DNA of 64,000 nt from Streptomyces umbrinus (lineage in GTDB: Bacteria; Actinomycetota; Actinomycetes; Streptomycetales; Streptomycetaceae): NCBI RefSeq assembly GCF_030817415.1, contig NZ_JAUSZI010000002.1, positions 7,316,001-7,380,000 of the forward strand, read 5' to 3'. Positions 1-64,000 of this stretch are shown in pieces. Position numbers and translations under genes: made by a program. How positions within the stretch are numbered: position 1 is the first letter of the stretch; each line of letters opens with the position of its first letter. A model generated the notes under the pieces. It ran no database searches and had not been told where the DNA came from. It worked only from the letters and a program-made list of their open reading frames with translations.

Positions 1-240
1 TACACCGACGGCCAGAAGGCCGTCGAGGGCGGCGGGGAGACCCTCGCAGCCCTCTTCGCCGACCTGGAGACCCGTCATGCGGGCATCCAGGCCCGCATCG
101 TGGACGGCGGCGAGCTGCGCCGCTTCGTGAACGTGTACCTGAACGACGAGGACGTGCGCTTCCTCGACGGCATCAACACCAAGCTGACCGACGGCGACAA
201 CGTCACGATCCTGCCGGCCGTGGCCGGCGGCATGGTCTGA
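1..240 (+). CDS. MoaD/ThiS-family sulfur carrier (CysO-like), 5' truncated by window
   Basis: The 79 visible C-terminal residues form a ubiquitin-like MoaD/ThiS fold: a segment around FVNVYLNDEDVRFLDG, then TKLTDGDNVTILPAVAGG. Carriers of this family are charged as a thiocarboxylate on the terminal Gly-Gly and donate sulfur. In mycobacteria CysO feeds CysM for cysteine synthesis, and cysM lies 23 bp downstream here. The protein does not end in GG but in GGMV, so two residues must be removed before activation. JAMM/Mec+-type proteases do this in related systems, and such a gene would be expected just upstream, outside the window. The start is outside the window. Confidence 0.85.
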   Translation, partial: YTDGQKAVEGGGETLAALFADLETRHAGIQARIVDGGELRRFVNVYLNDEDVRFLDGINTKLTDGDNVTILPAVAGGMV

Positions 241-257
241 CCGGCACAGGGCTCTGA

Positions 258-1214
<957 letters not shown>

Positions 1215-1239
1215 CCGGGTTTCTCGCCCCCGCCGCCCC

Positions 1240-1512
1240 TACCCGTCCCATCCTTCTGGGGCTCCGCCCCAGACCCCGTTGGGTGCGTCGCCGGGTGCGG
1301 GTTCGTTGTGGCTTGTCGCGCAGTTCCCCGCGCCCCTGGTAGGCGGGGCTGCGCCCCTGCTTTCAGCCTGTCCGGCGTTTGAGGGCGAGGCCGTTCCGGC
1401 TGATTTCCCGACCACCCGCGGTCAACCTGCCCACTTTCGCCGGCCCTCGAGGTCTTTCAGCCCCTCCGGCGTTTGAGGAGCGGGGGTTCGGGGGCAGCGC
1501 CCCCGAAAAGGG
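1240..1512. repeat. Cluster of three Streptomyces-type intergenic hairpin modules
   Basis: The 337-bp gap between cysM and the convergent toxin remnant holds no gene. It is built from short modules: a CTGGGGCTCCGCCCCAG hairpin near 1256-1272, a copy of the TTGTCGCGCAGTTCCCCGCG module near 1313-1332, and two copies of a TCCGGCGTTTGAGG module (about 1371-1384 and 1464-1478), the second followed by a GGGGGC/GCCCCC hairpin near 1490-1504. The second module recurs elsewhere in the window. Position between convergent 3' ends suggests a terminator or transcription-insulator role (inference). Confidence 0.75.
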
Positions 1513-1551
1513 ACGGGAATGGGCAGGGGCGGCGGGGGCGAGGAAAAGCCC

Positions 1552-2059
1552 CTAACGGGACAGGTTGCGGACCTGGTCCCAGATCACGGGGTCCACCGGG
1601 CCCACCCGGCGGCGGAAGTCCCGTACCGGCAGCCCGCGCAGCTCATCCGTTTCGAGGAAGCTGGCCCGCCCCCGGGCGTCCCCGACGGAGCCGGGCGGGA
1701 GCGGAATCACCCCGGCCCGCCGCTCGTCGTGGTTCTTGCTGGTGATCTTGGCGACGACAGCCGTGCGACCCCGCACGGTCAGAACCAGGCAGGGCCGGTC
1801 CTTCGCCCCGGGCCCGTCCTCGAACGGAACATTCGCCCACCAGATCTCGGCAGGCCGCGGACGAGAAGCACGAGAGGGCCGACGGATCCCACCCCGGACC
1901 CGCGGCCGGCCCGGTGGGCGACCGGTCGAACGGCCCTGCGAACGGCCCCGCCCGCCCGAAGACCCCCGCCGTCCCCCGCCGCCCCCACCCGTCCACCAGC
2001 GTCGCGACACCCGCCAACAGCACCACGGCCGCCAACGCGAGCCACCACGACGTATCCAT
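1552..2059 (-). pseudogene. PemK/MazF-family toxin-like gene with frameshift
   Basis: The natural start appears to be the ATG at 2059, giving MDTSWWLALAAVVLLAG, one N-terminal membrane segment. The PemK/MazF-like core (AEIWWANVPFEDGPGAKDRP, CLVLTVRGRTAVVAKITSK, then FLETDELRGLPVRDFRRRV) lies in a different frame and ends at the TAG at 1552. Both frames are open through the Gly/Arg-rich linker near 1965-1995, where the minus strand carries runs of five G. One extra base there would restore a single membrane-anchored protein of about 168 residues, a layout I recall from other streptomycetes. It may be a real mutation, a phase-variable tract or a sequencing error. No antitoxin gene is adjacent. 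Confidence 0.75.
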
Positions 2060-2246
2060 GGATATGACGGTACCGGCGTGACGGGGCCCACGCTTGGCCA
2101 CCCCGCTGGCCCCCGAACCGGTGACACCGCAGGTGAGTTCCCCCACAACAGCCCTCGACGGAGGAGCGACAGGACCTTTTGCGCCTTACGCTCGACGGAC
2201 CGCACGACCCCCGTCTTCACTCCCCGCCAGCGGAGGTTTCTGCTTT

Positions 2247-2999
2247 ATGAAGCTCACCGTCGTCGGCTGCTCGGGGTCGTTCCCGTCCGCGGAATCGGCC
2301 TGCTCGAGCTACCTCGTCGAGGCCGACGGCTTCCGGCTGCTTCTCGACATGGGCAACGGTGCCCTTGGCGAGCTGCAGCGCCACTGCGGTCTCTACGACC
2401 TTGACGCGATCTTCCTCAGCCATCTGCACGCCGACCACTGCATCGACATGTGCGCGTACTTCGTCGCGCGCTACTACCGCCATGACGGCGGCCGCTGCGA
2501 TCCGATCCCCGTCTACGGACCCGAGGGCACGGAACAGCGCCTGACCACCGCGTACGCGGACACCCCCTCCGCCTCCTCCATGAGCGAGGTCTTCGACTTC
2601 CACACGGTCAAGCCGGGCTCGTTCGAGATCGGCCCGTTCTCGGTGCACACCGAGAAGGTGAGCCACCCCGTGGAGGCGTACGGCATCCGTGTCGAGCACG
2701 GCGGCCGGTCGCTCACGTACTCCGGGGACACCGGCGTCTGCGACACGCTGGACGAACTCGCCCGGGACACCGACCTGTTCCTCTGCGAGGCCGCGTTCAC
2801 CCACGGCAAGGAGGACATCCCGGACCTCCACCTCAACGGCCGCGAGGCCGGCGAGACCGCGACCCGCGCCGCGGCCCGCCGCCTGGTCCTGACCCACATT
2901 CCGCCGTGGACGGACCCGCAGGCGAACCTCGCCGACGCCCGAGCGGCGTTCGGAGGACCGGTGGAACTCGCCACGCCGCGAGTCACGTACGAGATCTGA
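2247..2999 (+). CDS. MBL-fold metallohydrolase (RNase Z/AtsA-like)
   Basis: A 250-residue metallo-beta-lactamase-fold hydrolase. SHLHADH at about residues 57-63 is the HxHxDH metal motif, SGDTG near 157 supplies the bridging aspartate, and the final LTHIPPW supplies a further histidine. Family members cleave phosphodiester, ester or lactone bonds in the cytoplasm; the substrate here cannot be told from sequence. The ATG at 2247 was chosen because of GGAGG at 2232-2236 and the conserved MKLTVVGCSGSFP opening. Frame is open to 2094 but that part is proline-rich and lacks family features. Convergent with nagE2. Confidence 0.9.
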   Translation: MKLTVVGCSGSFPSAESACSSYLVEADGFRLLLDMGNGALGELQRHCGLYDLDAIFLSHLHADHCIDMCAYFVARYYRHDGGRCDPIPVYGPEGTEQRLTTAYADTPSASSMSEVFDFHTVKPGSFEIGPFSVHTEKVSHPVEAYGIRVEHGGRSLTYSGDTGVCDTLDELARDTDLFLCEAAFTHGKEDIPDLHLNGREAGETATRAAARRLVLTHIPPWTDPQANLADARAAFGGPVELATPRVTYEI

Positions 3000-3069
3000 C
3001 GTCGTCCGTACGAGAACTGACGCCGTCCGCACGCGGCACCGCGCAGTGCCTGGACAGGCTACGCAGCAC

Positions 3070-3103
3070 AAGGCCCCCGGAGCCGATCGGCTCCGGGGGC
3101 CTT
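3070..3103. terminator. Bidirectional intrinsic terminator (34-bp perfect palindrome)
   Basis: A 15-bp perfect GC-rich stem (3070-3084 with 3089-3103) with a GATC loop. The loop is itself palindromic, so both strands fold identically. It sits between the convergent MBL hydrolase and nagE2 genes. There is no T-tract, as is common in Streptomyces terminators. Confidence 0.85.
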
Positions 3104-3126
3104 CGTCATGCCTCAGACCTTGGTTC

Positions 3127-4377
3127 TCACGCCTTGGTGAGGTCCTCGACCTCCTCGTCGGGCTCGCGGCCCGGCGTCGCGAGGTTGAACCTGATGATCG
3201 CGAAGCGGAAGGTCACGTAGTAGATCGCCGCGAAGACCAGGCCGATCGGGATGATCATCCATGGCTTGGTGGCGAGGTTCCAGTTGAGGAAGTAGTCGAT
3301 GGCGCCCGCGGAGAAGCTGAAGCCGTGGTGGACGCCCAGCGCCCAGGTGACGGCCATCGAGATCGCGGTGAGGATCGCGTGGATCACGTACAGGACCGGC
3401 GCGATGAACATGAACGCGAACTCGATCGGCTCGGTGATACCCGTGACGAACGAGGTCAGCGCGAGGGAGACCATCATGCCGCCGACGGCCTTGCGGCGCT
3501 CGGGGCGGGCGCAGTGCGTGATCGCCAGGGCGGCGGCCGGGAGCGCGAACATCATGATGGGGAAAAAGCCTGTCATGAACTGACCGGCAGTCGGGTCGCC
3601 GTGGAAGAAGCGCGGCAGGTCACCGTGCCAGACGGCACCGGCGGAGTCCGTGTAGGTGCCGATCTCCTGCCAGGCGACGGTGTTCACGAACTGGTGCATG
3701 CCGACCGGCAGCAGCGCGCGGTTGATGGCGCCGAAGATGCCCGCGCCGACCGCGCCGAGGCCGGTCATCCACTCGCCGAAGTTGGTGATGACGTCGCCGA
3801 TGGGCTCCCAGACGAGGCCGAAGAAGACGCCGACGGCGGTGCCGATGAAGGCCATCAGGATCGGTACGAGACGGCGGCCGTTGAAGAAGCCGAGCCAGTC
3901 GGGGAGCTTGGTGCGGTGGAAGCGCTGCCAGGTGACCGCGGCTATCAGGCCCATCACGATGCCGCCGAGGACCTTGGGGTCGTTGTAGGTCGCGGCGACG
4001 TCCGCGCCCTTCTGGACCTTGGCCTCGCTGATCGGGAACGCGGTGAGGACGTTCTTGTAGACGAGGAACCCGACGAGCGCCGCGAGCGCGGTGGAGCCGT
4101 CGGACTTCTTGGCGAAGCCGATGGCGATGCCGACGCAGAACAGCAACGGCAGGTTGGCGAAGACCGCGTCGCCGGCGGTGGCGAACACGGACGCGACCTT
4201 GTTCCAGCCGAGCCCGTCCGCGCCGAACACATCGGGCTGGCCGAGACGGAGCAGGATGCCGGCGGCCGGCAGCACGGCAATGGGGAGTTGCAGGCTGCGG
4301 CCGACCTTCTGCAGGCCCTGGAGCAGGCCGGATCCCCACTTCTTCGCGGGGGCCGCCGGAGCTGTGGCGGTGGTCAT
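3127..4377 (-). CDS. nagE2: PTS EIIC permease, N-acetylglucosamine type (NagE2-like)
   Basis: A 416-residue membrane permease of the glucose/GlcNAc EIIC family, which imports sugar while it is phosphorylated by EIIB. Visible features are LPIAVLPAAGILLRLGQPD near the N-terminus, several hydrophobic spans, and the conserved FVTGITEPIEFAFMFIAP substrate-site loop near residue 300. The ATG at 4377 has an AGGAGG-type ribosome site just upstream; the open frame to 4455 runs into the operator region and is not used. EIIB and EIIA domains are absent: EIIB is nagF nearby. Two DasR-like sites lie 80-110 bp upstream. A paralogue (nagE1) follows at 4663. Confidence 0.92.
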   Translation of the reverse strand: MTTATAPAAPAKKWGSGLLQGLQKVGRSLQLPIAVLPAAGILLRLGQPDVFGADGLGWNKVASVFATAGDAVFANLPLLFCVGIAIGFAKKSDGSTALAALVGFLVYKNVLTAFPISEAKVQKGADVAATYNDPKVLGGIVMGLIAAVTWQRFHRTKLPDWLGFFNGRRLVPILMAFIGTAVGVFFGLVWEPIGDVITNFGEWMTGLGAVGAGIFGAINRALLPVGMHQFVNTVAWQEIGTYTDSAGAVWHGDLPRFFHGDPTAGQFMTGFFPIMMFALPAAALAITHCARPERRKAVGGMMVSLALTSFVTGITEPIEFAFMFIAPVLYVIHAILTAISMAVTWALGVHHGFSFSAGAIDYFLNWNLATKPWMIIPIGLVFAAIYYVTFRFAIIRFNLATPGREPDEEVEDLTKA

Positions 4378-4454
4378 GGTTCCTCCATGTGCAGGGTGCT
4401 GCCGGGGACGGGAAATGAACGGAAGTGAATTGCACGGGGGATGGACAGCATCCA

Positions 4455-4486
4455 CGTGGTCTACACCACTCAGTGGTGTAGACCTG
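4455..4486. promoter_or_regulatory. Two adjacent DasR-responsive element (dre)-like operators upstream of nagE2
   Basis: GTGGTCTACACCACT at 4456-4470 and AGTGGTGTAGACCTG at 4472-4486 each match the DasR consensus ACTGGTCTAGACCAGT and are separated by one base. The two sites together also form a larger inverted repeat. DasR is the GntR-type repressor of GlcNAc uptake that releases DNA on glucosamine-6-phosphate; repression of nagE2 is the expected effect. Confidence 0.88.
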
Positions 4487-4565
4487 TTGTAGCACGGTGA
4501 AGGTGAGATAAGGAACCCGCAGTTTTTGCGGCCGGGACATGCAGGATCAAGCGTCCAGAAACATG

Positions 4566-4614
4566 AAAAAGCGCCCCCTAAGGGGCGCGGGGAACTGCGC
4601 GAACGGCCACGACG
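4566..4614 (-). repeat. Intergenic hairpin repeat copy (GCGCAGTTCCCCGCGCCCC family)
   Basis: On the minus strand this reads CGTTCGCGCAGTTCCCCGCG followed by a GCGCCCCTTAGGGGGCGC hairpin, just downstream of the nagE1 stop. It is the same module seen at about 1313, 21960 and 61660, and probably serves as the nagE1 terminator. Confidence 0.75.
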
Positions 4615-4662
4615 GTCCGCAGGCTACGAACCGGCCTCTCGGGGCCCAGGAAAGCGGAGCGC

Positions 4663-5949
4663 CTACGCCTTCGTCACGTCCTCGACCTCGTCCTCCGGCT
4701 CCCGGCCGGGCGTCGGCAGGTTGAACTTCGTGATCGCGAACCGGAAGACCACGTAGTAGACGGCGGCGAAACACAGGCCGATCGGAATGATCGCCCAGGG
4801 TTTCGTGGCCAGATTCCAGTTGATGACGTAGTCGATCAGGCCCGCTGAGAAACTGAACCCGTCGTGCACACCCAGACCCCACGTCACCGCCATCGAGACG
4901 CCCGTGAGGATCGCGTGCACCGCGTACAGCGCGGGCGCGATGAACACGAAGGAGTACTCGATCGGTTCCGTGATGCCCGTGACGAACGACGTCAGGGCGA
5001 TCGACATCATCAGGCCGCCAATTTCCTTGCGGCGCTGGGGTTTTGCGCAGTGGGTCATCGCCAGGCACGCCGCCGGCAGCGCGAACATCATGATGGGGAA
5101 GAAGCCCGACGTGAACTGCCCGGCGTCCGGGTCGCCCGCCAGGAACATGTTGATGTCGCCGTGCACGACCGTGCCGTCCGGCTTGGTGTAACTGCCGAAC
5201 TGGAACCACATGGGCACGTTCAGGAACTGGTGCAGCCCGATCACCAGCAGCGCGCGGTTGGCGAGACCGAAGAGCCCAGCACCCCACGAACCCAGGCTCA
5301 CCAGCCAGTCGCTGAAGTCCTCAAGACCCCGGCCGACCGGCGGCCACACCCACAGACACAGCGCCGCGAACGCGATCGCCACGAACGCCATGATGATCGG
5401 CACGAGACGGCGGCCGTTGAAGAAGCCGAGCCAGTCCACCAGCTTGGTGCGGTGGTAGCGCTGCCAGAAGTAGGCCGCCATCAGCCCCATGATGATGCCT
5501 CCGAAGACACCCGGGTTCTGGTACGTGAACACCACCACCGAGCCGTCGTCCGCCTGACAGCCGGCCGCCACCACCTTCGCCTGCTCCGCACAGTCCTCGG
5601 GGAACTGCCGCAGCACGTTGTAGTAGACGAGGAACCCGGCCACCGCCGCGAGCGCCGTCGAACCGTCGGCCTTCTTCGCCATACCGATCGCCACACCGAC
5701 GCAGAACAGCAGCGGCAGACCGAGCGAGCCGTCCAGCAGGGCGCCGCCCGCGCCCGCCATCACCTTGGAGACATCCGTCCAGCCGAGACCGTCGGCACCG
5801 AACACATCCGGCTGGCCCAGGCGGTTGAGAATGCCGGCGGCCGGCAGTACGGCGATGGGCAGTTGGAGGCTGCGGCCCATCTTCTGCAGGCCCTGGAACA
5901 GGTTGCTCCAGCGGGCGCGCGCGGGCGCGGCGGCGCTGTCGGCACTCAT
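4663..5949 (-). CDS. nagE1: PTS EIIC permease, N-acetylglucosamine type (NagE1-like)
   Basis: A 428-residue EIIC paralogue of NagE2 with the same opening (LFQGLQKMGRSLQLPIAVLP) and the same GITEPIEYSFVFIAPALY loop near residue 325. It carries an extra loop around residues 128-155 containing two cysteines (DCAEQAKVVAAGCQADD) that NagE2 lacks. The ATG at 5949 has a GAGGA ribosome site. It is divergent from nagF, with one near-perfect DasR-like site between them. Which of the two paralogues carries most GlcNAc flux cannot be decided from sequence; in Streptomyces coelicolor NagE2 is the known major permease. Confidence 0.9.
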   Translation of the reverse strand: MSADSAAAPARARWSNLFQGLQKMGRSLQLPIAVLPAAGILNRLGQPDVFGADGLGWTDVSKVMAGAGGALLDGSLGLPLLFCVGVAIGMAKKADGSTALAAVAGFLVYYNVLRQFPEDCAEQAKVVAAGCQADDGSVVVFTYQNPGVFGGIIMGLMAAYFWQRYHRTKLVDWLGFFNGRRLVPIIMAFVAIAFAALCLWVWPPVGRGLEDFSDWLVSLGSWGAGLFGLANRALLVIGLHQFLNVPMWFQFGSYTKPDGTVVHGDINMFLAGDPDAGQFTSGFFPIMMFALPAACLAMTHCAKPQRRKEIGGLMMSIALTSFVTGITEPIEYSFVFIAPALYAVHAILTGVSMAVTWGLGVHDGFSFSAGLIDYVINWNLATKPWAIIPIGLCFAAVYYVVFRFAITKFNLPTPGREPEDEVEDVTKA

Positions 5950-6044
5950 CGGCGGTCCTCCTGCATCCTCCCGCGCCCCTCCACCGGCCTCCCGCCGCCC
6001 TCCCGGACCTCCTGGAACGGGGCCGGGTTTGGCGGCCGTTGAAA

Positions 6045-6060
6045 ACTGGTGTAGACCAGT
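6045..6060. promoter_or_regulatory. DasR-like operator between nagE1 and nagF
   Basis: ACTGGTGTAGACCAGT is a 16-bp dyad differing from the DasR consensus ACTGGTCTAGACCAGT only at the centre. It lies 96 bp upstream of nagE1 and 118 bp upstream of nagF, so it can control both divergent promoters. Confidence 0.92.
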
Positions 6061-6177
6061 CGGCGAACGGTTGCGCTGTCGTGTTCGCCATCATTCGGGA
6101 CGGGTGACGTGACCGCTCGCGAAGATGGGCCAACTGTGGGTTACTGCGACAAAGCGGTTCGGATCAGGGAGTAGGAC

Positions 6178-6411
6178 ATGGCCAGCAAGGCTGAGAAGAT
6201 CGTCGCCGGGCTCGGCGGCATCGAGAACATCGAAGAGGTCGAGGGCTGCATCACCCGGCTGCGCACCGAGGTCATCGACCCGAGCAAGGTCGACGAGGCC
6301 GCCCTGAAGGCCGCGGGCGCCCACGGCGTCGTCAAGATGGGCAACGCCATCCAGGTCGTCATCGGCACCGACGCGGACCCGATCGCCGCGGACATCGAAG
6401 ACATGATGTGA
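6178..6411 (+). CDS. nagF: PTS EIIB component for GlcNAc
   Basis: A 77-residue soluble phosphocarrier. C24 in EGCITRLR is the phosphorylated cysteine of glucose-family EIIB domains; it receives phosphate from EIIA and passes it to the sugar bound by NagE1/NagE2. The ATG follows a GGGAGTAG ribosome site. Full length for a stand-alone EIIB. No EIIA (crr) is in the window, as expected because crr is at another locus in Streptomyces. Confidence 0.93.
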   Translation: MASKAEKIVAGLGGIENIEEVEGCITRLRTEVIDPSKVDEAALKAAGAHGVVKMGNAIQVVIGTDADPIAADIEDMM

Positions 6412-6458
6412 ACCCCCGGACTCCGGGCCCCTGGCCCGGGGACCTGAGGACTCACTCC

Positions 6459-6494
6459 TGAGGGGCCGCTTCCGTTACCCGGGGCGGCCCCTCA
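6459..6494 (+). terminator. Terminator hairpin after nagF
   Basis: An 11-bp perfect stem (TGAGGGGCCGC at 6459-6469 with its complement at 6484-6494) about 50 bp after the nagF stop and just before the rph leader. A second GC-rich hairpin (GGGCCCCTGGCCCGGG) lies at about 6425-6440. Confidence 0.75.
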
Positions 6495-6519
6495 CCCGTA
6501 TACGACTAGGCTCGACGCC

Positions 6520-7257
<738 letters not shown>

Positions 7258-7426
7258 AGGACACACCAAGACGGCCTCCTGCCACGGGCAACCACGGCAC
7301 CGGCCGTCGCGTCCCTACGAGTACGGGCGTACGGCACACCGCGGTACGCCCGGCCAGCACCACACGGGGGCCTTGTGGCCTACGCAACGGGGCCCTCGGG
7401 CCTGATCCAACGGGAGGACCGTTTCC

Positions 7427-7831
7427 ATGGCCGCGAGTCGCCGCCGAGCACGCCGTACCACTGCCATCGCCGCCGCCGTGGCAGCCGTCGCGCTGACGGC
7501 CGGGCTGACCACCGGCTGCGACGCCGTCAACAAGGCCCTGGACTGCGTCCAGACCGCCGACACCATCGCCGACAGCGTCACCGACCTCCAGCAGGCCGTG
7601 GAGAACGCCGCGAACGACCCGACACAGGCCGACGAGGCACTCGACTCCATCGACAAGAACCTCGACACCATCGGTGACAAGACCGACGACACCGACATCA
7701 ACAAGGCCGTGGACGACCTCCAGAAGGCGGTCACCAACGTCCGCGACTCCATCAAGAACGGCGACGAGACCCCGGACATCAGCCCCGTCACGGACGCGGC
7801 CGGCGAACTCACCAAGGTCTGCACGCCGTAG
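7427..7831 (+). CDS. Small secreted lipoprotein, helical
   Basis: A 134-residue protein with an Arg-rich n-region, a hydrophobic stretch (residues 12-27) and a lipobox LTTGC with Cys31, so it should be lipidated and anchored outside the membrane. The mature part is acidic and predicted helical, with repeated DLQQAVENAANDP/DDLQKAVTNVRD-type heptads and one further cysteine pair candidate (C38 with C132). No known enzyme motif. The ATG at 7427 has an upstream GGGAGG. It sits between rph and rdgB; its function is unknown. Confidence 0.8.
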   Translation: MAASRRRARRTTAIAAAVAAVALTAGLTTGCDAVNKALDCVQTADTIADSVTDLQQAVENAANDPTQADEALDSIDKNLDTIGDKTDDTDINKAVDDLQKAVTNVRDSIKNGDETPDISPVTDAAGELTKVCTP

Positions 7832-7984
7832 CGGCAACGGCCGTCCCGCCGCGGGTGAACGGCCGTTCCGCCGCGGGTGGGCGACCGGCCCCACCGCGGG
7901 TGGCAGACGATCAGATCACGGGCACCGGCCGGCGATCACCGGCATCGCACGAGCGGCACCGCCCGCCTGGCTAGGGTGAGCACC

Positions 7985-8587
7985 ATGACCCGCCTGATCC
8001 TCGCCACCCGCAACCCCGGAAAGATCACCGAGCTGAGGGCGATCCTCGCCGCCGCAGGTCTCCACCACGACCTCGTCGGCGCGGACGCCTACCCGGAGAT
8101 CCCCGACGTCAAGGAAACCGGCGTCACCTTCGCCGAGAACGCCCTCCTCAAGGCACACGCCCTCGCCCAGGCCACCGGCCTGCCGGCCGTCGCCGACGAC
8201 TCGGGCCTCTGCGTCGACGTCCTCGGCGGCGCCCCCGGAATCTTCTCCGCCCGCTGGTCCGGCACCCACGGCGACGACCTGGCCAACCTCAGGCTCCTCC
8301 TCGCCCAACTCGGCGACATCCCCGACGAACACCGCGCCGCCCACTTCGCCTGCGCCGCCGCACTCGCCCTCCCCGACGGAACGGAACGCGTGGTCGAGGG
8401 CCGCCTCCTCGGCACCCTGCGCCACGAGCCCACCGGCTCCCACGGCTTCGGCTACGACCCGATCCTCCAGCCCGAGGGCGACACCCGCACCTGCGCGGAA
8501 CTCACCCCCGACGAGAAGAACGCGATCAGCCACCGGGGCAAGGCGTTCCGCGGACTCGTACCGGTCGTGCGGGAGTTGCTGGGGTGA
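7985..8587 (+). CDS. rdgB: Non-canonical purine NTP pyrophosphatase (RdgB/HAM1)
   Basis: A 200-residue house-cleaning enzyme that hydrolyses (d)ITP and XTP to the monophosphate, keeping deaminated purines out of nucleic acids. The SxNxxK-like opening is ATRNPGKITEL; PAVADDSGLCVDVLGGAPGI near residue 62 and SHGFGYDPIL near 155 are family signatures. The ATG at 7985 is preceded by a GGTGAG site. It is the last gene before a region of remnants and a tRNA. Confidence 0.95.
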   Translation: MTRLILATRNPGKITELRAILAAAGLHHDLVGADAYPEIPDVKETGVTFAENALLKAHALAQATGLPAVADDSGLCVDVLGGAPGIFSARWSGTHGDDLANLRLLLAQLGDIPDEHRAAHFACAAALALPDGTERVVEGRLLGTLRHEPTGSHGFGYDPILQPEGDTRTCAELTPDEKNAISHRGKAFRGLVPVVRELLG

Positions 8588-8599
8588 CGGCTCGGGACC

Positions 8600-8840
8600 T
8601 CGGCTACCCCACCCCGCGTACGGGCGCAGCGACACCCGCGCGTCCAGGTCGATGCCGTTCACGCCCGCCGGTGACGGCAACCGCAGCACCTTGTCGAGCA
8701 CGGGTCCCAGCCGGCTGCAGCCCGAAGTGCCCGGCGCCGTAAAGCGGTTGTCGGCCACCCCGAAGGTGACGACCAGCGGATCCGGCGAGACGGCCCTCGA
8801 CGGATCCGTCTCCTTGAGCACCAGATGGACCGGGGGCCGC
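8600..8840 (-). pseudogene. Possible 3' remnant of an exported-protein gene
   Basis: Reading leftward from 8840, one frame gives a protein-like stretch (LKETDPSRAVSPDPLVVTFG, then FTAPGTSGCSRLGPVLDKVL, then a Pro/Gly/Val-rich tail). It lacks a start and signal peptide, and its frame runs on antisense into rdgB without a stop soon after. The composition resembles C-termini of secreted Streptomyces proteins, but I cannot name a family. Low confidence that it was ever a gene. Confidence 0.3.
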
Positions 8841-8844
8841 GTCG

Positions 8845-9042
8845 GTGCCTATGGAACAACCACGCGGGACCCCCGGCTGGATGCGCGGCTCCCGCAGCCT
8901 CAGCCACCTCACCCAGGAAGAGGTGACCGCCTTCCAAGACGCCTACCTCGACCTCCTGACCCGCTTCGCCCGAGGTCCGGAGGGCGCCCCGCCTGACGCC
9001 AAGCCGGTACTGCTGCGGTGGTTCGCGCTGCCGGCCGAGTGA
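8845..9042 (+). pseudogene. C-terminal fragment of an ArsR/winged-helix regulator
   Basis: The 60-odd residues WMRGSRSLSHLTQEEVTAFQ, then DAYLDLLTRFARGPEGAPPD and a final LLRWFALPAE, look like the dimerisation tail of streptomycete ArsR-type regulators. No DNA-binding helix-turn-helix is present and no upstream frame supplies one, so this is a truncated relic. It lies immediately before the tRNA gene, in the same scrap zone as the preceding remnant. Confidence 0.45.
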
Positions 9043-9107
9043 GGCTTCCTGCTTCGCGCTCGCGCGGCGAAGGCCCTGCTCGCGGGGTGCGAGCTGGGCC
9101 TTCAGGC

Positions 9108-9185
9108 TGGTGGGCCCGGTGGGACTCGAACCCACGACATACCGGACCTAAACCGGCATCCTCTAGCCAGCTGGGATACGGGCCC
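9108..9185 (-). tRNA. tRNA with anticodon UAG (leucine CUA codon), class I shape
   Basis: On the minus strand the sequence folds into a cloverleaf: acceptor GGGCCCG/CGGGCCC, a 3-bp D stem TCC/GGA with GG in the loop, anticodon stem GCCGG/CCGGT with loop TTTAGGT (anticodon UAG), a 5-nt variable loop ATGTC, T arm GTGGG-TTCGAGT-CCCAC, discriminator A, and an encoded CCA (9108-9110). UAG reads CUA leucine codons, yet leucine tRNAs normally have a long variable arm, which is absent here. The tRNA itself is certain; its amino-acid identity is less so. Confidence 0.9.
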
Positions 9186-9237
9186 CCGCGGCGCTGCCTA
9201 CTTTACTGGCCACCGCGGACCGCTGGCGGCCGAGGTG

Positions 9238-9900
9238 CTACACGGATCGCCTCCGGCCCCCTCGGCACCAGGTGCTGGTGATCGCGTGACAGTTGGGGCA
9301 CAGCAACTGGAGGTTGTCGGGGCGGTTGTCGCTCCAATCTCCGTTGATGTGGTCCACCTCCAGCGTCATCGGCTTGCCGAGCCACTCCGGTGCGGTGCCG
9401 CATCGGGCGCATTGCTCAGGTACGCCAATCTCGTGAAGCGCCCGACGCAGTTGCCCTGTCTTTGTCCGCCGCTCACCGTTGTGCTTGATCAGCAGATCTT
9501 CCGCTCGCTTCAAAGGAGTCGGTCCGGGCTTCCCGCGGCGATGCCCCTGGCCCAGGAAATGCGAGGTGTCGATTCCGTATTTCTCGGTCAGCTCCGGGAA
9601 CAGCGCGCGCAGGCGCGTGTTGTCCGGGCGTTGCAGCAACTGAAGGGTTCCGGCTATAGAAGTCGACTCGGCAACGGCACGCCGCAACTCGCTCTCGGTT
9701 GGCAGGCCCTTGGGCCCATGTCGGCCCTTGCGGGAGAAGTGCGTGATGTCGATGCTGAAGTGCTCGAAGCGTTTGTACAGATGACGTCGGAGATTGATGT
9801 AGGGCCGGGTGCCGAAGTAGGCAATGACGTCGTCGATGCTTGAGCACTGTTCGGCAGCCTGAGCCAGCTGCTCGCGCGTGTATCGCGTGCCACCGCTCAT
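9238..9900 (-). CDS. HNH endonuclease with helical repeat N-terminus (copy 1)
   Basis: A 220-residue protein. The C-terminus has a zinc knuckle CARCG at about residues 160-164 and the HNH core LEVDHINGDWSDNRPDNLQL followed by LCPNCHA. The N-terminus has two copies of an approximately 55-residue helical unit ending in DITHF or GIDTSHF, probably a DNA-reading module. The ATG at 9900 overlaps the stop of the upstream HNH gene as ATGA, so translation is coupled. Family function is unproven; homing-type or restriction nuclease are both possible. Confidence 0.85.
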   Translation of the reverse strand: MSGGTRYTREQLAQAAEQCSSIDDVIAYFGTRPYINLRRHLYKRFEHFSIDITHFSRKGRHGPKGLPTESELRRAVAESTSIAGTLQLLQRPDNTRLRALFPELTEKYGIDTSHFLGQGHRRGKPGPTPLKRAEDLLIKHNGERRTKTGQLRRALHEIGVPEQCARCGTAPEWLGKPMTLEVDHINGDWSDNRPDNLQLLCPNCHAITSTWCRGGRRRSV

Positions 9901-10544
9901 GAGGGGGAGCTCCGGTAACGTCCTTTGGCTCGCCCTCGATAAGTATCCGTCGTGGAGTGGCAGTTGGGGCACAGCAGCTGTAGGTTCTCGATTCGATTGT
10001 TACGCCAATTGCCGTCGATGTGGTCGACTTCGAGAGGCAGCGGTTCTCCGAGCCAGACTGCCTCGATGCCGCACATGGTGCAGCAGTCCTTGATGCCGTT
10101 GCCCAGCATCGCTCGTTTCAGCCGAGCGCTCTGCTCGCGGCGGGAGTGTGTCGGGTCTTGCTCGACGAGCAGTTCCTCAGGTGTACGTTGCCGCCTGCCC
10201 CCGCGGGCCTCCGGGGTGAAGTGTGAGGTGTCGATGCCCAACGCTTTGACCCTACGGCTGATGTGCGTGTGGTGTCCGCCGACGACCTCAAGCCCGAGAC
10301 TGCGCAGGACTTCACACATGTTCGTCGACGCGGAGACTGCTGTTGCAAGGATCTCTCTGGTCCACCGTGCTCCCTCACGCTCGAAGTGCGAGGTGTTCAC
10401 CCCCAACTTCTTCATGCGCGCCTGCACGTACCGCCGCGTCGAACTCTTCGGATCCACCCCCAACTTCCCCAACGCCTCCGACAACGTCCGCGACGAGCTC
10501 GCCGCCTCCTCCAGCCGCTCCCTGGTGTACGGGCTGACCGGCAT
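9897..10544 (-). CDS. HNH endonuclease with helical repeat N-terminus (copy 2)
   Basis: A 215-residue paralogue of the downstream gene. It has repeat units ending in GVNTSHF and GIDTSHF, a zinc knuckle CTMCG, and the HNH core LEVDHIDGNWRNNRIENLQL with LCPNCHS. The ATG at 10544 gives MPVSPYTRERLEEAASSSRT, matching the opening of copy 1. A bcp terminator lies just upstream, so the pair has its own promoter in the short gap 10545-10625. The nuclease residues look intact in both copies, arguing that they are maintained. Confidence 0.85.
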   Translation of the reverse strand: MPVSPYTRERLEEAASSSRTLSEALGKLGVDPKSSTRRYVQARMKKLGVNTSHFEREGARWTREILATAVSASTNMCEVLRSLGLEVVGGHHTHISRRVKALGIDTSHFTPEARGGRRQRTPEELLVEQDPTHSRREQSARLKRAMLGNGIKDCCTMCGIEAVWLGEPLPLEVDHIDGNWRNNRIENLQLLCPNCHSTTDTYRGRAKGRYRSSPS

Positions 10545-10625
10545 GGTTCCCCTCCGTTCCGGCCGCTTGTTCGCGACCTCGTACGGAGTAACGAACCGTT
10601 TATCGGATGGTCACGTCCGGAATGT

Positions 10626-10666
10626 GGAACGTCCCGCGCCGCTTATCGCGGGGCGCGGGACGTTCC
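10626..10666 (-). terminator. Terminator hairpin after bcp
   Basis: A 15-bp perfect stem (GGAACGTCCCGCGCC at 10626-10640 with its complement at 10652-10666) and an 11-nt loop, about 50 bp beyond the bcp stop and ahead of the HNH pair on the same strand. Confidence 0.85.
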
Positions 10667-10717
10667 GATGCTGGTAATGCGGGGAGCCGGACCTCAAGCC
10701 CTAGGATCCCCAGGCCC

Positions 10718-11185
10718 TCAGATCCCCAAGTCCTTGATGATCTTCGCCACGTGGCCCGTAGCCCGCACGTTGTACAGCGCCCGTTCGACCTTGCCCTCCT
10801 CGTCCACCACGATCGTGGAGCGGATGACGCCCATGTAGGTCTTGCCGTAGTTCTTCTTCTCGCCGTAGGCGGCGTAGGACTCGGTGACCGTCTTGTCGGG
10901 GTCGGCGAGGAGGGTGATCTTCAGGTTCTCCTTGTCGCGGAACTTGGCGAGCTTCTCGGGCTTGTCGGGGGAGACACCGATGACGTCGTAGCCCGCGCCG
11001 GCGAGGAGCTCGAGGTTGTCCGTGAAGTCGCAGGCCTGCTTGGTGCAGCCGGGGGTCAGGGCGGCCGGGTAGAAGTAGACGATGACCTTGCGGCCCTTGA
11101 GGTCGGCCAGGGAGACCTCGTTGCCGTCGGCGTCGGGCAGGGTGAAGGCGGGGGCGGTGTCGCCGGGCTGGAGTCGCTCGCTCAT
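10718..11185 (-). CDS. bcp: Thioredoxin-dependent peroxiredoxin, Bcp type
   Basis: A 155-residue cytoplasmic peroxiredoxin that reduces hydrogen peroxide and organic hydroperoxides. The peroxidatic Cys47 lies in PAALTPGCTKQACDF with the resolving Cys52 five residues later, the alpha-helical 2-Cys BCP pattern. An R is present in the MGVIRSTIVVD segment near residue 123. The ATG at 11185 is followed by the conserved MSERLQPGDTAPAF. Single gene, divergent from the DUF3618 gene. Confidence 0.95.
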   Translation of the reverse strand: MSERLQPGDTAPAFTLPDADGNEVSLADLKGRKVIVYFYPAALTPGCTKQACDFTDNLELLAGAGYDVIGVSPDKPEKLAKFRDKENLKITLLADPDKTVTESYAAYGEKKNYGKTYMGVIRSTIVVDEEGKVERALYNVRATGHVAKIIKDLGI

Positions 11186-11340
11186 CTCGTGGGGTCTCCT
11201 TGCGGGGTGGTGGATACGCACCCGAGCGTAATGGGGGTGCCGGGCGGTGCGCGGCGTGCGGAGCTGACAGACTGTCGACCAGAGAAAAGGCCGAAGAGAA
11301 CAGGCCACGGGAAGAACGACCACGACCACGGAGGCAGCGC

Positions 11341-11679
11341 GTGTCGGACACGTCGAGCACGCCGGACACCAGGACTCCGGCGCAGATCGAGGCGGACATC
11401 AAGCGCCGTCGCGAAACTCTCGCCGAGACGCTCGACGAGATCGGTGTGCGGGTGCATCCGAAGACCATCGTCGGGGACGCCAAGGCCAAGGTGGCGTCCA
11501 GCGTCGACCACACGCTCGGACGTGCCTACGTGGGCGTCAACCGCGTCGTCGGCGATGTGAAGGGGCAGTTCGTCACCGAGGAGGGGGCGCCGCGGCTGGA
11601 CCGTATCGTGCCCGTCGCCCTCGTCGTGGTCGGAGTCGTCGGACTGCTCACCCTGAGCACCAGGCGCCGCAGGGGCTGA
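11341..11679 (+). CDS. DUF3618 single-pass membrane protein
   Basis: A 112-residue protein. Residues 13-55 carry the DUF3618 signature (TPAQIEADIKRRRETLAETL, then DEIGVRVHP), a basic amphipathic part follows, and PVALVVVGVVGLLTL near the C-terminus is one membrane span followed by TRRRRG. Function is unknown; the family is widespread in actinobacteria next to bcp. The start is GTG at 11341 with GGAGG nine bases upstream. Confidence 0.85.
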   Translation: MSDTSSTPDTRTPAQIEADIKRRRETLAETLDEIGVRVHPKTIVGDAKAKVASSVDHTLGRAYVGVNRVVGDVKGQFVTEEGAPRLDRIVPVALVVVGVVGLLTLSTRRRRG

Positions 11680-11788
11680 CCCGTCGTCAGCCCCGACTGC
11701 ACCCGCGCCGGTACCCCGGGCGCTCCGCCGGCCGGCCGACCGCACCCCACGTACGTACGAACCGTGTGAAGGCAGGTAGGTTCGAGAC

Positions 11789-12130
11789 GTGAGCGAGAAG
11801 AACCATCACGACAAGTTGCCCATCCGGATGCTCCACGACCGTGTGCTCGTGCGGCAGGACACCGCCGAGGGCGAGCGCCGTTCGGGTGGCGGCATCCTGA
11901 TCCCCGCGACGGCGGCCGTGGGCCGGCGGCTCGCCTGGGCCGAGGTCGTCGCGGTCGGGCAGAACGTACGGACCGTGGAGCCGGGCGACCGCGTCCTGTA
12001 CGACCCGGAGGACCTCGCCGAGGTCGAGGTGCGCGGCACCGCGTACGTCCTGATGCGCGAGCGGGACCTGCACGCCGTGGCGGCCGACCGGTTCGAGGGC
12101 TCCGAGGACTCGACCGGTCTGTACCTCTGA
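11789..12130 (+). CDS. GroES-family co-chaperonin-like protein
   Basis: A 113-residue Cpn10-fold protein: PIRMLHDRVLVRQDTAEGER near the start, SGGGILIPA, then RLAWAEVVAVGQNVRTVEPG DRVLYDPEDLAEVEV. It differs from the main GroES in its charged N-terminus and shorter mobile loop and is not next to groEL, so it is a GroES paralogue of uncertain partner. GTG start at 11789. Confidence 0.85.
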   Translation: MSEKNHHDKLPIRMLHDRVLVRQDTAEGERRSGGGILIPATAAVGRRLAWAEVVAVGQNVRTVEPGDRVLYDPEDLAEVEVRGTAYVLMRERDLHAVAADRFEGSEDSTGLYL

Positions 12131-12163
12131 AACACCTGTACCTCTGAAACAGAGGTCGAAAGA

Positions 12164-12206
12164 GGCAGAAGGGGCTGGTGACCATCGCCACCAGCCCCCT
12201 TCTGCT
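12164..12206 (+). terminator. Terminator after the GroES-like gene
   Basis: GCAGAAGGGGCTGGTG pairs with CACCAGCCCCCTTCTGC (one bulged C) across a short loop and is followed by TTGCCTTTT, a classical stem plus weak T-tract. It separates the GroES-like gene from the riboswitch leader. Confidence 0.88.
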
Positions 12207-12229
12207 TGCCTTTTGCTACCTTGGAAGGA

Positions 12230-12271
12230 CCCCGACGAGACGCGCCGTACCGGGACTCGCAAAGACGACGC
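12230..12271 (+). promoter_or_regulatory. Guanidine-III riboswitch (ykkC-III/mini class)
   Basis: The 42-nt element contains GACGAGACGCGCCGTACC and AAAGACGACGC. It is nearly the same as the structurally solved Thermobifida guanidine-III aptamer that I recall (GACGAGGUGCGCCGUACC ... AAGACGGCGC), with conserved cores GACGAG, GCGCCGUACC and AAGACG at the expected spacing. It lies 45 bp upstream of a Gdx/SugE-type exporter, the usual target, so guanidinium should switch on expression, probably at translation initiation because no terminator follows. Confidence 0.9.
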
Positions 12272-12316
12272 ACCCCTGTTGATCAACGCCTGTTGATCCG
12301 TTCACGGAGGTGCCTC

Positions 12317-12637
12317 ATGGCCTGGGTCCTGCTTGTCGTCGCCGGTCTGCTCGAAGTCGGCTGGTCGATCGGTATGAAGTACACCGACGGTTTCACGCGG
12401 CTCGTGCCGAGCGTTCTCACCGGTGCGGGCATCGTCGCCAGCATGTTCCTGCTGTCGTACGCGGCGAAGACGCTGCCCATCGGTACCGCCTACGGCGTCT
12501 GGGTCGGCATCGGCGCGGCCGGGGCGGCGGTGTTCGGCATGGCGGTGCTGGGTGAACCCACCACCGCCGCCCGGATCTTCTTCGTCTGTCTGCTGCTGAT
12601 CGCCGTGGTGGGGCTGAAGGCGACCTCCGGTCACTGA
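12317..12637 (+). CDS. gdx: Guanidinium exporter, SMR family (Gdx/SugE)
   Basis: A 106-residue four-helix small multidrug resistance-type antiporter. Glu13 in AGLLEVGWSIGMKYTDGFTR is the proton/substrate glutamate; W-x-IG-x-KYT-x-GF is the SugE/Gdx subtype pattern rather than the drug-exporting EmrE pattern. KTLPIGTAYGVWVGIGAAG forms helix 3. Gdx exports guanidinium in exchange for protons as an antiparallel dimer. The riboswitch just upstream supports this substrate. GGAGG at 12306-12310 serves the ATG at 12317. Confidence 0.94.
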   Translation: MAWVLLVVAGLLEVGWSIGMKYTDGFTRLVPSVLTGAGIVASMFLLSYAAKTLPIGTAYGVWVGIGAAGAAVFGMAVLGEPTTAARIFFVCLLLIAVVGLKATSGH

Positions 12638-12692
12638 CCCCCGGACACCGAGGGACGGCGCGCGGGGCCTCCGAACTGCGGCGGCCCCCGAA

Positions 12693-15119
12693 CTACGGGA
12701 AGCCGCCGAAGTTCGTCCCCGTGGCCCCGTCGTCGCCCCCTGTTCCGTCCGTGGTGCTGCCGTCCGTCGTTCCGCCGTCGGTCGTGGTGCCTCCGTCGCC
12801 GGTGGTGCCGCCCGCGCCGTCGGTACCACCCGTGGGGAAGCCGGTGCCGCCGCCCGTCGTCGCGCCTCCGGTGGTCGTGCCTCCGTCGGTGGTGCCGCCG
12901 TCGGTCGTCGTCCCGCCGTCGCCGGTGGTGCCGCCGTCCGTGGTGGTCCCGCCGTTGGTCTGGCCCTCGGTCGCGGGGGTCTCCTCGCCGCCGGTGGTCG
13001 TGCCGCCGTTGTCCTGTCCGGCGTCCGTGCCCGGCTGGTCCTCGTCGGGGTTGGCCGGCGGGAGTTGCTGCTCCTCCGCGCCGTCCTGGAGCCGTAGGTC
13101 GAACTCCTGGGCGGAGGTGCCCTTCAAGGCGGCCTTCGTGTACTGGGCCCAGATCTGCGCCGGGTAGCCACCGCCGTTGATGCGGGGCTGCCCGAGCGCC
13201 CCGTACAGGGACTTGTGCGCGCCCGTGTCGGGGTCCTGGCCCATGATGGCGACGACCGTGGCGAGGTTCGGGGTGTAGCCCGCGAACCAGGCCGCCTGGT
13301 CCTCCTCCGCCGTGCCGGTCTTGCCCGCAGCGGGCCGCCCGGCGGCCTGCGCGGCCGTGCCGGTGCCGCCGTCGACGACGCTCTGCAGGACCGAGGTCGT
13401 GGTGTCGGCGGCCTCGCGGCTCACCGCCTGCCAGGTCTTGCGCCCGGGCAGGTCCACCACGTCCGCGCCGTCCTTGGTGATCTTGTCGATCATCGTGTAC
13501 GTGCCGCGCTTGCCGTGGTTGGCGAGGGTCGCGTACGCCTCCGCCATGTCGAGGACGCTGGCCGTGGCCGGGCCGAGCGCGATCGACGGGGACGCCGTCA
13601 GGTCGGGGGTGTCGGACGGGATGCCGAGGCCGACGGCCGTCTTCTCGACCTTCTCCGGATCGACGTCCACGGCCATCTGCGCGTACACGGAGTTCACGGA
13701 CTTGTCCGTGGCGGTGCGGACCGAGATCTGCCCGTACGAGACCTGGTCCTCGTTCTCCGGGGCGTACGTGCCGCCCTCCCAGCCCTGTACGGGGCGCTTG
13801 TTGGTGCCGTCGTAGACGGTGTTCGGGGTGATCGTGCGGCCGTCCTGCGTGGTCGAGTCGTTCTGCACGGCCGCGGTGAACACGAACGGCTTGAAGGTGG
13901 AGCCGACCTGGTAGTCCCGGCGGGTCGCGTTGTTGTAGTACTGCTTCGTGTAGTCGATGCCGCCGTACATCGCGAGGACCCTGCCGGTCTTCGGGTCGAT
14001 GGAGGCGCCGCCCGCGCGGACGTAGTTGTCGACCTTGCGGTCCTTCTTGTCGAGCTTCTCCATCACCTGGTCGTCCACGGCCTTCACGAAGGCGTCCTGC
14101 TTGGGCTTCTGCAGGGTGGTCGTGATGCGGTAGCCGCCGGCGTTCAGCTCGTTCTCGTCGAGGATCTTGTTGTCGGTCAGGTAGTCGTTCACGGCCTTCA
14201 CGATGTAGCCGCGCTGTCCGGACATGCCGGCCGCGATCACCGTCTGCTTGGGCTCGGGGAACTTGATGCCCGAGCGCTCCGACGCGGTGATCCACTTCTT
14301 CTTGACCATGCCGTCGAGGACGTAGTTCCAGCGGGCCAGCGCCGCGGGCTTGTTCTCGGGGTGGGCGACGACGTCGAACTCGCTCGGCGCGTTCAGCAGC
14401 GATGCCAGGTAGGCGCCCTGGCCGACCGTCAGGTCGATGGCGTCGACGCCGTAGTAGGCCTGGGCGGCGGCCTGGATGCCGTAGGCGTTGCGGCCGAAGT
14501 AGCTGGTGTTGAGGTAGCCCTCCAGGATGTCGTCCTTGCTCTTCTCGCGGTCCAGCTTGATCGCGATGAAGAACTCCTTCGCCTTCCGGGTGACCGTCTG
14601 CTCCTGGGCCAGGTAGTAGTTCTTCACGTACTGCTGGGTGATCGTCGAGCCGGACTGCTTGCCCTTGCCCGTCGCGGTGTTCCAGCCGGCGCGGATCATC
14701 GCCTTGGGGTCGACCGCCGACTCGCTGTAGAAGTCGCGGTCCTCGGCGGCCAGCACGGCGTGCTGGGCGTCCTTGGAGATCAGCGCCAGCGTCACGTTCT
14801 CCCGGTTGACCTCGCCGTCACGGGCGAGCTGGCTGCCGTCCGAGTACAGATAGACGTTGCTCTGTTTCATCGCCGCCGAGTTCGCGGCCGGGATCTTCAC
14901 CAGGTAGTAGCCGAGTGCGAACGCACCGATGAGCAGCAGGAGCCCGGTGAGGACCGTGCCGAGCACCATCCGCCAGGTCGGGATCAGTCGTCGCCATCCG
15001 GTGCGTTTCGGTCGCTTGGGCTTCTTGCCGGGTGTCTCGGGTGCCGCCGCGGTGGCGGGTCCCGGTTCCCTCGGTGCCCAGCCCTCGCTCGGCTGCTGCG
15101 GCTGCGGCTGGTCGTTCAT
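12693..15119 (-). CDS. Class A penicillin-binding protein (GT51 transglycosylase/transpeptidase)
   Basis: An 808-residue bifunctional peptidoglycan synthase. After a Pro-rich cytoplasmic tail, WRMVLGTVLTGLLLLIGAFA (about residues 49-68) anchors it in the membrane. The GT51 domain shows LAAEDRDFYSESAVDP (catalytic Glu) and GSTITQQYVKNYYL. The transpeptidase domain shows GSTFKPF (SxxK serine), SVN and KTGTAEED. The last 90 or so residues are a Thr/Gly/Asp low-complexity tail (GGTTTDGG-type repeats) that is probably wall-exposed. The long open frames antisense to it are shadows of its codon bias. Confidence 0.96.
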   Translation of the reverse strand: MNDQPQPQQPSEGWAPREPGPATAAAPETPGKKPKRPKRTGWRRLIPTWRMVLGTVLTGLLLLIGAFALGYYLVKIPAANSAAMKQSNVYLYSDGSQLARDGEVNRENVTLALISKDAQHAVLAAEDRDFYSESAVDPKAMIRAGWNTATGKGKQSGSTITQQYVKNYYLAQEQTVTRKAKEFFIAIKLDREKSKDDILEGYLNTSYFGRNAYGIQAAAQAYYGVDAIDLTVGQGAYLASLLNAPSEFDVVAHPENKPAALARWNYVLDGMVKKKWITASERSGIKFPEPKQTVIAAGMSGQRGYIVKAVNDYLTDNKILDENELNAGGYRITTTLQKPKQDAFVKAVDDQVMEKLDKKDRKVDNYVRAGGASIDPKTGRVLAMYGGIDYTKQYYNNATRRDYQVGSTFKPFVFTAAVQNDSTTQDGRTITPNTVYDGTNKRPVQGWEGGTYAPENEDQVSYGQISVRTATDKSVNSVYAQMAVDVDPEKVEKTAVGLGIPSDTPDLTASPSIALGPATASVLDMAEAYATLANHGKRGTYTMIDKITKDGADVVDLPGRKTWQAVSREAADTTTSVLQSVVDGGTGTAAQAAGRPAAGKTGTAEEDQAAWFAGYTPNLATVVAIMGQDPDTGAHKSLYGALGQPRINGGGYPAQIWAQYTKAALKGTSAQEFDLRLQDGAEEQQLPPANPDEDQPGTDAGQDNGGTTTGGEETPATEGQTNGGTTTDGGTTGDGGTTTDGGTTDGGTTTGGATTGGGTGFPTGGTDGAGGTTGDGGTTTDGGTTDGSTTDGTGGDDGATGTNFGGFP

Positions 15120-15318
15120 GTTGTGCCGGACTCCCGTTTCGCGTCATACGTCTCGTACGCCCTCGTACGCCTTGTGCGCCCCTCCTTGAAGACTGTCGCA
15201 CCCGGCGATTCGTTCCCGGGACGTGGCACGCGTCCCGGGGAGAAAATGCGTGGCACGCGGTACGCCCCCGGGGCTAGGCTCCTGCGCTTTGGCTCGGACC
15301 GGTCGAAGGGGGCCCGAC

Positions 15319-16128
15319 GTGGGGACTTGGCGGTTGTACACAGCCGTCGCGGCAGGCGCGTTCCGGCGGTACGCGACCTACCGGGTGGCCACCGCCGCGG
15401 GCGTGTTCACCAACACCGTCTTCGGGCTGATCCTGGCTTACACGTACATCGCGCTATGGGACGAAAGGCCTGGCCTCGGCGGGTACGACCAGTCCCAGGC
15501 GGTGACGTACGTGTGGCTCGGGCAGGGGCTGCTCGCGGCGGTCGCGGTGATCGGCGGCGGCTTCGAGGACGAGATGATCGAGAGAATCCGTACGGGTGAC
15601 ATCGCGATCGACCTGTACCGGCCCGCGGACCTCCAGATGTGGTGGCTGGCTGCCGACGCGGGGCGGGCCGCGTTCCAGTTGGCGGGGCGCGGTGTGGTGC
15701 CGATGGCGTTCGGGGGGCTCGTGTTCCATCTCGCGCTTCCGGCCGATGCCGGGACCTGGCTGGCGTTCCTCGTCGCCGTCGCCCTCGGTCTCCTGGTGAG
15801 TTTCGCGATCCGCTATCTCGTGGCGCTGCTGGCGTTCTGGTTCATGGACGGGGCGGGCGTGCAGCAGCTGGCCGTGCTCGCGGGGCTCTTCTTCTCCGGG
15901 ATGACGCTGCCGCTGAACGTCTTCCCGGGCGCCCTCGGCGAGCTGGCCCGGGCGCTGCCCTGGTCGTCGCTGCTGCAGGCCCCGGCGGATGTGCTGCTCG
16001 GCGAGCGCACGGGCTTCGCGCTGTGGCGTACGTACGCCTTCCAGGCCGCCTGGGCCGTGGGGCTGCTCGCGGTGGGCCGGCTGGTCCAGTCGGCGGCGAC
16101 GCGCAGGGTGGTGGTCCAGGGTGGCTGA
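15319..16128 (+). CDS. ABC-2 type transporter permease
   Basis: A 269-residue permease with about six hydrophobic spans, of the ABC-2/daunorubicin-like exporter family (first of two permeases). FEDEMIERIRTGDIAIDLYR is the conserved amphipathic coupling region near residue 85. It starts at GTG 15319 in GTGGGGACTTGG. It overlaps the next gene's frame region and forms an operon with the second permease and ATPase. The substrate is unknown. Confidence 0.88.
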   Translation: MGTWRLYTAVAAGAFRRYATYRVATAAGVFTNTVFGLILAYTYIALWDERPGLGGYDQSQAVTYVWLGQGLLAAVAVIGGGFEDEMIERIRTGDIAIDLYRPADLQMWWLAADAGRAAFQLAGRGVVPMAFGGLVFHLALPADAGTWLAFLVAVALGLLVSFAIRYLVALLAFWFMDGAGVQQLAVLAGLFFSGMTLPLNVFPGALGELARALPWSSLLQAPADVLLGERTGFALWRTYAFQAAWAVGLLAVGRLVQSAATRRVVVQGG

Positions 16129-16147
16129 CCTTCAGGAGAGGCGAGAC

Positions 16148-16978
16148 GTGCACCGGGGCTTCCCGCCGGCCGGCCGCTCGCGGGTGGTGGACGGGCTGCG
16201 GGCCTACCGGCTGATCGCCTGGATGTGGATCCGCTCGACGATGGCGTACCGCGCGTCCTTCGCGATGACGGTCTTCGGCAACTTCGCGGGGACCGCGCTC
16301 GACTTCGTCACGATCCTGCTGATGTTCTCGCGGGTCGACGAGCTCGGCGGCTACTCGCTGGGCGAGGTGGCGTTCCTGTACGGGCTGTCCAGTGCCGCGT
16401 TCGGTCTCACCGACCTGGCGCTCGGCTCGGTGGACCGGCTGGGGCAGCGGGTGCGCGACGGCACGCTGCTCGTGCGGCCCGCGCCGGTGCTCGCGCAGGT
16501 CGCCGCGGACCGGTTCGCGCTGCGCCGCCTGGGGCGGATCACGCAGGGGCTGCTGGTCCTCGGGTACGCGCTCTTCGTGCTCGACGTCTCCTGGACGCCG
16601 CTGAAGGTGCTGATGATGCCGGTGATGGTGGTCAGCGGGGCCGCCATCTTCGCGTCGGTGTTCGTGGCGGGCGCGGCCTTCCAGTTCGTGGCGCAGGACG
16701 CGTCCCAGGTGCAGAACTCCTTCACGTACGGCGGCACCACGCTGCTGCAGTATCCGCCGACGGTCTTCGCGAAGGACCTGGTGCGCGGGGTGACGTTCGT
16801 GCTGCCACTGGCCTTCGTCAACTGGGTGCCCGCGCTGTACGTGCTGGACCTGCCGTACCCGCTCGACCTGCCCGAGTGGGTCGCGTTCCTGCCGCCGCTG
16901 GTGGCGGTCGCCTGCTGCGCGCTCTCGGGGGTCGCCTGGCGCGCGGGTCTTCGTTCGTACCGGAGCACGGGGAGTTAG
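16148..16978 (+). CDS. ABC-2 type transporter permease (second subunit)
   Basis: A 276-residue paralogue of the preceding permease with the same layout: six or so spans and SLGEVAFLYGLSSAAFGLTD then DRLGQRVRDGTLLVRPAPVL as the coupling region. GTG at 16148 was chosen because AGGAG lies nine bases upstream; another in-frame GTG at 16121 overlaps the previous stop and has no ribosome site. It ends six bases before the ATPase gene. Confidence 0.87.
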   Translation: MHRGFPPAGRSRVVDGLRAYRLIAWMWIRSTMAYRASFAMTVFGNFAGTALDFVTILLMFSRVDELGGYSLGEVAFLYGLSSAAFGLTDLALGSVDRLGQRVRDGTLLVRPAPVLAQVAADRFALRRLGRITQGLLVLGYALFVLDVSWTPLKVLMMPVMVVSGAAIFASVFVAGAAFQFVAQDASQVQNSFTYGGTTLLQYPPTVFAKDLVRGVTFVLPLAFVNWVPALYVLDLPYPLDLPEWVAFLPPLVAVACCALSGVAWRAGLRSYRSTGS

Positions 16979-16984
16979 CCGCAC

Positions 16985-17995
16985 ATGGACACGCAGACGG
17001 ACGCCGGCCAGGCCGACGACTTCGATCACGCCGACGACGACTTCATTCACCTCGACCGCGTGGAGAAGGTCTTCGACGTACGCAAGAAGACCGGCTTCAT
17101 GCGCAGTGAGCGGCGGCAGGTGCGGGCGGTCGACTCGATCTCCTTCACCGTGGCGCGTGGTGAGATGGTCGGCTACATCGGGCCGAACGGCGCGGGCAAG
17201 TCCACCACCATCAAGATGCTCACCGGCATCCTCACCCCGAGCGGCGGACGGCTCCGGGTGGCGGGCATCGACCCCTCGCGCGAGCGCACCCGGCTCGCGC
17301 AGCGCATCGGGGTGGTGTTCGGGCAGCGTACGACCCTGTGGTGGGACCTCCCGCTGATCGACTCGTACCGGCTGATGCACCGCATGTACCGGATCCCGGA
17401 CGCGCGGTACGCCGAGAACCTCGACCGGTGCGTCGAACTCCTCGAACTGGGCGAGCTGTTGGACGTTCCCGTACGCCAGCTCTCGCTCGGGCAGCGGATG
17501 CGCGGGGACATCGCGGCGGCGCTGCTGCACGATCCGGAGGTGCTGTACCTGGACGAGCCGACGATCGGGCTCGACGTGATCAGCAAGGCGAAGGTGCGGG
17601 AGTTCCTGCGGCACCTCAACGCCGAGCGCGGCACGACCGTCCTGCTCACCACCCACGACCTGACCGACATCGAGCAGCTGTGCCGGCGCGTGATGGTCAT
17701 CGACCACGGACGCCTGATGTACGACGGGCCGCTGACCGGGCTGCACGAGATCGGCGAGAGCGAGCGGACGCTCGTGGTGGACCTGGAGCGTGAACTCCCG
17801 CCCATCGACGTCGAGTTGGCGCGCGTGGTGAAGGTCGAGGGGCCGCGGCAGTGGCTGGCGTTCCCGGCGGCGGAGTCGGCGGCGCCGCTCGTGGCGCGGA
17901 TCGCCGCCGCGTATCCGCTGGTGGACCTGTCGGTGCGTGAGCCGGACATCGAGGCGGTCATCAGCCGCATGTACGCGGAGAAGGCAACCTCGTAG
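16985..17995 (+). CDS. ABC transporter ATP-binding protein of the ABC-2 exporter
   Basis: A 336-residue ATPase. Walker A GPNGAGKST is near residue 63, Q-loop VFGQRTTLWWDLPL near 112, signature LSLGQRMRGD near 164, Walker B VLYLDEPTIGLD near 186, and switch LTTHD near 221. The acidic N-terminal tail and approximately 90-residue C-terminal regulatory part match the daunorubicin-resistance type. It drives the two upstream permeases as a three-gene exporter. Confidence 0.94.
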   Translation: MDTQTDAGQADDFDHADDDFIHLDRVEKVFDVRKKTGFMRSERRQVRAVDSISFTVARGEMVGYIGPNGAGKSTTIKMLTGILTPSGGRLRVAGIDPSRERTRLAQRIGVVFGQRTTLWWDLPLIDSYRLMHRMYRIPDARYAENLDRCVELLELGELLDVPVRQLSLGQRMRGDIAAALLHDPEVLYLDEPTIGLDVISKAKVREFLRHLNAERGTTVLLTTHDLTDIEQLCRRVMVIDHGRLMYDGPLTGLHEIGESERTLVVDLERELPPIDVELARVVKVEGPRQWLAFPAAESAAPLVARIAAAYPLVDLSVREPDIEAVISRMYAEKATS

Positions 17996-18005
17996 GCTTC
18001 TGTCC

Positions 18006-18905
18006 ATGACGGACGAACTCCCCGACGGGCTTCCCGAGCTGCGAGCCTCCGACGCCGACCGCGAGCAGGTCGCCGAAGTCCTGAGGGACGCCCTCGCGGA
18101 GGGCCGCCTCGACATGGAGGAGTTCGAGGAGCGTCTGGAAGCGACGTACAAGGCGCGTACGTACAAGGAGTTGGCGCCCATCACCCGGGATCTGCCCGCG
18201 CCCGGGGTGACTCCGCCCGCTCCCACCGTGTCGATGGTCAAGGGGAGCGCTGCCGAGCCGGGGAGCTGGGCGAGCCGGATCGTCGGTGGTGAGGGCTCGT
18301 CCCAGTGGGGCGTCGCGATCATGTCGGGGTTCGAGCGCAAGGGGCGCTGGACCGTGCCGAGGAAGTTCAACTCCTTCGCGTTCTGGGGCGGCGGTGTCAT
18401 CGACCTGCGCGAGGCGAACTTCGCCGACGGCGAGGTCGTGATCAACTGCGTCGCGATCATGGGAGGGATGAGCGTGATCGTGCCGCCCGGTGTCGAGGTC
18501 GTCGTCCGCGGCATCGGCGTCATGGGCGGCTTCGACCACACCGAGGAGGGCGTGCAGGGCGACCCCGGCGCCCCGCGCGTCGTCGTCACCGGGTTCGCCT
18601 TCTGGGGCGGTGTCGGTGTCGAGCGCAAGGTGACGAAGGCCGAGCGGCTCCGGCAGAAGGAGGAGCGGCGGCTGGAGAAGCTGGAGCGGAAGGCCGCGCG
18701 GCAGGAGGAGTTGGAGGAGTCCAGGCGCCGGGCCCTGGAGGGCTCCGGCTCCGGCTCCGGCGACTTGGGCCATCGGGACTCGCTGGATGATGCGCGGTCC
18801 ATCCATCGGGCGGCGATGGAGCAGCACCGGGAGATGATGCGGGAGCATCGGGAGGCTCGGCGGGAGGAACGGCGTGAGCGGCGGGATCGCCGCGACCGGG
18901 ACTGA
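18006..18905 (+). CDS. DUF1707 / LiaF-like C-domain protein
   Basis: A 299-residue soluble protein. Residues about 11-65 are a DUF1707 domain (LRASDADREQVAEVLRDALA, then EGRLDMEEFEERLEATYKAR), residues about 105-205 resemble the beta-helical C-terminal domain of LiaF-like cell-envelope proteins (WGVAIMSGFERKGRW, FNSFAFWGGGVIDLREANF), and residues 206-299 are a long charged coiled coil rich in Arg/Glu. No membrane span is visible. It starts 11 bp after the ATPase and may be the last gene of that operon. Role unknown; an envelope-stress link is an inference. Confidence 0.82.
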   Translation: MTDELPDGLPELRASDADREQVAEVLRDALAEGRLDMEEFEERLEATYKARTYKELAPITRDLPAPGVTPPAPTVSMVKGSAAEPGSWASRIVGGEGSSQWGVAIMSGFERKGRWTVPRKFNSFAFWGGGVIDLREANFADGEVVINCVAIMGGMSVIVPPGVEVVVRGIGVMGGFDHTEEGVQGDPGAPRVVVTGFAFWGGVGVERKVTKAERLRQKEERRLEKLERKAARQEELEESRRRALEGSGSGSGDLGHRDSLDDARSIHRAAMEQHREMMREHREARREERRERRDRRDRD

Positions 18906-18929
18906 GCCCCAGCCGTGGCGCTCCCGCAG

Positions 18930-19018
18930 GTGGTGTTGTCGCGTGCGGGTCCGTCGTGGCTTGTCGCGCCCCGCGGCGGAGCCGCAGGTGTGACCGCCCC
19001 GCGCCCCTGAAGGGGCAC
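18930..19018. repeat. Intergenic hairpin repeat copy with GCGGCGGAGCCGC insert
   Basis: GTGCGGGTCCGTCGTGGCTT, then a GCGGCGGAGCCGC hairpin, then CCGCGCCCCTGAAGGGGC ending at the stop of the convergent SGNH hydrolase gene. It is the same variant as the copy at 24772-24852. Confidence 0.75.
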
Positions 19019-20335
19019 TCACAGCTCGGCCGGGACCGATCCCTTCAGGTCGTTCAGGTCGAAGACCTCTGCCATGCGCTTGTAGCCCTTGTCGCTGGGG
19101 TGGAGGTGGTCGCCGGAGTCGTAGTCGGAGCGGAGGCGGCGGGGGTTGTAGGGGTCGCGGAGTGCCTTGTCGAAGTCGACGTAGGCGTCGTAGACCTTGC
19201 CGGCGCGGATCTGGGCGTTGACGGCCTGGCGGGTGTCCTCCAGGTGCGGGCGGTAGCCGCGGTGGCCCTGGAAGGGCATGAGCGTGGCCCCGATGACGCG
19301 CAGGCCCCGGGCGTGGGCCAGGCGCTTCAGCTCGCGCAGCCCGGCGGTGATCTTGTTCGCGTCGGTCTGCTGGGGCGTACGGAGGATGTCGTTGACGCCG
19401 AGGGCGACCACGACCGCCCTGACGTTCGTACGGCCGAGCACGTCACGGTTGAAGCGGATCAGACCGCTCGGGTTCTCGGCGGGCCGGCCGAGGCCGCTGC
19501 CGAGGACGCGGTTTCCGCTGATGCCCTGGTTGACGACGCTGTAGCGGGGGCCGTCGGAGTTGTCGCGCAGCCGGTCCGCCAGGACGTCCGTCCAGCGGCG
19601 GTTCTCGCCCACGGACGAGGTCGAGCCGTCGGTGAGCGAGTCGCCGATGACGACGACCGTGCCGTCCGACTCGTTGCTCAGCACGTCCAGCGCGGTCACA
19701 TAGCGCCAGTACGGCGTCTGCCCGGTGTACGCGGTGCCGGTCACGTCCTCCGTGAGGTCGCCCTCGGCGGTGTACGAGATCTGACGTGCCTGCGGGTGGA
19801 TGGTGACCGGCCCGGACGGCGTCGGCGAGTACGTCGTCACCAGCACGTCCGTGTCGTGCGGGACGAGCAGGCGCACGGCGTCGCTGACCACCTGCTGCCC
19901 GGCCGGCACGATCACCGACGGGCTGCCGCGGAAGGTGAGGCGGCGCATGGTGCCGGCAGCGGCGGCGGGGTTGTTCGCGGCGGCCGCGACGGCGACCGAG
20001 GCGTGCGTGATGCTGAGCGGCTGCTGCCCGTAGAGGTTGGACAGGGTGATGCGGGCCGCGGTGCCGCCGACGCCGACATGCACCACGTTGCGGACCGAAC
20101 GGCCCGCCATTCCGTTGGCCTCGGTGCCGGGCTCCGCCCCGGACGGGGACGCCGACCAGGCGCCGACCCAGGTGCCGACGGACGCGGGGGCCGCCGAGTT
20201 GTGTGGCGTACCGCCGCCCACGAGCGGCTTCTCCTCGCCGTCGTCGGCGGCGACCCCGACGTATATGGCGGCTGAGATGACCACGACTACGGCGACGATC
20301 GCGGCCAGCAAGGCATAACCGTGACGCTTGGTCAT
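19019..20335 (-). CDS. Exported SGNH/GDSL-family esterase
   Basis: A 438-residue protein. Residues 8-31 form a membrane anchor or signal (ALLAAIVAVVVVISAAIYVG). An N-terminal beta-rich domain (about 55-215) is followed by an SGNH hydrolase domain: GDSLTDGSTSS (block I, Ser), GISGNRVLG (block II, Gly), ALGVNDI (block III, Asn) and DHLHPSDKGY (block V, Asp/His). The substrate is unknown (carbohydrate or lipid ester). The ATG at 20335 has GAGGAG upstream; the frame upstream to 20524 lacks features. Divergent from the DUF445 gene. Confidence 0.9.
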   Translation of the reverse strand: MTKRHGYALLAAIVAVVVVISAAIYVGVAADDGEEKPLVGGGTPHNSAAPASVGTWVGAWSASPSGAEPGTEANGMAGRSVRNVVHVGVGGTAARITLSNLYGQQPLSITHASVAVAAAANNPAAAAGTMRRLTFRGSPSVIVPAGQQVVSDAVRLLVPHDTDVLVTTYSPTPSGPVTIHPQARQISYTAEGDLTEDVTGTAYTGQTPYWRYVTALDVLSNESDGTVVVIGDSLTDGSTSSVGENRRWTDVLADRLRDNSDGPRYSVVNQGISGNRVLGSGLGRPAENPSGLIRFNRDVLGRTNVRAVVVALGVNDILRTPQQTDANKITAGLRELKRLAHARGLRVIGATLMPFQGHRGYRPHLEDTRQAVNAQIRAGKVYDAYVDFDKALRDPYNPRRLRSDYDSGDHLHPSDKGYKRMAEVFDLNDLKGSVPAEL

Positions 20336-20556
20336 GCGGTGCAAGTCTCCTCGGGCAGTGGGAGCCCGAGGCTCCGATGTGATGACCCCATGATGAGGCA
20401 TGGCGTGGGGGGAAGCAGACAGGGCCCCCATTGCCCCCGCCGCCCGTATCCGATTTTTCTGGCCCCGCCCGGCAAGACGCCGGGAACTCCTGTTCCGTTC
20501 CAGTAGTCGGTCAGGTTGGGACAATGTGTGCGGGGGACAGGGAACGGGTGGAGCGG

Positions 20557-21918
20557 ATGGAAAGCGCGAAAGCGGATCAAACGGATGGAGCGGGGCCCGA
20601 AGGGCAGCATGCCCGGCCCGGCGGTGCGGCGAACCGCACGGTGCCCGGGCGCGCGATGAACTCGTTCAGCCCTGCGGACGAGGAGAAGTTCCGCGGGGTG
20701 CGCCGGATGAAACTCACGGCGACGGGCCTCCTGCTGTTCGTCGCCGTCGTCTACGTACTGGCCAAGTGGGCCGGGAACTCCGGCGCGGGCGCCTGGACGG
20801 GCTATGTCGCGGCGGCCGCCGAGGCCGGCATGGTCGGCGCGCTCGCCGACTGGTTCGCCGTCACCGCGCTGTTCCGGCACCCCCTCGGGATCCCCATCCC
20901 GCACACCGCGATCATCCCCACCAAGAAGGACCAGCTCGGCGTCTCCCTGGGCGAGTTCGTCGGGGAGAACTTCCTCTCGCGGGACGTCGTGCGGCAGCGG
21001 CTGCGCGCCGTCGGCATCGGCAGCCGCCTCGGCACCTGGCTGGCCGATCCGGAGCACGCCGACCGGGTGACCGCGGAGCTGGCCACCGCCCTGCGCGGCG
21101 CCCTCGCCGTGCTGCGCGACTCGGACGTGCAGGCCGTCGTCGGCGAGGCCATCAACCGGCGGGCCGACGCCCAGGAGATCGCCCCCGGCATAGGGAAGAT
21201 GCTGGAGAAGGTCGTCGCGGACGGCGGTCACCGGCGGGTCGTCGACCTGATCTGCGTACGCGCCCACGACTGGCTCGTCTTCCACAACGACCAGGTGATG
21301 GACGCGGTACAGGGCGGCGCCCCCGGCTGGACCCCGCGGTTCGTCGACAAGCGGGTCGGCGAGCGCGTCTACAAGGAACTGCTGCGCTTCGTCACCGAGA
21401 TGCGCGACATGCCCGCCCACCCGGCGCGCGGCGCCCTCGACCGGTTCCTCACCGACTTCGCCAACGACCTCCAGTCCGACACCGACACCCGCGCGCGCGT
21501 GGAGAACCTCAAGCGGGAGGTCCTCGGACGTGGCGAGGTCCAGGACCTGATCGCGTCCGCCTGGTCCTCCGTACGGCAGATGATCGTGTCCGCGGCGGAG
21601 GACGAGCGCAGTGAGCTGCGGCTGCGTGTTCGTGCCTCGCTGCTCTCGCTCGGGGCGCGGACGGCCACCGACGCGAAGCTCCAGGCCAAGGTCGACGGGT
21701 GGGTCGAGGGGGCCGCGGTGTACATCGTGACGACCTACCGGGACGAGATCACCTCGCTCATCACGGACACGGTCGCGGGCTGGGACGCCGAGCACACCTC
21801 GAAGAAGATCGAGGCGCATATCGGGCGGGACCTGCAGTTCATCCGGATCAATGGCACGGTGGTCGGCTCGCTGGCGGGCCTTCTGATTTATGGGGTGTCC
21901 CGGGCGTTGGGGGCGTAG
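20557..21918 (+). CDS. DUF445 membrane protein
   Basis: A 453-residue DUF445 (YjiN-like) protein. TGLLLFVAVVYVLAKWA near residue 52 and a hydrophobic segment at the end (VVGSLAGLLIYGVSRALGA) are membrane spans; between them lie ADWFAVTALFRHPLGIPIPH, the family signature, and helical repeats. Function is not established for the family. ATG at 20557 (MESAKADQTDG) follows GGGTGGAG; an internal ATG at 20659 (MNSFSPADEEKF) is a possible alternative that would drop a non-conserved tail. Confidence 0.85.
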   Translation: MESAKADQTDGAGPEGQHARPGGAANRTVPGRAMNSFSPADEEKFRGVRRMKLTATGLLLFVAVVYVLAKWAGNSGAGAWTGYVAAAAEAGMVGALADWFAVTALFRHPLGIPIPHTAIIPTKKDQLGVSLGEFVGENFLSRDVVRQRLRAVGIGSRLGTWLADPEHADRVTAELATALRGALAVLRDSDVQAVVGEAINRRADAQEIAPGIGKMLEKVVADGGHRRVVDLICVRAHDWLVFHNDQVMDAVQGGAPGWTPRFVDKRVGERVYKELLRFVTEMRDMPAHPARGALDRFLTDFANDLQSDTDTRARVENLKREVLGRGEVQDLIASAWSSVRQMIVSAAEDERSELRLRVRASLLSLGARTATDAKLQAKVDGWVEGAAVYIVTTYRDEITSLITDTVAGWDAEHTSKKIEAHIGRDLQFIRINGTVVGSLAGLLIYGVSRALGA

Positions 21919-21949
21919 CGCTCCGCGGGGTGCGCGGGTGTGGGTTGCG

Positions 21950-21998
21950 GGTGGGTGGGGGCTTGTCGCGCAGTTCCCCGCGCCCCTGAAGGGGCGTA
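21950..21998. repeat. Intergenic hairpin repeat copy
   Basis: GGGGCTTGTCGCGCAGTTCC then CCGCGCCCCTGAAGGGGCG, with the closing GCCCCTGAAGGGGC hairpin, 35-75 bp after the DUF445 stop. This copy lies between tandem rather than convergent genes. Confidence 0.78.
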
Positions 21999-22100
21999 GC
22001 CCGGGGCTGCGTGGCAGGTGGCGGGTGAGAGGGGCGCGGATCTGGGGACTCGGGGATGTGCCCCGGAGCCGCACGTGCCCGGGGGTGGAGGAGGCGCGCC

Positions 22101-23606
22101 ATGGCCGTTACCGACGCCGATACCGGCACCGTCACCACCGCCGTTCCCGCCCGGCTGGACCGGCTGCCGTGGTCGCGCTGGCACTGGACCATCGTCATCG
22201 GGCTCGGCACGGTGTGGATCCTTGACGGTCTTGAGGTCACCGTCGTCGGCAACATCGCCGGCCGGCTCTCCGAGTCCGGCAGCGGGCTGCCCATCTCGGC
22301 CGCCCAGGTCACCGGTATCGCGGCCGCGCTCTATGTGGCCGGGGCCTGCGCGGGAGCGCTGTTCTTCGGCCGTCTCACGGACGTCTTCGGCCGTAAAAAG
22401 CTGTTCATGATCACCCTCGCCGTCTATCTCGCGGCCACGGCCATGACGGCGTTCTCCTTCTCCACCTGGTGGTTCTTCCTCTTCCGCTTCCTCACCGGCT
22501 TCGGCATCGGCGGCGAGTACGCGGCCATCAACTCGGCGATCGACGAACTGATCCCCTCCCACTACCGCGGCCGCGTCGACCTGATCATCAACGGCAGCTT
22601 CTGGCTCGGCGCGATCGGTGGCTCGCTCCTGTCGATCGTCGCGCTGAACACGGACCTGTTCGCGATCAACGTCGGCTGGCGGCTCACCTTCCTCCTCGGC
22701 GTCGTCCTCGGCCTGGTGATCCTGCTCGTACGCCGCAACGTCCCCGAGAGTCCCAGGTGGCTGTTCATCCACGGCAGGGGGGAGGAGGCCGAACGCCTCG
22801 TCTCCTCCGTCGAGCGGCAGATCGAGGAGGAGACCGGACGCGAACTCCCGCCGCCCGCGGGCGAGATCACCATCCACCAGCGCAAGAGTATCGGGTTCCT
22901 CACCATCGGGCGCACGGTCTTCTCGACGTACCGCAAACGCGCCGTGCTCGGCCTCTCCCTCTTCATCGGGCAGGCGTTCCTCTACAACGCGATCACCTTC
23001 GGCTTCGGCGCGATCCTCACCACGTTCTTCGACGTGCCGACCTCCTCGACCGGCTACTACTTCGCCGTCATCGCGGCCGGCAACTTCCTCGGCCCGCTGC
23101 TGCTCGGCAAGCTCTTCGACACCGTGGGCCGCCGGATCATGATCTCGTCCACCTACCTGCTCTCCGGCATCCTGCTCTTCGCCACCGCCTGGCTCTTCGA
23201 CCGGGGCTCGCTGAGCGCGACGACGATGACCGCCTGCTGGTGCGTGGTCCTGTTCTTCGCCTCCGCGGGCGCCAGCAGCGCGTACCTCACGGTCTCCGAG
23301 ATCTTCCCGATGGAGACCCGCGCGATGGCCATCGCCTTCTTCTACGCCATCGGCACCGCGGCCGGCGGCATCAGCGGACCGCTGCTCTTCGCCGACCTGA
23401 CCAGCACGGGCGTGGTCGGCGACACGGTGCTCGCCTTCCAGATCGGCGCCGGGCTGATGTGTGCGGCGGGGCTGGTCGCGGCGGCACTCGCGGTACGGGC
23501 GGAACGGCGGTCGCTGGAGGACATCGCCAGGCCGCTGTCGGCGGCGGCTTCACCGTCCTCGGGGCCGAAGCCCGCCGGGCCGGCGCCTTCCGGGGCGACG
23601 GCCTAG
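22101..23606 (+). CDS. MFS transporter, sugar/metabolite-proton symporter type
   Basis: A 501-residue twelve-helix major facilitator. Motif A appears as [11 protein letters not shown] near residue 90 and again as [10 protein letters not shown] near 336, with [18 protein letters not shown] in helix 4 and PESPRWLF at the end of helix 6, the sugar-porter/metabolite-symporter signature. A cytoplasmic loop around 215-265 is charged. Substrate unknown; an organic acid or sugar is most likely. The ATG at 22101 has GGAGGAGG upstream. Single-gene unit. Confidence 0.92.
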
Positions 23607-23790
23607 GCCGCCCCTCCCGGGTCCCCGGGCCTCCGGCCCGCACGGCTGTCGGGCCGCCCTCCCGGATTCCCCGACGCCCGTCGGGTGACCTGCGAGGATG
23701 CGCCGTGTCACCGTTTCCGGAACGACGCAGCGACGTGACGACGCAGAGCCGCGACGACGACGGGAACGCGCGTCGAATTCGGAGGACGAG

Positions 23791-24741
23791 ATGACGACCT
23801 ACCCCCTGGACCCGGAGCTTGCCGCAGTCGTGCCCATGCTGCCCCGGGCCGACACCTCGGACCTCGAAGGCGCCCGGGCCGAGATGCTCGTCGGAATCAA
23901 TGCGGCCCTGGAGGAAGTGGACGCCACGGGCGTGGACGTCTTCGACGTGGTCGCGCCCGGGCCGGAGGGCGCCCCAGACGTCCTCCTGCGCGGCTACCGC
24001 CCGCAAGGAGTCGAGGGCCCGCTCCCGGTGATCTACGACATCCACGGCGGCGGATTCATGCTGGGCAGCGTCGAATTCGACCACGGCGTCAACGTGGCGC
24101 TCGCGCGGGAACTGGGCGCCGCCGTCTTCTCCGTGGAGTACCGGCTCGCCCCCGAGAACCCGTACCCGGCCGGCCTCGAAGACGCGTACGCCGGACTCGT
24201 CCACCTCACCAAGAACGCCGCCGAGTTCGGCATGGACCCCGCCAGGATCGCTCTCTTCGGCATCAGCGCCGGCGGCGGCATCGCGGCCGGTCTGGCGCTG
24301 CTCGCCCGTGACCGGGGCGGCCCCGCGATCGTCTTCCAGTACCTCGGCATCCCCGAACTCGACGACCGCCTCGACACGCCCAGCATGCGGGACTTCACCG
24401 ACACGCCCCTGTGGAACCGGCCCAACGCGATCATCAGCTGGGACGCCTACCTCGGCAGCGGGGTGCCGGGCGGCCCCGATGTCCCGGTCTACGCGGCTCC
24501 CGCTCGGGCCACCACCGAGCAGCTCGCCGGGTTGCCGCCCGCCTACATCTCGGTGATGGAGTTCGATCCGCTGCGCGACGAGGGCATCGACTATGCCCGT
24601 GCGTTGCTCGCGGCCGGGGTGAGTGTGGAGTTGCATCTGTTCCCGGGGACGTTCCATGGCTCGGCGATGGTCGCCCATGCGGAGGTCTCCCAGAGGGATG
24701 CGGCGGAGGCGGTTGCTGTGCTTCGGAGGGCGTTGCGGTAG
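23791..24741 (+). CDS. Alpha/beta-hydrolase, HSL-type esterase
   Basis: A 316-residue hormone-sensitive-lipase-family esterase. HGGGF at residues 87-91 is the oxyanion-hole motif, GISAGGG near 157 holds the nucleophile Ser, and the C-terminal EFDPLRDEG and TFHGSA segments carry the Asp and His. SVEYRLAPENPYPAGLEDAY is typical of the family. The ATG at 23791 has GGAGG eight bases upstream. Cytoplasmic, with no signal; probable substrates are short-chain esters. Confidence 0.92.
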   Translation: MTTYPLDPELAAVVPMLPRADTSDLEGARAEMLVGINAALEEVDATGVDVFDVVAPGPEGAPDVLLRGYRPQGVEGPLPVIYDIHGGGFMLGSVEFDHGVNVALARELGAAVFSVEYRLAPENPYPAGLEDAYAGLVHLTKNAAEFGMDPARIALFGISAGGGIAAGLALLARDRGGPAIVFQYLGIPELDDRLDTPSMRDFTDTPLWNRPNAIISWDAYLGSGVPGGPDVPVYAAPARATTEQLAGLPPAYISVMEFDPLRDEGIDYARALLAAGVSVELHLFPGTFHGSAMVAHAEVSQRDAAEAVAVLRRALR

Positions 24742-24771
24742 CCCTTTCGAAGCGCCGGGGGACCTGTTGGT

Positions 24772-24852
24772 TGTCGGGTGCGGGTGCGTTGTGGCTGGTC
24801 GCGCCACGCGGCGGAGCCGCATATGTCACAGCCCCGCGCCCCTAAAGGGGCG
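24772..24852. repeat. Intergenic hairpin repeat copy overlapping the pucR-type gene end
   Basis: GTCGGGTGCGGGTGCGTTGT, a GCGGCGGAGCCGC hairpin, then CCGCGCCCCTAAAGGGGCG. The terminal hairpin contains the TAG stop and last codons of the convergent PucR-family gene, so the repeat and the coding end are fused. Confidence 0.78.
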
Positions 24853-25927
24853 CCAATCGCAGCGCGTACAGCGCCAGTTGGGCTCTGAAGCGGTCCTGTG
24901 GGTTGCTCAGGTGGTAGCCCAGGGCGGTTTCAACTCCCGAGAGGCGGGCGGCGACCGAGCTGTGGTGGAGGTGGAGGTCGGTGGCGGCGTGGCGGAGGGA
25001 GCCGGTGCGGAGGAAGGCGGTCAGGGCGGCCAGCGCCGCCGGGCCGCCCTTGCCCTCGGCGAGTCCGGCCAGGGCACGCACGTCGGGCTGGGCCCGCAGC
25101 CGGTCCACGGGGATGTCGGCGAGCAGCGCCACCGGCCCGAGGGTGTCGTGGTCCACGACGGCCTCGTCGGGCAGCCCCGCCACATCGACGGCGAACCGCA
25201 GCGCGAGCCGGGCCTGCGCCCAGGAGACCCCGGCGTCCAGGGCGGGAGCACTCCCGCCGATCCCGATCCGTACCCCCTCGGCACCGTGCTCACGAAGCAG
25301 CGCCCGCAACGCGTCGGCGGCCGACTCGGCACCCGGCGCCAGCGCCACGGCGAGCGGGCCGACCGCCGCGACCCGCACACCGGGCCGCAGTTCGTGCCGC
25401 CCCAGCACGGCCACCGAGGAGGCCCCGGCGACGGCGACCACCCGCAGCAGCTGCTCGGGCACCAGACCCAGCAGGCGCAGCGCCCGTGCCCGGTCCTCGA
25501 CGGCCTCGCGCTCCGACAGCACCCGCTCGACCAGCGCCGGGTCCGCCACCTGATGGGGCGCGCTGTCCTGCTCACGGCCGCCGTGCACGACGCCCGCGGC
25601 GATGGCCATCCACTCCAGCACCAGCTCGTCGAAGGGCCCGGGCGCCCCCGCCCGCTCCAGCCACACCCGGCCGCCCGGCGCGAACTCGGCGCTCCCGGAG
25701 ACCGTGCCGACAGGCCCCGCCGGTACGGTCCCGGCCGGCCCGAACCGCACCACACGCCCGCCCACCTCAAGGCCCGCCGGACACTCGGCCAGCCCCGCCG
25801 TGGACCGCACGAGCGACTCGGTGTCGAGCCGCCCGGCCCCGAGCAGCGCCTCGAAGTGCGCGATGACCCGCAGCGCCGCCGCGGCATCCGCGTCGAGGGC
25901 CGACAGCCGTAGCAGCAGTCCCTTCAT
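24842..25927 (-). CDS. PucR-family helix-turn-helix regulator
   Basis: A 361-residue regulator. The C-terminal 60 residues form the PucR HTH (TAFLRTGSLRHAATDLHLHH then SSVAARLSGVETALGYHLSN), and the middle part (about 165-285) is a GGDEF/CdaR-like region. Family members respond to metabolites such as purine-catabolism or nitrogen compounds. ATG at 25927. The final residues RLAPL are encoded within an intergenic repeat hairpin. The target is unknown; it is convergent with the esterase gene and divergent from a membrane-protein gene. Confidence 0.88.
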   Translation of the reverse strand: MKGLLLRLSALDADAAAALRVIAHFEALLGAGRLDTESLVRSTAGLAECPAGLEVGGRVVRFGPAGTVPAGPVGTVSGSAEFAPGGRVWLERAGAPGPFDELVLEWMAIAAGVVHGGREQDSAPHQVADPALVERVLSEREAVEDRARALRLLGLVPEQLLRVVAVAGASSVAVLGRHELRPGVRVAAVGPLAVALAPGAESAADALRALLREHGAEGVRIGIGGSAPALDAGVSWAQARLALRFAVDVAGLPDEAVVDHDTLGPVALLADIPVDRLRAQPDVRALAGLAEGKGGPAALAALTAFLRTGSLRHAATDLHLHHSSVAARLSGVETALGYHLSNPQDRFRAQLALYALRLAPL

Positions 25928-25992
25928 GACCTGGGAGTCTAGGCCGTGGGTGGCGCATACGGGTCGGTCGTACGGGCCGGTCGTGCGCCCCC

Positions 25993-26026
25993 GTTGTACG
26001 GCTGTACGGCTGTACGGCTGTGCGGT
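25993..26026. repeat. Short tandem repeat, TGTACGGC x3-4
   Basis: Three perfect copies of the octamer TGTACGGC and a fourth degenerate copy in the intergenic region between the PucR-type gene and the next gene. No hairpin; possibly a slipped-strand or regulator half-site array. Confidence 0.7.
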
Positions 26027-26104
26027 CGGTCCGGAGGAAGGTCCCGGCGATCTGAGTACGCGTACTCTGTCGGCCCTGTGTGCGTCTGAGGAACGCTCGT
26101 TCCC

Positions 26105-26641
26105 ATGACCCCTATGACCGAGAAGCTGCTGGGCCTGCTGTCGAAGCGCCCCTGGACGGAACGCTGGCTGACCCGCCTGCTGGGTGCCGCCCTGTCCTCG
26201 GCGGCGTACCTTCTCTGCCTGCCCTGGGATCTGCGCAACCGCCCCGAGTCACCCGGTTCGACGACCGAGACGACCCCGGTGTCCGTCCTCGGCGTCGCGG
26301 CCCTGGCCGTGACCCTGCTCCTCCTGGCCTTGTACTTCGGCCACCGCGACGCCCTCGCCTGGCCACTGCTGCTGGTGGCGGCGCCCCCGGCGACACTCAT
26401 GTACCTCTCGTTCCGCACGAACCCCGAGCCACCGGACGCGTCCCTGTGGCCGCTGACCTGGGCGTTCTCCACGCTCGTGATGGCGGCGGGGGTACTCGTC
26501 GCCACGTCCGTCGCCCGGCAGTTCAGGGAGGACACGGGAGACTCGACGGACGGGCTGGTGTTCGCCCACTCCTCCTCGGGAGCGGGCGGCGGTTCCTCGG
26601 CCGTCAGGCGCCCGTCGTTGAACCCGGGCGGACGATCATGA
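26105..26641 (+). CDS. Small membrane protein, function unknown
   Basis: A 178-residue protein with about four hydrophobic spans (residues 26-42, 58-76, 84-100 and 112-135) and a polar Ser/Gly-rich tail. No recognised domain. Starts at ATG 26105 or ATG 26114 (MTEKLLGLL) are both possible. Its last 38 bp overlap the convergent DUF2269-like gene. Confidence 0.7.
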   Translation: MTPMTEKLLGLLSKRPWTERWLTRLLGAALSSAAYLLCLPWDLRNRPESPGSTTETTPVSVLGVAALAVTLLLLALYFGHRDALAWPLLLVAAPPATLMYLSFRTNPEPPDASLWPLTWAFSTLVMAAGVLVATSVARQFREDTGDSTDGLVFAHSSSGAGGGSSAVRRPSLNPGGRS

Positions 26642-27158
26642 GGATCGTGACCGTGGCCCAGAGCAGATTGAAGATGCCGGTGAACATGGCGAGCCGGACG
26701 GTGGCACGGGGGTTCGCGGTGACGCCGGTGGATGTGGCGGTGCCGGAGGCGGCACCAGCGCCGGCACCAGCGCCGGCCGTGTCTGCGGTGCCGGTGGTCG
26801 CGTCCGCCCCGGCCGCCGCCTCCACCGCTTCGAGGAGCTCCTCCTGACGCGGCAGCACCAGCGCCAGCAGGACCGCCGCCGCGATCCCGGTCAGGGCCAT
26901 CGAGGCGATCAGCCAGGCGTCACTGAGCACGCCCATGCTCATGGCCGTGGCGAACCCGAGTACGGGAACGGCGATGCCGAGGCCCGCGTACACCCGGCAG
27001 ATCCGGTGCAGCAGCCGTAGCGTCTCCGCCGCCCGCTGGTCCCCCGGATCGGCGAGAGCGCGGCGCGCGCCGGGCGGGAACATGCTGGCCGCCACGGTGA
27101 CGGGCCCGACGGCGACGATCGCGGCCAGGACATGGAGAACGAGGAAGAACTTGGTCAC
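26604..27158 (-). CDS. DUF2269-like membrane protein
   Basis: A 184-residue protein with four hydrophobic spans: FFLVLHVLAAIVAVGPVTVA at the start, two central spans, and a C-terminal one (LAMFTGIFNLLWATVTILMIV). The LHVLAAIVAVGP opening fits DUF2269/predicted integral membrane proteins. An Ala/Gly/Thr-rich linker of about 40 residues separates the third and fourth spans. Function unknown. Confidence 0.75.
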   Translation of the reverse strand: MTKFFLVLHVLAAIVAVGPVTVAASMFPPGARRALADPGDQRAAETLRLLHRICRVYAGLGIAVPVLGFATAMSMGVLSDAWLIASMALTGIAAAVLLALVLPRQEELLEAVEAAAGADATTGTADTAGAGAGAGAASGTATSTGVTANPRATVRLAMFTGIFNLLWATVTILMIVRPGSTTGA

Positions 27159-27333
27159 GAGGGGACGGTAGGCGGCGTACCGGATCTTGTGGAAGTGGCG
27201 CTATTGCCAGGGTTCAACGGATTCTCGCCAGGGCCCGTTCGGGCAGTCGGCAGACCGACAGTGGGTCAGCAGCAGGCCGATACCAGGACGACCCCCTGTT
27301 GGCCAGAACCCGCGCCACCCCTACTCTTTCGCC

Positions 27334-28287
27334 ATGCACACAGTGGCCGTACTGGTACTGGACCAGGTCATCCCGTTCGACCTCTCCGCGCCGATCGACA
27401 CGTTCAACTGGGCCCGGCTGCCGGACGGCCGCGCGCCCTACCGGGTCAAGGTCTGCTCGGTGGCGGAGGAGGTCAGCGCGGGCCCGTTCTCCGTACGGGC
27501 GCCGTACGGTCTCGAGGCGCTGGCCGAGGCCGACACGATCGTCGTGCCGGGCACCGCCGACCCGACCGTGCCGCTGCCGCCGGGCGTCGCGGAGGCCCTG
27601 TGCGCGGCGGCCGCGAACGGGACGCGTATCGCGTCGATCTGCGTCGGCGCGTTCATCTTCGCCGCCACCGGTCTGCTGGACGGACAGCGGGCGACGACCC
27701 ACTGGATCGCGGCCGCGGACCTGGCGGCCATGTACCCGAAGGTGACGGTCGACCCGAACGTCCTCTACGTCGACAACGGCCAGTTCCTCACCTCGGCCGG
27801 CGCCGCCGCGGCGATGGACATGTGCCTGCACATGATCCGCCTGGACTACGGCTCGGCCGTCGCCGCGCACGCGGCCCGGATGTCCGTCATGCCGCTCGAA
27901 CGGGAGGGCGGGCAGGCCCAGTTCATCGTCCACGCCCAGCCCCCGGCACCGGCAGGCACGACGATGGAACCCCTGCTGAGCTGGCTGGAGGAGCACTCCG
28001 ACCGCGACCTGACCCTGGACGACATCGCGGCCCGGGCGGGCACGAGCGCCCGTACGCTCAACCGCCGGTTCCGCGAACAGACCGGCACCACGCCCCTGCA
28101 GTGGCTGCACCTGGCGCGGGTGCGCCGCGCCCAGCACCTCCTGGAGACCACGACCCACCCGGTCGAACGGATCGCGGTCCAGACGGGGTTCGGCTCACCG
28201 ACGGCCTTCCGCGACCGCTTCAAGCGCGTGGTGGGAACGAGCCCGCAGGCCTACCGGAGGGCGTTCCGGGGAGCGCCGGTGGGATAG
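27334..28287 (+). CDS. GlxA-family AraC-type regulator with DJ-1/PfpI domain
   Basis: A 317-residue regulator. Residues 1-165 form a DJ-1/PfpI (class I glutamine amidotransferase-like) sensor domain, with ASICVGAFIFAATGLLDG around the nucleophile-elbow cysteine near 109. Residues about 215-310 hold two AraC helix-turn-helix motifs (LTLDDIAARAGTSARTLNRR, then VERIAVQTGFGSPTAFRDRF). Targets unknown; members often control catabolic or redox genes. The ATG at 27334 was chosen because the VAVLVLDQVIPFDL strand begins there. Note the upstream frame to 27187 lacks domain similarity. Confidence 0.92.
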   Translation: MHTVAVLVLDQVIPFDLSAPIDTFNWARLPDGRAPYRVKVCSVAEEVSAGPFSVRAPYGLEALAEADTIVVPGTADPTVPLPPGVAEALCAAAANGTRIASICVGAFIFAATGLLDGQRATTHWIAAADLAAMYPKVTVDPNVLYVDNGQFLTSAGAAAAMDMCLHMIRLDYGSAVAAHAARMSVMPLEREGGQAQFIVHAQPPAPAGTTMEPLLSWLEEHSDRDLTLDDIAARAGTSARTLNRRFREQTGTTPLQWLHLARVRRAQHLLETTTHPVERIAVQTGFGSPTAFRDRFKRVVGTSPQAYRRAFRGAPVG

Positions 28288-28335
28288 AGGGCCCGGCCCT
28301 CCCCGGAGTCGGCCCGAAAACCGGGGACGGCCCCG

Positions 28336-28373
28336 AAAGGAGAAGGAACAAGAAGAAGGAACAAGAAGAAGGA
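28336..28373. repeat. Purine-rich 13-nt direct repeat
   Basis: AAGAAGGAACAAG-type unit repeated about 2.5 times, giving an almost pure purine tract on the plus strand between the convergent GlxA-type and small-membrane genes. Confidence 0.7.
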
Positions 28374-28378
28374 CGTCC

Positions 28379-28681
28379 TCAGCCGCGCCGGTCGGCCACC
28401 GCCCAGGACGCCAGCGCCACGGCCCCGGCCACACCGAACACCGCGGGCCAGGCACCCACCTTCTTGGCGAGCGGATGCGATCCGGCGAACCCGGCGACGT
28501 ACGCGACGGTCAGCGCACTCGCCACCCGCCCGCCGGCCTGCTGCCGCCACTGCTGCGCAGCAGTGGCCCCGGCGGCGGCGAGTACGACCCCGCCGAGCTG
28601 CCGCTTCCCGGTCCAGCGGGCGACCCCGTACCCGCCGATGAGCCCACTCGCGGCCACCGCCGCGGCCGGTACCTTCGCCAT
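28379..28681 (-). CDS. Small Ala/Gly-rich membrane protein
   Basis: A 100-residue protein with three weak hydrophobic helices (about 5-22, 30-45 and 75-95). Start ATG 28681 fits the AGGAGG five bases upstream; a GTG three bases earlier is too close to the ribosome site. No known domain; function unknown. Confidence 0.65.
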   Translation of the reverse strand: MAKVPAAAVAASGLIGGYGVARWTGKRQLGGVVLAAAGATAAQQWRQQAGGRVASALTVAYVAGFAGSHPLAKKVGAWPAVFGVAGAVALASWAVADRRG

Positions 28682-28755
28682 CACTGCCTCCTGGTGCTGC
28701 GTCCGTACGGGATTCCATACGGGATTCCGTACGGTCGATCGAGGCTAACCCGCCC

Positions 28756-29568
28756 CTACCGGACCCCCGGCACCACCTCTCCCGAGATCGGCAGCCCCAG
28801 CCCCGCCACGGCCCGGGAGACCAGCCGGGCCATCTCGACCGCGCCCCGCTCCTGGAAGTGGGTGTTGTCCTGGACCCCGTTCGGGAAGTTCGGGTACTGC
28901 CCCGCGGCCAGCCACAGGAAGATCGCCTTGGACCCCTCGATCCCGACCCCGTCGAGGTAGACGCGGCTGGCAGCCGAGAGATCGACCAGCGGGGCGCCCT
29001 CCTCCCGCGCTACCGCCTTCGCGGCATCCACGTACGCCGGGAAGGAGACGTTGAACTTCCCCGTCGACGCGTTGTAGGAGCGCCGCGACACCGGCGTCAC
29101 GACGACCGGGGTCGCGCCCCGGGCCCGCGTCGCCCGGATGTAGTCGTTGCGCAGGTACTCCTTGTAGTCGGCGGGCGAGGTGTACCGCTCCGGATTGCTC
29201 ACGGTCGCGTCGTTGTGCCCGAACTGCACGAACAGGTAGTCACCGGCCCTGATCACCTGATGGATCGCGGCCAGCCGCCCCTGCTCGATGAAGGACCGCG
29301 AACTCCGCCCGCCGATCGCATGGTTGGCGACGGTGATGTTCGAGGTCAGGAACGAGGACAGCTTCTGCCCCCAGCCGGCCTGGGGGTAGTAACGGGAGTT
29401 GTACGTCTGGGCGGTGGAGTCACTGGCGATGTACACGGTGCCGGTCGCCGCCGCGGCGGCAACGGCGGTCCCGGGCAGCCCCAGCACCCCGAGCGCCCCA
29501 CCCCCGACCGCACCCGCGGCACCGACAAGAAACCGTCTACGACTGCTCACACTGACATTGCGGCTCAT
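28756..29568 (-). CDS. Secreted SGNH hydrolase, rhamnogalacturonan-acetylesterase type
   Basis: A 270-residue protein with a twin-arginine-type signal (SRRRFLVGAAGAVGGGALGV) and an SGNH domain: IASDSTAQTY (block I), NHAIGGRSSRSF (block II), FVQFGHND (block III) and DNTHFQERGA (block V). This pattern is that of pectin/rhamnogalacturonan acetylesterases, which deacetylate plant polysaccharide outside the cell. ATG 29568 begins the Tat signal; the upstream open frame to 29742 is non-coding in character. Confidence 0.92.
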   Translation of the reverse strand: MSRNVSVSSRRRFLVGAAGAVGGGALGVLGLPGTAVAAAAATGTVYIASDSTAQTYNSRYYPQAGWGQKLSSFLTSNITVANHAIGGRSSRSFIEQGRLAAIHQVIRAGDYLFVQFGHNDATVSNPERYTSPADYKEYLRNDYIRATRARGATPVVVTPVSRRSYNASTGKFNVSFPAYVDAAKAVAREEGAPLVDLSAASRVYLDGVGIEGSKAIFLWLAAGQYPNFPNGVQDNTHFQERGAVEMARLVSRAVAGLGLPISGEVVPGVR

Positions 29569-29701
29569 CCGACCATCCCTGCGCAGGAGTTGAGGAACTG
29601 TCAGAGGGAGGTGGCAGCCGGGAGTGGAAAGGTTGCCGGGGTGCCGTGCAGCACCGTCAGCCTGAGAAACTCCAGCCCAACGACAAGGAGCGACAATCCA
29701 G

Positions 29702-30577
29702 TTGGACACCCACACAGGCAACGCCACCACCCCTGACGGCACTCGCCTCGCCTACCGGGACCACCACGCCCCCGAGCCCGGCGCGGAGCCCGCCCCCGGC
29801 TCCCAACGCCCCCCGCTGGTACTCCTGCACGGCCTGGCGGGTCACATGGGGGAGTGGGACGACTTGCTCCCGCTCCTCCTGGCGGGCGGCCACCGCGTGA
29901 TCACGTACGACGCCAGAGGCCATGGCGCGAGCACGCGTTGCCCGCCGGACATGACGCGGGCGTCGGCGGTACGAGACGTGACCACCCTGATCGAGGAACT
30001 GTCCCTCCCCACCCCGGTGACCCTCCTCGGCCAGTCCCTGGGCGGCCACACGGCGTTCCTCACCGCGGCGGCCCACCCGCACCTGGTCGACTCCCTGATC
30101 CTGATCGAGGCGGGCCCGGCCGGCCCGAGCCCGGACCTCCCCACCGAGATCGCCGCCTGGCTGGACAGCTGGCCCACGCCGTTCACGTCCTTCTCCTCCG
30201 CCGCCGCCTTCCTCGGCCACGAGGCCTGGGCGAGGGGCCTGGAGGAACGGGAGGACGGCCACCACCCCCGTTGGGACCGCGACACGATGCTCGCCGCCGT
30301 CGCCGAACTGTCCACCCGCGCGTACTGGCCCGAGTGGGACCGAGTCGCCTGCCCCACCCTCGTCGTACGTGGAGCGAAGGGCACGATGCGGGAGGCGGAG
30401 ATGACGCGGATGGAGAGGAGGGCACAGATACGGACCGGCCACCCGCCCCAGGACCGAACCCAGTCCCAGTCCCGGACCGAGGTCATCGAGGACGCGGGCC
30501 ACGACGTACACCTGGACCAGCCGCGCCGCCTGCACGCGGCGGTACGGACGTTCCTCGCGGCGAGGAACACCACATGA
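29702..30577 (+). CDS. Alpha/beta-fold hydrolase (TTG start)
   Basis: A 291-residue hydrolase. LLHGLAGHMGEWDDL contains the HG oxyanion turn near residue 43, LLGQSLGGH near 105 holds the nucleophile Ser, and DAGHDVHLDQP near 268 holds the catalytic His. Start TTG 29702 was chosen because AAGGAG lies about 12 bases upstream and MDTHTGNATTPDGTRLAYRD resembles the family opening. Substrate unknown. Confidence 0.88.
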   Translation: MDTHTGNATTPDGTRLAYRDHHAPEPGAEPAPGSQRPPLVLLHGLAGHMGEWDDLLPLLLAGGHRVITYDARGHGASTRCPPDMTRASAVRDVTTLIEELSLPTPVTLLGQSLGGHTAFLTAAAHPHLVDSLILIEAGPAGPSPDLPTEIAAWLDSWPTPFTSFSSAAAFLGHEAWARGLEEREDGHHPRWDRDTMLAAVAELSTRAYWPEWDRVACPTLVVRGAKGTMREAEMTRMERRAQIRTGHPPQDRTQSQSRTEVIEDAGHDVHLDQPRRLHAAVRTFLAARNTT

Positions 30578-30604
30578 ACGGGCCCCTGTCCCCACGGGCC
30601 GGGC

Positions 30605-31333
30605 CTACTGCCGCGCGTCCGCCAGCCAAGTCCGCCAGACGTGGCGGCTGTTGGGCACCTCGGGCCGATCCAGAATCCACAGTACGTACCCGGCGTGCAA
30701 CTGGGCCCAGGGGTTCTCCGAACGCCGGGCGCCCTCCAGCCGTACGCGCAGCGGGTCGCCGTCGACGACCCGGGCGATGCGCACGTACTCACGGTCCTTG
30801 CAGCGGTAGGCACGCCGTACGACGATCTCCACCAGGTCGATCAGCTTGGTCCGGGCGACCGGGTCCTGCCCGACGGCGTCGGTGGCGAGATCCCGGATGA
30901 GCCCTTCCTTCGTCCCCCACGCCTTGGCATGCCGGGTCCACTCCTCCGGATACCGGGCCTCCCATTCGAGGAAGAGCAGCGCGTAGGGCAGCCCGGGCCA
31001 TTCGGAGAGATCCTCACCGGGCCCTCTGTCCCACATGCCGCTGGGCAGCGAATGGCTCCGGGCCCACAGGTACTCCTCGTTGGCCGATCGCAGGGCCGGA
31101 TCCTCGTACGGATACATCACCCCCTGCCCCTGCAGCGTCCGCAACGTCTCGTTGAACCGATGCTGAGCCTCCTCGGTCCTCCTCCGCGCGGAGGCCAAGT
31201 GGTCGAGCGCCGCGGCCCGTTCGGCCGGGTCGTTCGCGATCAGTCCGTACGCCCATGCCAGCCGCTTGTCCCACGCCCGGGCGTCGTCCATGTCCGCCCC
31301 GTGCCCTTTCCCATGCCCCATGGGACAGATCAT
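30605..31333 (-). CDS. Conserved hypothetical protein
   Basis: A 242-residue soluble protein, rich in Trp and Arg, with no membrane span and no motif I recognise. Conserved-looking segments are AWDKRLAWAYGLIANDPAER and SENPWAQLHAGYVLWILDRP. Starts at ATG 31333 or ATG 31321 (MGHGKGHGADMDD) are both possible. Convergent with the hydrolase gene 27 bp away. Confidence 0.65.
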   Translation of the reverse strand: MICPMGHGKGHGADMDDARAWDKRLAWAYGLIANDPAERAAALDHLASARRRTEEAQHRFNETLRTLQGQGVMYPYEDPALRSANEEYLWARSHSLPSGMWDRGPGEDLSEWPGLPYALLFLEWEARYPEEWTRHAKAWGTKEGLIRDLATDAVGQDPVARTKLIDLVEIVVRRAYRCKDREYVRIARVVDGDPLRVRLEGARRSENPWAQLHAGYVLWILDRPEVPNSRHVWRTWLADARQ

Positions 31334-31406
31334 CCCTGAGCGTGCCGCGCCCCGCTCCTCCGGGCACCGGTACCGGGAGGGGCGGGGCGCGAACAGGGGC
31401 TTCGGA

Positions 31407-31855
31407 TCAGCCGGCGCAGAGCGTCACATCGACGGTGTCGCCGTTGGCGACGGTCTTCGGGCTGTGGGGGTCGACCTGGATGACCGTGCCCGGCTTGCCG
31501 TACTTGCCGCAGTCCACCTTGCTGACCTTGCCCAGCTTGGTCTGGGTCTTCGCGATCTACCCCTTGGCGTCGTCCAGGCCGGCGCCGCGGTGATGGCGGC
31601 CGCGGGAGCGGACTCCGGCGAGTCCGAACCGCCGGTGATGGAGGCGAGGGCGGTACCGCCGCCGGCCACGATGAGGGCGGCCGAGATACCGGCAATGGCC
31701 GTGGCCCGCTTCCGACGGGACCTGCGCGTGATGCTGGGAGCGTCGAAGGTGGGCGCGTCGGCGGAGTTCGCGAAGTTGTTCATGGCGTTCACCAGTTCCT
31801 CTTCGAAGGGTGTGGGGTGTCCGCAGCCGAAGGGCCGCGAATCGTTCGAGGTCAT
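31407..31855 (-). pseudogene. Broken gene for a membrane-anchored PASTA-domain protein
   Basis: The N-terminal frame from ATG 31855 encodes a basic stop-transfer region and a membrane span (RATAIAGISAALIVAGGGTA). The C-terminal PASTA domain (KTQTKLGKVSKVDCGKYGKP then GTVIQVDPHSPKTVANGDTV) lies in another frame and ends at the TGA at 31407. Two lesions are visible: a frame change near 31575 that also appears to remove the VPDV-type start of the PASTA domain, and a TAG at 31557 within the PASTA frame. The upstream sigma-factor partner is also broken, so the pair is dead. Confidence 0.85.
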
Positions 31856-32351
31856 CGGGTTCCCTCCTCGGGCTGCCGTGATGAAGGGCCGGAGAGCGCG
31901 GGAAACTGGCTTCTGAGCTTTTCCATGCCGTGAGCGAGCAGCACCACGACGTCCGCATCCGCATCGGCAGACTCTGCAGAGCGCGGACCAACTGGTCCCT
32001 GCTGTCCATACGCCCGTACTCGTCGCCCGGAGCCGCCATGTCGCCGGTGTCCTGGTGCGGAACCGTGCGACGGAACCTCCGCCAACGGTCGTTGGCCAGG
32101 TTCACCATGATCCGCCGGACGTACGCGTCCGGGGCATCCTTGGCGACGATCGTCCGCCACTTGCGGCAGACCCGCTCCAGGGTCTCCTGGACCAGGTCCT
32201 CCGCCGTCTCGCGGTTCCCGGTCAGAACGAGGGCGCCGCGGAACAACGGAGCCGACCGGGCGGCGACGAACTGCTGAAAGTCCATCTCCGCCGTCTCGGC
32301 CTCGGCCTCACCACGACCGGCACTCAGCTTCCACTCGGTTGCCAGATCCAC
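31852..32351 (-). pseudogene. ECF sigma factor (SigE-family) gene with region 4 deleted
   Basis: The frame starting at GTG 32351 encodes a clear sigma region 2 (FVAARSAPLFRGALVLTGNR, then ETAEDLVQETLERVCRKW). After LVRALQSLPMRMRT, where region 4 should begin, the reading frame changes and the text jumps to the protein's extreme C-terminus (LRSQFPALSGPSSRQPEEGTR) in another frame, ending at the TGA at 31852. About 35-40 residues, the entire DNA-binding region 4, are missing. The TGA overlaps the ATG of the PASTA gene (ATGA), showing the original coupling. Confidence 0.87.
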
Positions 32352-32503
32352 ACGCTCCTCCCTTCCTGTCACCCCCTCGACGCCGAAGCCGTGTTTTCTG
32401 CTGCACGACGATGATGAGACCTGGATCACAGGCCGCCCGAAAGGCCGGAGACCACGCCTACGCCCACACCCACACGCACGCCCCGTGACAGGAGACGCCC
32501 CGC

Positions 32504-33175
32504 ATGACTGATCCGGAACCGAGAGCAGCCCGCAGCAGCCGAGGGACAACCGGAGCCTGGCCCCTGATCCGCGCCGAGCGAACGGCACTGGCGACCGATC
32601 TCGCGGCCCTGACCGACGAACAGTGGAGAACGCCCTCGCTGTGCACCGAGCTGACGGTGCGCGAGGTGCTGGCCCACCTCACCGCGGGAGCGAGCCTCAA
32701 CTCCGTACGCTGGCTGGCGGGTGTGATCCGCTGCCGGTTCGACTTCGACAAACAGGTGGCCATGAGGCTGGCCGAACAACTGGGCGCCACCCCGGCGGAG
32801 ACACTGGAGAGATTCCGACGAGTGGTCCCAAGCACAACCAAGCCCCCTCTCCCGGCCCTGGCCATGCTGGGCGAGACGATCGTGCATGGAGAGGACATCC
32901 GACGCCCGCTGGGCATCGTCCGCGACCACCCGATCGAGACGGTCACGCGGGTGGCCGAGTACTACCGGGGCTCGGACCTGGTGGTCCTGGCCAAGGGACG
33001 CATCGACGGCCTGAGACTCACCGCGACGGACGGCCCCTTCACGACCGGCACAGGACCGCTGGTCTCCGGTACGACCCTGGCCCTGGTGATGGCGATGACG
33101 GGACGTGCGGCGTACTGCGACGACCTGGAGGGCGACGGAGTGGAGCCACTCCGGGACCGCTGCGGGACAGCGTGA
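32504..33175 (+). CDS. Mycothiol-dependent maleylpyruvate isomerase-family protein
   Basis: A 223-residue DinB-like four-helix protein of the actinobacterial TIGR03083 family. LCTELTVREVLAHLTAGASL near residue 50 carries the metal-ligand helix and GETIVHGEDIRRPLG near 122 the His-x3-Asp-type ligands. Members are mycothiol-dependent isomerases or transferases, though most are uncharacterised. The ATG at 32504 follows GGAGACG. Confidence 0.85.
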   Translation: MTDPEPRAARSSRGTTGAWPLIRAERTALATDLAALTDEQWRTPSLCTELTVREVLAHLTAGASLNSVRWLAGVIRCRFDFDKQVAMRLAEQLGATPAETLERFRRVVPSTTKPPLPALAMLGETIVHGEDIRRPLGIVRDHPIETVTRVAEYYRGSDLVVLAKGRIDGLRLTATDGPFTTGTGPLVSGTTLALVMAMTGRAAYCDDLEGDGVEPLRDRCGTA

Positions 33176-33310
33176 CACGAGGGAGCCAGGGAGCTTCAGT
33201 CACGAGTACGCCGTGCAATCGCGGCTGAGCAGGCGCACTCTGGAGGAAGGTGGAAGCAGCGGAAGACAGCTGGAGGGCAGCTGGAAACAGCGGCTCCGGA
33301 GGTGATCGTG

Positions 33311-33586
33311 ATGACGATGAAGACCGCTGTCGGATGGCACATAGAGCTGGAATTCCACGAGGACGACAACCGCACCCGCGCAGCCGCCCTCGTACGCCTC
33401 CCCGACGGAAGCGAGGTACGGGCCCACGGCTACGCGAGCCGCCACCCCTCCGACTCCAACCAGCCGAGGGTGGGCGAGGAAGTGGCCGGCGCCAGGGCCC
33501 TCAACGAACTGGCGATGAAACTCCTGACCAAGGCCCACGACGAAATAGACGAGGCCTCGGGCCGCACGTCATACCCGCTGACCTGA
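33311..33586 (+). CDS. DUF1876 protein
   Basis: A 91-residue protein of the dsRBD-like DUF1876 family: WHIELEFHEDDNRTRAAALV, LPDGSEVRAHGYASRHPSD and a helical C-terminus (ARALNELAMKLLTKAHDEID). Start ATG 33311 fits GGAGG at 33298-33302; the upstream GTG codons lie too close. Role unknown. Its stop codon lies in a CTGAC repeat. Confidence 0.82.
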   Translation: MTMKTAVGWHIELEFHEDDNRTRAAALVRLPDGSEVRAHGYASRHPSDSNQPRVGEEVAGARALNELAMKLLTKAHDEIDEASGRTSYPLT

Positions 33587-33603
33587 CCTGACCTGACCTG
33601 ACC
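33579..33603. repeat. CTGAC pentanucleotide tandem repeat
   Basis: Five consecutive CTGAC units that include the stop codon of the DUF1876 gene. Confidence 0.85.
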
Positions 33604-33638
33604 GGCAGGACAACGGGCAGGCCGCCTCCCCCGCTCGC

Positions 33639-33790
33639 TCACTCCCGATGGACGCGGGGCGGGGTGTTGATATACGTATGCCCGGTCGGAGCGGTCCAGA
33701 CGGCGGCCCCGGTACGGGCATCTCTGCCGACGCTCCACCCCGGATGATGCGTCACCCCCTTCCGGCCCCAAGGCCATGCCAACTCACCTG
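33639..33790 (-). pseudogene. C-terminal fragment of a DUF222/HNH (13E12-like) protein
   Basis: GRKGVTHHPGWSVGRDARTG, then AAVWTAPTGHTYINTPPR to a stop at 33639, resembles the tail that follows the HNH histidines in DUF222/13E12-repeat nucleases (PGW-x-TPTGHxY-x-TPP). No HNH core or N-terminus remains. This is the leftmost recognisable scrap of the accessory island. Confidence 0.45.
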
Positions 33791-34004
33791 GCCCACCAGG
33801 CGAGTTGATTCCCTCAATACCCCTCACCGAGCGCAACGGGGCCATGTCGGATGCGTAACCGAAGGGTGAAAGAAGGCACGCGAGGCAGGAAACTCCGGAG
33901 GCGCGCACGCAGGTACCGAACTCCCCACCTCCATCCGAAGGCCGCTAAGCCACCCGGCGTGCAGGCGAGACGCAACCGCGCCCGAAGTCCGCTATCAGAG
34001 CCGC

Positions 34005-34283
34005 CTACGCTGTGTCCTCCGCGAGTTCGCCCACCCATGCCTGCGCGGCCGGGAGGTCGGGCGCGGTGCCGACAGGGACGTAGCTGAAACCGTCCCACTC
34101 CTCCAGGGCTCGCGCTTCGTCGGACCGCAGGTGACTACCGCCGCCGTGCAGCGGTCGGTGGCGCCGGTAGACGTCCATGGGCGCACGCCGCCACTTCTCG
34201 AACGCGGCGAGCGGGTCATCGGCGTCGATGTGAGGCTCGGCGCGCGACGGCTGGTTCGGGCCGGGTCGGCTGTGCTTGCCCAT
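34005..34283 (-). CDS. DUF6087-like small protein
   Basis: A 92-residue basic protein: PHIDADDPLAAFEKWRRAPM, VYRRHRPLHGGGSHLRSDEA and LEEWDGFSYVPVGTAPDL are typical of the streptomycete DUF6087 family, often found beside XRE-type regulators. Function unknown. The 215 bp before it (33791-34004) show no gene. Confidence 0.7.
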   Translation of the reverse strand: MGKHSRPGPNQPSRAEPHIDADDPLAAFEKWRRAPMDVYRRHRPLHGGGSHLRSDEARALEEWDGFSYVPVGTAPDLPAAQAWVGELAEDTA

Positions 34284-34295
34284 GCCTCGATGCTC

Positions 34296-34470
34296 TCAGG
34301 CCGCGATCGTGGTCGGACGAGAGACGGCGAGGTCCTTCGCCCTCGTACGTACCTCGTCCACTGCAGTGGTCCGGTACGGCCGTGCCGTATCCAACAGAGT
34401 GTCCAGGCGGGAGGCGACGAGCGTGGAGTCGACGCGTACCGCCTGGTCAAGGGCACCCTGAGCCACCTCG
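34296..34470 (-). pseudogene. C-terminal fragment, possibly of a TPR-type regulator
   Basis: One frame reads AEVAQGALDQAVRVDSTLVA, then SRLDTLLDTARPYRTTAVDE and VRTRAKDLAVSRPTTIAA to a stop. It resembles the helical tail of streptomycete XRE regulators with TPR-like C-termini, but has no start or DNA-binding part. Confidence 0.4.
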
Positions 34471-34475
34471 GCACA

Positions 34476-34714
34476 TCATTCTGCGTCCTCCTCCTCGAAC
34501 AGTGCGGCGGCCAGCCCGATGCAGTCCAGAGCAGCTATGAACCTGGCCCATGCCTCGGCCGATATCGCGACGTGAGGTCCCTTTGGCCGATTGGAATCCT
34601 GTATCAGCGCACCGGCCGGTACGAAGGCGGCATCTACGCACTCGGTGCCGCTGCCGCCGCTGTACGACCACTTGAACCAGGCGAGGTCAGACAGGATTTG
34701 GGGGCGACGTACAT
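34476..34714 (-). pseudogene. Frameshifted DUF397 gene (left copy)
   Basis: From LAWFKWSYSGGSGTECVDAA to EAWARFIAALDCIG this is a DUF397 protein closely related to the intact copy at 46075-46281. The ATG equivalent to that copy's start (34714) is out of frame with the DUF397 body by one base, indicating an indel near 34695-34705. No other good start exists in the correct frame. Confidence 0.8.
34561..34690. repeat. Left copy of 130-bp direct repeat flanking the Druantia-like segment
   Basis: Aligns without gaps to 46127-46256; my hand alignment counts about 24 differences in 130 positions (about 82% identity). Both copies are DUF397 coding sequence on the minus strand. Confidence 0.8.
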
Positions 34715-34715
34715 T

Positions 34716-34855
34716 CGTAGCTCCTTGCGGATGTGGTGGACCGGGGAAGAGGAAGGCTCCATGTCTACCGCTTGTGCGCGGAAGCATTCGAAGGCAAGGC
34801 CGTCGAATTGCGAATCCGGCTCGTACACCTGTCGCGGAGCCGCTACGCTATGTGA
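34716..34855 (-). pseudogene. C-terminal fragment of an XRE/DUF5753 regulator (left copy)
   Basis: LAFECFRAQAVDMEPSSSPV then HHIRKEL matches the end of the intact regulator at 46282 (LAFEYLRAQALDMEASSSLI HRVRKEL). The N-terminal 240 residues are gone. The stop codon TGA of the intact copy reads CGA here, so the frame runs into the DUF397 start. Confidence 0.8.
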
Positions 34856-34867
34856 TGGCATATTCAA

Positions 34868-35065
34868 ATACCTGCTTCGCCGGTGGCAGTCGGAGCCGCG
34901 TGTTGGGGCTGTATACGCCCCGAATACGTTTCTCCCGTTGTCCTGCTTCGTGGACAGGCATGGCTATGCGGTCGCCTCTGGCGGCTACGGGGTGGGAGGG
35001 CGCCTGCCGAGCGTGGGCTCCCCGCCGCAGGTGGGCTGCGGTGACGGACGAGGGCTGGAAGTGCG
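34868..35065 (+). promoter_or_regulatory. Leader of the Druantia-like operon, no gene
   Basis: A 198-bp stretch between the regulator fragment and the operon's first ATG. It has a visibly lower GC content near 34850-34950 and must hold the operon promoter, but I cannot point to a convincing -35/-10 pair. Confidence 0.4.
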
Positions 35066-37165
35066 ATGAAAGCTGCGTACAGGCAGTGGCATGAGGCTCT
35101 CTCCACAGAATTCTTCGGTGCGGAACACGCGTTGCGGAGCGCGGTCCTGTATGTCGACGACGAGATCGAACGGCAGCTCGCAGAGGGGCAGGGCATCGGA
35201 ACGAGCCTGGCCCAGGCCGTTGCCGACGAACTCACCTGGAGCGACCTGGACAGACCCCTTTTCAGCGGTGTCCAGAGCGAGGTCGTGCAGTGGGAGAACG
35301 ACGGGAGTAAGGGACCACCGCCGAGCCTTCCGGTGCTCTCCCTGTCAGTGCTTGCTGCCACTCGCATGGCGTCCTCCGACGGGATGCTGAGGAGCAACTT
35401 CTACGGGCGCTGGATCCATCTGTTCGGCGAGCAGCCATCCGGCTACCGTGCGAACAAGCTGCAGAAGGCTTTCCTGGACGTCGCCGCCATGTGGGAGCAG
35501 CTCGATGCCTGGCTAGACGAGGCGGGTGGCCTCTACGGCACAAGTACGGTGAGCACGGACGACCACTACTGGAAGATCGGCTACCCCATCTCCCAGGCGC
35601 TGATCCGCGGTTCGGACCGGCAGATCCTCACCCGCTTCTTCGCCACCACCCGCCTGCGCCCGCGCAATCGAAACGGGGTCTCCGGTCGGGAGCTCCTGAG
35701 GCGGCTGTGCGTCTGGACGGCAGGGCGCGACCGGCATCTGTCCCCCCGACTCATGGAAGAACTCGCCAACGCGGTCGGCACCGGCGAAACGCTCATCACC
35801 AGTCTTCTCAAACGACTTGCTGATGACTGGGACGGGACTCTCCACGAGCCGGAGCGTGAGCACCGGCGCCGGGCCCTCGGGCTCCGGCTCATGGTTGCGG
35901 ACCGGGGGAGCCGCCTCGAATGGCTCGCCGAGACCGTGGAAGCGCTCCCCGAAACGGAGGTTGGTATACCCGGTGGGCGTGCTTTCAGACTCCGCGAGGA
36001 GTACGGCGGCGTCTACGACGGTCTGGAGTCGCTGCACCCCTCGCCGCAGCAACTGGCCCACGGCGTACGCCTTGAGGGCGACGCCCTTGTCCTGGAGTGG
36101 GCACCGCAGGAGGTCATACTGCTGCGGATGCATCCCCATCTCGGCGAGTGGGTGAGCACCGAGTACTTCGAACCGGGCGAGCAGCACTGGATCCTGGCCG
36201 CCGATTCCGTCGTCGGCGATGTGCGGGCCATGGTCAGTGCCCTCGGCGGCCGCACCGTCCGCCAAGCACCTGCGCCTGTACCGGGTTGGAAGCTGTTCAA
36301 GGGCGTGCGGGCTGTCAACGGGAGTGCCTTTGCCCGCACATTGGACCGAGGCGGAGCACATGCCCACGTCCTCGAGCCCCAGATCCGGCAGTACGCCGAG
36401 CTGTCCGGTGGGCTCCGCATCGCTTCCGAGTACCGGGCAGGCGCCGGTGTCGCAGGCCACTTCCTCCGCGGCGGCGCCCCGGACTTGCTGCTGCCTGCGA
36501 GCGAGGCCGCGGACGGACGAGTCAAGGTCGTGCTCGACGGCTGCACCGAGAAGTTGCGCGCCGACCCACGGGTCCCGTTCCCGCTCTGCGTAGTTCCCCT
36601 CGAAGAAGGTGCACACCAGGTAGGTACCGCTGAGAGCAGTCAGGTCTTCACCCTGCATGATGGACTGCACGAAGCGCTGCCGCCGGGTACTGGGATGCTC
36701 GGGTACTCCTGCGATGGCACCGCTCAGCGTGAGCTGACTGACGTCGAAGATCCTGAGGCGGCCATCCGCGGTGCATACACGCCTGAGAGCATCCGGCTCC
36801 CGCGTACCGAGCTAGTGCGGCGCACCGTCCTGGAAGCCGTGCTGATCGACCCTCACGGCGGTGTACGCAAAGTCAAGCAGCAGACCGTCCCAGCCTGGAT
36901 GGAGTCGCGCCTGCCAGAAGATGCTCTCGGCCCATGCGTTGAGGTCGAGGTGCCGACGGGCTACGTCTGGCTGGTCTACCGGACAGCAGCCCGGTGGTCG
37001 GTGCGGCCCTTGGCCGGAGCAGCGGATATACCCGAGCCCGCACCGTCCTCCGGCGACTTCGCGTGGGCATACGCCGTACTTAGCGCCGCCGAGCGCTCGC
37101 AGGACCCGGCCTGGCTCGACTACGTAGCGGCAGCCGATGGGATCGCCGGAAGACAGGGGGCCTGA
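35066..37165 (+). CDS. Druantia-like operon protein 1, large, unknown fold
   Basis: A 699-residue soluble protein with no motif I can assign. The first part (1-310) is helical, with WSDLDRPLFSGVQSEVVQWE and GRWIHLFGEQPSGYRANKLQ; the middle and C-terminal parts look beta-rich (VYDGLESLHPSPQQLAHGVR, GGLRIASEYRAGAGVAGHF). By position, directly before a small gene and a DruE-like helicase, it could correspond to DruF of type II Druantia systems; this is inference from gene order only. The stop overlaps the next ATG by one base (TGATG), so the three genes form a coupled operon. Confidence 0.75.
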   Translation: MKAAYRQWHEALSTEFFGAEHALRSAVLYVDDEIERQLAEGQGIGTSLAQAVADELTWSDLDRPLFSGVQSEVVQWENDGSKGPPPSLPVLSLSVLAATRMASSDGMLRSNFYGRWIHLFGEQPSGYRANKLQKAFLDVAAMWEQLDAWLDEAGGLYGTSTVSTDDHYWKIGYPISQALIRGSDRQILTRFFATTRLRPRNRNGVSGRELLRRLCVWTAGRDRHLSPRLMEELANAVGTGETLITSLLKRLADDWDGTLHEPEREHRRRALGLRLMVADRGSRLEWLAETVEALPETEVGIPGGRAFRLREEYGGVYDGLESLHPSPQQLAHGVRLEGDALVLEWAPQEVILLRMHPHLGEWVSTEYFEPGEQHWILAADSVVGDVRAMVSALGGRTVRQAPAPVPGWKLFKGVRAVNGSAFARTLDRGGAHAHVLEPQIRQYAELSGGLRIASEYRAGAGVAGHFLRGGAPDLLLPASEAADGRVKVVLDGCTEKLRADPRVPFPLCVVPLEEGAHQVGTAESSQVFTLHDGLHEALPPGTGMLGYSCDGTAQRELTDVEDPEAAIRGAYTPESIRLPRTELVRRTVLEAVLIDPHGGVRKVKQQTVPAWMESRLPEDALGPCVEVEVPTGYVWLVYRTAARWSVRPLAGAADIPEPAPSSGDFAWAYAVLSAAERSQDPAWLDYVAAADGIAGRQGA

Positions 37166-38112
37166 TGACTGACCCTGGAGACCTGCTGCTGCGCTGGGTG
37201 AGCGAGCAGGGCGCGGGCACGTTGTTCGATCTCAAGCAGGGCATGTGGTGGCTGGCAGCCAGACATTGTCCGGACATCGAGCCCGGTGCCCCGGGCCGCT
37301 GGCTGCGCGACGCCGTAGCCCTCGCACACATGGACATCGACTGGCACAACAGGCGCTGGTGCGCGGCCCCACCCGTCCTGACGCGGCTGCCGCAAGCCCG
37401 GGGTCTGGCGGTGCTGACCGGAAGCAGGACAGCCGCGTTTGACGCGCGCCTCACACAAGCAGTGCAGGACGGGTTGGTGGAGCTTTTCCGGGTGCCCAGC
37501 ACGCGCCCGCCGCGGGATATCCCCCTGCCCGTGTCGCTGATCGTCCAGTTCGACGACGAGGTAGGGCTCGCGGGATGGGCAGCCGAACTCGGAGTCTCGT
37601 ATACGCCATGTTTCGCCCTTCAAGGAGCTGCTCTGCTTCCGCCTCTTGGACTTGAAGTACGCACTTCTAAACCGGAGTTCGGGAAGCCGCTTGAGCAGTA
37701 CGACTTGGACCGTCGCGAGTACCAGCTCGTGCGCAGCCCTCAGGGCAACGGCCTGTACCGGCTCAAACGGCGCGACTCGAAGCGCGTGTGCCAGGTCCTG
37801 CGCGACGGCGAGTGGTACGAAACCAGCCATGAGCTGGGCGTCTACTTGGTTGTCGAGTCCCTGAGCCCGGACGCCGATGTGCTCCGCTGGCTACCTGAGA
37901 AGGACTGCGGGCGGGAGAGGTTCGGCACCCTGTACGTCGACTGGGGTTACCCGCTGCCGGACCTGCACAGGCGGGTGGCCGTCATGTGCTCCGGCCTCGC
38001 GCCCCGCATCAACGCGCATGCAGAGAACTTGGCGTACGACAACGTGCCCAAGACCGTTGCTATGAAGATTGCAGACTCGCTCGGACAGCACCTCGGGGAG
38101 AACGATGAGTGA
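37165..38112 (+). CDS. Druantia-like operon protein 2
   Basis: A 315-residue protein without a recognised catalytic motif. Visible segments are LLRWVSEQGAGTLFDLKQGM near the start, DWHNRRWCAAPPVLTRLPQA, and LRDGEWYETSHELGVYLVVE. It lies in the position of DruG in type II Druantia (inference). Its last 8 bp overlap the start of the helicase gene, pointing to stoichiometric co-expression. Base use is somewhat lower in GC than the flanking core genes. Confidence 0.75.
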   Translation: MTDPGDLLLRWVSEQGAGTLFDLKQGMWWLAARHCPDIEPGAPGRWLRDAVALAHMDIDWHNRRWCAAPPVLTRLPQARGLAVLTGSRTAAFDARLTQAVQDGLVELFRVPSTRPPRDIPLPVSLIVQFDDEVGLAGWAAELGVSYTPCFALQGAALLPPLGLEVRTSKPEFGKPLEQYDLDRREYQLVRSPQGNGLYRLKRRDSKRVCQVLRDGEWYETSHELGVYLVVESLSPDADVLRWLPEKDCGRERFGTLYVDWGYPLPDLHRRVAVMCSGLAPRINAHAENLAYDNVPKTVAMKIADSLGQHLGENDE

Positions 38113-41100
38113 CACCGTCGCGGAACAGTCCGGCAGCAGCGGCCGGGACGTCGACATCTTGGGCTCGTTCGAGCACCTGAAAGAGGCGCTTTTCCGCTAC
38201 TACAACACGCCGTTCGGCCTCGCTGACGAGCACCTGGAACGCGAGCGGCAGGACCTCTTCGATGTGGACGGCGGGGCGTGGCGGCGACCGCTCCTGGAGG
38301 TCCGCCCGCGGTACGTCACGATGGACGTGGGCATCGCGGAGTCCGTTCGCGAGGCAGGCGCTCACTCTGACCTTGCGGAACTGGTGCAGCTCGGCCTGCT
38401 GCAGGGTGTTCCGTCGCTTTACGAGCACCAGCACCGGGCCCTTGTTGCCGCGGTACGAGACGGACGTGACGTCGTGGTCACTGCCGGTACAGGCTCCGGC
38501 AAGACGGAGTCGTTCATGCTGCCGATCCTGGCCGACCTGGTCCGCGAGTCCGCAGCATGGCCGGTGGGCACGCTGCCGTTGAACCGCTGGTGGGCCTCTC
38601 CCGACGGTGAGTATCAGCCGCAGCGGGCAGGCGAGGGCGGGCGACACGCGGCCGTACGTGCTCTGGTCCTCTACCCCATGAACGCGCTCGTCGACGACCA
38701 GATGATGCGCCTGCGCAAGGCCCTCGACAGCGACGAGGTGCGGACTTGGCTTGAGCAGTCGCGGCCAGGCCACCGCTTCTACTTCGGCCGCTACACCGGA
38801 GCGACGCCCGTCCCTGGGGACCTCGGCTCGCCCGTCGGTGTGAAGACGCTGCGCAGGGAGTTCGCTGCAACTGAGGAGCGCTCGCGCCAGGCGCAGAAGG
38901 CCGAAGGAGACGGCCGGTTCTTCATCCCGAAGCTCGATGGTGGGGAGATGCGCTCCCGGTGGGACATGATCCAGGCTCCACCGGACATCATGATCACGAA
39001 CTACAGCATGCTCAACGTCATGCTGATGCGGTCGCGCGAGTCAGGCATCTTCGAGATGACGCGCCGCTGGCTGGAGGAAGTCCCGGATGCACGCTTCACG
39101 TTGGTCGTCGACGAGCTCCATATGTACCGCGGCACCGCGGGCACTGAGATCGCCTACCTCCTGCGCAACCTGCGGCACCGATTGGGCCTCGACGACAAGC
39201 CGGAGAAGTTCCGGATCGTCGCGGCCTCCGCCTCTCTTGAGGCGCCTCGAGACCTGGACTTCCTGCAGGAGTTCTTCGGGGCTGACCGCGATCGGTTCGA
39301 AGTCCTCGGCGGCCAGCTCGTATTGCCGCCCCACACGCGGACCGACATCTCTGAGCACATTGAGGCGTACGCAGGCCTGGGTGCAGACCCCGATTCCGCC
39401 GAGGCTGAAAGGTTTCTGGCCGATACCGGAGCGTCCGATGCATTCGTCAACGCACTGCGCAAGGGCGACCGGCTGATCGCGGACTTCGACACTGAAGTCG
39501 CCGCCAAGCTCTTTCCTTCCGCCGACTCCACCAGGCAGGGACAAGCGCTGCAGGGGGTCCTCGCCGTCCTGCGCCGCTCCGAGAACCCGAAGACCCCCAA
39601 GCTCCGGGGACACCTCTTTTTCCGCAACATCCCCGGAGTCTGGGCCTGTTCAGACCCTGCATGCCCCGACGCCCAACGCCGCGAAGGCGCCGGGAGGACC
39701 GTCGGCAAGCTGTACTCCCGGCCCACGCCACGATGCAGTTGTGATGCACGCGTACTTGAGCTTCTTTACTGCCAGAACTGCGGTGACGCCTTCCTCGGCG
39801 GATACGCACCGGGATCGGCCTTTCAGAATTCCAAAGACCGCCCCTTCAAAGCCGGCCTGCTGGCGGACCTGCCAGAGCTCGACTCGCTCCCGGATGCTGC
39901 TCTTGGGCCGAGTGCGGCCAACTACATTGTCTACTGGCCGCGCAAGGATGACCCGGCCACGGACGAGCTGGCCTGGAACTCCTCATCTGACAAGGGAACA
40001 CTGAGCGGGAGCTTCGAGTTCAAACGCAGCACGTACAACCCGCGTACCGGCATGCTCCGGAACCAGCGGGACCACACGGGCTGGTCCTTCCACGTCAGCG
40101 TCCCCAAGCCCAAGAATGGCAGAGCTCGGCTCAAGGCCGAGAACCTCCCCGCGGCGCCGACCCGGTGCCCTTCATGTGGCGATGACTGGGAGGTCCGGCA
40201 GGTCGGGAGCGAACACCTTAGTCTGAGCGACCCCCGGCGTATGCGCACACCGGTCCGCTCTATGCGAACTGGTTTCGAGAAGGTCAACCAGGTGCTGACC
40301 ACCGGTATCCTTTCCAACCTCCCAAACCGGCAGGCCGTGGTCTTCTCTGACAGTCGGCAGGATGCGGCCAAGCTGTCGGCAGGCCTCGGACTGCGCCACT
40401 ACCAGGACCTGTTGCGCCTGCTGCTTGCTGAGGAGGTCGCGGGCCAGGGCGACCCGGCAGCTGACCTCGCCGCCGTCGCAGGCTTCTACCGCAAGTCGCC
40501 CGAAAAGCCGGTGGACAGGGCGACGGCCAAGGCCGCGCGCGACCGGCTCCGCGCCCGAGACCGGGATACGTACGACGCGTGGGAGAAACTCCAGAAACCC
40601 GAGGCCTCCGAAAGCATCGATGACCTCAGCGACGACCATCCCGACCCCGCTGAGGAGCAGGCGCTCTATGGCCTTCTGAGCCGCGTACCGTGCCTCGACA
40701 GCCACACTGCTGCTGTCGCTGAACGCCTCGTGCATCTCGGCGTTAACCCCGGTGGCCCGAAGGCATCCCTCCAGCAGACGGCCTATCAGAAGGGCTCTCT
40801 GCCGCAGCCCTGGACCTCTCTGTACCGCTGGCCCGAGGGCGGGGACGGCCGAGTGCAGGATGAATCAGGCCTCGTACTGAGCGAGCGGCAGGAGCAACTG
40901 CGCCAGGACATGCGCGAAGACCTCAGCAGCGAGCTTCTCAACGGACTCTTCGGCAGTGCTGGGCGCGACTTCGAATCCCTCGGATTGGGGTGGCTCACTC
41001 TGGCTTCCGACCAGTGGCTGCTCGAGGCAGAGCGGGCGTCCGATGCAGCGCTGGCCCGGGCGAGTCTGCGGGTCCTCGGCCACATGCGCCGGTTCGCCGG

Positions 41101-43693
41101 GCTGCGGAGCCCGGCGGACAATCCGCCAAAGAAGCTCCGGGACTTCTGGGCCAGCGCAGCAGATCACCTTGGGCAGGACAAGGACGACCTCCAGGCGACG
41201 GTGGAGCGGATCTGGGGGGCCGCAGTCGCCAAGTACGTCATCCAACCTGAGCACGTGGCACTGCGCCATGGGCGCGATGTGTCCTGGACCTGCTCCACCT
41301 GCCGCCGCCGACACCTCCACCCAGGTGTCGGCGTCTGCACGAAATGCGGACGTCCTCTCCCTGCGACGCCTGAGCCGTTCGAGAGCACCGACGCGGATTA
41401 TTACGCCTGGATGGCCCGTAACCAGTTCGGGAACTTCCGGCTCAGCACTGCCGAACTCACCGGTCAGACGGACCGCCTTGATGCGCAGGCACGACAGGCC
41501 CGCTTCCAGGGCATCTTCCTGAACGGCAAGGAGAATCAGCTCCCCGACAGGCTCGACGTCCTCTCCGTCACCACCACAATGGAAGCCGGCGTCGATATCG
41601 GCCCCCTCTCGGCAGTCCTCATGGCCAACATGCCGCCGACCCGGTTCAACTACCAGCAGCGTGTCGGCCGGGCAGGACGTCGCAGCTCGCCGGTCGCGCT
41701 CGCACTCACCGTGTGCCGCGGACGAAGCCACGACGAGCACTACTTCCAGGACCCGAAGCGCATCACCAACGACGCCACTCCGCGACCGTACTTGTCCACT
41801 GACATGAAGGACATCTACCAACGCGTGTTCGCAGCGGAGGTGCTGCGCCGGGCGTTCGACGCTGTACAGACCGCCGCTGACGACGATGGCGGGCTCGACC
41901 CGACCCGCAACGTCCACGGCCAGTTCGGCCGCTGCGCAGACTGGCCCGTGGTAGCCGAGGCCGTGAGTGCGTGGATCAAGTCGCATGATGCCGAGATCCG
42001 AAGCCTTGCCGAAGCGCTCGCTGAGCGGACCCGCGGTACATGGCACCCGGCTGAGGCCACGGCATGGGTGGACGGCGAGCTCGTCAATCGCGTCACGCAG
42101 ATCGCGGACCGTCCTCAGGGTCACCATGAACTCAGCCAGCGGTTGGCAGAGTCAGGCCTCCTGCCGATGTTCGGATTCCCCACATCTGCCCGGTACTTGT
42201 ACACGAAGCGCCCTTTCGATTCGTATCCGTGGCCGCCGAGCGGAGTCGTCGACCGGTCGTTGGACATCGCCATCTCGCAGTTCGCGCCCGGTGCTGAGAC
42301 TGTCAAGGACGGACAGGTCCATACAGCTGCGGGCGTCGTTGCGTTCGAGCCGACAGGAAGGGCCCCGCGGGCCGTGGAAGAGCCGTTCGGGCAGGCTGCA
42401 CTGATCGGTATCTGCCGAGCCTGCGGTCACCTTGCGGAGAATGTGGAGACGCCGCTGACGCAGAATGACGGCGCGCCACCGCAGTCCTGTCGCGCCTGCG
42501 GAGCTGCCGACGGCTCGTACCGCGAGATCGAACTCCGCGAACCGGCAGGTTTCTACTCCGCAGGCAAGGCCCGTGACTTCGACGGCAACTTCGCTTGGCG
42601 GGCCAGGTCGCTGGCGCCTCGAACCGCCGCAGACCTCGAGCACGGCGCCCCCCTGGCGATTGCGACGCCGGGCATGGTTGTCCACGCAGGTAAAGGCCGC
42701 CGTTACGCCGTCAACGACAACGGCGGCCGACTGTTCAACTTTACGAAGGTGAGTCCAGCTGCACGCTGGTCCGGGGCGTATCTGGAGGCCGGGGCAGCGG
42801 AGTTGTTCCCTTGGCTGAAGAAAGACATCGCAGCAGACGAAGAGCTGCTGACAACGGCCATCGGCGCCACTCAGCACACCGACCTGTTCCTCCTAGGACC
42901 TCATGCCGGAGAGATCCCTGCTCTCGGACTGCGCCTCAACCTCACGTCCATTCCCCAGAGCACCGGCTTCCCGGACGACCGCTCAGGAAGGCGGGCTGCC
43001 TGGTACTCGCTCGCCGCACTGCTCCGGACGGCCGCGGGTGAACTCCTCCAAGTTCAGCCCAACGAGATCGCTTCCGGCATCCACGGCGCAGGATCCGGCA
43101 GCCGGGAAGCACGCACCTTCGCTTTCCTCTCCGACACGCTGGACAACGGCGCTGGCTACTGCACGCACCTTGCCGACCCCGAGGTGTTCAACCAGCTCAT
43201 GGCCACCGCGCATAAGAAGCTGGCCAAACTCAAGGAGGGCGCGCACGGTCGTGACTGCGGAGGCTCGTGCTACGAGTGCCTCCGTGATTACACGAACATG
43301 GCCTACCACAGCCTGCTCGACTGGCGTCTAGCCGGTGACCTCCTCTCCATTCTCCGGGAGGGCAAAGACGCTGCGAGCAGCCAGCGGGCCCGGGGGGCTA
43401 TGGGACTGCTGCGGAACTGGGCGGCGGACTTCCCTCTCGGGGACGCGGAGTTCGTGGACGACCTCGGAGGCACAGGACCTGCGGTCCTCTTCGAAGAGCG
43501 GGTCTGGGTCGCCGCGAAGAGCCCGTTCGAGGCTGCCGACGAGCCTCTGCAGCCAGTCCGAATCAGTGCTGTGCGCAAGGCTGCCGCATCGGACAGCCGA
43601 GGTGTTCCGGACGTGGTCTTCATAGACGACTTCCTGCTCGACAAGGCTCCGGCACGAGTTGCGGCCCTGCTTGCCGACTTCGATGGAACGTAG
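38105..43693 (+). CDS. DruE-like giant DEAD/DEAH helicase with DUF1998-type C-terminus
   Basis: An 1862-residue superfamily 2 helicase. Motif I TAGTGSGKTES is near residue 131, Ia VLYPMNALVDDQ near 191, motif II VVDELHMY near 334, and motif VI QQRVGRAGRR near 1183, following TTTMEAGVDIG (motif V). At least four cysteine clusters sit outside the core: CSDPACPDAQRR ... CQNCGDAF near 520-560, CTCRR/CTKCGRPL near 1060-1080, CRACGHLAEN ... CRACGAADG near 1435-1465, and CGGSCYECLRDYTNMAYHSL near 1717-1736, the DUF1998 signature. Size and layout match DruE, the defining helicase of Druantia anti-phage systems; DISARM DrmA/DrmB splits these parts over two genes. Confidence 0.88.
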   Translation: MSDTVAEQSGSSGRDVDILGSFEHLKEALFRYYNTPFGLADEHLERERQDLFDVDGGAWRRPLLEVRPRYVTMDVGIAESVREAGAHSDLAELVQLGLLQGVPSLYEHQHRALVAAVRDGRDVVVTAGTGSGKTESFMLPILADLVRESAAWPVGTLPLNRWWASPDGEYQPQRAGEGGRHAAVRALVLYPMNALVDDQMMRLRKALDSDEVRTWLEQSRPGHRFYFGRYTGATPVPGDLGSPVGVKTLRREFAATEERSRQAQKAEGDGRFFIPKLDGGEMRSRWDMIQAPPDIMITNYSMLNVMLMRSRESGIFEMTRRWLEEVPDARFTLVVDELHMYRGTAGTEIAYLLRNLRHRLGLDDKPEKFRIVAASASLEAPRDLDFLQEFFGADRDRFEVLGGQLVLPPHTRTDISEHIEAYAGLGADPDSAEAERFLADTGASDAFVNALRKGDRLIADFDTEVAAKLFPSADSTRQGQALQGVLAVLRRSENPKTPKLRGHLFFRNIPGVWACSDPACPDAQRREGAGRTVGKLYSRPTPRCSCDARVLELLYCQNCGDAFLGGYAPGSAFQNSKDRPFKAGLLADLPELDSLPDAALGPSAANYIVYWPRKDDPATDELAWNSSSDKGTLSGSFEFKRSTYNPRTGMLRNQRDHTGWSFHVSVPKPKNGRARLKAENLPAAPTRCPSCGDDWEVRQVGSEHLSLSDPRRMRTPVRSMRTGFEKVNQVLTTGILSNLPNRQAVVFSDSRQDAAKLSAGLGLRHYQDLLRLLLAEEVAGQGDPAADLAAVAGFYRKSPEKPVDRATAKAARDRLRARDRDTYDAWEKLQKPEASESIDDLSDDHPDPAEEQALYGLLSRVPCLDSHTAAVAERLVHLGVNPGGPKASLQQTAYQKGSLPQPWTSLYRWPEGGDGRVQDESGLVLSERQEQLRQDMREDLSSELLNGLFGSAGRDFESLGLGWLTLASDQWLLEAERASDAALARASLRVLGHMRRFAGLRSPADNPPKKLRDFWASAADHLGQDKDDLQATVERIWGAAVAKYVIQPEHVALRHGRDVSWTCSTCRRRHLHPGVGVCTKCGRPLPATPEPFESTDADYYAWMARNQFGNFRLSTAELTGQTDRLDAQARQARFQGIFLNGKENQLPDRLDVLSVTTTMEAGVDIGPLSAVLMANMPPTRFNYQQRVGRAGRRSSPVALALTVCRGRSHDEHYFQDPKRITNDATPRPYLSTDMKDIYQRVFAAEVLRRAFDAVQTAADDDGGLDPTRNVHGQFGRCADWPVVAEAVSAWIKSHDAEIRSLAEALAERTRGTWHPAEATAWVDGELVNRVTQIADRPQGHHELSQRLAESGLLPMFGFPTSARYLYTKRPFDSYPWPPSGVVDRSLDIAISQFAPGAETVKDGQVHTAAGVVAFEPTGRAPRAVEEPFGQAALIGICRACGHLAENVETPLTQNDGAPPQSCRACGAADGSYREIELREPAGFYSAGKARDFDGNFAWRARSLAPRTAADLEHGAPLAIATPGMVVHAGKGRRYAVNDNGGRLFNFTKVSPAARWSGAYLEAGAAELFPWLKKDIAADEELLTTAIGATQHTDLFLLGPHAGEIPALGLRLNLTSIPQSTGFPDDRSGRRAAWYSLAALLRTAAGELLQVQPNEIASGIHGAGSGSREARTFAFLSDTLDNGAGYCTHLADPEVFNQLMATAHKKLAKLKEGAHGRDCGGSCYECLRDYTNMAYHSLLDWRLAGDLLSILREGKDAASSQRARGAMGLLRNWAADFPLGDAEFVDDLGGTGPAVLFEERVWVAAKSPFEAADEPLQPVRISAVRKAAASDSRGVPDVVFIDDFLLDKAPARVAALLADFDGT

Positions 43694-43850
43694 TGGACAG
43701 CAGCTTCGCTCAGCGTCCGTAACTGTAGGGGCAGTTGACAGCTGTGGTAGATCCGGCCGTCGGCAGTCGTGCGCGCAAGCCTCGACCGCCGGCAGCCTGT
43801 GCCAGCGTGATCACGTGAGGAAGTAGGGCATGGTCGAGCCGGAGGCGGAT

Positions 43851-45272
43851 ATGAGCGACCCGGTACTGCTGCAGCGGTTCGCAGCGTGGCTTCAGCCGCA
43901 GCCGTCGGTGGAGGATGCGGAACGCAGAGAGTTCTTCCAGGACGGGATCATCGTTCTCGACACGAACGTGCTCCTCAGCCTGTACGAGTACACAGAGACG
44001 TCCCGTGAAGAGGTCCTCTCGGCACTCGAGCAGACCGCGGGGCGGCTGTGGATGCCGTACCAGGTCGGTCTTGAGTTCGTACGCGGACGCCGCAGCACGC
44101 TCGAGTCGCGGAAGAGAGCACTCTCAGACGCTGCGTCAGAGGTCAACAAGAAGCTCATGGCCGCGCGCAAGGCAATCGTGGAAGCCAAAAATCTCGTGTG
44201 TGCCCAGCTTGAGAAGTACGCCCGCGCTCCGGAGGAGATAGCCAGTCTCGATGAACTGACCAAGGACTCGGCGGTTGACAAGCACCTGTCCGTCTACAGG
44301 GAAGAGTTCAAACGCCACCTGGACATGCTGAAGGCTGATCACGACCTGGCTTTGAATGCGGCCGATGCAGTGGATCCGATCCTGCCGCGCGTCGCGAAAC
44401 TCTACGGGGAAGGCGTCGGCCAGCAGCCGAACGACGAAGTCCTCCGCACGCGCCTCGAGGAAGCCACCACCTTCCGGTTCCCGAACAAGATCCCGCCCGG
44501 GTTCGCAGACTCCGACAAGGACACACCGCTGAGGTCGGCTGGAGACTTCCTGCTCTGGGAAGAGCTGATCGAGCACGTTAGCCAGCTGCCCCAGTCCAGT
44601 CGCCGTGTGCTGTTCGTATCGAACGACACGAAAGAGGACTGGTACGAGTCTGAGTCCGGCTCGCGCAATTCACGTCCGTGGCCGAGTCTCATCGACGAGC
44701 TGAAGCGGAGGGCAGGCGCAGATCTGAGGATCGAGACCCAGCTGAACTTCTACGGCGGGATAAGGGAGTTTCTGGACGCCGAGCTCGCTGAGGACACCTA
44801 CGCAGAGATTGTGCGGGTGTCTGGGACCTTCGACGGGAAGATCCAGGACGACGGGATACTCGTCAACGCGGAGTCTGCCCCCCAACTTGCTCCGCCGGAG
44901 GGGCTGGCGCTGTCCGCATTGCAGTCGGTGGAGCTTGCGTCCTCGGCCGTACGCGTTGCTCTTGAGTCGTCCTCCCCATCCCAGTGGATGTTCCAGTGGT
45001 GGCTCATCGGTGTGACGGCCCAGCTGGGGCGACGAATCCCCGAGGAATGGGAGCCCAGCATTGACATCGCAGCGGCATCGAGAAGCCTTGAGCCGCCGTC
45101 CCCGCTGTGGAAACCGGGTACAGTCCTGCCGCCGGGGGAGTGGCTCCACCGGGACTCGTCGTGGATCGCGCCGTGGTTCATGGAACTCCTGGACGCTACT
45201 CCGCAGATGGACCGCGCCGTACTGCGCAGACTCGCAGCACAGCAGGCAGAGAAGAACCGACGCTCCCGTTAG
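43851..45272 (+). CDS. PIN-like (PIN_8/DUF4935) nuclease-domain protein
   Basis: A 473-residue protein. IVLDTNVLLSLYEYTETSRE around residues 33-52 carries the first PIN aspartate, LWMPYQVGLEFVRGRRS the Glu, and FLLWEELIEHV with VLFVSNDTKEDW the later acidic residues, so a metal-dependent RNase/DNase activity is plausible. Residues 80-170 are coiled-coil-like. ATG 43851 has GGAGG five bases upstream; ATG 43830 is in frame but poorer. It lies 157 bp after the helicase on the same strand, and is likely an additional defence or toxin gene of the island. Confidence 0.82.
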   Translation: MSDPVLLQRFAAWLQPQPSVEDAERREFFQDGIIVLDTNVLLSLYEYTETSREEVLSALEQTAGRLWMPYQVGLEFVRGRRSTLESRKRALSDAASEVNKKLMAARKAIVEAKNLVCAQLEKYARAPEEIASLDELTKDSAVDKHLSVYREEFKRHLDMLKADHDLALNAADAVDPILPRVAKLYGEGVGQQPNDEVLRTRLEEATTFRFPNKIPPGFADSDKDTPLRSAGDFLLWEELIEHVSQLPQSSRRVLFVSNDTKEDWYESESGSRNSRPWPSLIDELKRRAGADLRIETQLNFYGGIREFLDAELAEDTYAEIVRVSGTFDGKIQDDGILVNAESAPQLAPPEGLALSALQSVELASSAVRVALESSSPSQWMFQWWLIGVTAQLGRRIPEEWEPSIDIAAASRSLEPPSPLWKPGTVLPPGEWLHRDSSWIAPWFMELLDATPQMDRAVLRRLAAQQAEKNRRSR

Positions 45273-45396
45273 TTGACGGCGTCGGCGCTCGGTGTACGGG
45301 TCCCTGCACCTATTGATTCCGGCTGTGCCGGATTGCTGCGATAGCGTCTACTACTTGATGAGTACGTGCCAGAAATGAGAGCGAAGGGCAGGCAGC

Positions 45397-45990
45397 GTGG
45401 CGATAGAGAATCAGGGTGCGTTCGAGGCGTGGGGGCGTCTGAAGCCTGACACTGAGTTCGCGGTCAAGGCGCTCAGTTCAGCCTTGGAGGAGTCAGAAGC
45501 ATCGCCTGATGCGATCCTGGATTCCTACCTTTTTGCGAAGCGCGCTCTGGCCCAGTCCATGCAGTCGCTACTGCGGTCGCAACTCCCTCCGACCTGCGTT
45601 GAGTTCCACGAGTTGCGGGTTCGGATCCAGGATGAAATGCACTTGAGGTTCTCTGGGCACGTACCGGAGCGGTATTTGAAAGTTCCCTACGGAACGAAGG
45701 CCAACGAGCGGCTGTTTGCCGTCCTTCACCGGGAGATCGGCTCGCCTGTCGACAATGCTCGCCTCCGCACTATCAATGGGGACGACATCCACACGGAGCG
45801 CCGCATCAGGGAGCTCAGAGAACTCGGACTGGACATCACTACGACCACGGAGGACGGTCGGCGGCACTACATCCTGGGCTCACTCGAGATCGACAGCGCC
45901 AAGATCCGAGAACTCGTCGTCAAGACGCTCGGCAAAACGAAGGCGGTCTCGAAGGAAGAGAAGAACGAGATCATTGCGCGGCTCCCGTAG
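45397..45990 (+). CDS. Winged-helix-like protein downstream of the PIN gene
   Basis: A 197-residue protein. Residues about 105-160 (LFAVLHREIGSPVDNARLRT, then ERRIRELRELGLDITTTTED) look like a winged helix-turn-helix of the type found at the N-termini of some restriction nucleases. The N-terminal 95 residues are helical with no known motif. GTG start at 45397. It is the last gene of the rightward block 35066-45990; it could regulate the island or bind target DNA. Confidence 0.65.
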   Translation: MAIENQGAFEAWGRLKPDTEFAVKALSSALEESEASPDAILDSYLFAKRALAQSMQSLLRSQLPPTCVEFHELRVRIQDEMHLRFSGHVPERYLKVPYGTKANERLFAVLHREIGSPVDNARLRTINGDDIHTERRIRELRELGLDITTTTEDGRRHYILGSLEIDSAKIRELVVKTLGKTKAVSKEEKNEIIARLP

Positions 45991-46074
45991 CCGAACGCGC
46001 ACGCCGAGGACGAAGACCCCAGCGCGAATTATGGGTGGCGTGTGGCCGGGACGCAATCGTTCCGTCGCCTTCTC

Positions 46075-46281
46075 TCAGTTGTCCTGGTCCAGCCGAACAG
46101 CCAAGAAGCTGCCCCACGCCTCTGCTGATATCGCTACGTGAGGCCCCTCCGGCCGCTTGGAGTCCCGTACCAGCACACCGGTCGGCACGTAGGTAGCCTC
46201 CAAGCACTCGGTCGTGTTGCCGCCGCTGTACGACGACTTGAACCAGGTGTGGTCAGGAGCGAGCTGAGGGCCGATGGACAT
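46075..46281 (-). CDS. DUF397 protein (intact copy)
   Basis: A 68-residue DUF397 protein, the usual small partner of XRE/DUF5753 regulators in streptomycetes: TWFKSSYSGGNTTECLEATY, VRDSKRPEGPHVAISAEAW. The ATG at 46281 directly follows the regulator's TGA stop. Pairs of this type act as regulators of development or toxin-antitoxin-like units, the DUF397 protein binding the regulator. Confidence 0.9.
   Translation of the reverse strand: MSIGPQLAPDHTWFKSSYSGGNTTECLEATYVPTGVLVRDSKRPEGPHVAISAEAWGSFLAVRLDQDN
46127..46256. repeat. Right copy of 130-bp direct repeat flanking the Druantia-like segment
   Basis: Ungapped counterpart of 34561-34690, in the same orientation; the two copies bracket about 11.4 kb holding the three-gene operon, the PIN gene and the winged-helix gene. 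Confidence 0.8.
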
Positions 46282-47127
46282 TCATAGCTCCTTGCGGACG
46301 CGGTGGATCAGGGATGAGGAAGCTTCCATGTCCAACGCTTGTGCGCGAAGGTACTCGAACGCAAGTCTGTAACGCTCCAGTTCTTCGTCCTTCTCCAGGA
46401 ACAGCGACCCGGTGTGGAAGTCCACATACACGACGTCGAGAGCAGGTTCGCTGCCTCCGATCATCACGAAGCTTCCGAGGGCCGCGGAATGGGCGCCTTT
46501 GGAGAACGGAAGTACTTGGAGAGTGATGCTCGTGGACTCGTTCGCTGCAAGCAGCCGACCGAGCTGCTCCTTCATGGTCTCCGGCGAGCCAACGACGCGA
46601 CGGATCACAGACTCATCGAGGATCGCCCACAACCGCGGGGGCCTGGGCCTCGTAAGGATGTCTTGCCTCTTCATCCGGATGTCCACGAGCCGCTCGATCT
46701 CGGCCTGCTCCAGACGTACTTCGTTGGCCTGCTGCAGGGCTGTGCTGTAACCGCGGGTTTGCAGGAGCCCGGGAACGTAGACGCATGAGAAGTGATCCTC
46801 GCGTACAGCCTCATCCTCAAGTGTGAGCAGAAGGTTCATGCTCTCGGGGATGGAGTCGGCGAAGGAGTTCCACCAACCCTGCTGCTTGGCGTCCTTGGCA
46901 AGACCGACAACTGCCCTGCGCTCGGCGTCAGTTGCTCCGTACTCGCGGCAGAGTGCGTCAATCACCAGCCACTTGACCGGCCCGGCTTGGGTCTCGTACC
47001 GGCTGACGGTGGCCTTGGAGACGCCAACGAGCTGCCCGGCCTCCTCAAGCGTCAGCCCTTTGTGGGCGCGCAGCTTGCGCATCATCGCGCCCAGCTGACG
47101 GCGCCGGGTCGTGGTTCGGACTGACAT
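46282..47127 (-). CDS. XRE-family regulator with DUF5753
   Basis: A 281-residue DNA-binding regulator. Residues 10-65 are a cro/C1-type HTH (LRAHKGLTLEEAGQLVGVSK, ATVSRYETQAG), and residues 95-270 a DUF5753 ligand-type domain with YVPGLLQTRGYSTALQQANE and ESTSITLQVLPFSKGAHSAA. It ends in RVRKEL, followed at once by the DUF397 gene. The upstream region carries a dyad that it may bind. It is divergent from an anti-sigma-like ATPase gene, the standard streptomycete trio. Confidence 0.92.
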   Translation of the reverse strand: MSVRTTTRRRQLGAMMRKLRAHKGLTLEEAGQLVGVSKATVSRYETQAGPVKWLVIDALCREYGATDAERRAVVGLAKDAKQQGWWNSFADSIPESMNLLLTLEDEAVREDHFSCVYVPGLLQTRGYSTALQQANEVRLEQAEIERLVDIRMKRQDILTRPRPPRLWAILDESVIRRVVGSPETMKEQLGRLLAANESTSITLQVLPFSKGAHSAALGSFVMIGGSEPALDVVYVDFHTGSLFLEKDEELERYRLAFEYLRAQALDMEASSSLIHRVRKEL

Positions 47128-47227
47128 GCGACTCCTCCACGCGTGCGCCGGCCCCGCCCGGGGATCTCAAACAGGCTAGGCGGCACAGAAGTTGAAGTAC
47201 CAGCAGATTCACTCGATGGATACTTGT

Positions 47228-47252
47228 GAGAAGTTACACAGTGAGACTTCTC
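47228..47252. promoter_or_regulatory. Dyad in the XRE/ATPase divergent promoter region
   Basis: GAGAAGT (47228-47234) and its complement ACTTCTC (47246-47252) flank an 11-nt AT-rich centre. The position, between the divergent regulator and the ATPase genes, suits an operator for the XRE protein; this is an inference. Confidence 0.5.
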
Positions 47253-47340
47253 TGTGCCATGCTCTTCTGCAGATCGCTACGCAGTGCAGTCGTGCGAACA
47301 CGGCAGGCGCGGCACGCGTGGCATGGAGGGAGGAGTGGCC

Positions 47341-47973
47341 ATGACCGGCTACGAAGTCACCGCACCCCGACTCCGCTGTGTTCTCCCCTTTGAGGCAGAG
47401 CCGGCGGAGGTGCGTTTGCTTCGGAGGGCTGCCTCGGCACAGCTCAACCTGTGGGGAATGCGTGAGGCTGCCGAGGAAGCAGAGCTGCTTGTTACTGAGT
47501 TGGCGACGAACGTCATCAAGCATGTAGGGGAAGGTGCTTCGGCGACCTTGATCCTTGAACTGCAGAGCGAGCGACTCCGTGTCGAAGTCCACGACAAGAG
47601 CCACGTGGTCCCGTCCCTCGGGTCTGCAGGCTGTGATGAGGAATGCGGTCGCGGCCTGCACTTGCTCGCGGCCTTGGCCGCGGACTGGGGAACGGTCCTG
47701 TCGGCGGCGGGCAAAGCGGTCTGGTGCGAGGTAACGCTTGACTATGGCCCTGCCTGCCGCCGTGTCGAGCGCGCTGTCGGCGCCCTCGAGAGTTATCAGG
47801 AAGCCTGCGGAGGTGCCGTCCTTCACGGTGGCAGAAGAGATACCGGGCTTGAGGAGTCGGCGGTGGAGCTGATCGCCGATCTGCTCCACTGGACTGCTGC
47901 CCGGGGATGTGATCCAGACGGCATCCTCGAACGGGCCCAGATGCACTACGAAGCCGAGGCGGACGCGGCCTAG
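47341..47973 (+). CDS. HATPase_c (anti-sigma factor RsbW-like) protein
   Basis: A 210-residue protein. Residues about 25-125 show a GHKL ATPase fold: ELLVTELATNVIKHVGEGAS is the N-box, and GCGRGLHLLAALAADWG (read from CDEECGRGLHLL) the G-rich box. A C-terminal helix-rich tail (VELIADLLHWTAARGCDPDG) is typical of this streptomycete subfamily. It may act as an anti-sigma factor or accessory kinase. ATG 47341 was chosen because domain similarity starts there. It overlaps the convergent HNH gene by 4 bp. Confidence 0.85.
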   Translation: MTGYEVTAPRLRCVLPFEAEPAEVRLLRRAASAQLNLWGMREAAEEAELLVTELATNVIKHVGEGASATLILELQSERLRVEVHDKSHVVPSLGSAGCDEECGRGLHLLAALAADWGTVLSAAGKAVWCEVTLDYGPACRRVERAVGALESYQEACGGAVLHGGRRDTGLEESAVELIADLLHWTAARGCDPDGILERAQMHYEAEADAA

Positions 47974-48722
47974 TGGGCGCTGTTCTGTGCGGACTTCCGT
48001 ATCTCATCCCGAAGGGCGCCCGGAGTACGCCAGGATTCACCGGGACGGCTCCTGTGGCACATGCGGTGACAGTTGGAGCACACGCATGCGAGATCCTCAA
48101 GCTTGGTCCTCCGGAGACCGGAGAGGTAGAGGGGAGTGACGTGGTGCACTTCGATGTAGCCCTCGCCGAGGTCTCCGTAGATGCGGGCGAAGTTGAAGTC
48201 GCAGACCTCGCACGTCAGGGGGCGCCCGTCACGACTAAGCTGCCGGATTTTCTGCTTACGAAGCTTCGGGTCCCGCTCGCGGGCGAGCGCCCGGCGGACG
48301 AGGAGCCGTCCCTCGATGGCCGTGAACCCCTCGTCGTCGTCGACCTCGTCGGGCTGCCGGGGCAGGAGATGCAACTCGCCGGATCCGATGCCCTCTTCGA
48401 TGGCCTGGGCGGCTTGGAGCATTTCGGGCTCGCGCTCAGTGAACGCCTTGATCATCTGGAGAGTGGGCTCGCCGCAGCGGGTGGGCTTGCCGGAGTAGGA
48501 GCCGTAGTTCGTGGCGAAGTCCGTGGTCTTCCGGCTGACGCTGTCCAGGGAGCGGAATTCAGGCAGGGCCCTGGCTTCCGGGCTGTGAATCGGCAGCGAG
48601 CGCAGCAGCTCGGACAGTTCTTGCACCTCCTGGTCGCCGGTCCTCAGCTCACGCCAGCCGTTCTTCACGACGAGCGCTCCAGCCAGCACGAGTTCGTCTT
48701 CAGTCCACGCAGGGCTCTTCAT
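47970..48722 (-). CDS. McrA-like HNH endonuclease
   Basis: A 250-residue protein. The N-terminus (WTEDELVLAGALVVKNGWRE, then LSELLRSLPIHSPEARALPE, and RSLDSVSRKTTDFATNY) is the modified-base-recognition-like domain of McrA-type nucleases. The C-terminal HNH shows CEVCDFNF, YIEVHHVTPLYL, and CVCSNCHRMCH, all zinc and catalytic residues intact. Such proteins cut DNA with modified cytosines or phosphorothioate. A methylcytosine-specific nuclease beside a C5-methyltransferase would be dangerous unless specificities differ, so it could instead be restriction-related. Divergent from the methyltransferase gene. Confidence 0.82.
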   Translation of the reverse strand: MKSPAWTEDELVLAGALVVKNGWRELRTGDQEVQELSELLRSLPIHSPEARALPEFRSLDSVSRKTTDFATNYGSYSGKPTRCGEPTLQMIKAFTEREPEMLQAAQAIEEGIGSGELHLLPRQPDEVDDDEGFTAIEGRLLVRRALARERDPKLRKQKIRQLSRDGRPLTCEVCDFNFARIYGDLGEGYIEVHHVTPLYLSGLRRTKLEDLACVCSNCHRMCHRSRPGESWRTPGALRDEIRKSAQNSAH

Positions 48723-48883
48723 GAGCAATATCGTATGAGTGTTCGGCGCGGCGGAGGGTGCGTGCAACGAACGCCGCGGCATGTTGCACACTGTGTCGAG
48801 TCTCGTTGTCAGTGGGACCTGTCACCCTTAGTGATGGTGGATTGCAAGGTGTGTCTGCCGCTGTACGGCTGTAAGGAGGGGGC

Positions 48884-50074
48884 ATGACCCGCATGAACGA
48901 AGTCGAATACACCTCGGTGGAGATCTGTGCTGGAGCAGGAGGGCAGGCCATCGGCCTGCATCAGGCCGGTTTTCGGCACCTCGCGCTCGTAGAGATCGAC
49001 TCTCATGCGGTGAAGACGCTCGCTGAGAACATCAGGATCGATAGGGAGTGGAGCTGGGAGAGGGCGCACTGTGACGTTCTGTCAGTGGACGTCAAGGAGT
49101 TCTCTCCGGCCAGGGACCTCAAGAAGAGCGGCGAGCTGCTGGGGAGGCATGAACTGGACCTCCTGGCGGGAGGCGTCCCGTGCCCGCCGTTCTCGCACGC
49201 CGGCAAGCAACTAGGCAAGGACGACGAGCGCGATCTCTTCCCACGAATGCTGCAGCTCGTCCAGGAGCTGAAGCCGCGTGCCGTGATGATCGAGAACGTG
49301 CGCGGGATCATGGATCCGAAGTTCTCCGACTACCGCGACTGGATCGTGGCTCAGCTCCAGGGCGGCACTTATCGAGGCGAGGACGGTCAGCAAACTCGCA
49401 CAAAAGGCCTTGGCTACACCGTCTGCAAGTGGGGGATCCTGGAGGCCAGCGACTTCGGAGTCCCGCAGCTTCGTCCGCGGGCGATCCTCGTAGCCTTCCG
49501 TAATGACGTCATCAAGGACGTGAAGTACGAGTGGCCGACGCCGACACATGAGGAGCCGGTCAGCGTCGCGGACCGGCTTGAGGAATCCATGCTGGAGCGG
49601 TACGAGCGGTACTTCAACGGGGTTCATGAAGCTCGGGCCCGCAAAGCCTATGGCCGCTGGCTCACTCAGGCGCGGAAGCGGGATGCCGAGCTCAAGGGCA
49701 AAGGCGGCGGTATTGCACCGACGCTGGTCGGGGGGTCCAAGAAGCACGGTGGAGCTGATCTCGGCCCCAGCCGCGCTAAGGCTGCATGGAAGCAGCTCGG
49801 TGTCTGTGGGCTTGGGGTTGCCAATGACGCTGAGACCTGCGCAGAGAAGGGCACTGAGGATCGGGATCTCTTCGGGGAGGGCGGCCCGATGCTGACGGTG
49901 GAGCAGGCCGCGATCATCCAGGGGTTCCCACGCAAGTGGCAGTTCCAAGGCGGCAAGACGGCGCAGTACCGGCAGGTTGGCAATGCCTTCCCGCCACCAG
50001 TGGCCAAAGCGGTCGGAGAGTCGATCATCGACGTCTTGAAGGCTGCGCGTGAGCGTGACCGTAAGAAGCGCTGA
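48884..50074 (+). CDS. DNA C5-cytosine methyltransferase (M.NaeI-type candidate)
   Basis: A 396-residue enzyme. Motif I EICAGAGGQAIGL is at residues 13-25, motif IV GGVPCPPFS has the catalytic Cys near residue 100, motif VI MIENVRG lies near 135, motif VIII QLRPRAILVAF near 197, and motif X YRQVGNAFPPPVAKA near 368. The target-recognition region lies between 230 and 340. Adjacent Vsr and NaeI-family genes indicate that it protects the NaeI-type site GCCGGC (inference). The ATG at 48884 has AAGGAGG upstream. A possible alternative role is DruM of a type II Druantia. Confidence 0.93.
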   Translation: MTRMNEVEYTSVEICAGAGGQAIGLHQAGFRHLALVEIDSHAVKTLAENIRIDREWSWERAHCDVLSVDVKEFSPARDLKKSGELLGRHELDLLAGGVPCPPFSHAGKQLGKDDERDLFPRMLQLVQELKPRAVMIENVRGIMDPKFSDYRDWIVAQLQGGTYRGEDGQQTRTKGLGYTVCKWGILEASDFGVPQLRPRAILVAFRNDVIKDVKYEWPTPTHEEPVSVADRLEESMLERYERYFNGVHEARARKAYGRWLTQARKRDAELKGKGGGIAPTLVGGSKKHGGADLGPSRAKAAWKQLGVCGLGVANDAETCAEKGTEDRDLFGEGGPMLTVEQAAIIQGFPRKWQFQGGKTAQYRQVGNAFPPPVAKAVGESIIDVLKAARERDRKKR

Positions 50075-50560
50075 TCAGCTGTTCCTCTCCGCAACAGAGT
50101 TGCGGCGGTGCTTGACCTCGGTCGCGATCTGCTCCGCGCACTCTGCTGATGGCTGATGTTCCCAGAACCGGAGCACCGTCCAGCCGGCCTCGGCCAGGCG
50201 CTGGTCGGTATCCCGGTCGCGGGCCATGTTTCGGGCCACTTTGTCCGACCAATAGCCCGGGTTGGTTTTCGGCGGTACATAGTGTTCTGGGCAGCCATGC
50301 CAGTAGCAGCCATCAATGAAGACCGCGATCTTCACCGGACGGAAGACCATGTCGGCCGTCCGGCGAAGATCAGGAAGAGGCTTGGCTGCGACACGGTAGC
50401 GAAGTCCTTGAGCGTGAACGAGCCGACGGATCATGCGCTCCGGAGTGGTGTCCCGGCTGCGGATGGCCTGCATGTTTCGGCGGCGCGCTGCTGATGAGGC
50501 CCAGGACCCGGATGGCGGAGTCCAGGGCGAACGGCCGTCTTCGTGCTCTGTGTTCGTCAT
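50075..50560 (-). CDS. vsr: Very short patch repair endonuclease
   Basis: A 161-residue mismatch nuclease that nicks at T:G mismatches from deaminated 5-methylcytosine. Motifs are RSRDTTPERMIRRLVHAQGL, RRTADMVFRPVKIAVFIDGC (catalytic Asp), YWHGCPEHYVPPKTNPGYW and the terminal WTVLRFWEHQ. It lies 12 bp downstream of the restriction endonuclease gene and its stop abuts the methyltransferase stop (convergent, no gap). It repairs mutations caused by its partner methyltransferase. Confidence 0.95.
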   Translation of the reverse strand: MTNTEHEDGRSPWTPPSGSWASSAARRRNMQAIRSRDTTPERMIRRLVHAQGLRYRVAAKPLPDLRRTADMVFRPVKIAVFIDGCYWHGCPEHYVPPKTNPGYWSDKVARNMARDRDTDQRLAEAGWTVLRFWEHQPSAECAEQIATEVKHRRNSVAERNS

Positions 50561-50572
50561 TGGGCGCTGCGA

Positions 50573-51529
50573 TCAGTATTCGGCAGGGGCCGGGACGGGA
50601 GAATCCCCCTCTTCCCAGACTGTATATTCCTGGCCGGAGATTTGCGTGGATTTTCTGGTCGGCTCAAGGTCGTCTGCGCAGGCAACGCGAATCGCGATCC
50701 ACGATCCTTTTTCGGGTACTTGAAGGCCCAGTGCGCGAGCAATGTGAGGATGCTGTTTCTGATGGCCGAGGATCATGATTCCCTCGTTACGGAGATGATG
50801 ACGGGCGTCACGTACTCGCTTCAGACTGTCGTCCTGGCGGGCCACCGTGAGGACAGTATTACGGTTTACCAGGCGATCTTGTACGCGGCGAAATAGTTCA
50901 TTGGTGCGCGCCTGTCCGCTGGCCCCAGTCTTAAAGATTGCGTTCCTGTCTGTGTCCGAGAGGGTCAGCAGAATGTTCTCAGGGAGTCTTCCCTCAGGGA
51001 TAATCCACTGTATGGCGCTCCGCCCGGCGACTGACGGTGTGCGCTTGCCGTCCCTGTTCTTTCCCACGTTCAAGAGGGTGTCATGGATTCGGAGCAGCCC
51101 GATCTGATAGCTCGCCTTGAGGTCATTCGCCCTGATCAGTAGACAGATGTGCCCGTCGGCTTCGCGTGGAATTGTCCAGTTGTCGCCGCTTGTGAATTTC
51201 GAGTCCACGTCGTGGCTGAAAATGGAGAAATCCATCTTCTTTCCGCGGTCGAGGTTGAATTCGGCGCGGGTGATGATCTCGACTTTTGTTCCCAGGTAAG
51301 TTTTTTCTGTTTTTTCGAGATCTTTAATGTTGAAGCGACCTGTTCGCTGTCCGTCGAGAACTTCATCGATCGACTGACGTAGCACCTGGCCGAATCGGGC
51401 TTCGAGGTTCGGTTGCATCCTGAGCCAGTTTTGAACCTCAAGTAAATTCGGGTCAGGGTCGAGGCGGGATGGCGGGTTTGCAACCTTCAACGCTGCCGCA
51501 ATATCGCGTCCGAAAAGAGAATCTTCCAA
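50573..51529 (-). CDS. NaeI-family type IIE restriction endonuclease
   Basis: A 318-residue protein, almost the length of NaeI (317). VLDGQRTGRFNIKDLEKTEK, GTKVEI, DFSIFSHDVDSKF, ADGHICLLI, GQARTNELFRRVQDRL and RNEGIMILGHQKQHP align with NaeI as I recall it. By this alignment the catalytic residues are E84, D100, D109 and K111 (NaeI E70, D86, D95, K97), all conserved. Residue V57 stands where NaeI has L43, the position where lysine turns NaeI into a topoisomerase. NaeI binds two GCCGGC sites. TTG start at 51529 with a GAGGA site. Lower GC than neighbours (40% at 51301-51360) suggests recent transfer. Confidence 0.92.
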   Translation of the reverse strand: MEDSLFGRDIAAALKVANPPSRLDPDPNLLEVQNWLRMQPNLEARFGQVLRQSIDEVLDGQRTGRFNIKDLEKTEKTYLGTKVEIITRAEFNLDRGKKMDFSIFSHDVDSKFTSGDNWTIPREADGHICLLIRANDLKASYQIGLLRIHDTLLNVGKNRDGKRTPSVAGRSAIQWIIPEGRLPENILLTLSDTDRNAIFKTGASGQARTNELFRRVQDRLVNRNTVLTVARQDDSLKRVRDARHHLRNEGIMILGHQKQHPHIARALGLQVPEKGSWIAIRVACADDLEPTRKSTQISGQEYTVWEEGDSPVPAPAEY

Positions 51530-51563
51530 GAGTTGTCCTCAGGGAGAGTGTTTACAAGGTCAC

Positions 51564-52577
51564 TTACGTCAGGCCGTGGCACTCCCCATACCCCCGCCCC
51601 GACCCACACCAACAAGACGCCCCCCGCTCCGGCGGCCAAGCCTCAGCCCTCCCCCTCGCCGCCAAAGTCGTCGCGTACTGCGGCAGCAGCGACGCATCCC
51701 CGGGCGAAGCCCCCTCCGAGGCGGCGAACGCCTCATAAGAAGGAACCGTGCCCGTCACGATGCCAAGGTTCGGCGTGCCCGAGGCCGCAAGCTCCCTCAG
51801 CGAGCTCTCTATCGTCGCCAGGTGTTCCTCATGGGACGGGTACTCCGCCGCCAGGGACGGGTACGCCGACACCAGCTCCGCCAGTTCCGGCGCCGGCCAG
51901 TGCAGTACCGCCACCGGGAACGGACGGGACAGAGCCTCCCGATACGTGCCCAGCTCTGCCCGTAGGCGTGAGATCTCCGCCTCCAGTTCCGCTGGGTTGT
52001 CGGAGCCCAGGGACCAGACGCGCTTGGGGTCGTGGAGTTCGTCCAGGGAGACCGGGGAGGAGTGGAGCGTGTCCGCGAGGGCGTCCCAGTTGTCGTGGGG
52101 GAGGCCCAGCATGCGGCGTACGCGGTGGCGGCCGAAGAGGACCGGGTGGGTCGCGTACGGGGGTTCGGGGACGTCGGTCAGGAGGTGGGTCGCCGCCTCT
52201 GTGAACGTCTGCTGTGCCGCTTCGAGCTCGTCGTGGGACTCCAGGGACTCGGCCACGATCACCCAGGGGGCCGGGTCGCGGGGTGACGCCGCGCGGACGC
52301 CCGCGATGATCGCCTTCGCCTCGGCCTCGTGGCCGTACTCCCAGAGGTTCGCCGCCTTCAGGGCCCGTACCAGGAATGGGTTCTCCAGGGGGGTCTCGCT
52401 GGAGAGGAGACGGTCGTAGAAGGCGGTGGCTCGCGGGCGGTCGTCGGCCAGTTCGAGGTGGGCCGCAGCCTGCAGCAGCAGGTGCTCGGCGTCCTCGGGG
52501 TAGAGGCCGGCGGTCCGCTCCAGGCGTGCTGCTTCGGCGTTGTGGTCGACGTACTCGGCAGACGTGTCGGGGCGCAT
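51564..52577 (-). CDS. SEC-C metal-binding domain / TPR-like protein
   Basis: A 337-residue soluble protein. The N-terminal half is TPR-like (LYPEDAEHLLLQAAAHLELA, ATAFYDRLLSSETPL), the centre is helical, and the last residues CWCGSGRGYGECHG form a SEC-C zinc motif. ATG 52577 (MRPDTSAEYVDHNAEAARLE) is preferred because similarity begins there; the open frame to 52823 is low-complexity. Function unknown. It is core-like and marks the right end of the island. Confidence 0.8.
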   Translation of the reverse strand: MRPDTSAEYVDHNAEAARLERTAGLYPEDAEHLLLQAAAHLELADDRPRATAFYDRLLSSETPLENPFLVRALKAANLWEYGHEAEAKAIIAGVRAASPRDPAPWVIVAESLESHDELEAAQQTFTEAATHLLTDVPEPPYATHPVLFGRHRVRRMLGLPHDNWDALADTLHSSPVSLDELHDPKRVWSLGSDNPAELEAEISRLRAELGTYREALSRPFPVAVLHWPAPELAELVSAYPSLAAEYPSHEEHLATIESSLRELAASGTPNLGIVTGTVPSYEAFAASEGASPGDASLLPQYATTLAARGRAEAWPPERGASCWCGSGRGYGECHGLT

Positions 52578-52806
52578 GGTGGACACCGTACTGCCGACCG
52601 CCCGGCGGAGGAGAGGTATGGGCAGGCCAGGGGTGAGATCGGGGGTGGGGGCATGAGGAGTCATGGGTGGTCGTGAGCGGTGGGGAGGAGCGGGGCGTTC
52701 ATGGGGATGGTGAGTTGGGGCCTCAGCCCTTATCGTGCGGCCCCGGCCCCGGCCACTTGCCACCAACCACCGGCCGAGGCCCCCGCACGGAGGGAGGCAT
52801 ACGCGC

Positions 52807-53646
52807 ATGCGAGTCCCCGACATCCGTCGAGTCCCCGTCGTCCATCAGCAGGCCCGGCGGCGGCGTGCCCGCTACGCCCGTCTCCTCTGGAACGGCGCCG
52901 AGATCCTCGTAACCCTCGGTGTCGTCCTCATGCTCCTCGTCGTCCACCAGCTGTGGTGGACGAATCGGCAGGCCCGGGAGGGCGCCGAGAGGAAGGTCCA
53001 AGCCCTGCAGCGGGAGTGGGAGGGGAGGGCCGGGGACGGGGAGAGCGATCCGGCGGGCGGCGGATCTGTCTCGGACGGTGGCTCCACCTCCCCCGGCGAC
53101 AGCGACAGCGACGGTGACCGTGACGGTTCCGGCGCCGGCTCCCGGTCCGCGCCGGACTCCGCCTCCGCCGCCAGCTCCACCCCCCGCCCCCGCTGGACCC
53201 AGGCCTACGCCATCCTCACCATCCCCCGCCTCGACCTCCGCGTTCCGATCGCGGAAGGGATCAGTAAGGGGAACGTGCTCAACAAGGGGTACGTCGGCCA
53301 CTACCCGGGGACCGCGCAGCCCGGGCGGGCCGGGAACTTCGCGCTCGCCGGGCATCGGAACACCCATGGCGAGCCGTTCCGGTACATCAACCGGCTGCGG
53401 AGGGGGGACCGGATCGAGGTCGAGACCAGTACCGCCGTCTATACGTACGTCGTCGACAGGACGCTGGCGCAGACCTCGGCGGGGGACGGCGGAGTGATCC
53501 GGGAGGTCCCTCGCAGCACGGTCAGAGCGGGGTACGGCTACACGGACCCCGGTTACTACCTCACGCTCACCACGTGCACTCCGGAGTACACGTCCAAGTA
53601 CCGCCTGGTCGTCTGGGGGAAGCTCGGCTCCATGCGGCCGCGCTGA
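52807..53646 (+). CDS. Class E-type sortase
   Basis: A 279-residue membrane-anchored transpeptidase. NGAEILVTLGVVLMLLVVHQ (about 29-48) is the anchor, followed by a Gly/Ser/Asp-rich linker to residue 135. The sortase fold shows the catalytic His in FALAGHRNTHGEPF near 182, Cys in LTLTTCTPEYTSKYR near 258, and Arg just after it. Sortases attach LPxTG/LAxTG proteins to the peptidoglycan. No substrate gene is adjacent. ATG 52807. Confidence 0.92.
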   Translation: MRVPDIRRVPVVHQQARRRRARYARLLWNGAEILVTLGVVLMLLVVHQLWWTNRQAREGAERKVQALQREWEGRAGDGESDPAGGGSVSDGGSTSPGDSDSDGDRDGSGAGSRSAPDSASAASSTPRPRWTQAYAILTIPRLDLRVPIAEGISKGNVLNKGYVGHYPGTAQPGRAGNFALAGHRNTHGEPFRYINRLRRGDRIEVETSTAVYTYVVDRTLAQTSAGDGGVIREVPRSTVRAGYGYTDPGYYLTLTTCTPEYTSKYRLVVWGKLGSMRPR

Positions 53647-53711
53647 GCCGCCCTGCCGAGCCACCTCGCTGAGTCACCCCGCCGAACAGCCCAGGTCCCG
53701 GGCCCGCCGGA

Positions 53712-56003
53712 TCAGGCCTCCTTCACCCGGTCGTAGCGGCCGAGGAAGTCCGGGGTGCCGTTCCGGACCCGGTGGAGGAAGAGGCCGTTGACCCAGCGGA
53801 ACTCCTTGGTCACCGGATCGAACTCGATGGCCTTGGCGAGCCCCTTGTGGGTGGTCTGGCGGAGCCTGCGCACCATGGCGCCCCGCTCGGGCTCGACGCT
53901 GCCCAGCTCGCGCATGCCCTGGGCGACGAAGAGCAGCGCGTCGTACGCCTCCACCGCGAAGCGCTCGACGGTGCGTACCCCGAAGCGCTTCCTGTACGTC
54001 TTCACGAAGTGTGCCGCGGCCGGCAGCTCGGCCGGGTCGACGTAGGTCGTCACCATCACCCAGCCTTCGGCTGCCCGGCCCGCCTCCTTGAGGAACGCGG
54101 TCTGCAGGACGGGTTCCGGGGCCATACGCGTGCCCCGGAATCCGGCCTGTTCCAGCGCGCGGGCGCAGCGGGCGGCCCGGTGCGGTGAGGAGCCGGCGTA
54201 CACGACGGCCTGCGCGTCGGAGGCGAGCACGGCGGCGGCGACCGTGTCGAAGTCCTCGCTGTCCGCGGGGACGACATGGGTCGTGGTCGTGCCTTTGGAG
54301 GGCGGGTACGTGGTCAGGGTTCTGACGATCTGCCAACTGGTCCGGTTCGCCGCCCTGTCGTCCACGAGGGCGGTCCTCCGGCTCTTCTCGACGTTGGTGA
54401 GGTAGTGGATGAAGGGTGTCGACAGGGTGTTCTCGTCGGGCCTGAGCCGGAAGTACGCGCGGGTGGTCGACAGGGAGTACTCGTCGTCGCCGCCGGAGGA
54501 GACGGTCACGATGGGCAGCAGGCCCTTCTCGTAGCGGGACACGGCGGTCCCGGCCGCGGTGCTGCCGGTCGGGCCGATGACGGCGTACACGTCGTGGTCC
54601 GCGACGAATTTTCCGGCCATCTCCTCGGCGCGCTTCGCCTGCCCGGCGTCGTCGAGGACCTTCAGCGCCAGGTCGAAGGCGCGGCCGTCACGGGAGCCGG
54701 AGTTGAAGTCCGCCACGGCGAGCCGCGCGCCCCGCTCCTGCGCCCGGCCGATCGCCCTGTCCGGTCCCGACAGGTCCGCGTGCAGCCCGATGACGTACCG
54801 GGGCAGCGGTCCGGAGCGCGTCGAGCCGTCGCCGCCGGCCTCGGGCCTGGAGGCGGCCCAGGCCGCCAGTCCTCCGCCGGTCAGGACCACTCCGGCCGCC
54901 GAACCCAGCGTCAGCAGGCGGCGCCGGGAGAGGGCGGGCCGCTCCGGCGGCTGCACGAGCGTGACGGGCCCGGGGGCGGGGGCGGGGTCGGGCAGGGCCA
55001 GGACGGCGGACGAGCGTTCCGCGATCAGCCGGGGCAGCGCGGGCGGCAGCCAGTCGTCCTCCCGCCCACTCACTGGCCCACTCACTGGCCCGCTCTCCGG
55101 CCCGCCCTCCCGCCTGCTCTCCCGTCCGCCCTCCGGCCCGCTCTCCGGTCCGTCCTCATCGGCCAGGGCGTCTCGTACCTCCTGCGCGGTGGGCCTGGCT
55201 TCCGGGGCCTTGGCGAGGCAGGCGGTCAGCAGTGGGACCAGGGTCCACGGCACGGCGTCCAGGTCCGGTTCCTCGTGGACCGTACGGAAGATGACGGCGG
55301 CCGCGGTGCCGGTACCGAACGGGCGGCGGCCGGTCGCCGCGTACGCCAGGACGCAGCCCAGCGAGAAGACGTCGCTCGGCGGGCCGATGTCTCCGCCCTG
55401 CGCCCGCGCCTGTTCGGGCGAGAGATAGCCGGGCGAGCCGATCACCACGTCGCTCGCGGTCAGCGCGGTGGCACCGGTGGACCGCGCGATGCCGAAATCG
55501 ATCAACCGGGGCCCGTCCAGGGCGAGCAGGACGTTGCCCGGCTTGACGTCCCTGTGCACCAGGCCCGCGGCGTGCACCTCGGTGAGCGCTTCGGCCAGCC
55601 GGGCGCCCAGGGCTCGTACCGTACGTTCCGGCAGCGGCCCGTGCAGCGTGACGGCCTCGGCCAGCGACGGGCCCGGTACGAAGGCGGCCGTCAGCCAGGG
55701 TTCGCGGGCCTCCGGCTCCGCAGCGGTGACCGGTACCAGCCACCGTCCGGTGAGCCCGCTCGCCGCCTCGGCCTCGCGCCGGAAACGGGCCCGGAAACCG
55801 TGGTCGGCCGCGTACTCGGCGCGGATCACTTTCAGCGCGACCAGCGCCCCGCCCGTCGAGCGGGCCAGGTAGACCACGCCCATGCCGCCCGCGCCGAGCC
55901 GGCCCAGCAGCCGGTGTCCGCCGACGGACGACGGGTCGCCCGGCCTGAGCGCGCGTACTCCCGCGTGCACTCCCGCGCGCCCCTCCGACTGCCCCCCGCT
56001 CAC
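53712..56003 (-). CDS. Ser/Thr protein kinase fused to ligand-binding domain (copy 1)
   Basis: A 763-residue protein. An N-terminal kinase domain shows LGAGGMGVVYLA (about 38-49), VALKVI, LVHRDVKPGNVLL near 147-159, LIDFGIARS near 167, and an APE-like SPEQARAQ. A membrane or Tat-like segment (SRRRLLTLGSAAGVVLTGGG) lies near 360. The extracytoplasmic part (about 395-763) is a branched-chain amino-acid-type periplasmic-binding-protein domain. It should sense an extracellular ligand and phosphorylate proteins inside. Start GTG 56003, three bases after the upstream stop at 56006, so the two kinases are coupled. Confidence 0.9.
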   Translation of the reverse strand: MSGGQSEGRAGVHAGVRALRPGDPSSVGGHRLLGRLGAGGMGVVYLARSTGGALVALKVIRAEYAADHGFRARFRREAEAASGLTGRWLVPVTAAEPEAREPWLTAAFVPGPSLAEAVTLHGPLPERTVRALGARLAEALTEVHAAGLVHRDVKPGNVLLALDGPRLIDFGIARSTGATALTASDVVIGSPGYLSPEQARAQGGDIGPPSDVFSLGCVLAYAATGRRPFGTGTAAAVIFRTVHEEPDLDAVPWTLVPLLTACLAKAPEARPTAQEVRDALADEDGPESGPEGGRESRREGGPESGPVSGPVSGREDDWLPPALPRLIAERSSAVLALPDPAPAPGPVTLVQPPERPALSRRRLLTLGSAAGVVLTGGGLAAWAASRPEAGGDGSTRSGPLPRYVIGLHADLSGPDRAIGRAQERGARLAVADFNSGSRDGRAFDLALKVLDDAGQAKRAEEMAGKFVADHDVYAVIGPTGSTAAGTAVSRYEKGLLPIVTVSSGGDDEYSLSTTRAYFRLRPDENTLSTPFIHYLTNVEKSRRTALVDDRAANRTSWQIVRTLTTYPPSKGTTTTHVVPADSEDFDTVAAAVLASDAQAVVYAGSSPHRAARCARALEQAGFRGTRMAPEPVLQTAFLKEAGRAAEGWVMVTTYVDPAELPAAAHFVKTYRKRFGVRTVERFAVEAYDALLFVAQGMRELGSVEPERGAMVRRLRQTTHKGLAKAIEFDPVTKEFRWVNGLFLHRVRNGTPDFLGRYDRVKEA

Positions 56004-56005
56004 CG

Positions 56006-58225
56006 CTACACCTTGGAGGCGGCTTCGCCGACGTAGCGGAACCGGCCGCTCTCGACCTGGTACAGGGATACGCCCCAGCCGGTGAACTGGCCGTCCGCCG
56101 GCTGGAAGGCGAACTCCTTGGTGACTCCCTTGTAGCGGCTCTTGCGCAGCAGGCCCACCAGCTCCTTGCGCGTCGGCGGCCTCCGGCGCTTCGTGGCCTT
56201 CAGCACCTCCTGGAGTACGAGGTTGACGGTGTCGTACGCCTCGGCGGCGTAGGAGCCGGGCGCGGCGTCGTAGCGCTTGCGGAAGGCGGCGGTGAAGGCC
56301 TTCGCGGCCGGTACGGCGGAGGGGTCGACGAAGGAGGAGGTCATCAGCCAGCCCTCGGCCGCGTCCCCGGCCAGCTCCAGGAACTCCGGGTCGAGTACGG
56401 CCTGCGGCGCGAGCCGCGGCCCGTCGAAACCGGCCGTCGCCAGCTCGCGGGCCACCCGGGCGGCGCCTGGCGCGTAGCCGGAGTAGATGAAGGAGTCGAT
56501 GCCGGCCCGCAGCATGTCGGTGACGACGGCCTTGACGTCCTCGGTGCCCGCCGGGATCACCCGGGGGTAGGGCGGGAGGCCGTGCGTGCGCAGCATGAGG
56601 GTGGTGCTCTGGGCGGAATCCCAGGAATACGTCTGCGCGGTGCGGTCCTGGAGCAGCCCGGGCAGCCGCGCCCCCTTCTGCCCCGCGAGACGGACGGCGA
56701 GTGCCATGGAGATGATCGGGTCGGGGGCGCGGCACTGCAGGAAGGACCGGTATTCCTGCGAGGTCATGAGCAACCCTCCGACCGAGACGGACAGCAGCGG
56801 CAGCAGGGCCTCGTCGTACGTGGCGAGGACCGCTTGGGCCGTTTCGTCGTTGGACGGGCCGAGTACGGCGAGCACGTCCTCGTCCTGGATCAGCTTCTTG
56901 GCCGCGGCCGGTGCGCGCTCCGCGCTGCCGCCGTCGTCAGAGGTCTTCAGTGTGAGCTCGAAGGGTTTGTCCTTACGGGAGTTGAACTGCTCGACCGCCA
57001 GCCGCGCGCCCCACTCCTGCGCCTTGCCCGCCATGCGCCGGGTCCCGCTCAGATCCGCCTGTACACCGATCGCCCAGCGGCGGGCCCCCGACGCCGACGT
57101 GCCCTTGTCCTCGTCGCGCAGGACGGCCCAGGCCGCGGTTCCGCCCGCCGCCATGAGTACCGCCGCGCCGGAGGCCAGGAGCAGCCGGCGGCGGCCGGGC
57201 GACGCCGGTTCTGTGTCCCCTGGTGGTCCGGCGGGTGCTTCGGCGGGTGCTTCGGCGGCGGTCGGCTCGATGTCGGGGAGCGCCAGCATCTCGGACGAAC
57301 GGTCGGCGATGACCCGTACGACGCCCTCGGGCAGCCAGTCGATCTGCCCGCCCTCGGGGACCGCGTCCTCGACCAGCAGCACGGTGCCGATCTGCTCGGC
57401 CGTCGGACGGTCAGCCGGGTCCTTCGCCAGGCACATGAGCAACAGCGTCAGCAACTCGACGCCGGCTTCTGCGCCCTCACCGCCCTCACCGGCTTCCTTG
57501 CCCTCCTCGGCCTCGATGCCGGTCAGGTCGGGTTCGTCGTGGACCGTGCGGTAGAGCAGGGCGTCGACCGTGCCGGTGCCGAACGGCGGTCGGCCGGTCG
57601 CCGCGTACGCCAGCAGGCAGCCCAGCGAGAAGATGTCGCTCGGCGGGCCCAGTGCCGCGCCGCGTGCCTCGGCCTGCTCGGGGGAAAGGAAACCGGGTGT
57701 GCCGACGACCAGGTCGGTGGAGGTGATCGCGGTCTCGTCGGTCGCCCGCGCGATCCCGAAGTCGATCAGGCGCGGGCCGTCCACGGCGAGCAGGACGTTG
57801 GCGGGCTTGACGTCGCGGTGGACCAGACCGGCCGCGTGCACCTCGCGGAGCGCGGCGGCGAGCATCCTGGCCAGGACGAGCACGCTGCGGGTGGGCAGCG
57901 GGCCGTGACGGGCGACCGCCTCCTCCAGCGAGGGGCCGGGTACGAAGGCGGTGGCCAGCCAGGGCTCGTCCGCGTCCGGGTCCGCGCCGGTGACCGGCAC
58001 CGCCCAGGGGCTGGTCACCCGGCGGGCCGTCTCGACCTCACGGCGGAACCGGGCGCGGAAGTCCGGCTCGTCCGCGTACTCGGCCTGGATGACCTTGACG
58101 GCGGCCAGGCTCCCGGCCTTCGTACGGCCGAGGTAGACCACGCCCATGCCGCCCGCGCCGAGGCGGGCCAGTAGCCGGTGTCCGCCGATCGAGGCCGGGT
58201 CGGTGGGAAGCAGCGGCCCGCTCAT
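56006..58225 (-). CDS. Ser/Thr protein kinase fused to ligand-binding domain (copy 2)
   Basis: A 739-residue paralogue of copy 1 with the same order: kinase (LGAGGMGVVYLGRTKAG, VKVIQAEYADEPDFR, HRDVKPANVLL, RLIDFGIARATDE), a membrane segment near residue 345 (RRRLLLASGAAVLMAAGGTA), and a PBP-type ligand-binding domain. All catalytic kinase residues are present. The ATG at 58225 overlaps the preceding lipoprotein stop (ATGA), so lipoprotein and both kinases form one operon. Confidence 0.9.
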   Translation of the reverse strand: MSGPLLPTDPASIGGHRLLARLGAGGMGVVYLGRTKAGSLAAVKVIQAEYADEPDFRARFRREVETARRVTSPWAVPVTGADPDADEPWLATAFVPGPSLEEAVARHGPLPTRSVLVLARMLAAALREVHAAGLVHRDVKPANVLLAVDGPRLIDFGIARATDETAITSTDLVVGTPGFLSPEQAEARGAALGPPSDIFSLGCLLAYAATGRPPFGTGTVDALLYRTVHDEPDLTGIEAEEGKEAGEGGEGAEAGVELLTLLLMCLAKDPADRPTAEQIGTVLLVEDAVPEGGQIDWLPEGVVRVIADRSSEMLALPDIEPTAAEAPAEAPAGPPGDTEPASPGRRRLLLASGAAVLMAAGGTAAWAVLRDEDKGTSASGARRWAIGVQADLSGTRRMAGKAQEWGARLAVEQFNSRKDKPFELTLKTSDDGGSAERAPAAAKKLIQDEDVLAVLGPSNDETAQAVLATYDEALLPLLSVSVGGLLMTSQEYRSFLQCRAPDPIISMALAVRLAGQKGARLPGLLQDRTAQTYSWDSAQSTTLMLRTHGLPPYPRVIPAGTEDVKAVVTDMLRAGIDSFIYSGYAPGAARVARELATAGFDGPRLAPQAVLDPEFLELAGDAAEGWLMTSSFVDPSAVPAAKAFTAAFRKRYDAAPGSYAAEAYDTVNLVLQEVLKATKRRRPPTRKELVGLLRKSRYKGVTKEFAFQPADGQFTGWGVSLYQVESGRFRYVGEAASKV

Positions 58226-59055
58226 TCCGGCGCCTCCAGTTCGCTTTCGACACGGCTCACCATGGCGCTCTTCCCTTGCACGAGGGCGGTGTTGACGTCG
58301 TCCGCGGACCGGCCCTTGGAGCCCTTGCCGACGGCGGCGACGGTGACCTGGCCCACTCGGCTCTGCGACCAGTAGTAGTGGTAGGGGCCGCCGAGTTCGT
58401 CGCTGTAGTACTTGCCGCCTTCGGCGAGCATGTCCTCGGCGGTCAAGTTGCCCATCAGACCGAACTCCGAGCCCAGGGATCCCAGCCCGGTGATCCGCTC
58501 ACCCTGGCGGAGCTGCTGGTCGGGGCAGCGCAGCGCCTCCTCCAGTGTTCCGGCCATCTCCCAGTCGGCGTCCTTCACGGTCCGGTGCACGGTGACGACG
58601 GCGGCGACGCGGATGGGGCCCTTGCCGTCCTCCGCGGGAAGTTCGCTGTAGCGGGTGAGGGTGGCGAGCACCGTCGCGGGCAGTGGCTTGAGCTGCCAGA
58701 CGCAGTCCCTGTCGAGTACGGGCCGGAGGGCGGGGTCACTCTCGTACGGGCTGCGCCTGACGAAGCCGGGGCCCCATCTGGCGGGCGTCGCCGCGACGGC
58801 GCGGGCCAGGCGTAAGGCCTCCGCGCGGGTCTTCGGCGCGCGGCCGGGGTCGGGGGTGAAGTCCAGGCCCGTGGCGCTGGGACTCGGGGTGGGGCCGGAG
58901 CGGGTGTCACCGCTCGCGGCCGGGCTCTTGGAGCCGGTGGATCCGGACCCGGTGGGCTTGGCGGTTCCGTCGCCCCCGCCCCCCGAACAGCCGGCCAGTA
59001 ACAGCCCGGCGGACAAGACGCCGACGCCCAGCCGCACACGTCTTCGGCTCACCAT
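58222..59055 (-). CDS. Lipoprotein upstream of the kinase pair
   Basis: A 277-residue protein with an Arg-rich n-region, hydrophobic core (LGVGVLSAGLLLAGC) and lipobox LLAGC with Cys22, so it is an outer-surface membrane-anchored lipoprotein. A Ser/Gly/Thr-rich linker precedes a globular domain (about 65-277) with no motif I know (DWEMAGTLEEALRCPDQQLR, GGPYHYYWSQSRVGQVTVAA). It may act with the kinase receptors. ATG 59055. Confidence 0.82.
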   Translation of the reverse strand: MVSRRRVRLGVGVLSAGLLLAGCSGGGGDGTAKPTGSGSTGSKSPAASGDTRSGPTPSPSATGLDFTPDPGRAPKTRAEALRLARAVAATPARWGPGFVRRSPYESDPALRPVLDRDCVWQLKPLPATVLATLTRYSELPAEDGKGPIRVAAVVTVHRTVKDADWEMAGTLEEALRCPDQQLRQGERITGLGSLGSEFGLMGNLTAEDMLAEGGKYYSDELGGPYHYYWSQSRVGQVTVAAVGKGSKGRSADDVNTALVQGKSAMVSRVESELEAPE

Positions 59056-59326
59056 CAACTCCCCCAACTCCCCACACACGTACGCGTGTTCCCCCGCAGG
59101 GAGAGTAGCGACTATGCCCCTGGGGTACTACGGCTCCGGCGGAGTCCATCGTTCCTCGGAGCCGGAATTTCCGCGGAGCGAACGAGGAGTGCGGCGGCCG
59201 GGGTGCGCGGCCGCCGTGGCGTGCTGCTCACCGGCGGCAGCCGCTCCCGGAGGCGGATCCTGTATAACGGCAGGAGAGCACAGAGCGACACAGACCTGAC
59301 GGACTCAGAAGGAAGGAGTGCAGCCG

Positions 59327-59641
59327 ATGACACGGACCTGGGCGCAGCTGAAGCCCGCCGTGCTGCTGCTCGTCCTCCTTCTGCAGGTGGCGCTCCTCGA
59401 CACCGGCAGCCTCGCCGGAGCCGTCGCCGTCACGTTCGCGGCGACCGCCGCGGCCGGGTCCGCGCTCGCCGCCTGCTCCCTCATCGCCTCACGGCTCGCG
59501 CCCGCCGTACCCCGTACACGGGTCCGTACGGCGATGCGCGACCGTGAGAAGCGCACGGCGTTCCTGCCGCAGCGCGACCCCGACGCCCGGGGGCGCAGGC
59601 GTCCCCGAGCACCCGGCCGTTCCCTCCTGACGGCCGCGTAG
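59327..59641 (+). CDS. DUF6412-like small membrane protein
   Basis: A 104-residue protein with two hydrophobic helices (about 12-27 and 30-55) and a basic Arg-rich C-terminal tail. It precedes yidC by about 155 bp, as I recall for the DUF6412 family in streptomycetes. ATG 59327 has AGGAG ten bases upstream. Role unknown; it may help YidC. Confidence 0.7.
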   Translation: MTRTWAQLKPAVLLLVLLLQVALLDTGSLAGAVAVTFAATAAAGSALAACSLIASRLAPAVPRTRVRTAMRDREKRTAFLPQRDPDARGRRRPRAPGRSLLTAA

Positions 59642-59795
59642 GGGACCACTCTTCGGGATTCGGGACTTCGGGACGCTCTCAGAGCGTCCGCAGGAGATTT
59701 CCGGAGAACCTCAGCAGACCCCCTCGCGGGTCGTCATGCCGACGTACGTCACGTCTCATCTCCTCGGCACGACGAGACCCACGGAGGGCTCATCC

Positions 59796-60593
59796 ATGTC
59801 CGGCTTCTCTTCCCTCTTCTCTTCCTTCATGTCCGCGTTCGCGAGCCTCGTCGAGGGGCTCGCCGAACTGCTCGAACCGCTCTTCCAGGCCTCCGCCGCG
59901 GCCGCCGCGATCGTCCTGTTCACCGCGCTCGTACGCCTCCTCGTGCATCCCCTGTCCCGGGCCTCGGCGCGCGGGCAGCGGGCGCGGGCCGCCCTGCAGC
60001 CGCAGATCGCCGCGCTGCGCAAGAAGCACGGCAAGAACCCCGAGAAGCTCCAGAAGGCGGTGCTGGAGCTGCACGCCAAGGAGAAGGTCTCGCCGCTCTC
60101 CGGCTGCCTGCCCAGCCTCTTCCAGCTGCCGGCCTTCTTCCTCCTCTACCACCTGTTCTCGAACTCGCGGATCGGCGGCGAGGCCAACTCCCTCCTCGCC
60201 CACCAGCTCTTCGCCGCGCCGCTCGGCGGCCGGTGGGCGGACGCCCTCGGCGACGGCGGGGTCCTCGGGGGCGCCGGGCTGGTGTACCTGGCCCTGTTCG
60301 TGATCGTCGCGGCCGTCGCCACCTTCAACTACCGGCGTACGAAGCGGATGATGGCGGCAAATGCTCCGGTGGCCGCGGCCGACGGCGACCAGGGTGCGCA
60401 GCAGGTGCCCGGGCTCGGCGCGATCACCAAGGTCATGCCGCTGATGTCCTTCCTCACGCTGTTCACCGTGGCGGTGGTACCGCTGGCCGCGGCGCTGTAC
60501 GTGGTGACCAGTACGACGTGGAGCGCGATCGAGCGGGCCGTGCTGTACCGGGACATGCCGGGGGCGGCGCCGGCCGCCGCCGTGCTCGGCTGA
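59796..60593 (+). CDS. YidC/Oxa1-family membrane insertase (accessory copy)
   Basis: A 265-residue insertase. Five hydrophobic spans are visible; the first two flank RASARGQRARAALQPQIAAL with the cytoplasmic hairpin RKKHGKNPEKLQKAVLELHA, typical of YidC. SPLSGCLPSLFQLPAFFLLY contains the conserved CLP/P-rich segment. It is short and lacks the N-terminal periplasmic domain, as in Gram-positive YidC2-type proteins. The ATG at 59796 follows a GGAGG. The main yidC is expected elsewhere next to rnpA, so this is a second copy. Confidence 0.9.
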   Translation: MSGFSSLFSSFMSAFASLVEGLAELLEPLFQASAAAAAIVLFTALVRLLVHPLSRASARGQRARAALQPQIAALRKKHGKNPEKLQKAVLELHAKEKVSPLSGCLPSLFQLPAFFLLYHLFSNSRIGGEANSLLAHQLFAAPLGGRWADALGDGGVLGGAGLVYLALFVIVAAVATFNYRRTKRMMAANAPVAAADGDQGAQQVPGLGAITKVMPLMSFLTLFTVAVVPLAAALYVVTSTTWSAIERAVLYRDMPGAAPAAAVLG

Positions 60594-60625
60594 CGCGCAG
60601 GAGGCCTGTCGGGCGGGCGGTTACG

Positions 60626-60659
60626 GTCCAGTCCGTGAACCAGGTATTGCGGACTGGAC
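60626..60659. promoter_or_regulatory. 10-bp perfect inverted repeat between yidC and the FAH-type gene
   Basis: GTCCAGTCCG (60626-60635) and CGGACTGGAC (60650-60659) flank a 14-nt loop 33 bp after the yidC stop. ACCAGTCC at about 60678-60685 is a third half-site. This could be a terminator, but the third half-site and the 80-bp distance to the next ATG suggest an operator. Confidence 0.6.
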
Positions 60660-60739
60660 GCCGACCTTGGACGATCGACCAGTCCTCCGATGGCTGCACC
60701 CGTCGGACGGGCCGCCCGCGATCAAGGGAGATTGTGATC

Positions 60740-61597
60740 ATGAAGCTGCTGCGAGTCGGTACGACAGGGGCGGAGCGGCCCGCGCTCCTTGATGCCGAGG
60801 GAGTCCTGCGGGACCTGTCGGCCGTCGTGCCGGACATCGACGGGGCGCTGCTCGCCGACGACGCGGCGCTCGGCCGGATCCGTACCGCCGCCGAGGCCGG
60901 GGAACTGCCCGTGCTCGACGCGGACGGGCTGCGGGTCGGCCCGCCGGTCGCCCGGATCGGCAAGGTCGTCTGCATCGGCCTCAACTACCACGACCATGCC
61001 AAGGAGACCGGTGCCGAGCCGCCCGCCGAGCCGGTGATCTTCTTCAAGGCGGCGGACACGGTCGTCGGGCCGTACGACACCGTGCTCGTGCCGCGTGGCT
61101 CGGTGAAGACCGACTGGGAGGTCGAGCTGGCCGTCGTCATCGGGCGTACGGCCCGGTATCTCGGCTCGCACGAGGAGGCGCTCGCGCATGTCGCCGGGTA
61201 CGCGGTGGCGCACGACGTGTCCGAGCGGGAGTTCCAGATCGAGCGGGGCGGGACCTGGGACAAGGGGAAGAACTGCGAGACGTTCAATCCGCTCGGGCCG
61301 TGGCTCGTGACGGCGGACGAGGTTGCCGACCCGCAGGGGCTGGGGCTGAAGCTGTGGGTCAACGGGGAGTTGCGGCAGGACGGGAGTACGTCCGACCAGA
61401 TCTTCACCGTTGCCGAAGTCGTGCGGTATGTGAGTCAGTTCATGACTCTTTATCCCGGGGATGTCATCAATACCGGGACGCCGGCGGGGGTTGCGCTGGG
61501 GATGCCTGAGCCCAAGCCGTTCTTGCGGGCGGGGGATGTCGTGGAGTTGGAGATTGAGGGGCTTGGGCGGCAGCGGCAGGAATTCAAGCCTGCCTGA
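60740..61597 (+). CDS. Fumarylacetoacetate hydrolase-family enzyme
   Basis: A 285-residue enzyme of the FAH/2-hydroxyhepta-2,4-diene-1,7-dioate isomerase family. GLNYHDHAKETG, EPVIFFKAADTVVGPYD, the metal ligands in DWEVELAVVIG and HDVSEREFQIERGGTWDKGK, and the terminal FMTLYPGDVINTGTPAGVAL are all present. Members act on acylpyruvates or carbon-carbon cleavage products in catabolism. The ATG at 60740 has AGGGAG upstream. Specificity is not decidable from sequence. Confidence 0.92.
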   Translation: MKLLRVGTTGAERPALLDAEGVLRDLSAVVPDIDGALLADDAALGRIRTAAEAGELPVLDADGLRVGPPVARIGKVVCIGLNYHDHAKETGAEPPAEPVIFFKAADTVVGPYDTVLVPRGSVKTDWEVELAVVIGRTARYLGSHEEALAHVAGYAVAHDVSEREFQIERGGTWDKGKNCETFNPLGPWLVTADEVADPQGLGLKLWVNGELRQDGSTSDQIFTVAEVVRYVSQFMTLYPGDVINTGTPAGVALGMPEPKPFLRAGDVVELEIEGLGRQRQEFKPA

Positions 61598-61633
61598 GCG
61601 TTTCGCTGGGGGCGGGGAAGTGCGGACGGTCCG

Positions 61634-61758
61634 TTGTCGGGTGCGGGTCCGTCGTGGCTTGTCGCGCAGTTCCCCGCGCCCCTGAAAGCGAAAAGACTGC
61701 GCAGTTCCCCGCGCCCCTGCAAAGCCAAAAGACTGCGCAGTTCCCCGCGCCCCTATAT
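61634..61758. repeat. Intergenic repeat copy with triple tandem core
   Basis: GCGCAGTTCCCCGCGCCCCT occurs three times, at 61664-61683, 61699-61718 and 61735-61754 (period 35-36 nt), each separated by an A-rich spacer. It lies between the convergent FAH-type and UPF0303 genes and follows the usual GTGCGGGTCCGTCGTGGCTT lead-in. Confidence 0.85.
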
Positions 61759-61773
61759 GAGTCCCCGCACGCC

Positions 61774-62250
61774 CTAGAGCGTTGCCGTGAAGTGCTCCAG
61801 CGCCTCTACCACCATTGCGTGGTCCTCCAGTTGGGGGAGGCCCGAGACCACCACCGTGCCGATTACGCCCGCGCCCTTCACCGTGATCGGGAAGGCGCCG
61901 CCGTGGGCCGCGTAGACGTCGGGGTCCAGGCGGGAGGAGTCCTCGAAGGTTGTGTTCTTGGCTCGGAAGCGGGTGCCGATCAGGAGGGACGAGGCGGCGT
62001 AGCGGTCGACCACTCGGCGTTTGCGGTCGATCCAGGCGTCGTTGTCGGGGGTGGAGCCGGGGAGAGCGGCGTGGAAGAGCTGCTGGCCTCCCCGGCGGAT
62101 GTCGATGGCGACCGGGGCGTTGCGCTCGCGGGCCAGTTCGACGAGGAGTGTGCCCAGGGCCCACGCGTCGTCGTACGTGAAGTGAGGGAGCGTCAGGCGG
62201 CGCTCCTGCTCCTCCAGTTCGGCGATGGTGGGTGCGGTGGGGGTGCTCAC
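61774..62250 (-). CDS. UPF0303 heme-degrading-domain-like protein
   Basis: A 158-residue protein of the UPF0303/HbpS-like fold: LEEQERRLTLPHFTYDDAWA, ARERNAPVAIDIRRGGQQLF, and GGAFPITVKGAGVIGTVVVS. Family members are linked to heme or glycolate-type (GlcG) functions but few are tested. The GTG start at 62250 overlaps the upstream oxidoreductase stop (GTGA). It may act with that enzyme. Confidence 0.82.
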   Translation of the reverse strand: MSTPTAPTIAELEEQERRLTLPHFTYDDAWALGTLLVELARERNAPVAIDIRRGGQQLFHAALPGSTPDNDAWIDRKRRVVDRYAASSLLIGTRFRAKNTTFEDSSRLDPDVYAAHGGAFPITVKGAGVIGTVVVSGLPQLEDHAMVVEALEHFTATL

Positions 62251-63368
62251 AGGGTCACCGTCACGTTCTCGCGGGCCGAGCGGCGCGCGCCTTCCAGGAC
62301 GTCCAGGGCGGCGGCGGCCTCCAGGGCTGTGACCGGGTTCTCGCCGGTGCCGCTCAGGGCGGCGGCGACGGCCGCGTAGTACGAGGGGTACGCGCCCGGA
62401 ACCGTCGGGACCGGGGTGCCGCCGCCGGTCGCCGGGGACTCGCCGGAGCCGACGCGGCCCCACAGCTCCTCCGGTTCGACGCCCCACTCCTTCTCCTTGC
62501 CCGCGACCGGGCGCTCGCCGTCGCGCAGGGCGGCCTCCTGGGGGTCCAGGCCGTACTTGACGTAACCGGCCTTGGAGCCCAGCGTGCGGAAGCGCGGGCC
62601 GAGTTGGGCGGTCGTCGCGGAGACGTAGAGGTGGGAGCGGACGCCGTTCGTGTGCGTGATCGCGATGAACGTGTCGTCGTCGGCCTCCGCACCCGCGCGG
62701 CGTACGTCCGACTCCGCGTACACCGAGGCCGCCGGGCCGAAGAGGACCAGCGCCTGGTCGACCACGTGGCTGCCGAGGTCGAACAGCAGACCTCCGACCT
62801 CTGCCGGGTCGCCGGACTCGCGCCAGCCGCCCTTGGGTTCGGGGCGCCAGCGCTCGAAACGGGACTCGAAGCGGTAGACGTCACCGAGGCCGCCCTCGGT
62901 GACCAGCTTCTGGAGGGTCAGGAAGTCGTTGTCCCAGCGGCGGTTCTGGAAGACGGAGAGCAGCAGCCCGCGCTCGTCGGCGAGGGCGGCGAGCTCGCGG
63001 GCGTCCGCCGCCGTGCCCGCGATCGGCTTGTCGACGACGACCGGCAGGCCCGCCTTGAGGGCGGCCGTGGCGATCGGGACGTGCGTCCTGTTCGGGGACG
63101 CGATGACGATCAGGTCCAGCTCGTGGGCGCGCGGCCACAGTTCGTCGGGGGTCGCCGCGATCCGTACGTCCGGGAACTCGTCCCTCGCCTGCTGCTGCCG
63201 GTCCGTGTTCGACGTGACGACCGTGTCGAGGGTCAGGCCCTCGGTGGCGGCGATCAGCGGGGCGTGGAAGACGGAGCCCGCGAGGCCGTAGCCGACGAGG
63301 CCTACGCGGAAGGGGCCCTCGCGGACGGGGCCTTCGCCGAGGGAGGTGCCAGTGCCTGTACCAGTCAT
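62247..63368 (-). CDS. Gfo/Idh/MocA-family oxidoreductase
   Basis: A 373-residue NAD(P)-dependent sugar/inositol dehydrogenase-like protein. VGLVGYGLAGSVFHAPLIAA (about 22-41) is the Rossmann GxGxxG-like motif, GLPVVVDKPIAGT near 110 is the EKP-type motif (here DKP), and GGLLFDLGSHVVDQALVLFG near 190 the active-site His region. A substrate such as a sugar or inositol is expected. ATG 63368 is followed by a Thr/Gly-rich tail. Transcribed with the UPF0303 gene from the promoter region shared with a ROK regulator. Confidence 0.92.
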   Translation of the reverse strand: MTGTGTGTSLGEGPVREGPFRVGLVGYGLAGSVFHAPLIAATEGLTLDTVVTSNTDRQQQARDEFPDVRIAATPDELWPRAHELDLIVIASPNRTHVPIATAALKAGLPVVVDKPIAGTAADARELAALADERGLLLSVFQNRRWDNDFLTLQKLVTEGGLGDVYRFESRFERWRPEPKGGWRESGDPAEVGGLLFDLGSHVVDQALVLFGPAASVYAESDVRRAGAEADDDTFIAITHTNGVRSHLYVSATTAQLGPRFRTLGSKAGYVKYGLDPQEAALRDGERPVAGKEKEWGVEPEELWGRVGSGESPATGGGTPVPTVPGAYPSYYAAVAAALSGTGENPVTALEAAAALDVLEGARRSARENVTVTL

Positions 63369-63374
63369 GCCTTC

Positions 63375-63401
63375 CACTTAAACAACGCTGTTGCCAAAGT
63401 G
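63375..63401. promoter_or_regulatory. 27-bp dyad operator between the oxidoreductase and ROK genes
   Basis: CACTT-N3-CAAC-N3-GTTG-N3-AAGTG, perfectly symmetric about 63388, lies 7 bp from the oxidoreductase ATG and 84 bp from the ROK start. Its form (two nested inverted arms) fits a dimeric regulator; the adjacent ROK protein is the obvious candidate. Confidence 0.75.
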
Positions 63402-63484
63402 CAAGCGCGGGGGACAATGGGGCTGTGGACGCACGCGATACAGGCGCACGTAGGGCAGGCGCACGCGGTACAGGGAGGATCTGA

Positions 63485-64000
63485 GTGGCTGGGATCGGGG
63501 CTGGTTCCGGAGCGGCCCGGGTGGGCGGCGGGGTGAACCTGCTCGCGCTGCGCAGTCACAACGCCGCCCTGCTGCTCGATCTGCTGCGACGCGCCGGGCG
63601 TACGGGGATGAGCCGCCTCGAACTCGCGGAGCGTACGGGGCTGACGCCTCAGGCCGTCAGCAAGATCACCGCCCGGCTGCGGGAGGACGGGCTGGTGACC
63701 GAGGCCGGACGGCAGGCCTCCACGGGCGGCAAGCCGCGCACGGTGCTGCGGCTGGTGCCGGAGGCCGGGCATGCGGTGGGGCTGCATCTCGACCGGGACG
63801 AGCTGCGGGTCGTGCTCGTCGATCTCACCGGGGCGGTCGTGGGGGAGCGGTGTGCTCCGCTGGATCTGGGGGCCGGGGCGGACGCCGTGTTCGACGTGGT
63901 CGTGGCGGAGTTCGGGGAGGTGGTGGCAGAGCTGGGAAGTGCCGCGTCCACCGTTCTCGGGGTCGGTGTTGCCATGCCTGGGCCCCTCGATCACACGCAT
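63485..64000 (+). CDS. ROK-family transcriptional regulator, 3' truncated by window
   Basis: The visible 172 residues contain an N-terminal winged helix (SHNAALLLDLLRRAGRTGMS, RLELAERTGLTPQAVSKITA) followed by the start of a ROK sugar-kinase-like domain (GLHLDRDELRVVLVDLTGAV). ROK repressors bind an operator and release it on binding a sugar or its phosphate. Start GTG 63485 with GGAGG seven bases upstream. It is divergent from the oxidoreductase, with a dyad operator between. Confidence 0.9.
   Translation, partial: MAGIGAGSGAARVGGGVNLLALRSHNAALLLDLLRRAGRTGMSRLELAERTGLTPQAVSKITARLREDGLVTEAGRQASTGGKPRTVLRLVPEAGHAVGLHLDRDELRVVLVDLTGAVVGERCAPLDLGAGADAVFDVVVAEFGEVVAELGSAASTVLGVGVAMPGPLDHTH

Follow-up and report, generated by a model that had tools for sequence, protein, structure and literature searches.

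A putative intact copy of Druantia type IV, a known defence system built on a giant helicase, in a Streptomyces-like chromosome

What is the three-gene block that ends in a giant superfamily 2 helicase in this Streptomyces-like chromosome, and what could its parts be doing? The block lies in the window, the whole stretch of 64,000 nucleotides that was analysed, where the original prediction saw a Druantia-like operon with a DruE helicase, read the two companion genes as the F and G of type II and considered that the whole might represent a new subtype. The operon and its helicase are borne out by our analysis and the subtype is not: judged by its profile matches, druF-druL-druE is an intact copy of Druantia type IV, a known defence system built on a giant helicase. 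The three genes overlap on the forward strand, as had been described: druF (DruF4) occupies 35066..37165 (699 aa), druL (DruL4) 37165..38112 (315 aa), and druE (DruE4), which encodes a YprA-like superfamily 2 helicase, 38105..43693 (1862 aa from its ATG). The TGA stop of druF (37163-37165) has one base in common with the ATG of druL (37165), and the overlap between the ATG of druE (38105) and the stop of druL (38110-38112) covers 8 bases; an in-frame TTG at 38069 is an alternative start for druE that would lengthen its product from 1862 to 1874 aa. This arrangement suggests a single transcription unit, and a sigma-70 scan found no promoter-like site. Since third-position GC is of the coding type in all three genes and full-length homologues exist for DruF, DruL and DruE (the closest, at 93-94% identity, in Streptomyces albicerus), the three open reading frames are not the product of chance.

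The best PADLOC profile is the type IV profile for each of the three proteins, and the matches are nearly full-length: DruF matches PDLC00055 with 1211 bits (residues 1-698), DruL matches PDLC00057 with 425 bits (residues 4-313), and the 1874-aa form of DruE matches PDLC00051 (DruE4) with 2577 bits (residues 27-1872). The helicase has a YprA-like core in common with DrmA/DrmB of DISARM and with other YprA-family defence helicases (PMC12458937), but DrmA is not its best match; the profile search suggested with the original prediction, which set DruE against DrmA/DrmB, came down on the side of DruE4, with DrmA at no more than 46 bits among the 25 of 33 matching families listed. General databases are far less informative. 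Pfam recognises only DEAD and Helicase_C on DruE, NCBIfam gives weak matches under its cut-offs, and PF27116 is also listed for P0178, the listed protein that is identical to the 1862-aa form. Neither DruF nor DruL has a Pfam or NCBIfam match, which explains why the companions had seemed to be without recognisable domains; that description stands for these two databases and fails for PADLOC, where they are DruF4 and DruL4 and not the F and G of type II. DruG is absent from the families listed for 14 scanned island proteins (25 of 33 families being listed for the helicase and 25 of 60 for the methyltransferase), and there is no DruH profile among the PADLOC matches of DruF and DruL. The subtype itself already has a name: Druantia type IV was introduced in 2021 by Payne et al., who defined it as DruE, DruF and DruL without DruM and DruG, counted 168 cases in RefSeq v201 across 11 phyla, and described DruL as a hypothetical protein without domain annotation (PMC8565338). 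The core in the window shows no difference from theirs, with DruE, DruF and DruL encoded by overlapping genes in an operon-like block and no DruG seen. Our literature search for type IV Druantia found only this naming paper, and no experimental study or phage test.

The arrangement is stable wherever we found it. Comparison loci were 26 with a DruL homologue (5 records and 21 matches outside the window's genome) and 11 further ones reached via the long DruF profile (11 of the 17 genomes matched, the remaining 6 being already represented). All 38 loci, window included, have F, L and E in this order on one strand. DruL4 has a patchy distribution: of 293 genomes of the order 21 have it, counting the one that contains the window. 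One locus, L003, has its druE frame broken in two and for this reason is missing from the 37-row DruE tree.

The comparison brought out a relationship between the two companions. Sequence comparison identifies the C-terminal third of long DruF chains as a homologue of DruL: in two long PADLOC DruF2 profiles the start matches the window DruF and a region near the end matches the window DruL, and an alignment of 56 DruL sequences (A1, picked from the window protein and 109 homologues) matches residues 721-999 of the 1003-aa DruF P0177 with an hhalign probability of 97% and an E value of 4.9e-11. P0177 in turn matches DruL4 (E 3.3e-8), and a search with the divergent DruL P0109 matches the C-terminal part of a long DruF profile (E 2e-21). 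F and L also share one open frame in 7 of the 38 loci (L106-L110, L114 and L115), of which L114 is strong for both parts (DruF E 2e-64, DruL E 7e-93), while the DruL part is weak in L106 (1e-8) and L108 (2e-6). The DruE tree sets five fused loci apart, groups L115 with one split-gene clade and places L114 in the midst of split-gene loci, positions that long branches make unsure; the simplest reading would be that joining or splitting of F and L has happened more than once. The homology of DruL with part of DruF, and their occurrence in a single frame in 7 of the 38 loci, make type IV look like a two-subunit system, probably a two-part machine of DruFL plus DruE. We did not find the DruF-DruL relationship stated in the accessible text of PMC8565338, and it may still be published. 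Type II, which has DruE and DruF in common with the present system, also carries a trace of it, as the long DruF2 profiles include a DruL-like C-terminal part (PMC8565338 for the parts). DruF has 68 homologues at E up to 0.001. Its AlphaFold2 model is of moderate confidence (pLDDT 76.7), with residues ~1-260 predicted to be mostly helical and the rest beta-rich, including a weakly Ig/Fn3-like piece near 440-535, and for DruL the model is of high confidence (pLDDT 92.4), with a winged-helix-like start and an alpha/beta remainder. Among DruF relatives, the 903-aa P0171 carries a precomputed PF03852 (Vsr) match and a Vsr-like N-terminus, which could be a real fusion or a join made in gene calling.

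The motor itself appears intact. In the 1862-aa numbering, DruE has a Walker A motif (GTGSGKT) at 128, a DEAH-like box (DELH) at 336, motif VI (QRVGRAGR) at 1185 and seven CxxC pairs, so that the motifs and cysteine clusters noted at the outset are all present. In a comparison set of 117 sequences longer than 1700 aa, taken from 120 listed of 1893 matches and including the window's own, every position of the three helicase motifs is conserved in at least 110 sequences and the first six CxxC pairs in all 117. C1718, C1722 and C1725 are likewise found in 117/117, and a candidate fourth cysteine, C1686, in 70/117. Pfam DUF1998, named in the original prediction for the end of the protein, has no match in the window DruE, and an accession that we take to be DUF1998 is listed for 4 of the 120 listed relatives. 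The last ~130 residues are poorly conserved, with the exception of a few positions: E1809, R1819 and D1841 are invariant (117/117) and K1805 is present in 111/117. The residue two before K1805, the position that D or E takes in a (D/E)xK motif, is acidic in none of the 117 sequences (A in 84, I in 18, V in 10, T in 3, C in 1 and L in 1), and [DE]xK anywhere in the tail is absent from 98 and occurs one or more times in 19. The missing (D/E)xK at K1805 agrees with the inactivated Vsr nuclease domain predicted for DruE of types I and II (PMC12458937). The invariant E1809, R1819 and D1841, together with K1805 and the 19 tails with [DE]xK, leave room for a possible unusual catalytic site in the tail.

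How could such a system act on a phage? We give about equal credence for and against a mechanism in which the intact type IV system would consist of a DruFL sensor or loader unit and a DruE motor that disrupts phage DNA replication. DruF and DruL would act as the single unit DruFL, which would probably sense infection or specific DNA and then load or license DruE; by analogy with type III, DruE would be a motor working on the 3' single-stranded DNA of phage replication intermediates and would thereby disrupt replication. Since DruE has no recognisable nuclease site, cutting, if any, would be the work of another protein, be it host nucleases, the NaeI system or the PIN_8 neighbour. Complex formation, sensing, substrate and outcome are here what we infer, with type III DruH-DruE as the guide, a system that also combines a DruE core helicase with a large, fast-changing partner (PMC13192584, PMC13316683). 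There, the sensor DruH is less conserved than DruE, which has been argued to reflect sensing, DruE prefers 3'-tailed and forked DNA (PMC13192584), and DruH-DruE blocks both the circularization and the replication of phage DNA (PMC13316683). No confident fold match was obtained for DruF or DruL (for DruF, weak matches only), so the sensor role rests on analogy. In 32/32 loci compared, a set that leaves out the fused L106-L110, DruF is less similar to its window counterpart than DruE is; this would fit a sensing role, but weak constraint could have the same effect. The analogy is also imperfect because type III DruE has a predicted active PLD nuclease domain (PMC13192584), whereas Pfam finds none in the present DruE. 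The DruH profile is matched by neither DruF nor DruL. As for complex formation in type III itself, mass photometry detected no stable DruH-DruE complex (PMC13192584), while another group reports their interaction to be essential (PMC13316683).

A different division of labour would place the effector in the gene right after druE, here PIN_8, and make DruFL-DruE its sensor and activator, a possibility that we consider worth stating and unlikely. The PIN_8 gene (43830..45272, forward strand, 480 aa; Pfam PIN_8 E 4.6e-58) begins 136 bases past druE and is followed on the same strand by a gene for a 197-aa protein (45397..45990), a frequent companion of PIN_8 that Pfam and PADLOC both leave unmatched at E up to 0.01; neither gene is mentioned for type IV in the accessible text of PMC8565338. 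PIN_8 occupies this position in 6 of 9 close loci (the window, L002, L003, L005, L006 and L031), where the gene calls put it -4 to 165 bases after druE, and other clades fill the same slot differently: a 580-aa protein in 10/10 loci of one clade (6 from gene calls, 4 by tblastn), a PtuA/PDC-M01A-like ATPase family in 4/4 loci of another (one member scanned), and a match to a DruK-type PD-(D/E)XK nuclease in L106 and L107. These replacements and the lack of (D/E)xK at the conserved lysine of DruE speak for an effector in the slot. PIN_8, however, is missing in 3 of the 9 close loci (L004, L029 and L030), and the related L046-L049 have no downstream gene in common. Near-full-length PIN_8 relatives (at least 56% identity) occur in 5 of 293 genomes, window included, and only 2 of the 5 lie after druE; in the other three (L080, L081 and L082), which are without a DruL match, PIN_8 adjoins a homologue of the 197-aa protein, so that the two genes may be an independent module. 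DruF, DruL and DruE were not found in the stretch around PIN_8 in these three genomes, the L080 contig starting 0.6 kb upstream of PIN_8. This weighs to some extent against a dedicated role for PIN_8, which is an optional neighbour and no defining part of type IV.

Other features of this region can be noted in their own right. The 197-aa homologue stands beside PIN_8 in L002, L003, L080, L081 and L082, while L005, L006 and L031 have PIN_8 without a 197-aa match; PIN_8 and the 197-aa protein thus recur as a pair with or without Druantia and could be a small defence or toxin-antitoxin-like module. In L029 and L030 a convergent gene takes the place of PIN_8 after druE, with a short piece related to the 197-aa protein nearby, and Pfam and PADLOC both identify the convergent gene of L029 as an AspBHI/Mrr-type methyl-directed endonuclease. 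The clade with the 580-aa protein comprises L041 (1172-3807), L032, L034-L037, L040 and L042-L044; in the six called cases the gene starts 0-3 bases past druE and is followed by one for a ~300-aa protein, with which it could form an accessory pair. The 580-aa protein has no PADLOC or Pfam match (one member scanned). The different genes found in this position from clade to clade suggest an accessory slot directly after druE. A broader version, in which a two-subunit chassis (a DruFL sensor and a nuclease-less DruE motor) would be served by effectors exchanged clade by clade, such as PIN_8, the DruK nuclease, the PtuA-like ATPase or the 580-aa protein, is tentative and we doubt it as much as the effector role of PIN_8 itself.

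The preferred reading, a DruFL unit with a DruE motor, also has to be weighed against what lies further downstream. From about 34 to 51.5 kb the GC content is about 0.60-0.67, the rest of the window being mostly 0.68-0.75 with some dips to 0.64-0.67, and this island also holds PIN_8, the 197-aa gene, an XRE/DUF5753 regulator with a DUF397-type gene, an HNH protein, a cytosine methyltransferase and NaeI. The last three belong, with a Vsr-like frame recognised by eye (50075-50560), to a NaeI-type restriction system at 47970-51529. The methyltransferase (48884-50074) is the nearest one found, 5.2 kb downstream of druE and 0.5 kb from the NaeI endonuclease gene, in agreement with the earlier remark that none is directly attached to the operon. 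In a type II-like system, Druantia type II being reportedly first described by Doron et al. in 2018, this enzyme could act as DruM and mark self DNA. DruM2 is indeed the profile that it matches best (371 bits, the best MTase_II reaching 286, among 25 of 60 families listed), and related proteins, forming a cluster of which the one member scanned (L038_u1) matched DNA_methylase, are among the called neighbours in 9 of the 26 other loci. We nevertheless find this improbable, more so than an effector in the slot: the enzyme sits by the NaeI gene as a restriction partner would, its position differs from locus to locus, and the DruG of a type II system is not seen among the families listed for the 14 island proteins. 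That the three genes are a housekeeping helicase operon and no defence system is hardly credible: YprA members outside the defence branch are indeed DNA repair-related helicases (PMC12458937), but the patchy distribution of DruL, the lower-GC island with restriction genes and a DruE4 score far above those of other helicase profiles all argue against it.

Some observations on the surroundings complete the picture. NaeI and Vsr (Pfam) also lie next to Druantia IV in L003, and the NaeI, Vsr and methyltransferase clusters are all represented in L004 too. Two similar stretches, 34522-34798 and 46090-46365 (79% identity over 279 aligned columns), bracket the block from druF to the 197-aa gene and hold a DUF397-type gene and the end of an XRE/DUF5753 regulator, the left copy keeping only the last residues of the regulator, to 34822. 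In S. albicerus (L002), likewise, the left-hand copy is partial and the right-hand one full, and these flanking copies in both genomes suggest an insertion or recombination at the locus.

The operon is a complete and ordinary member of a known subtype; what deserves attention in it is the relationship between F and L, together with the possible effector slot. It provides an intact, high-GC example of a Druantia type for which our search found only the naming paper. With a DruE that has no recognisable nuclease motif, it raises the question whether phage DNA is cut in type IV at all, and by what. If DruL is a detached piece of DruF and no unrelated third component, the parts list of type IV becomes shorter. 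The relationship suggests co-expressing DruF with DruL and accounts for one of the differences between types II and IV, and typing by the presence or absence of DruL would partly record gene fission and fusion.
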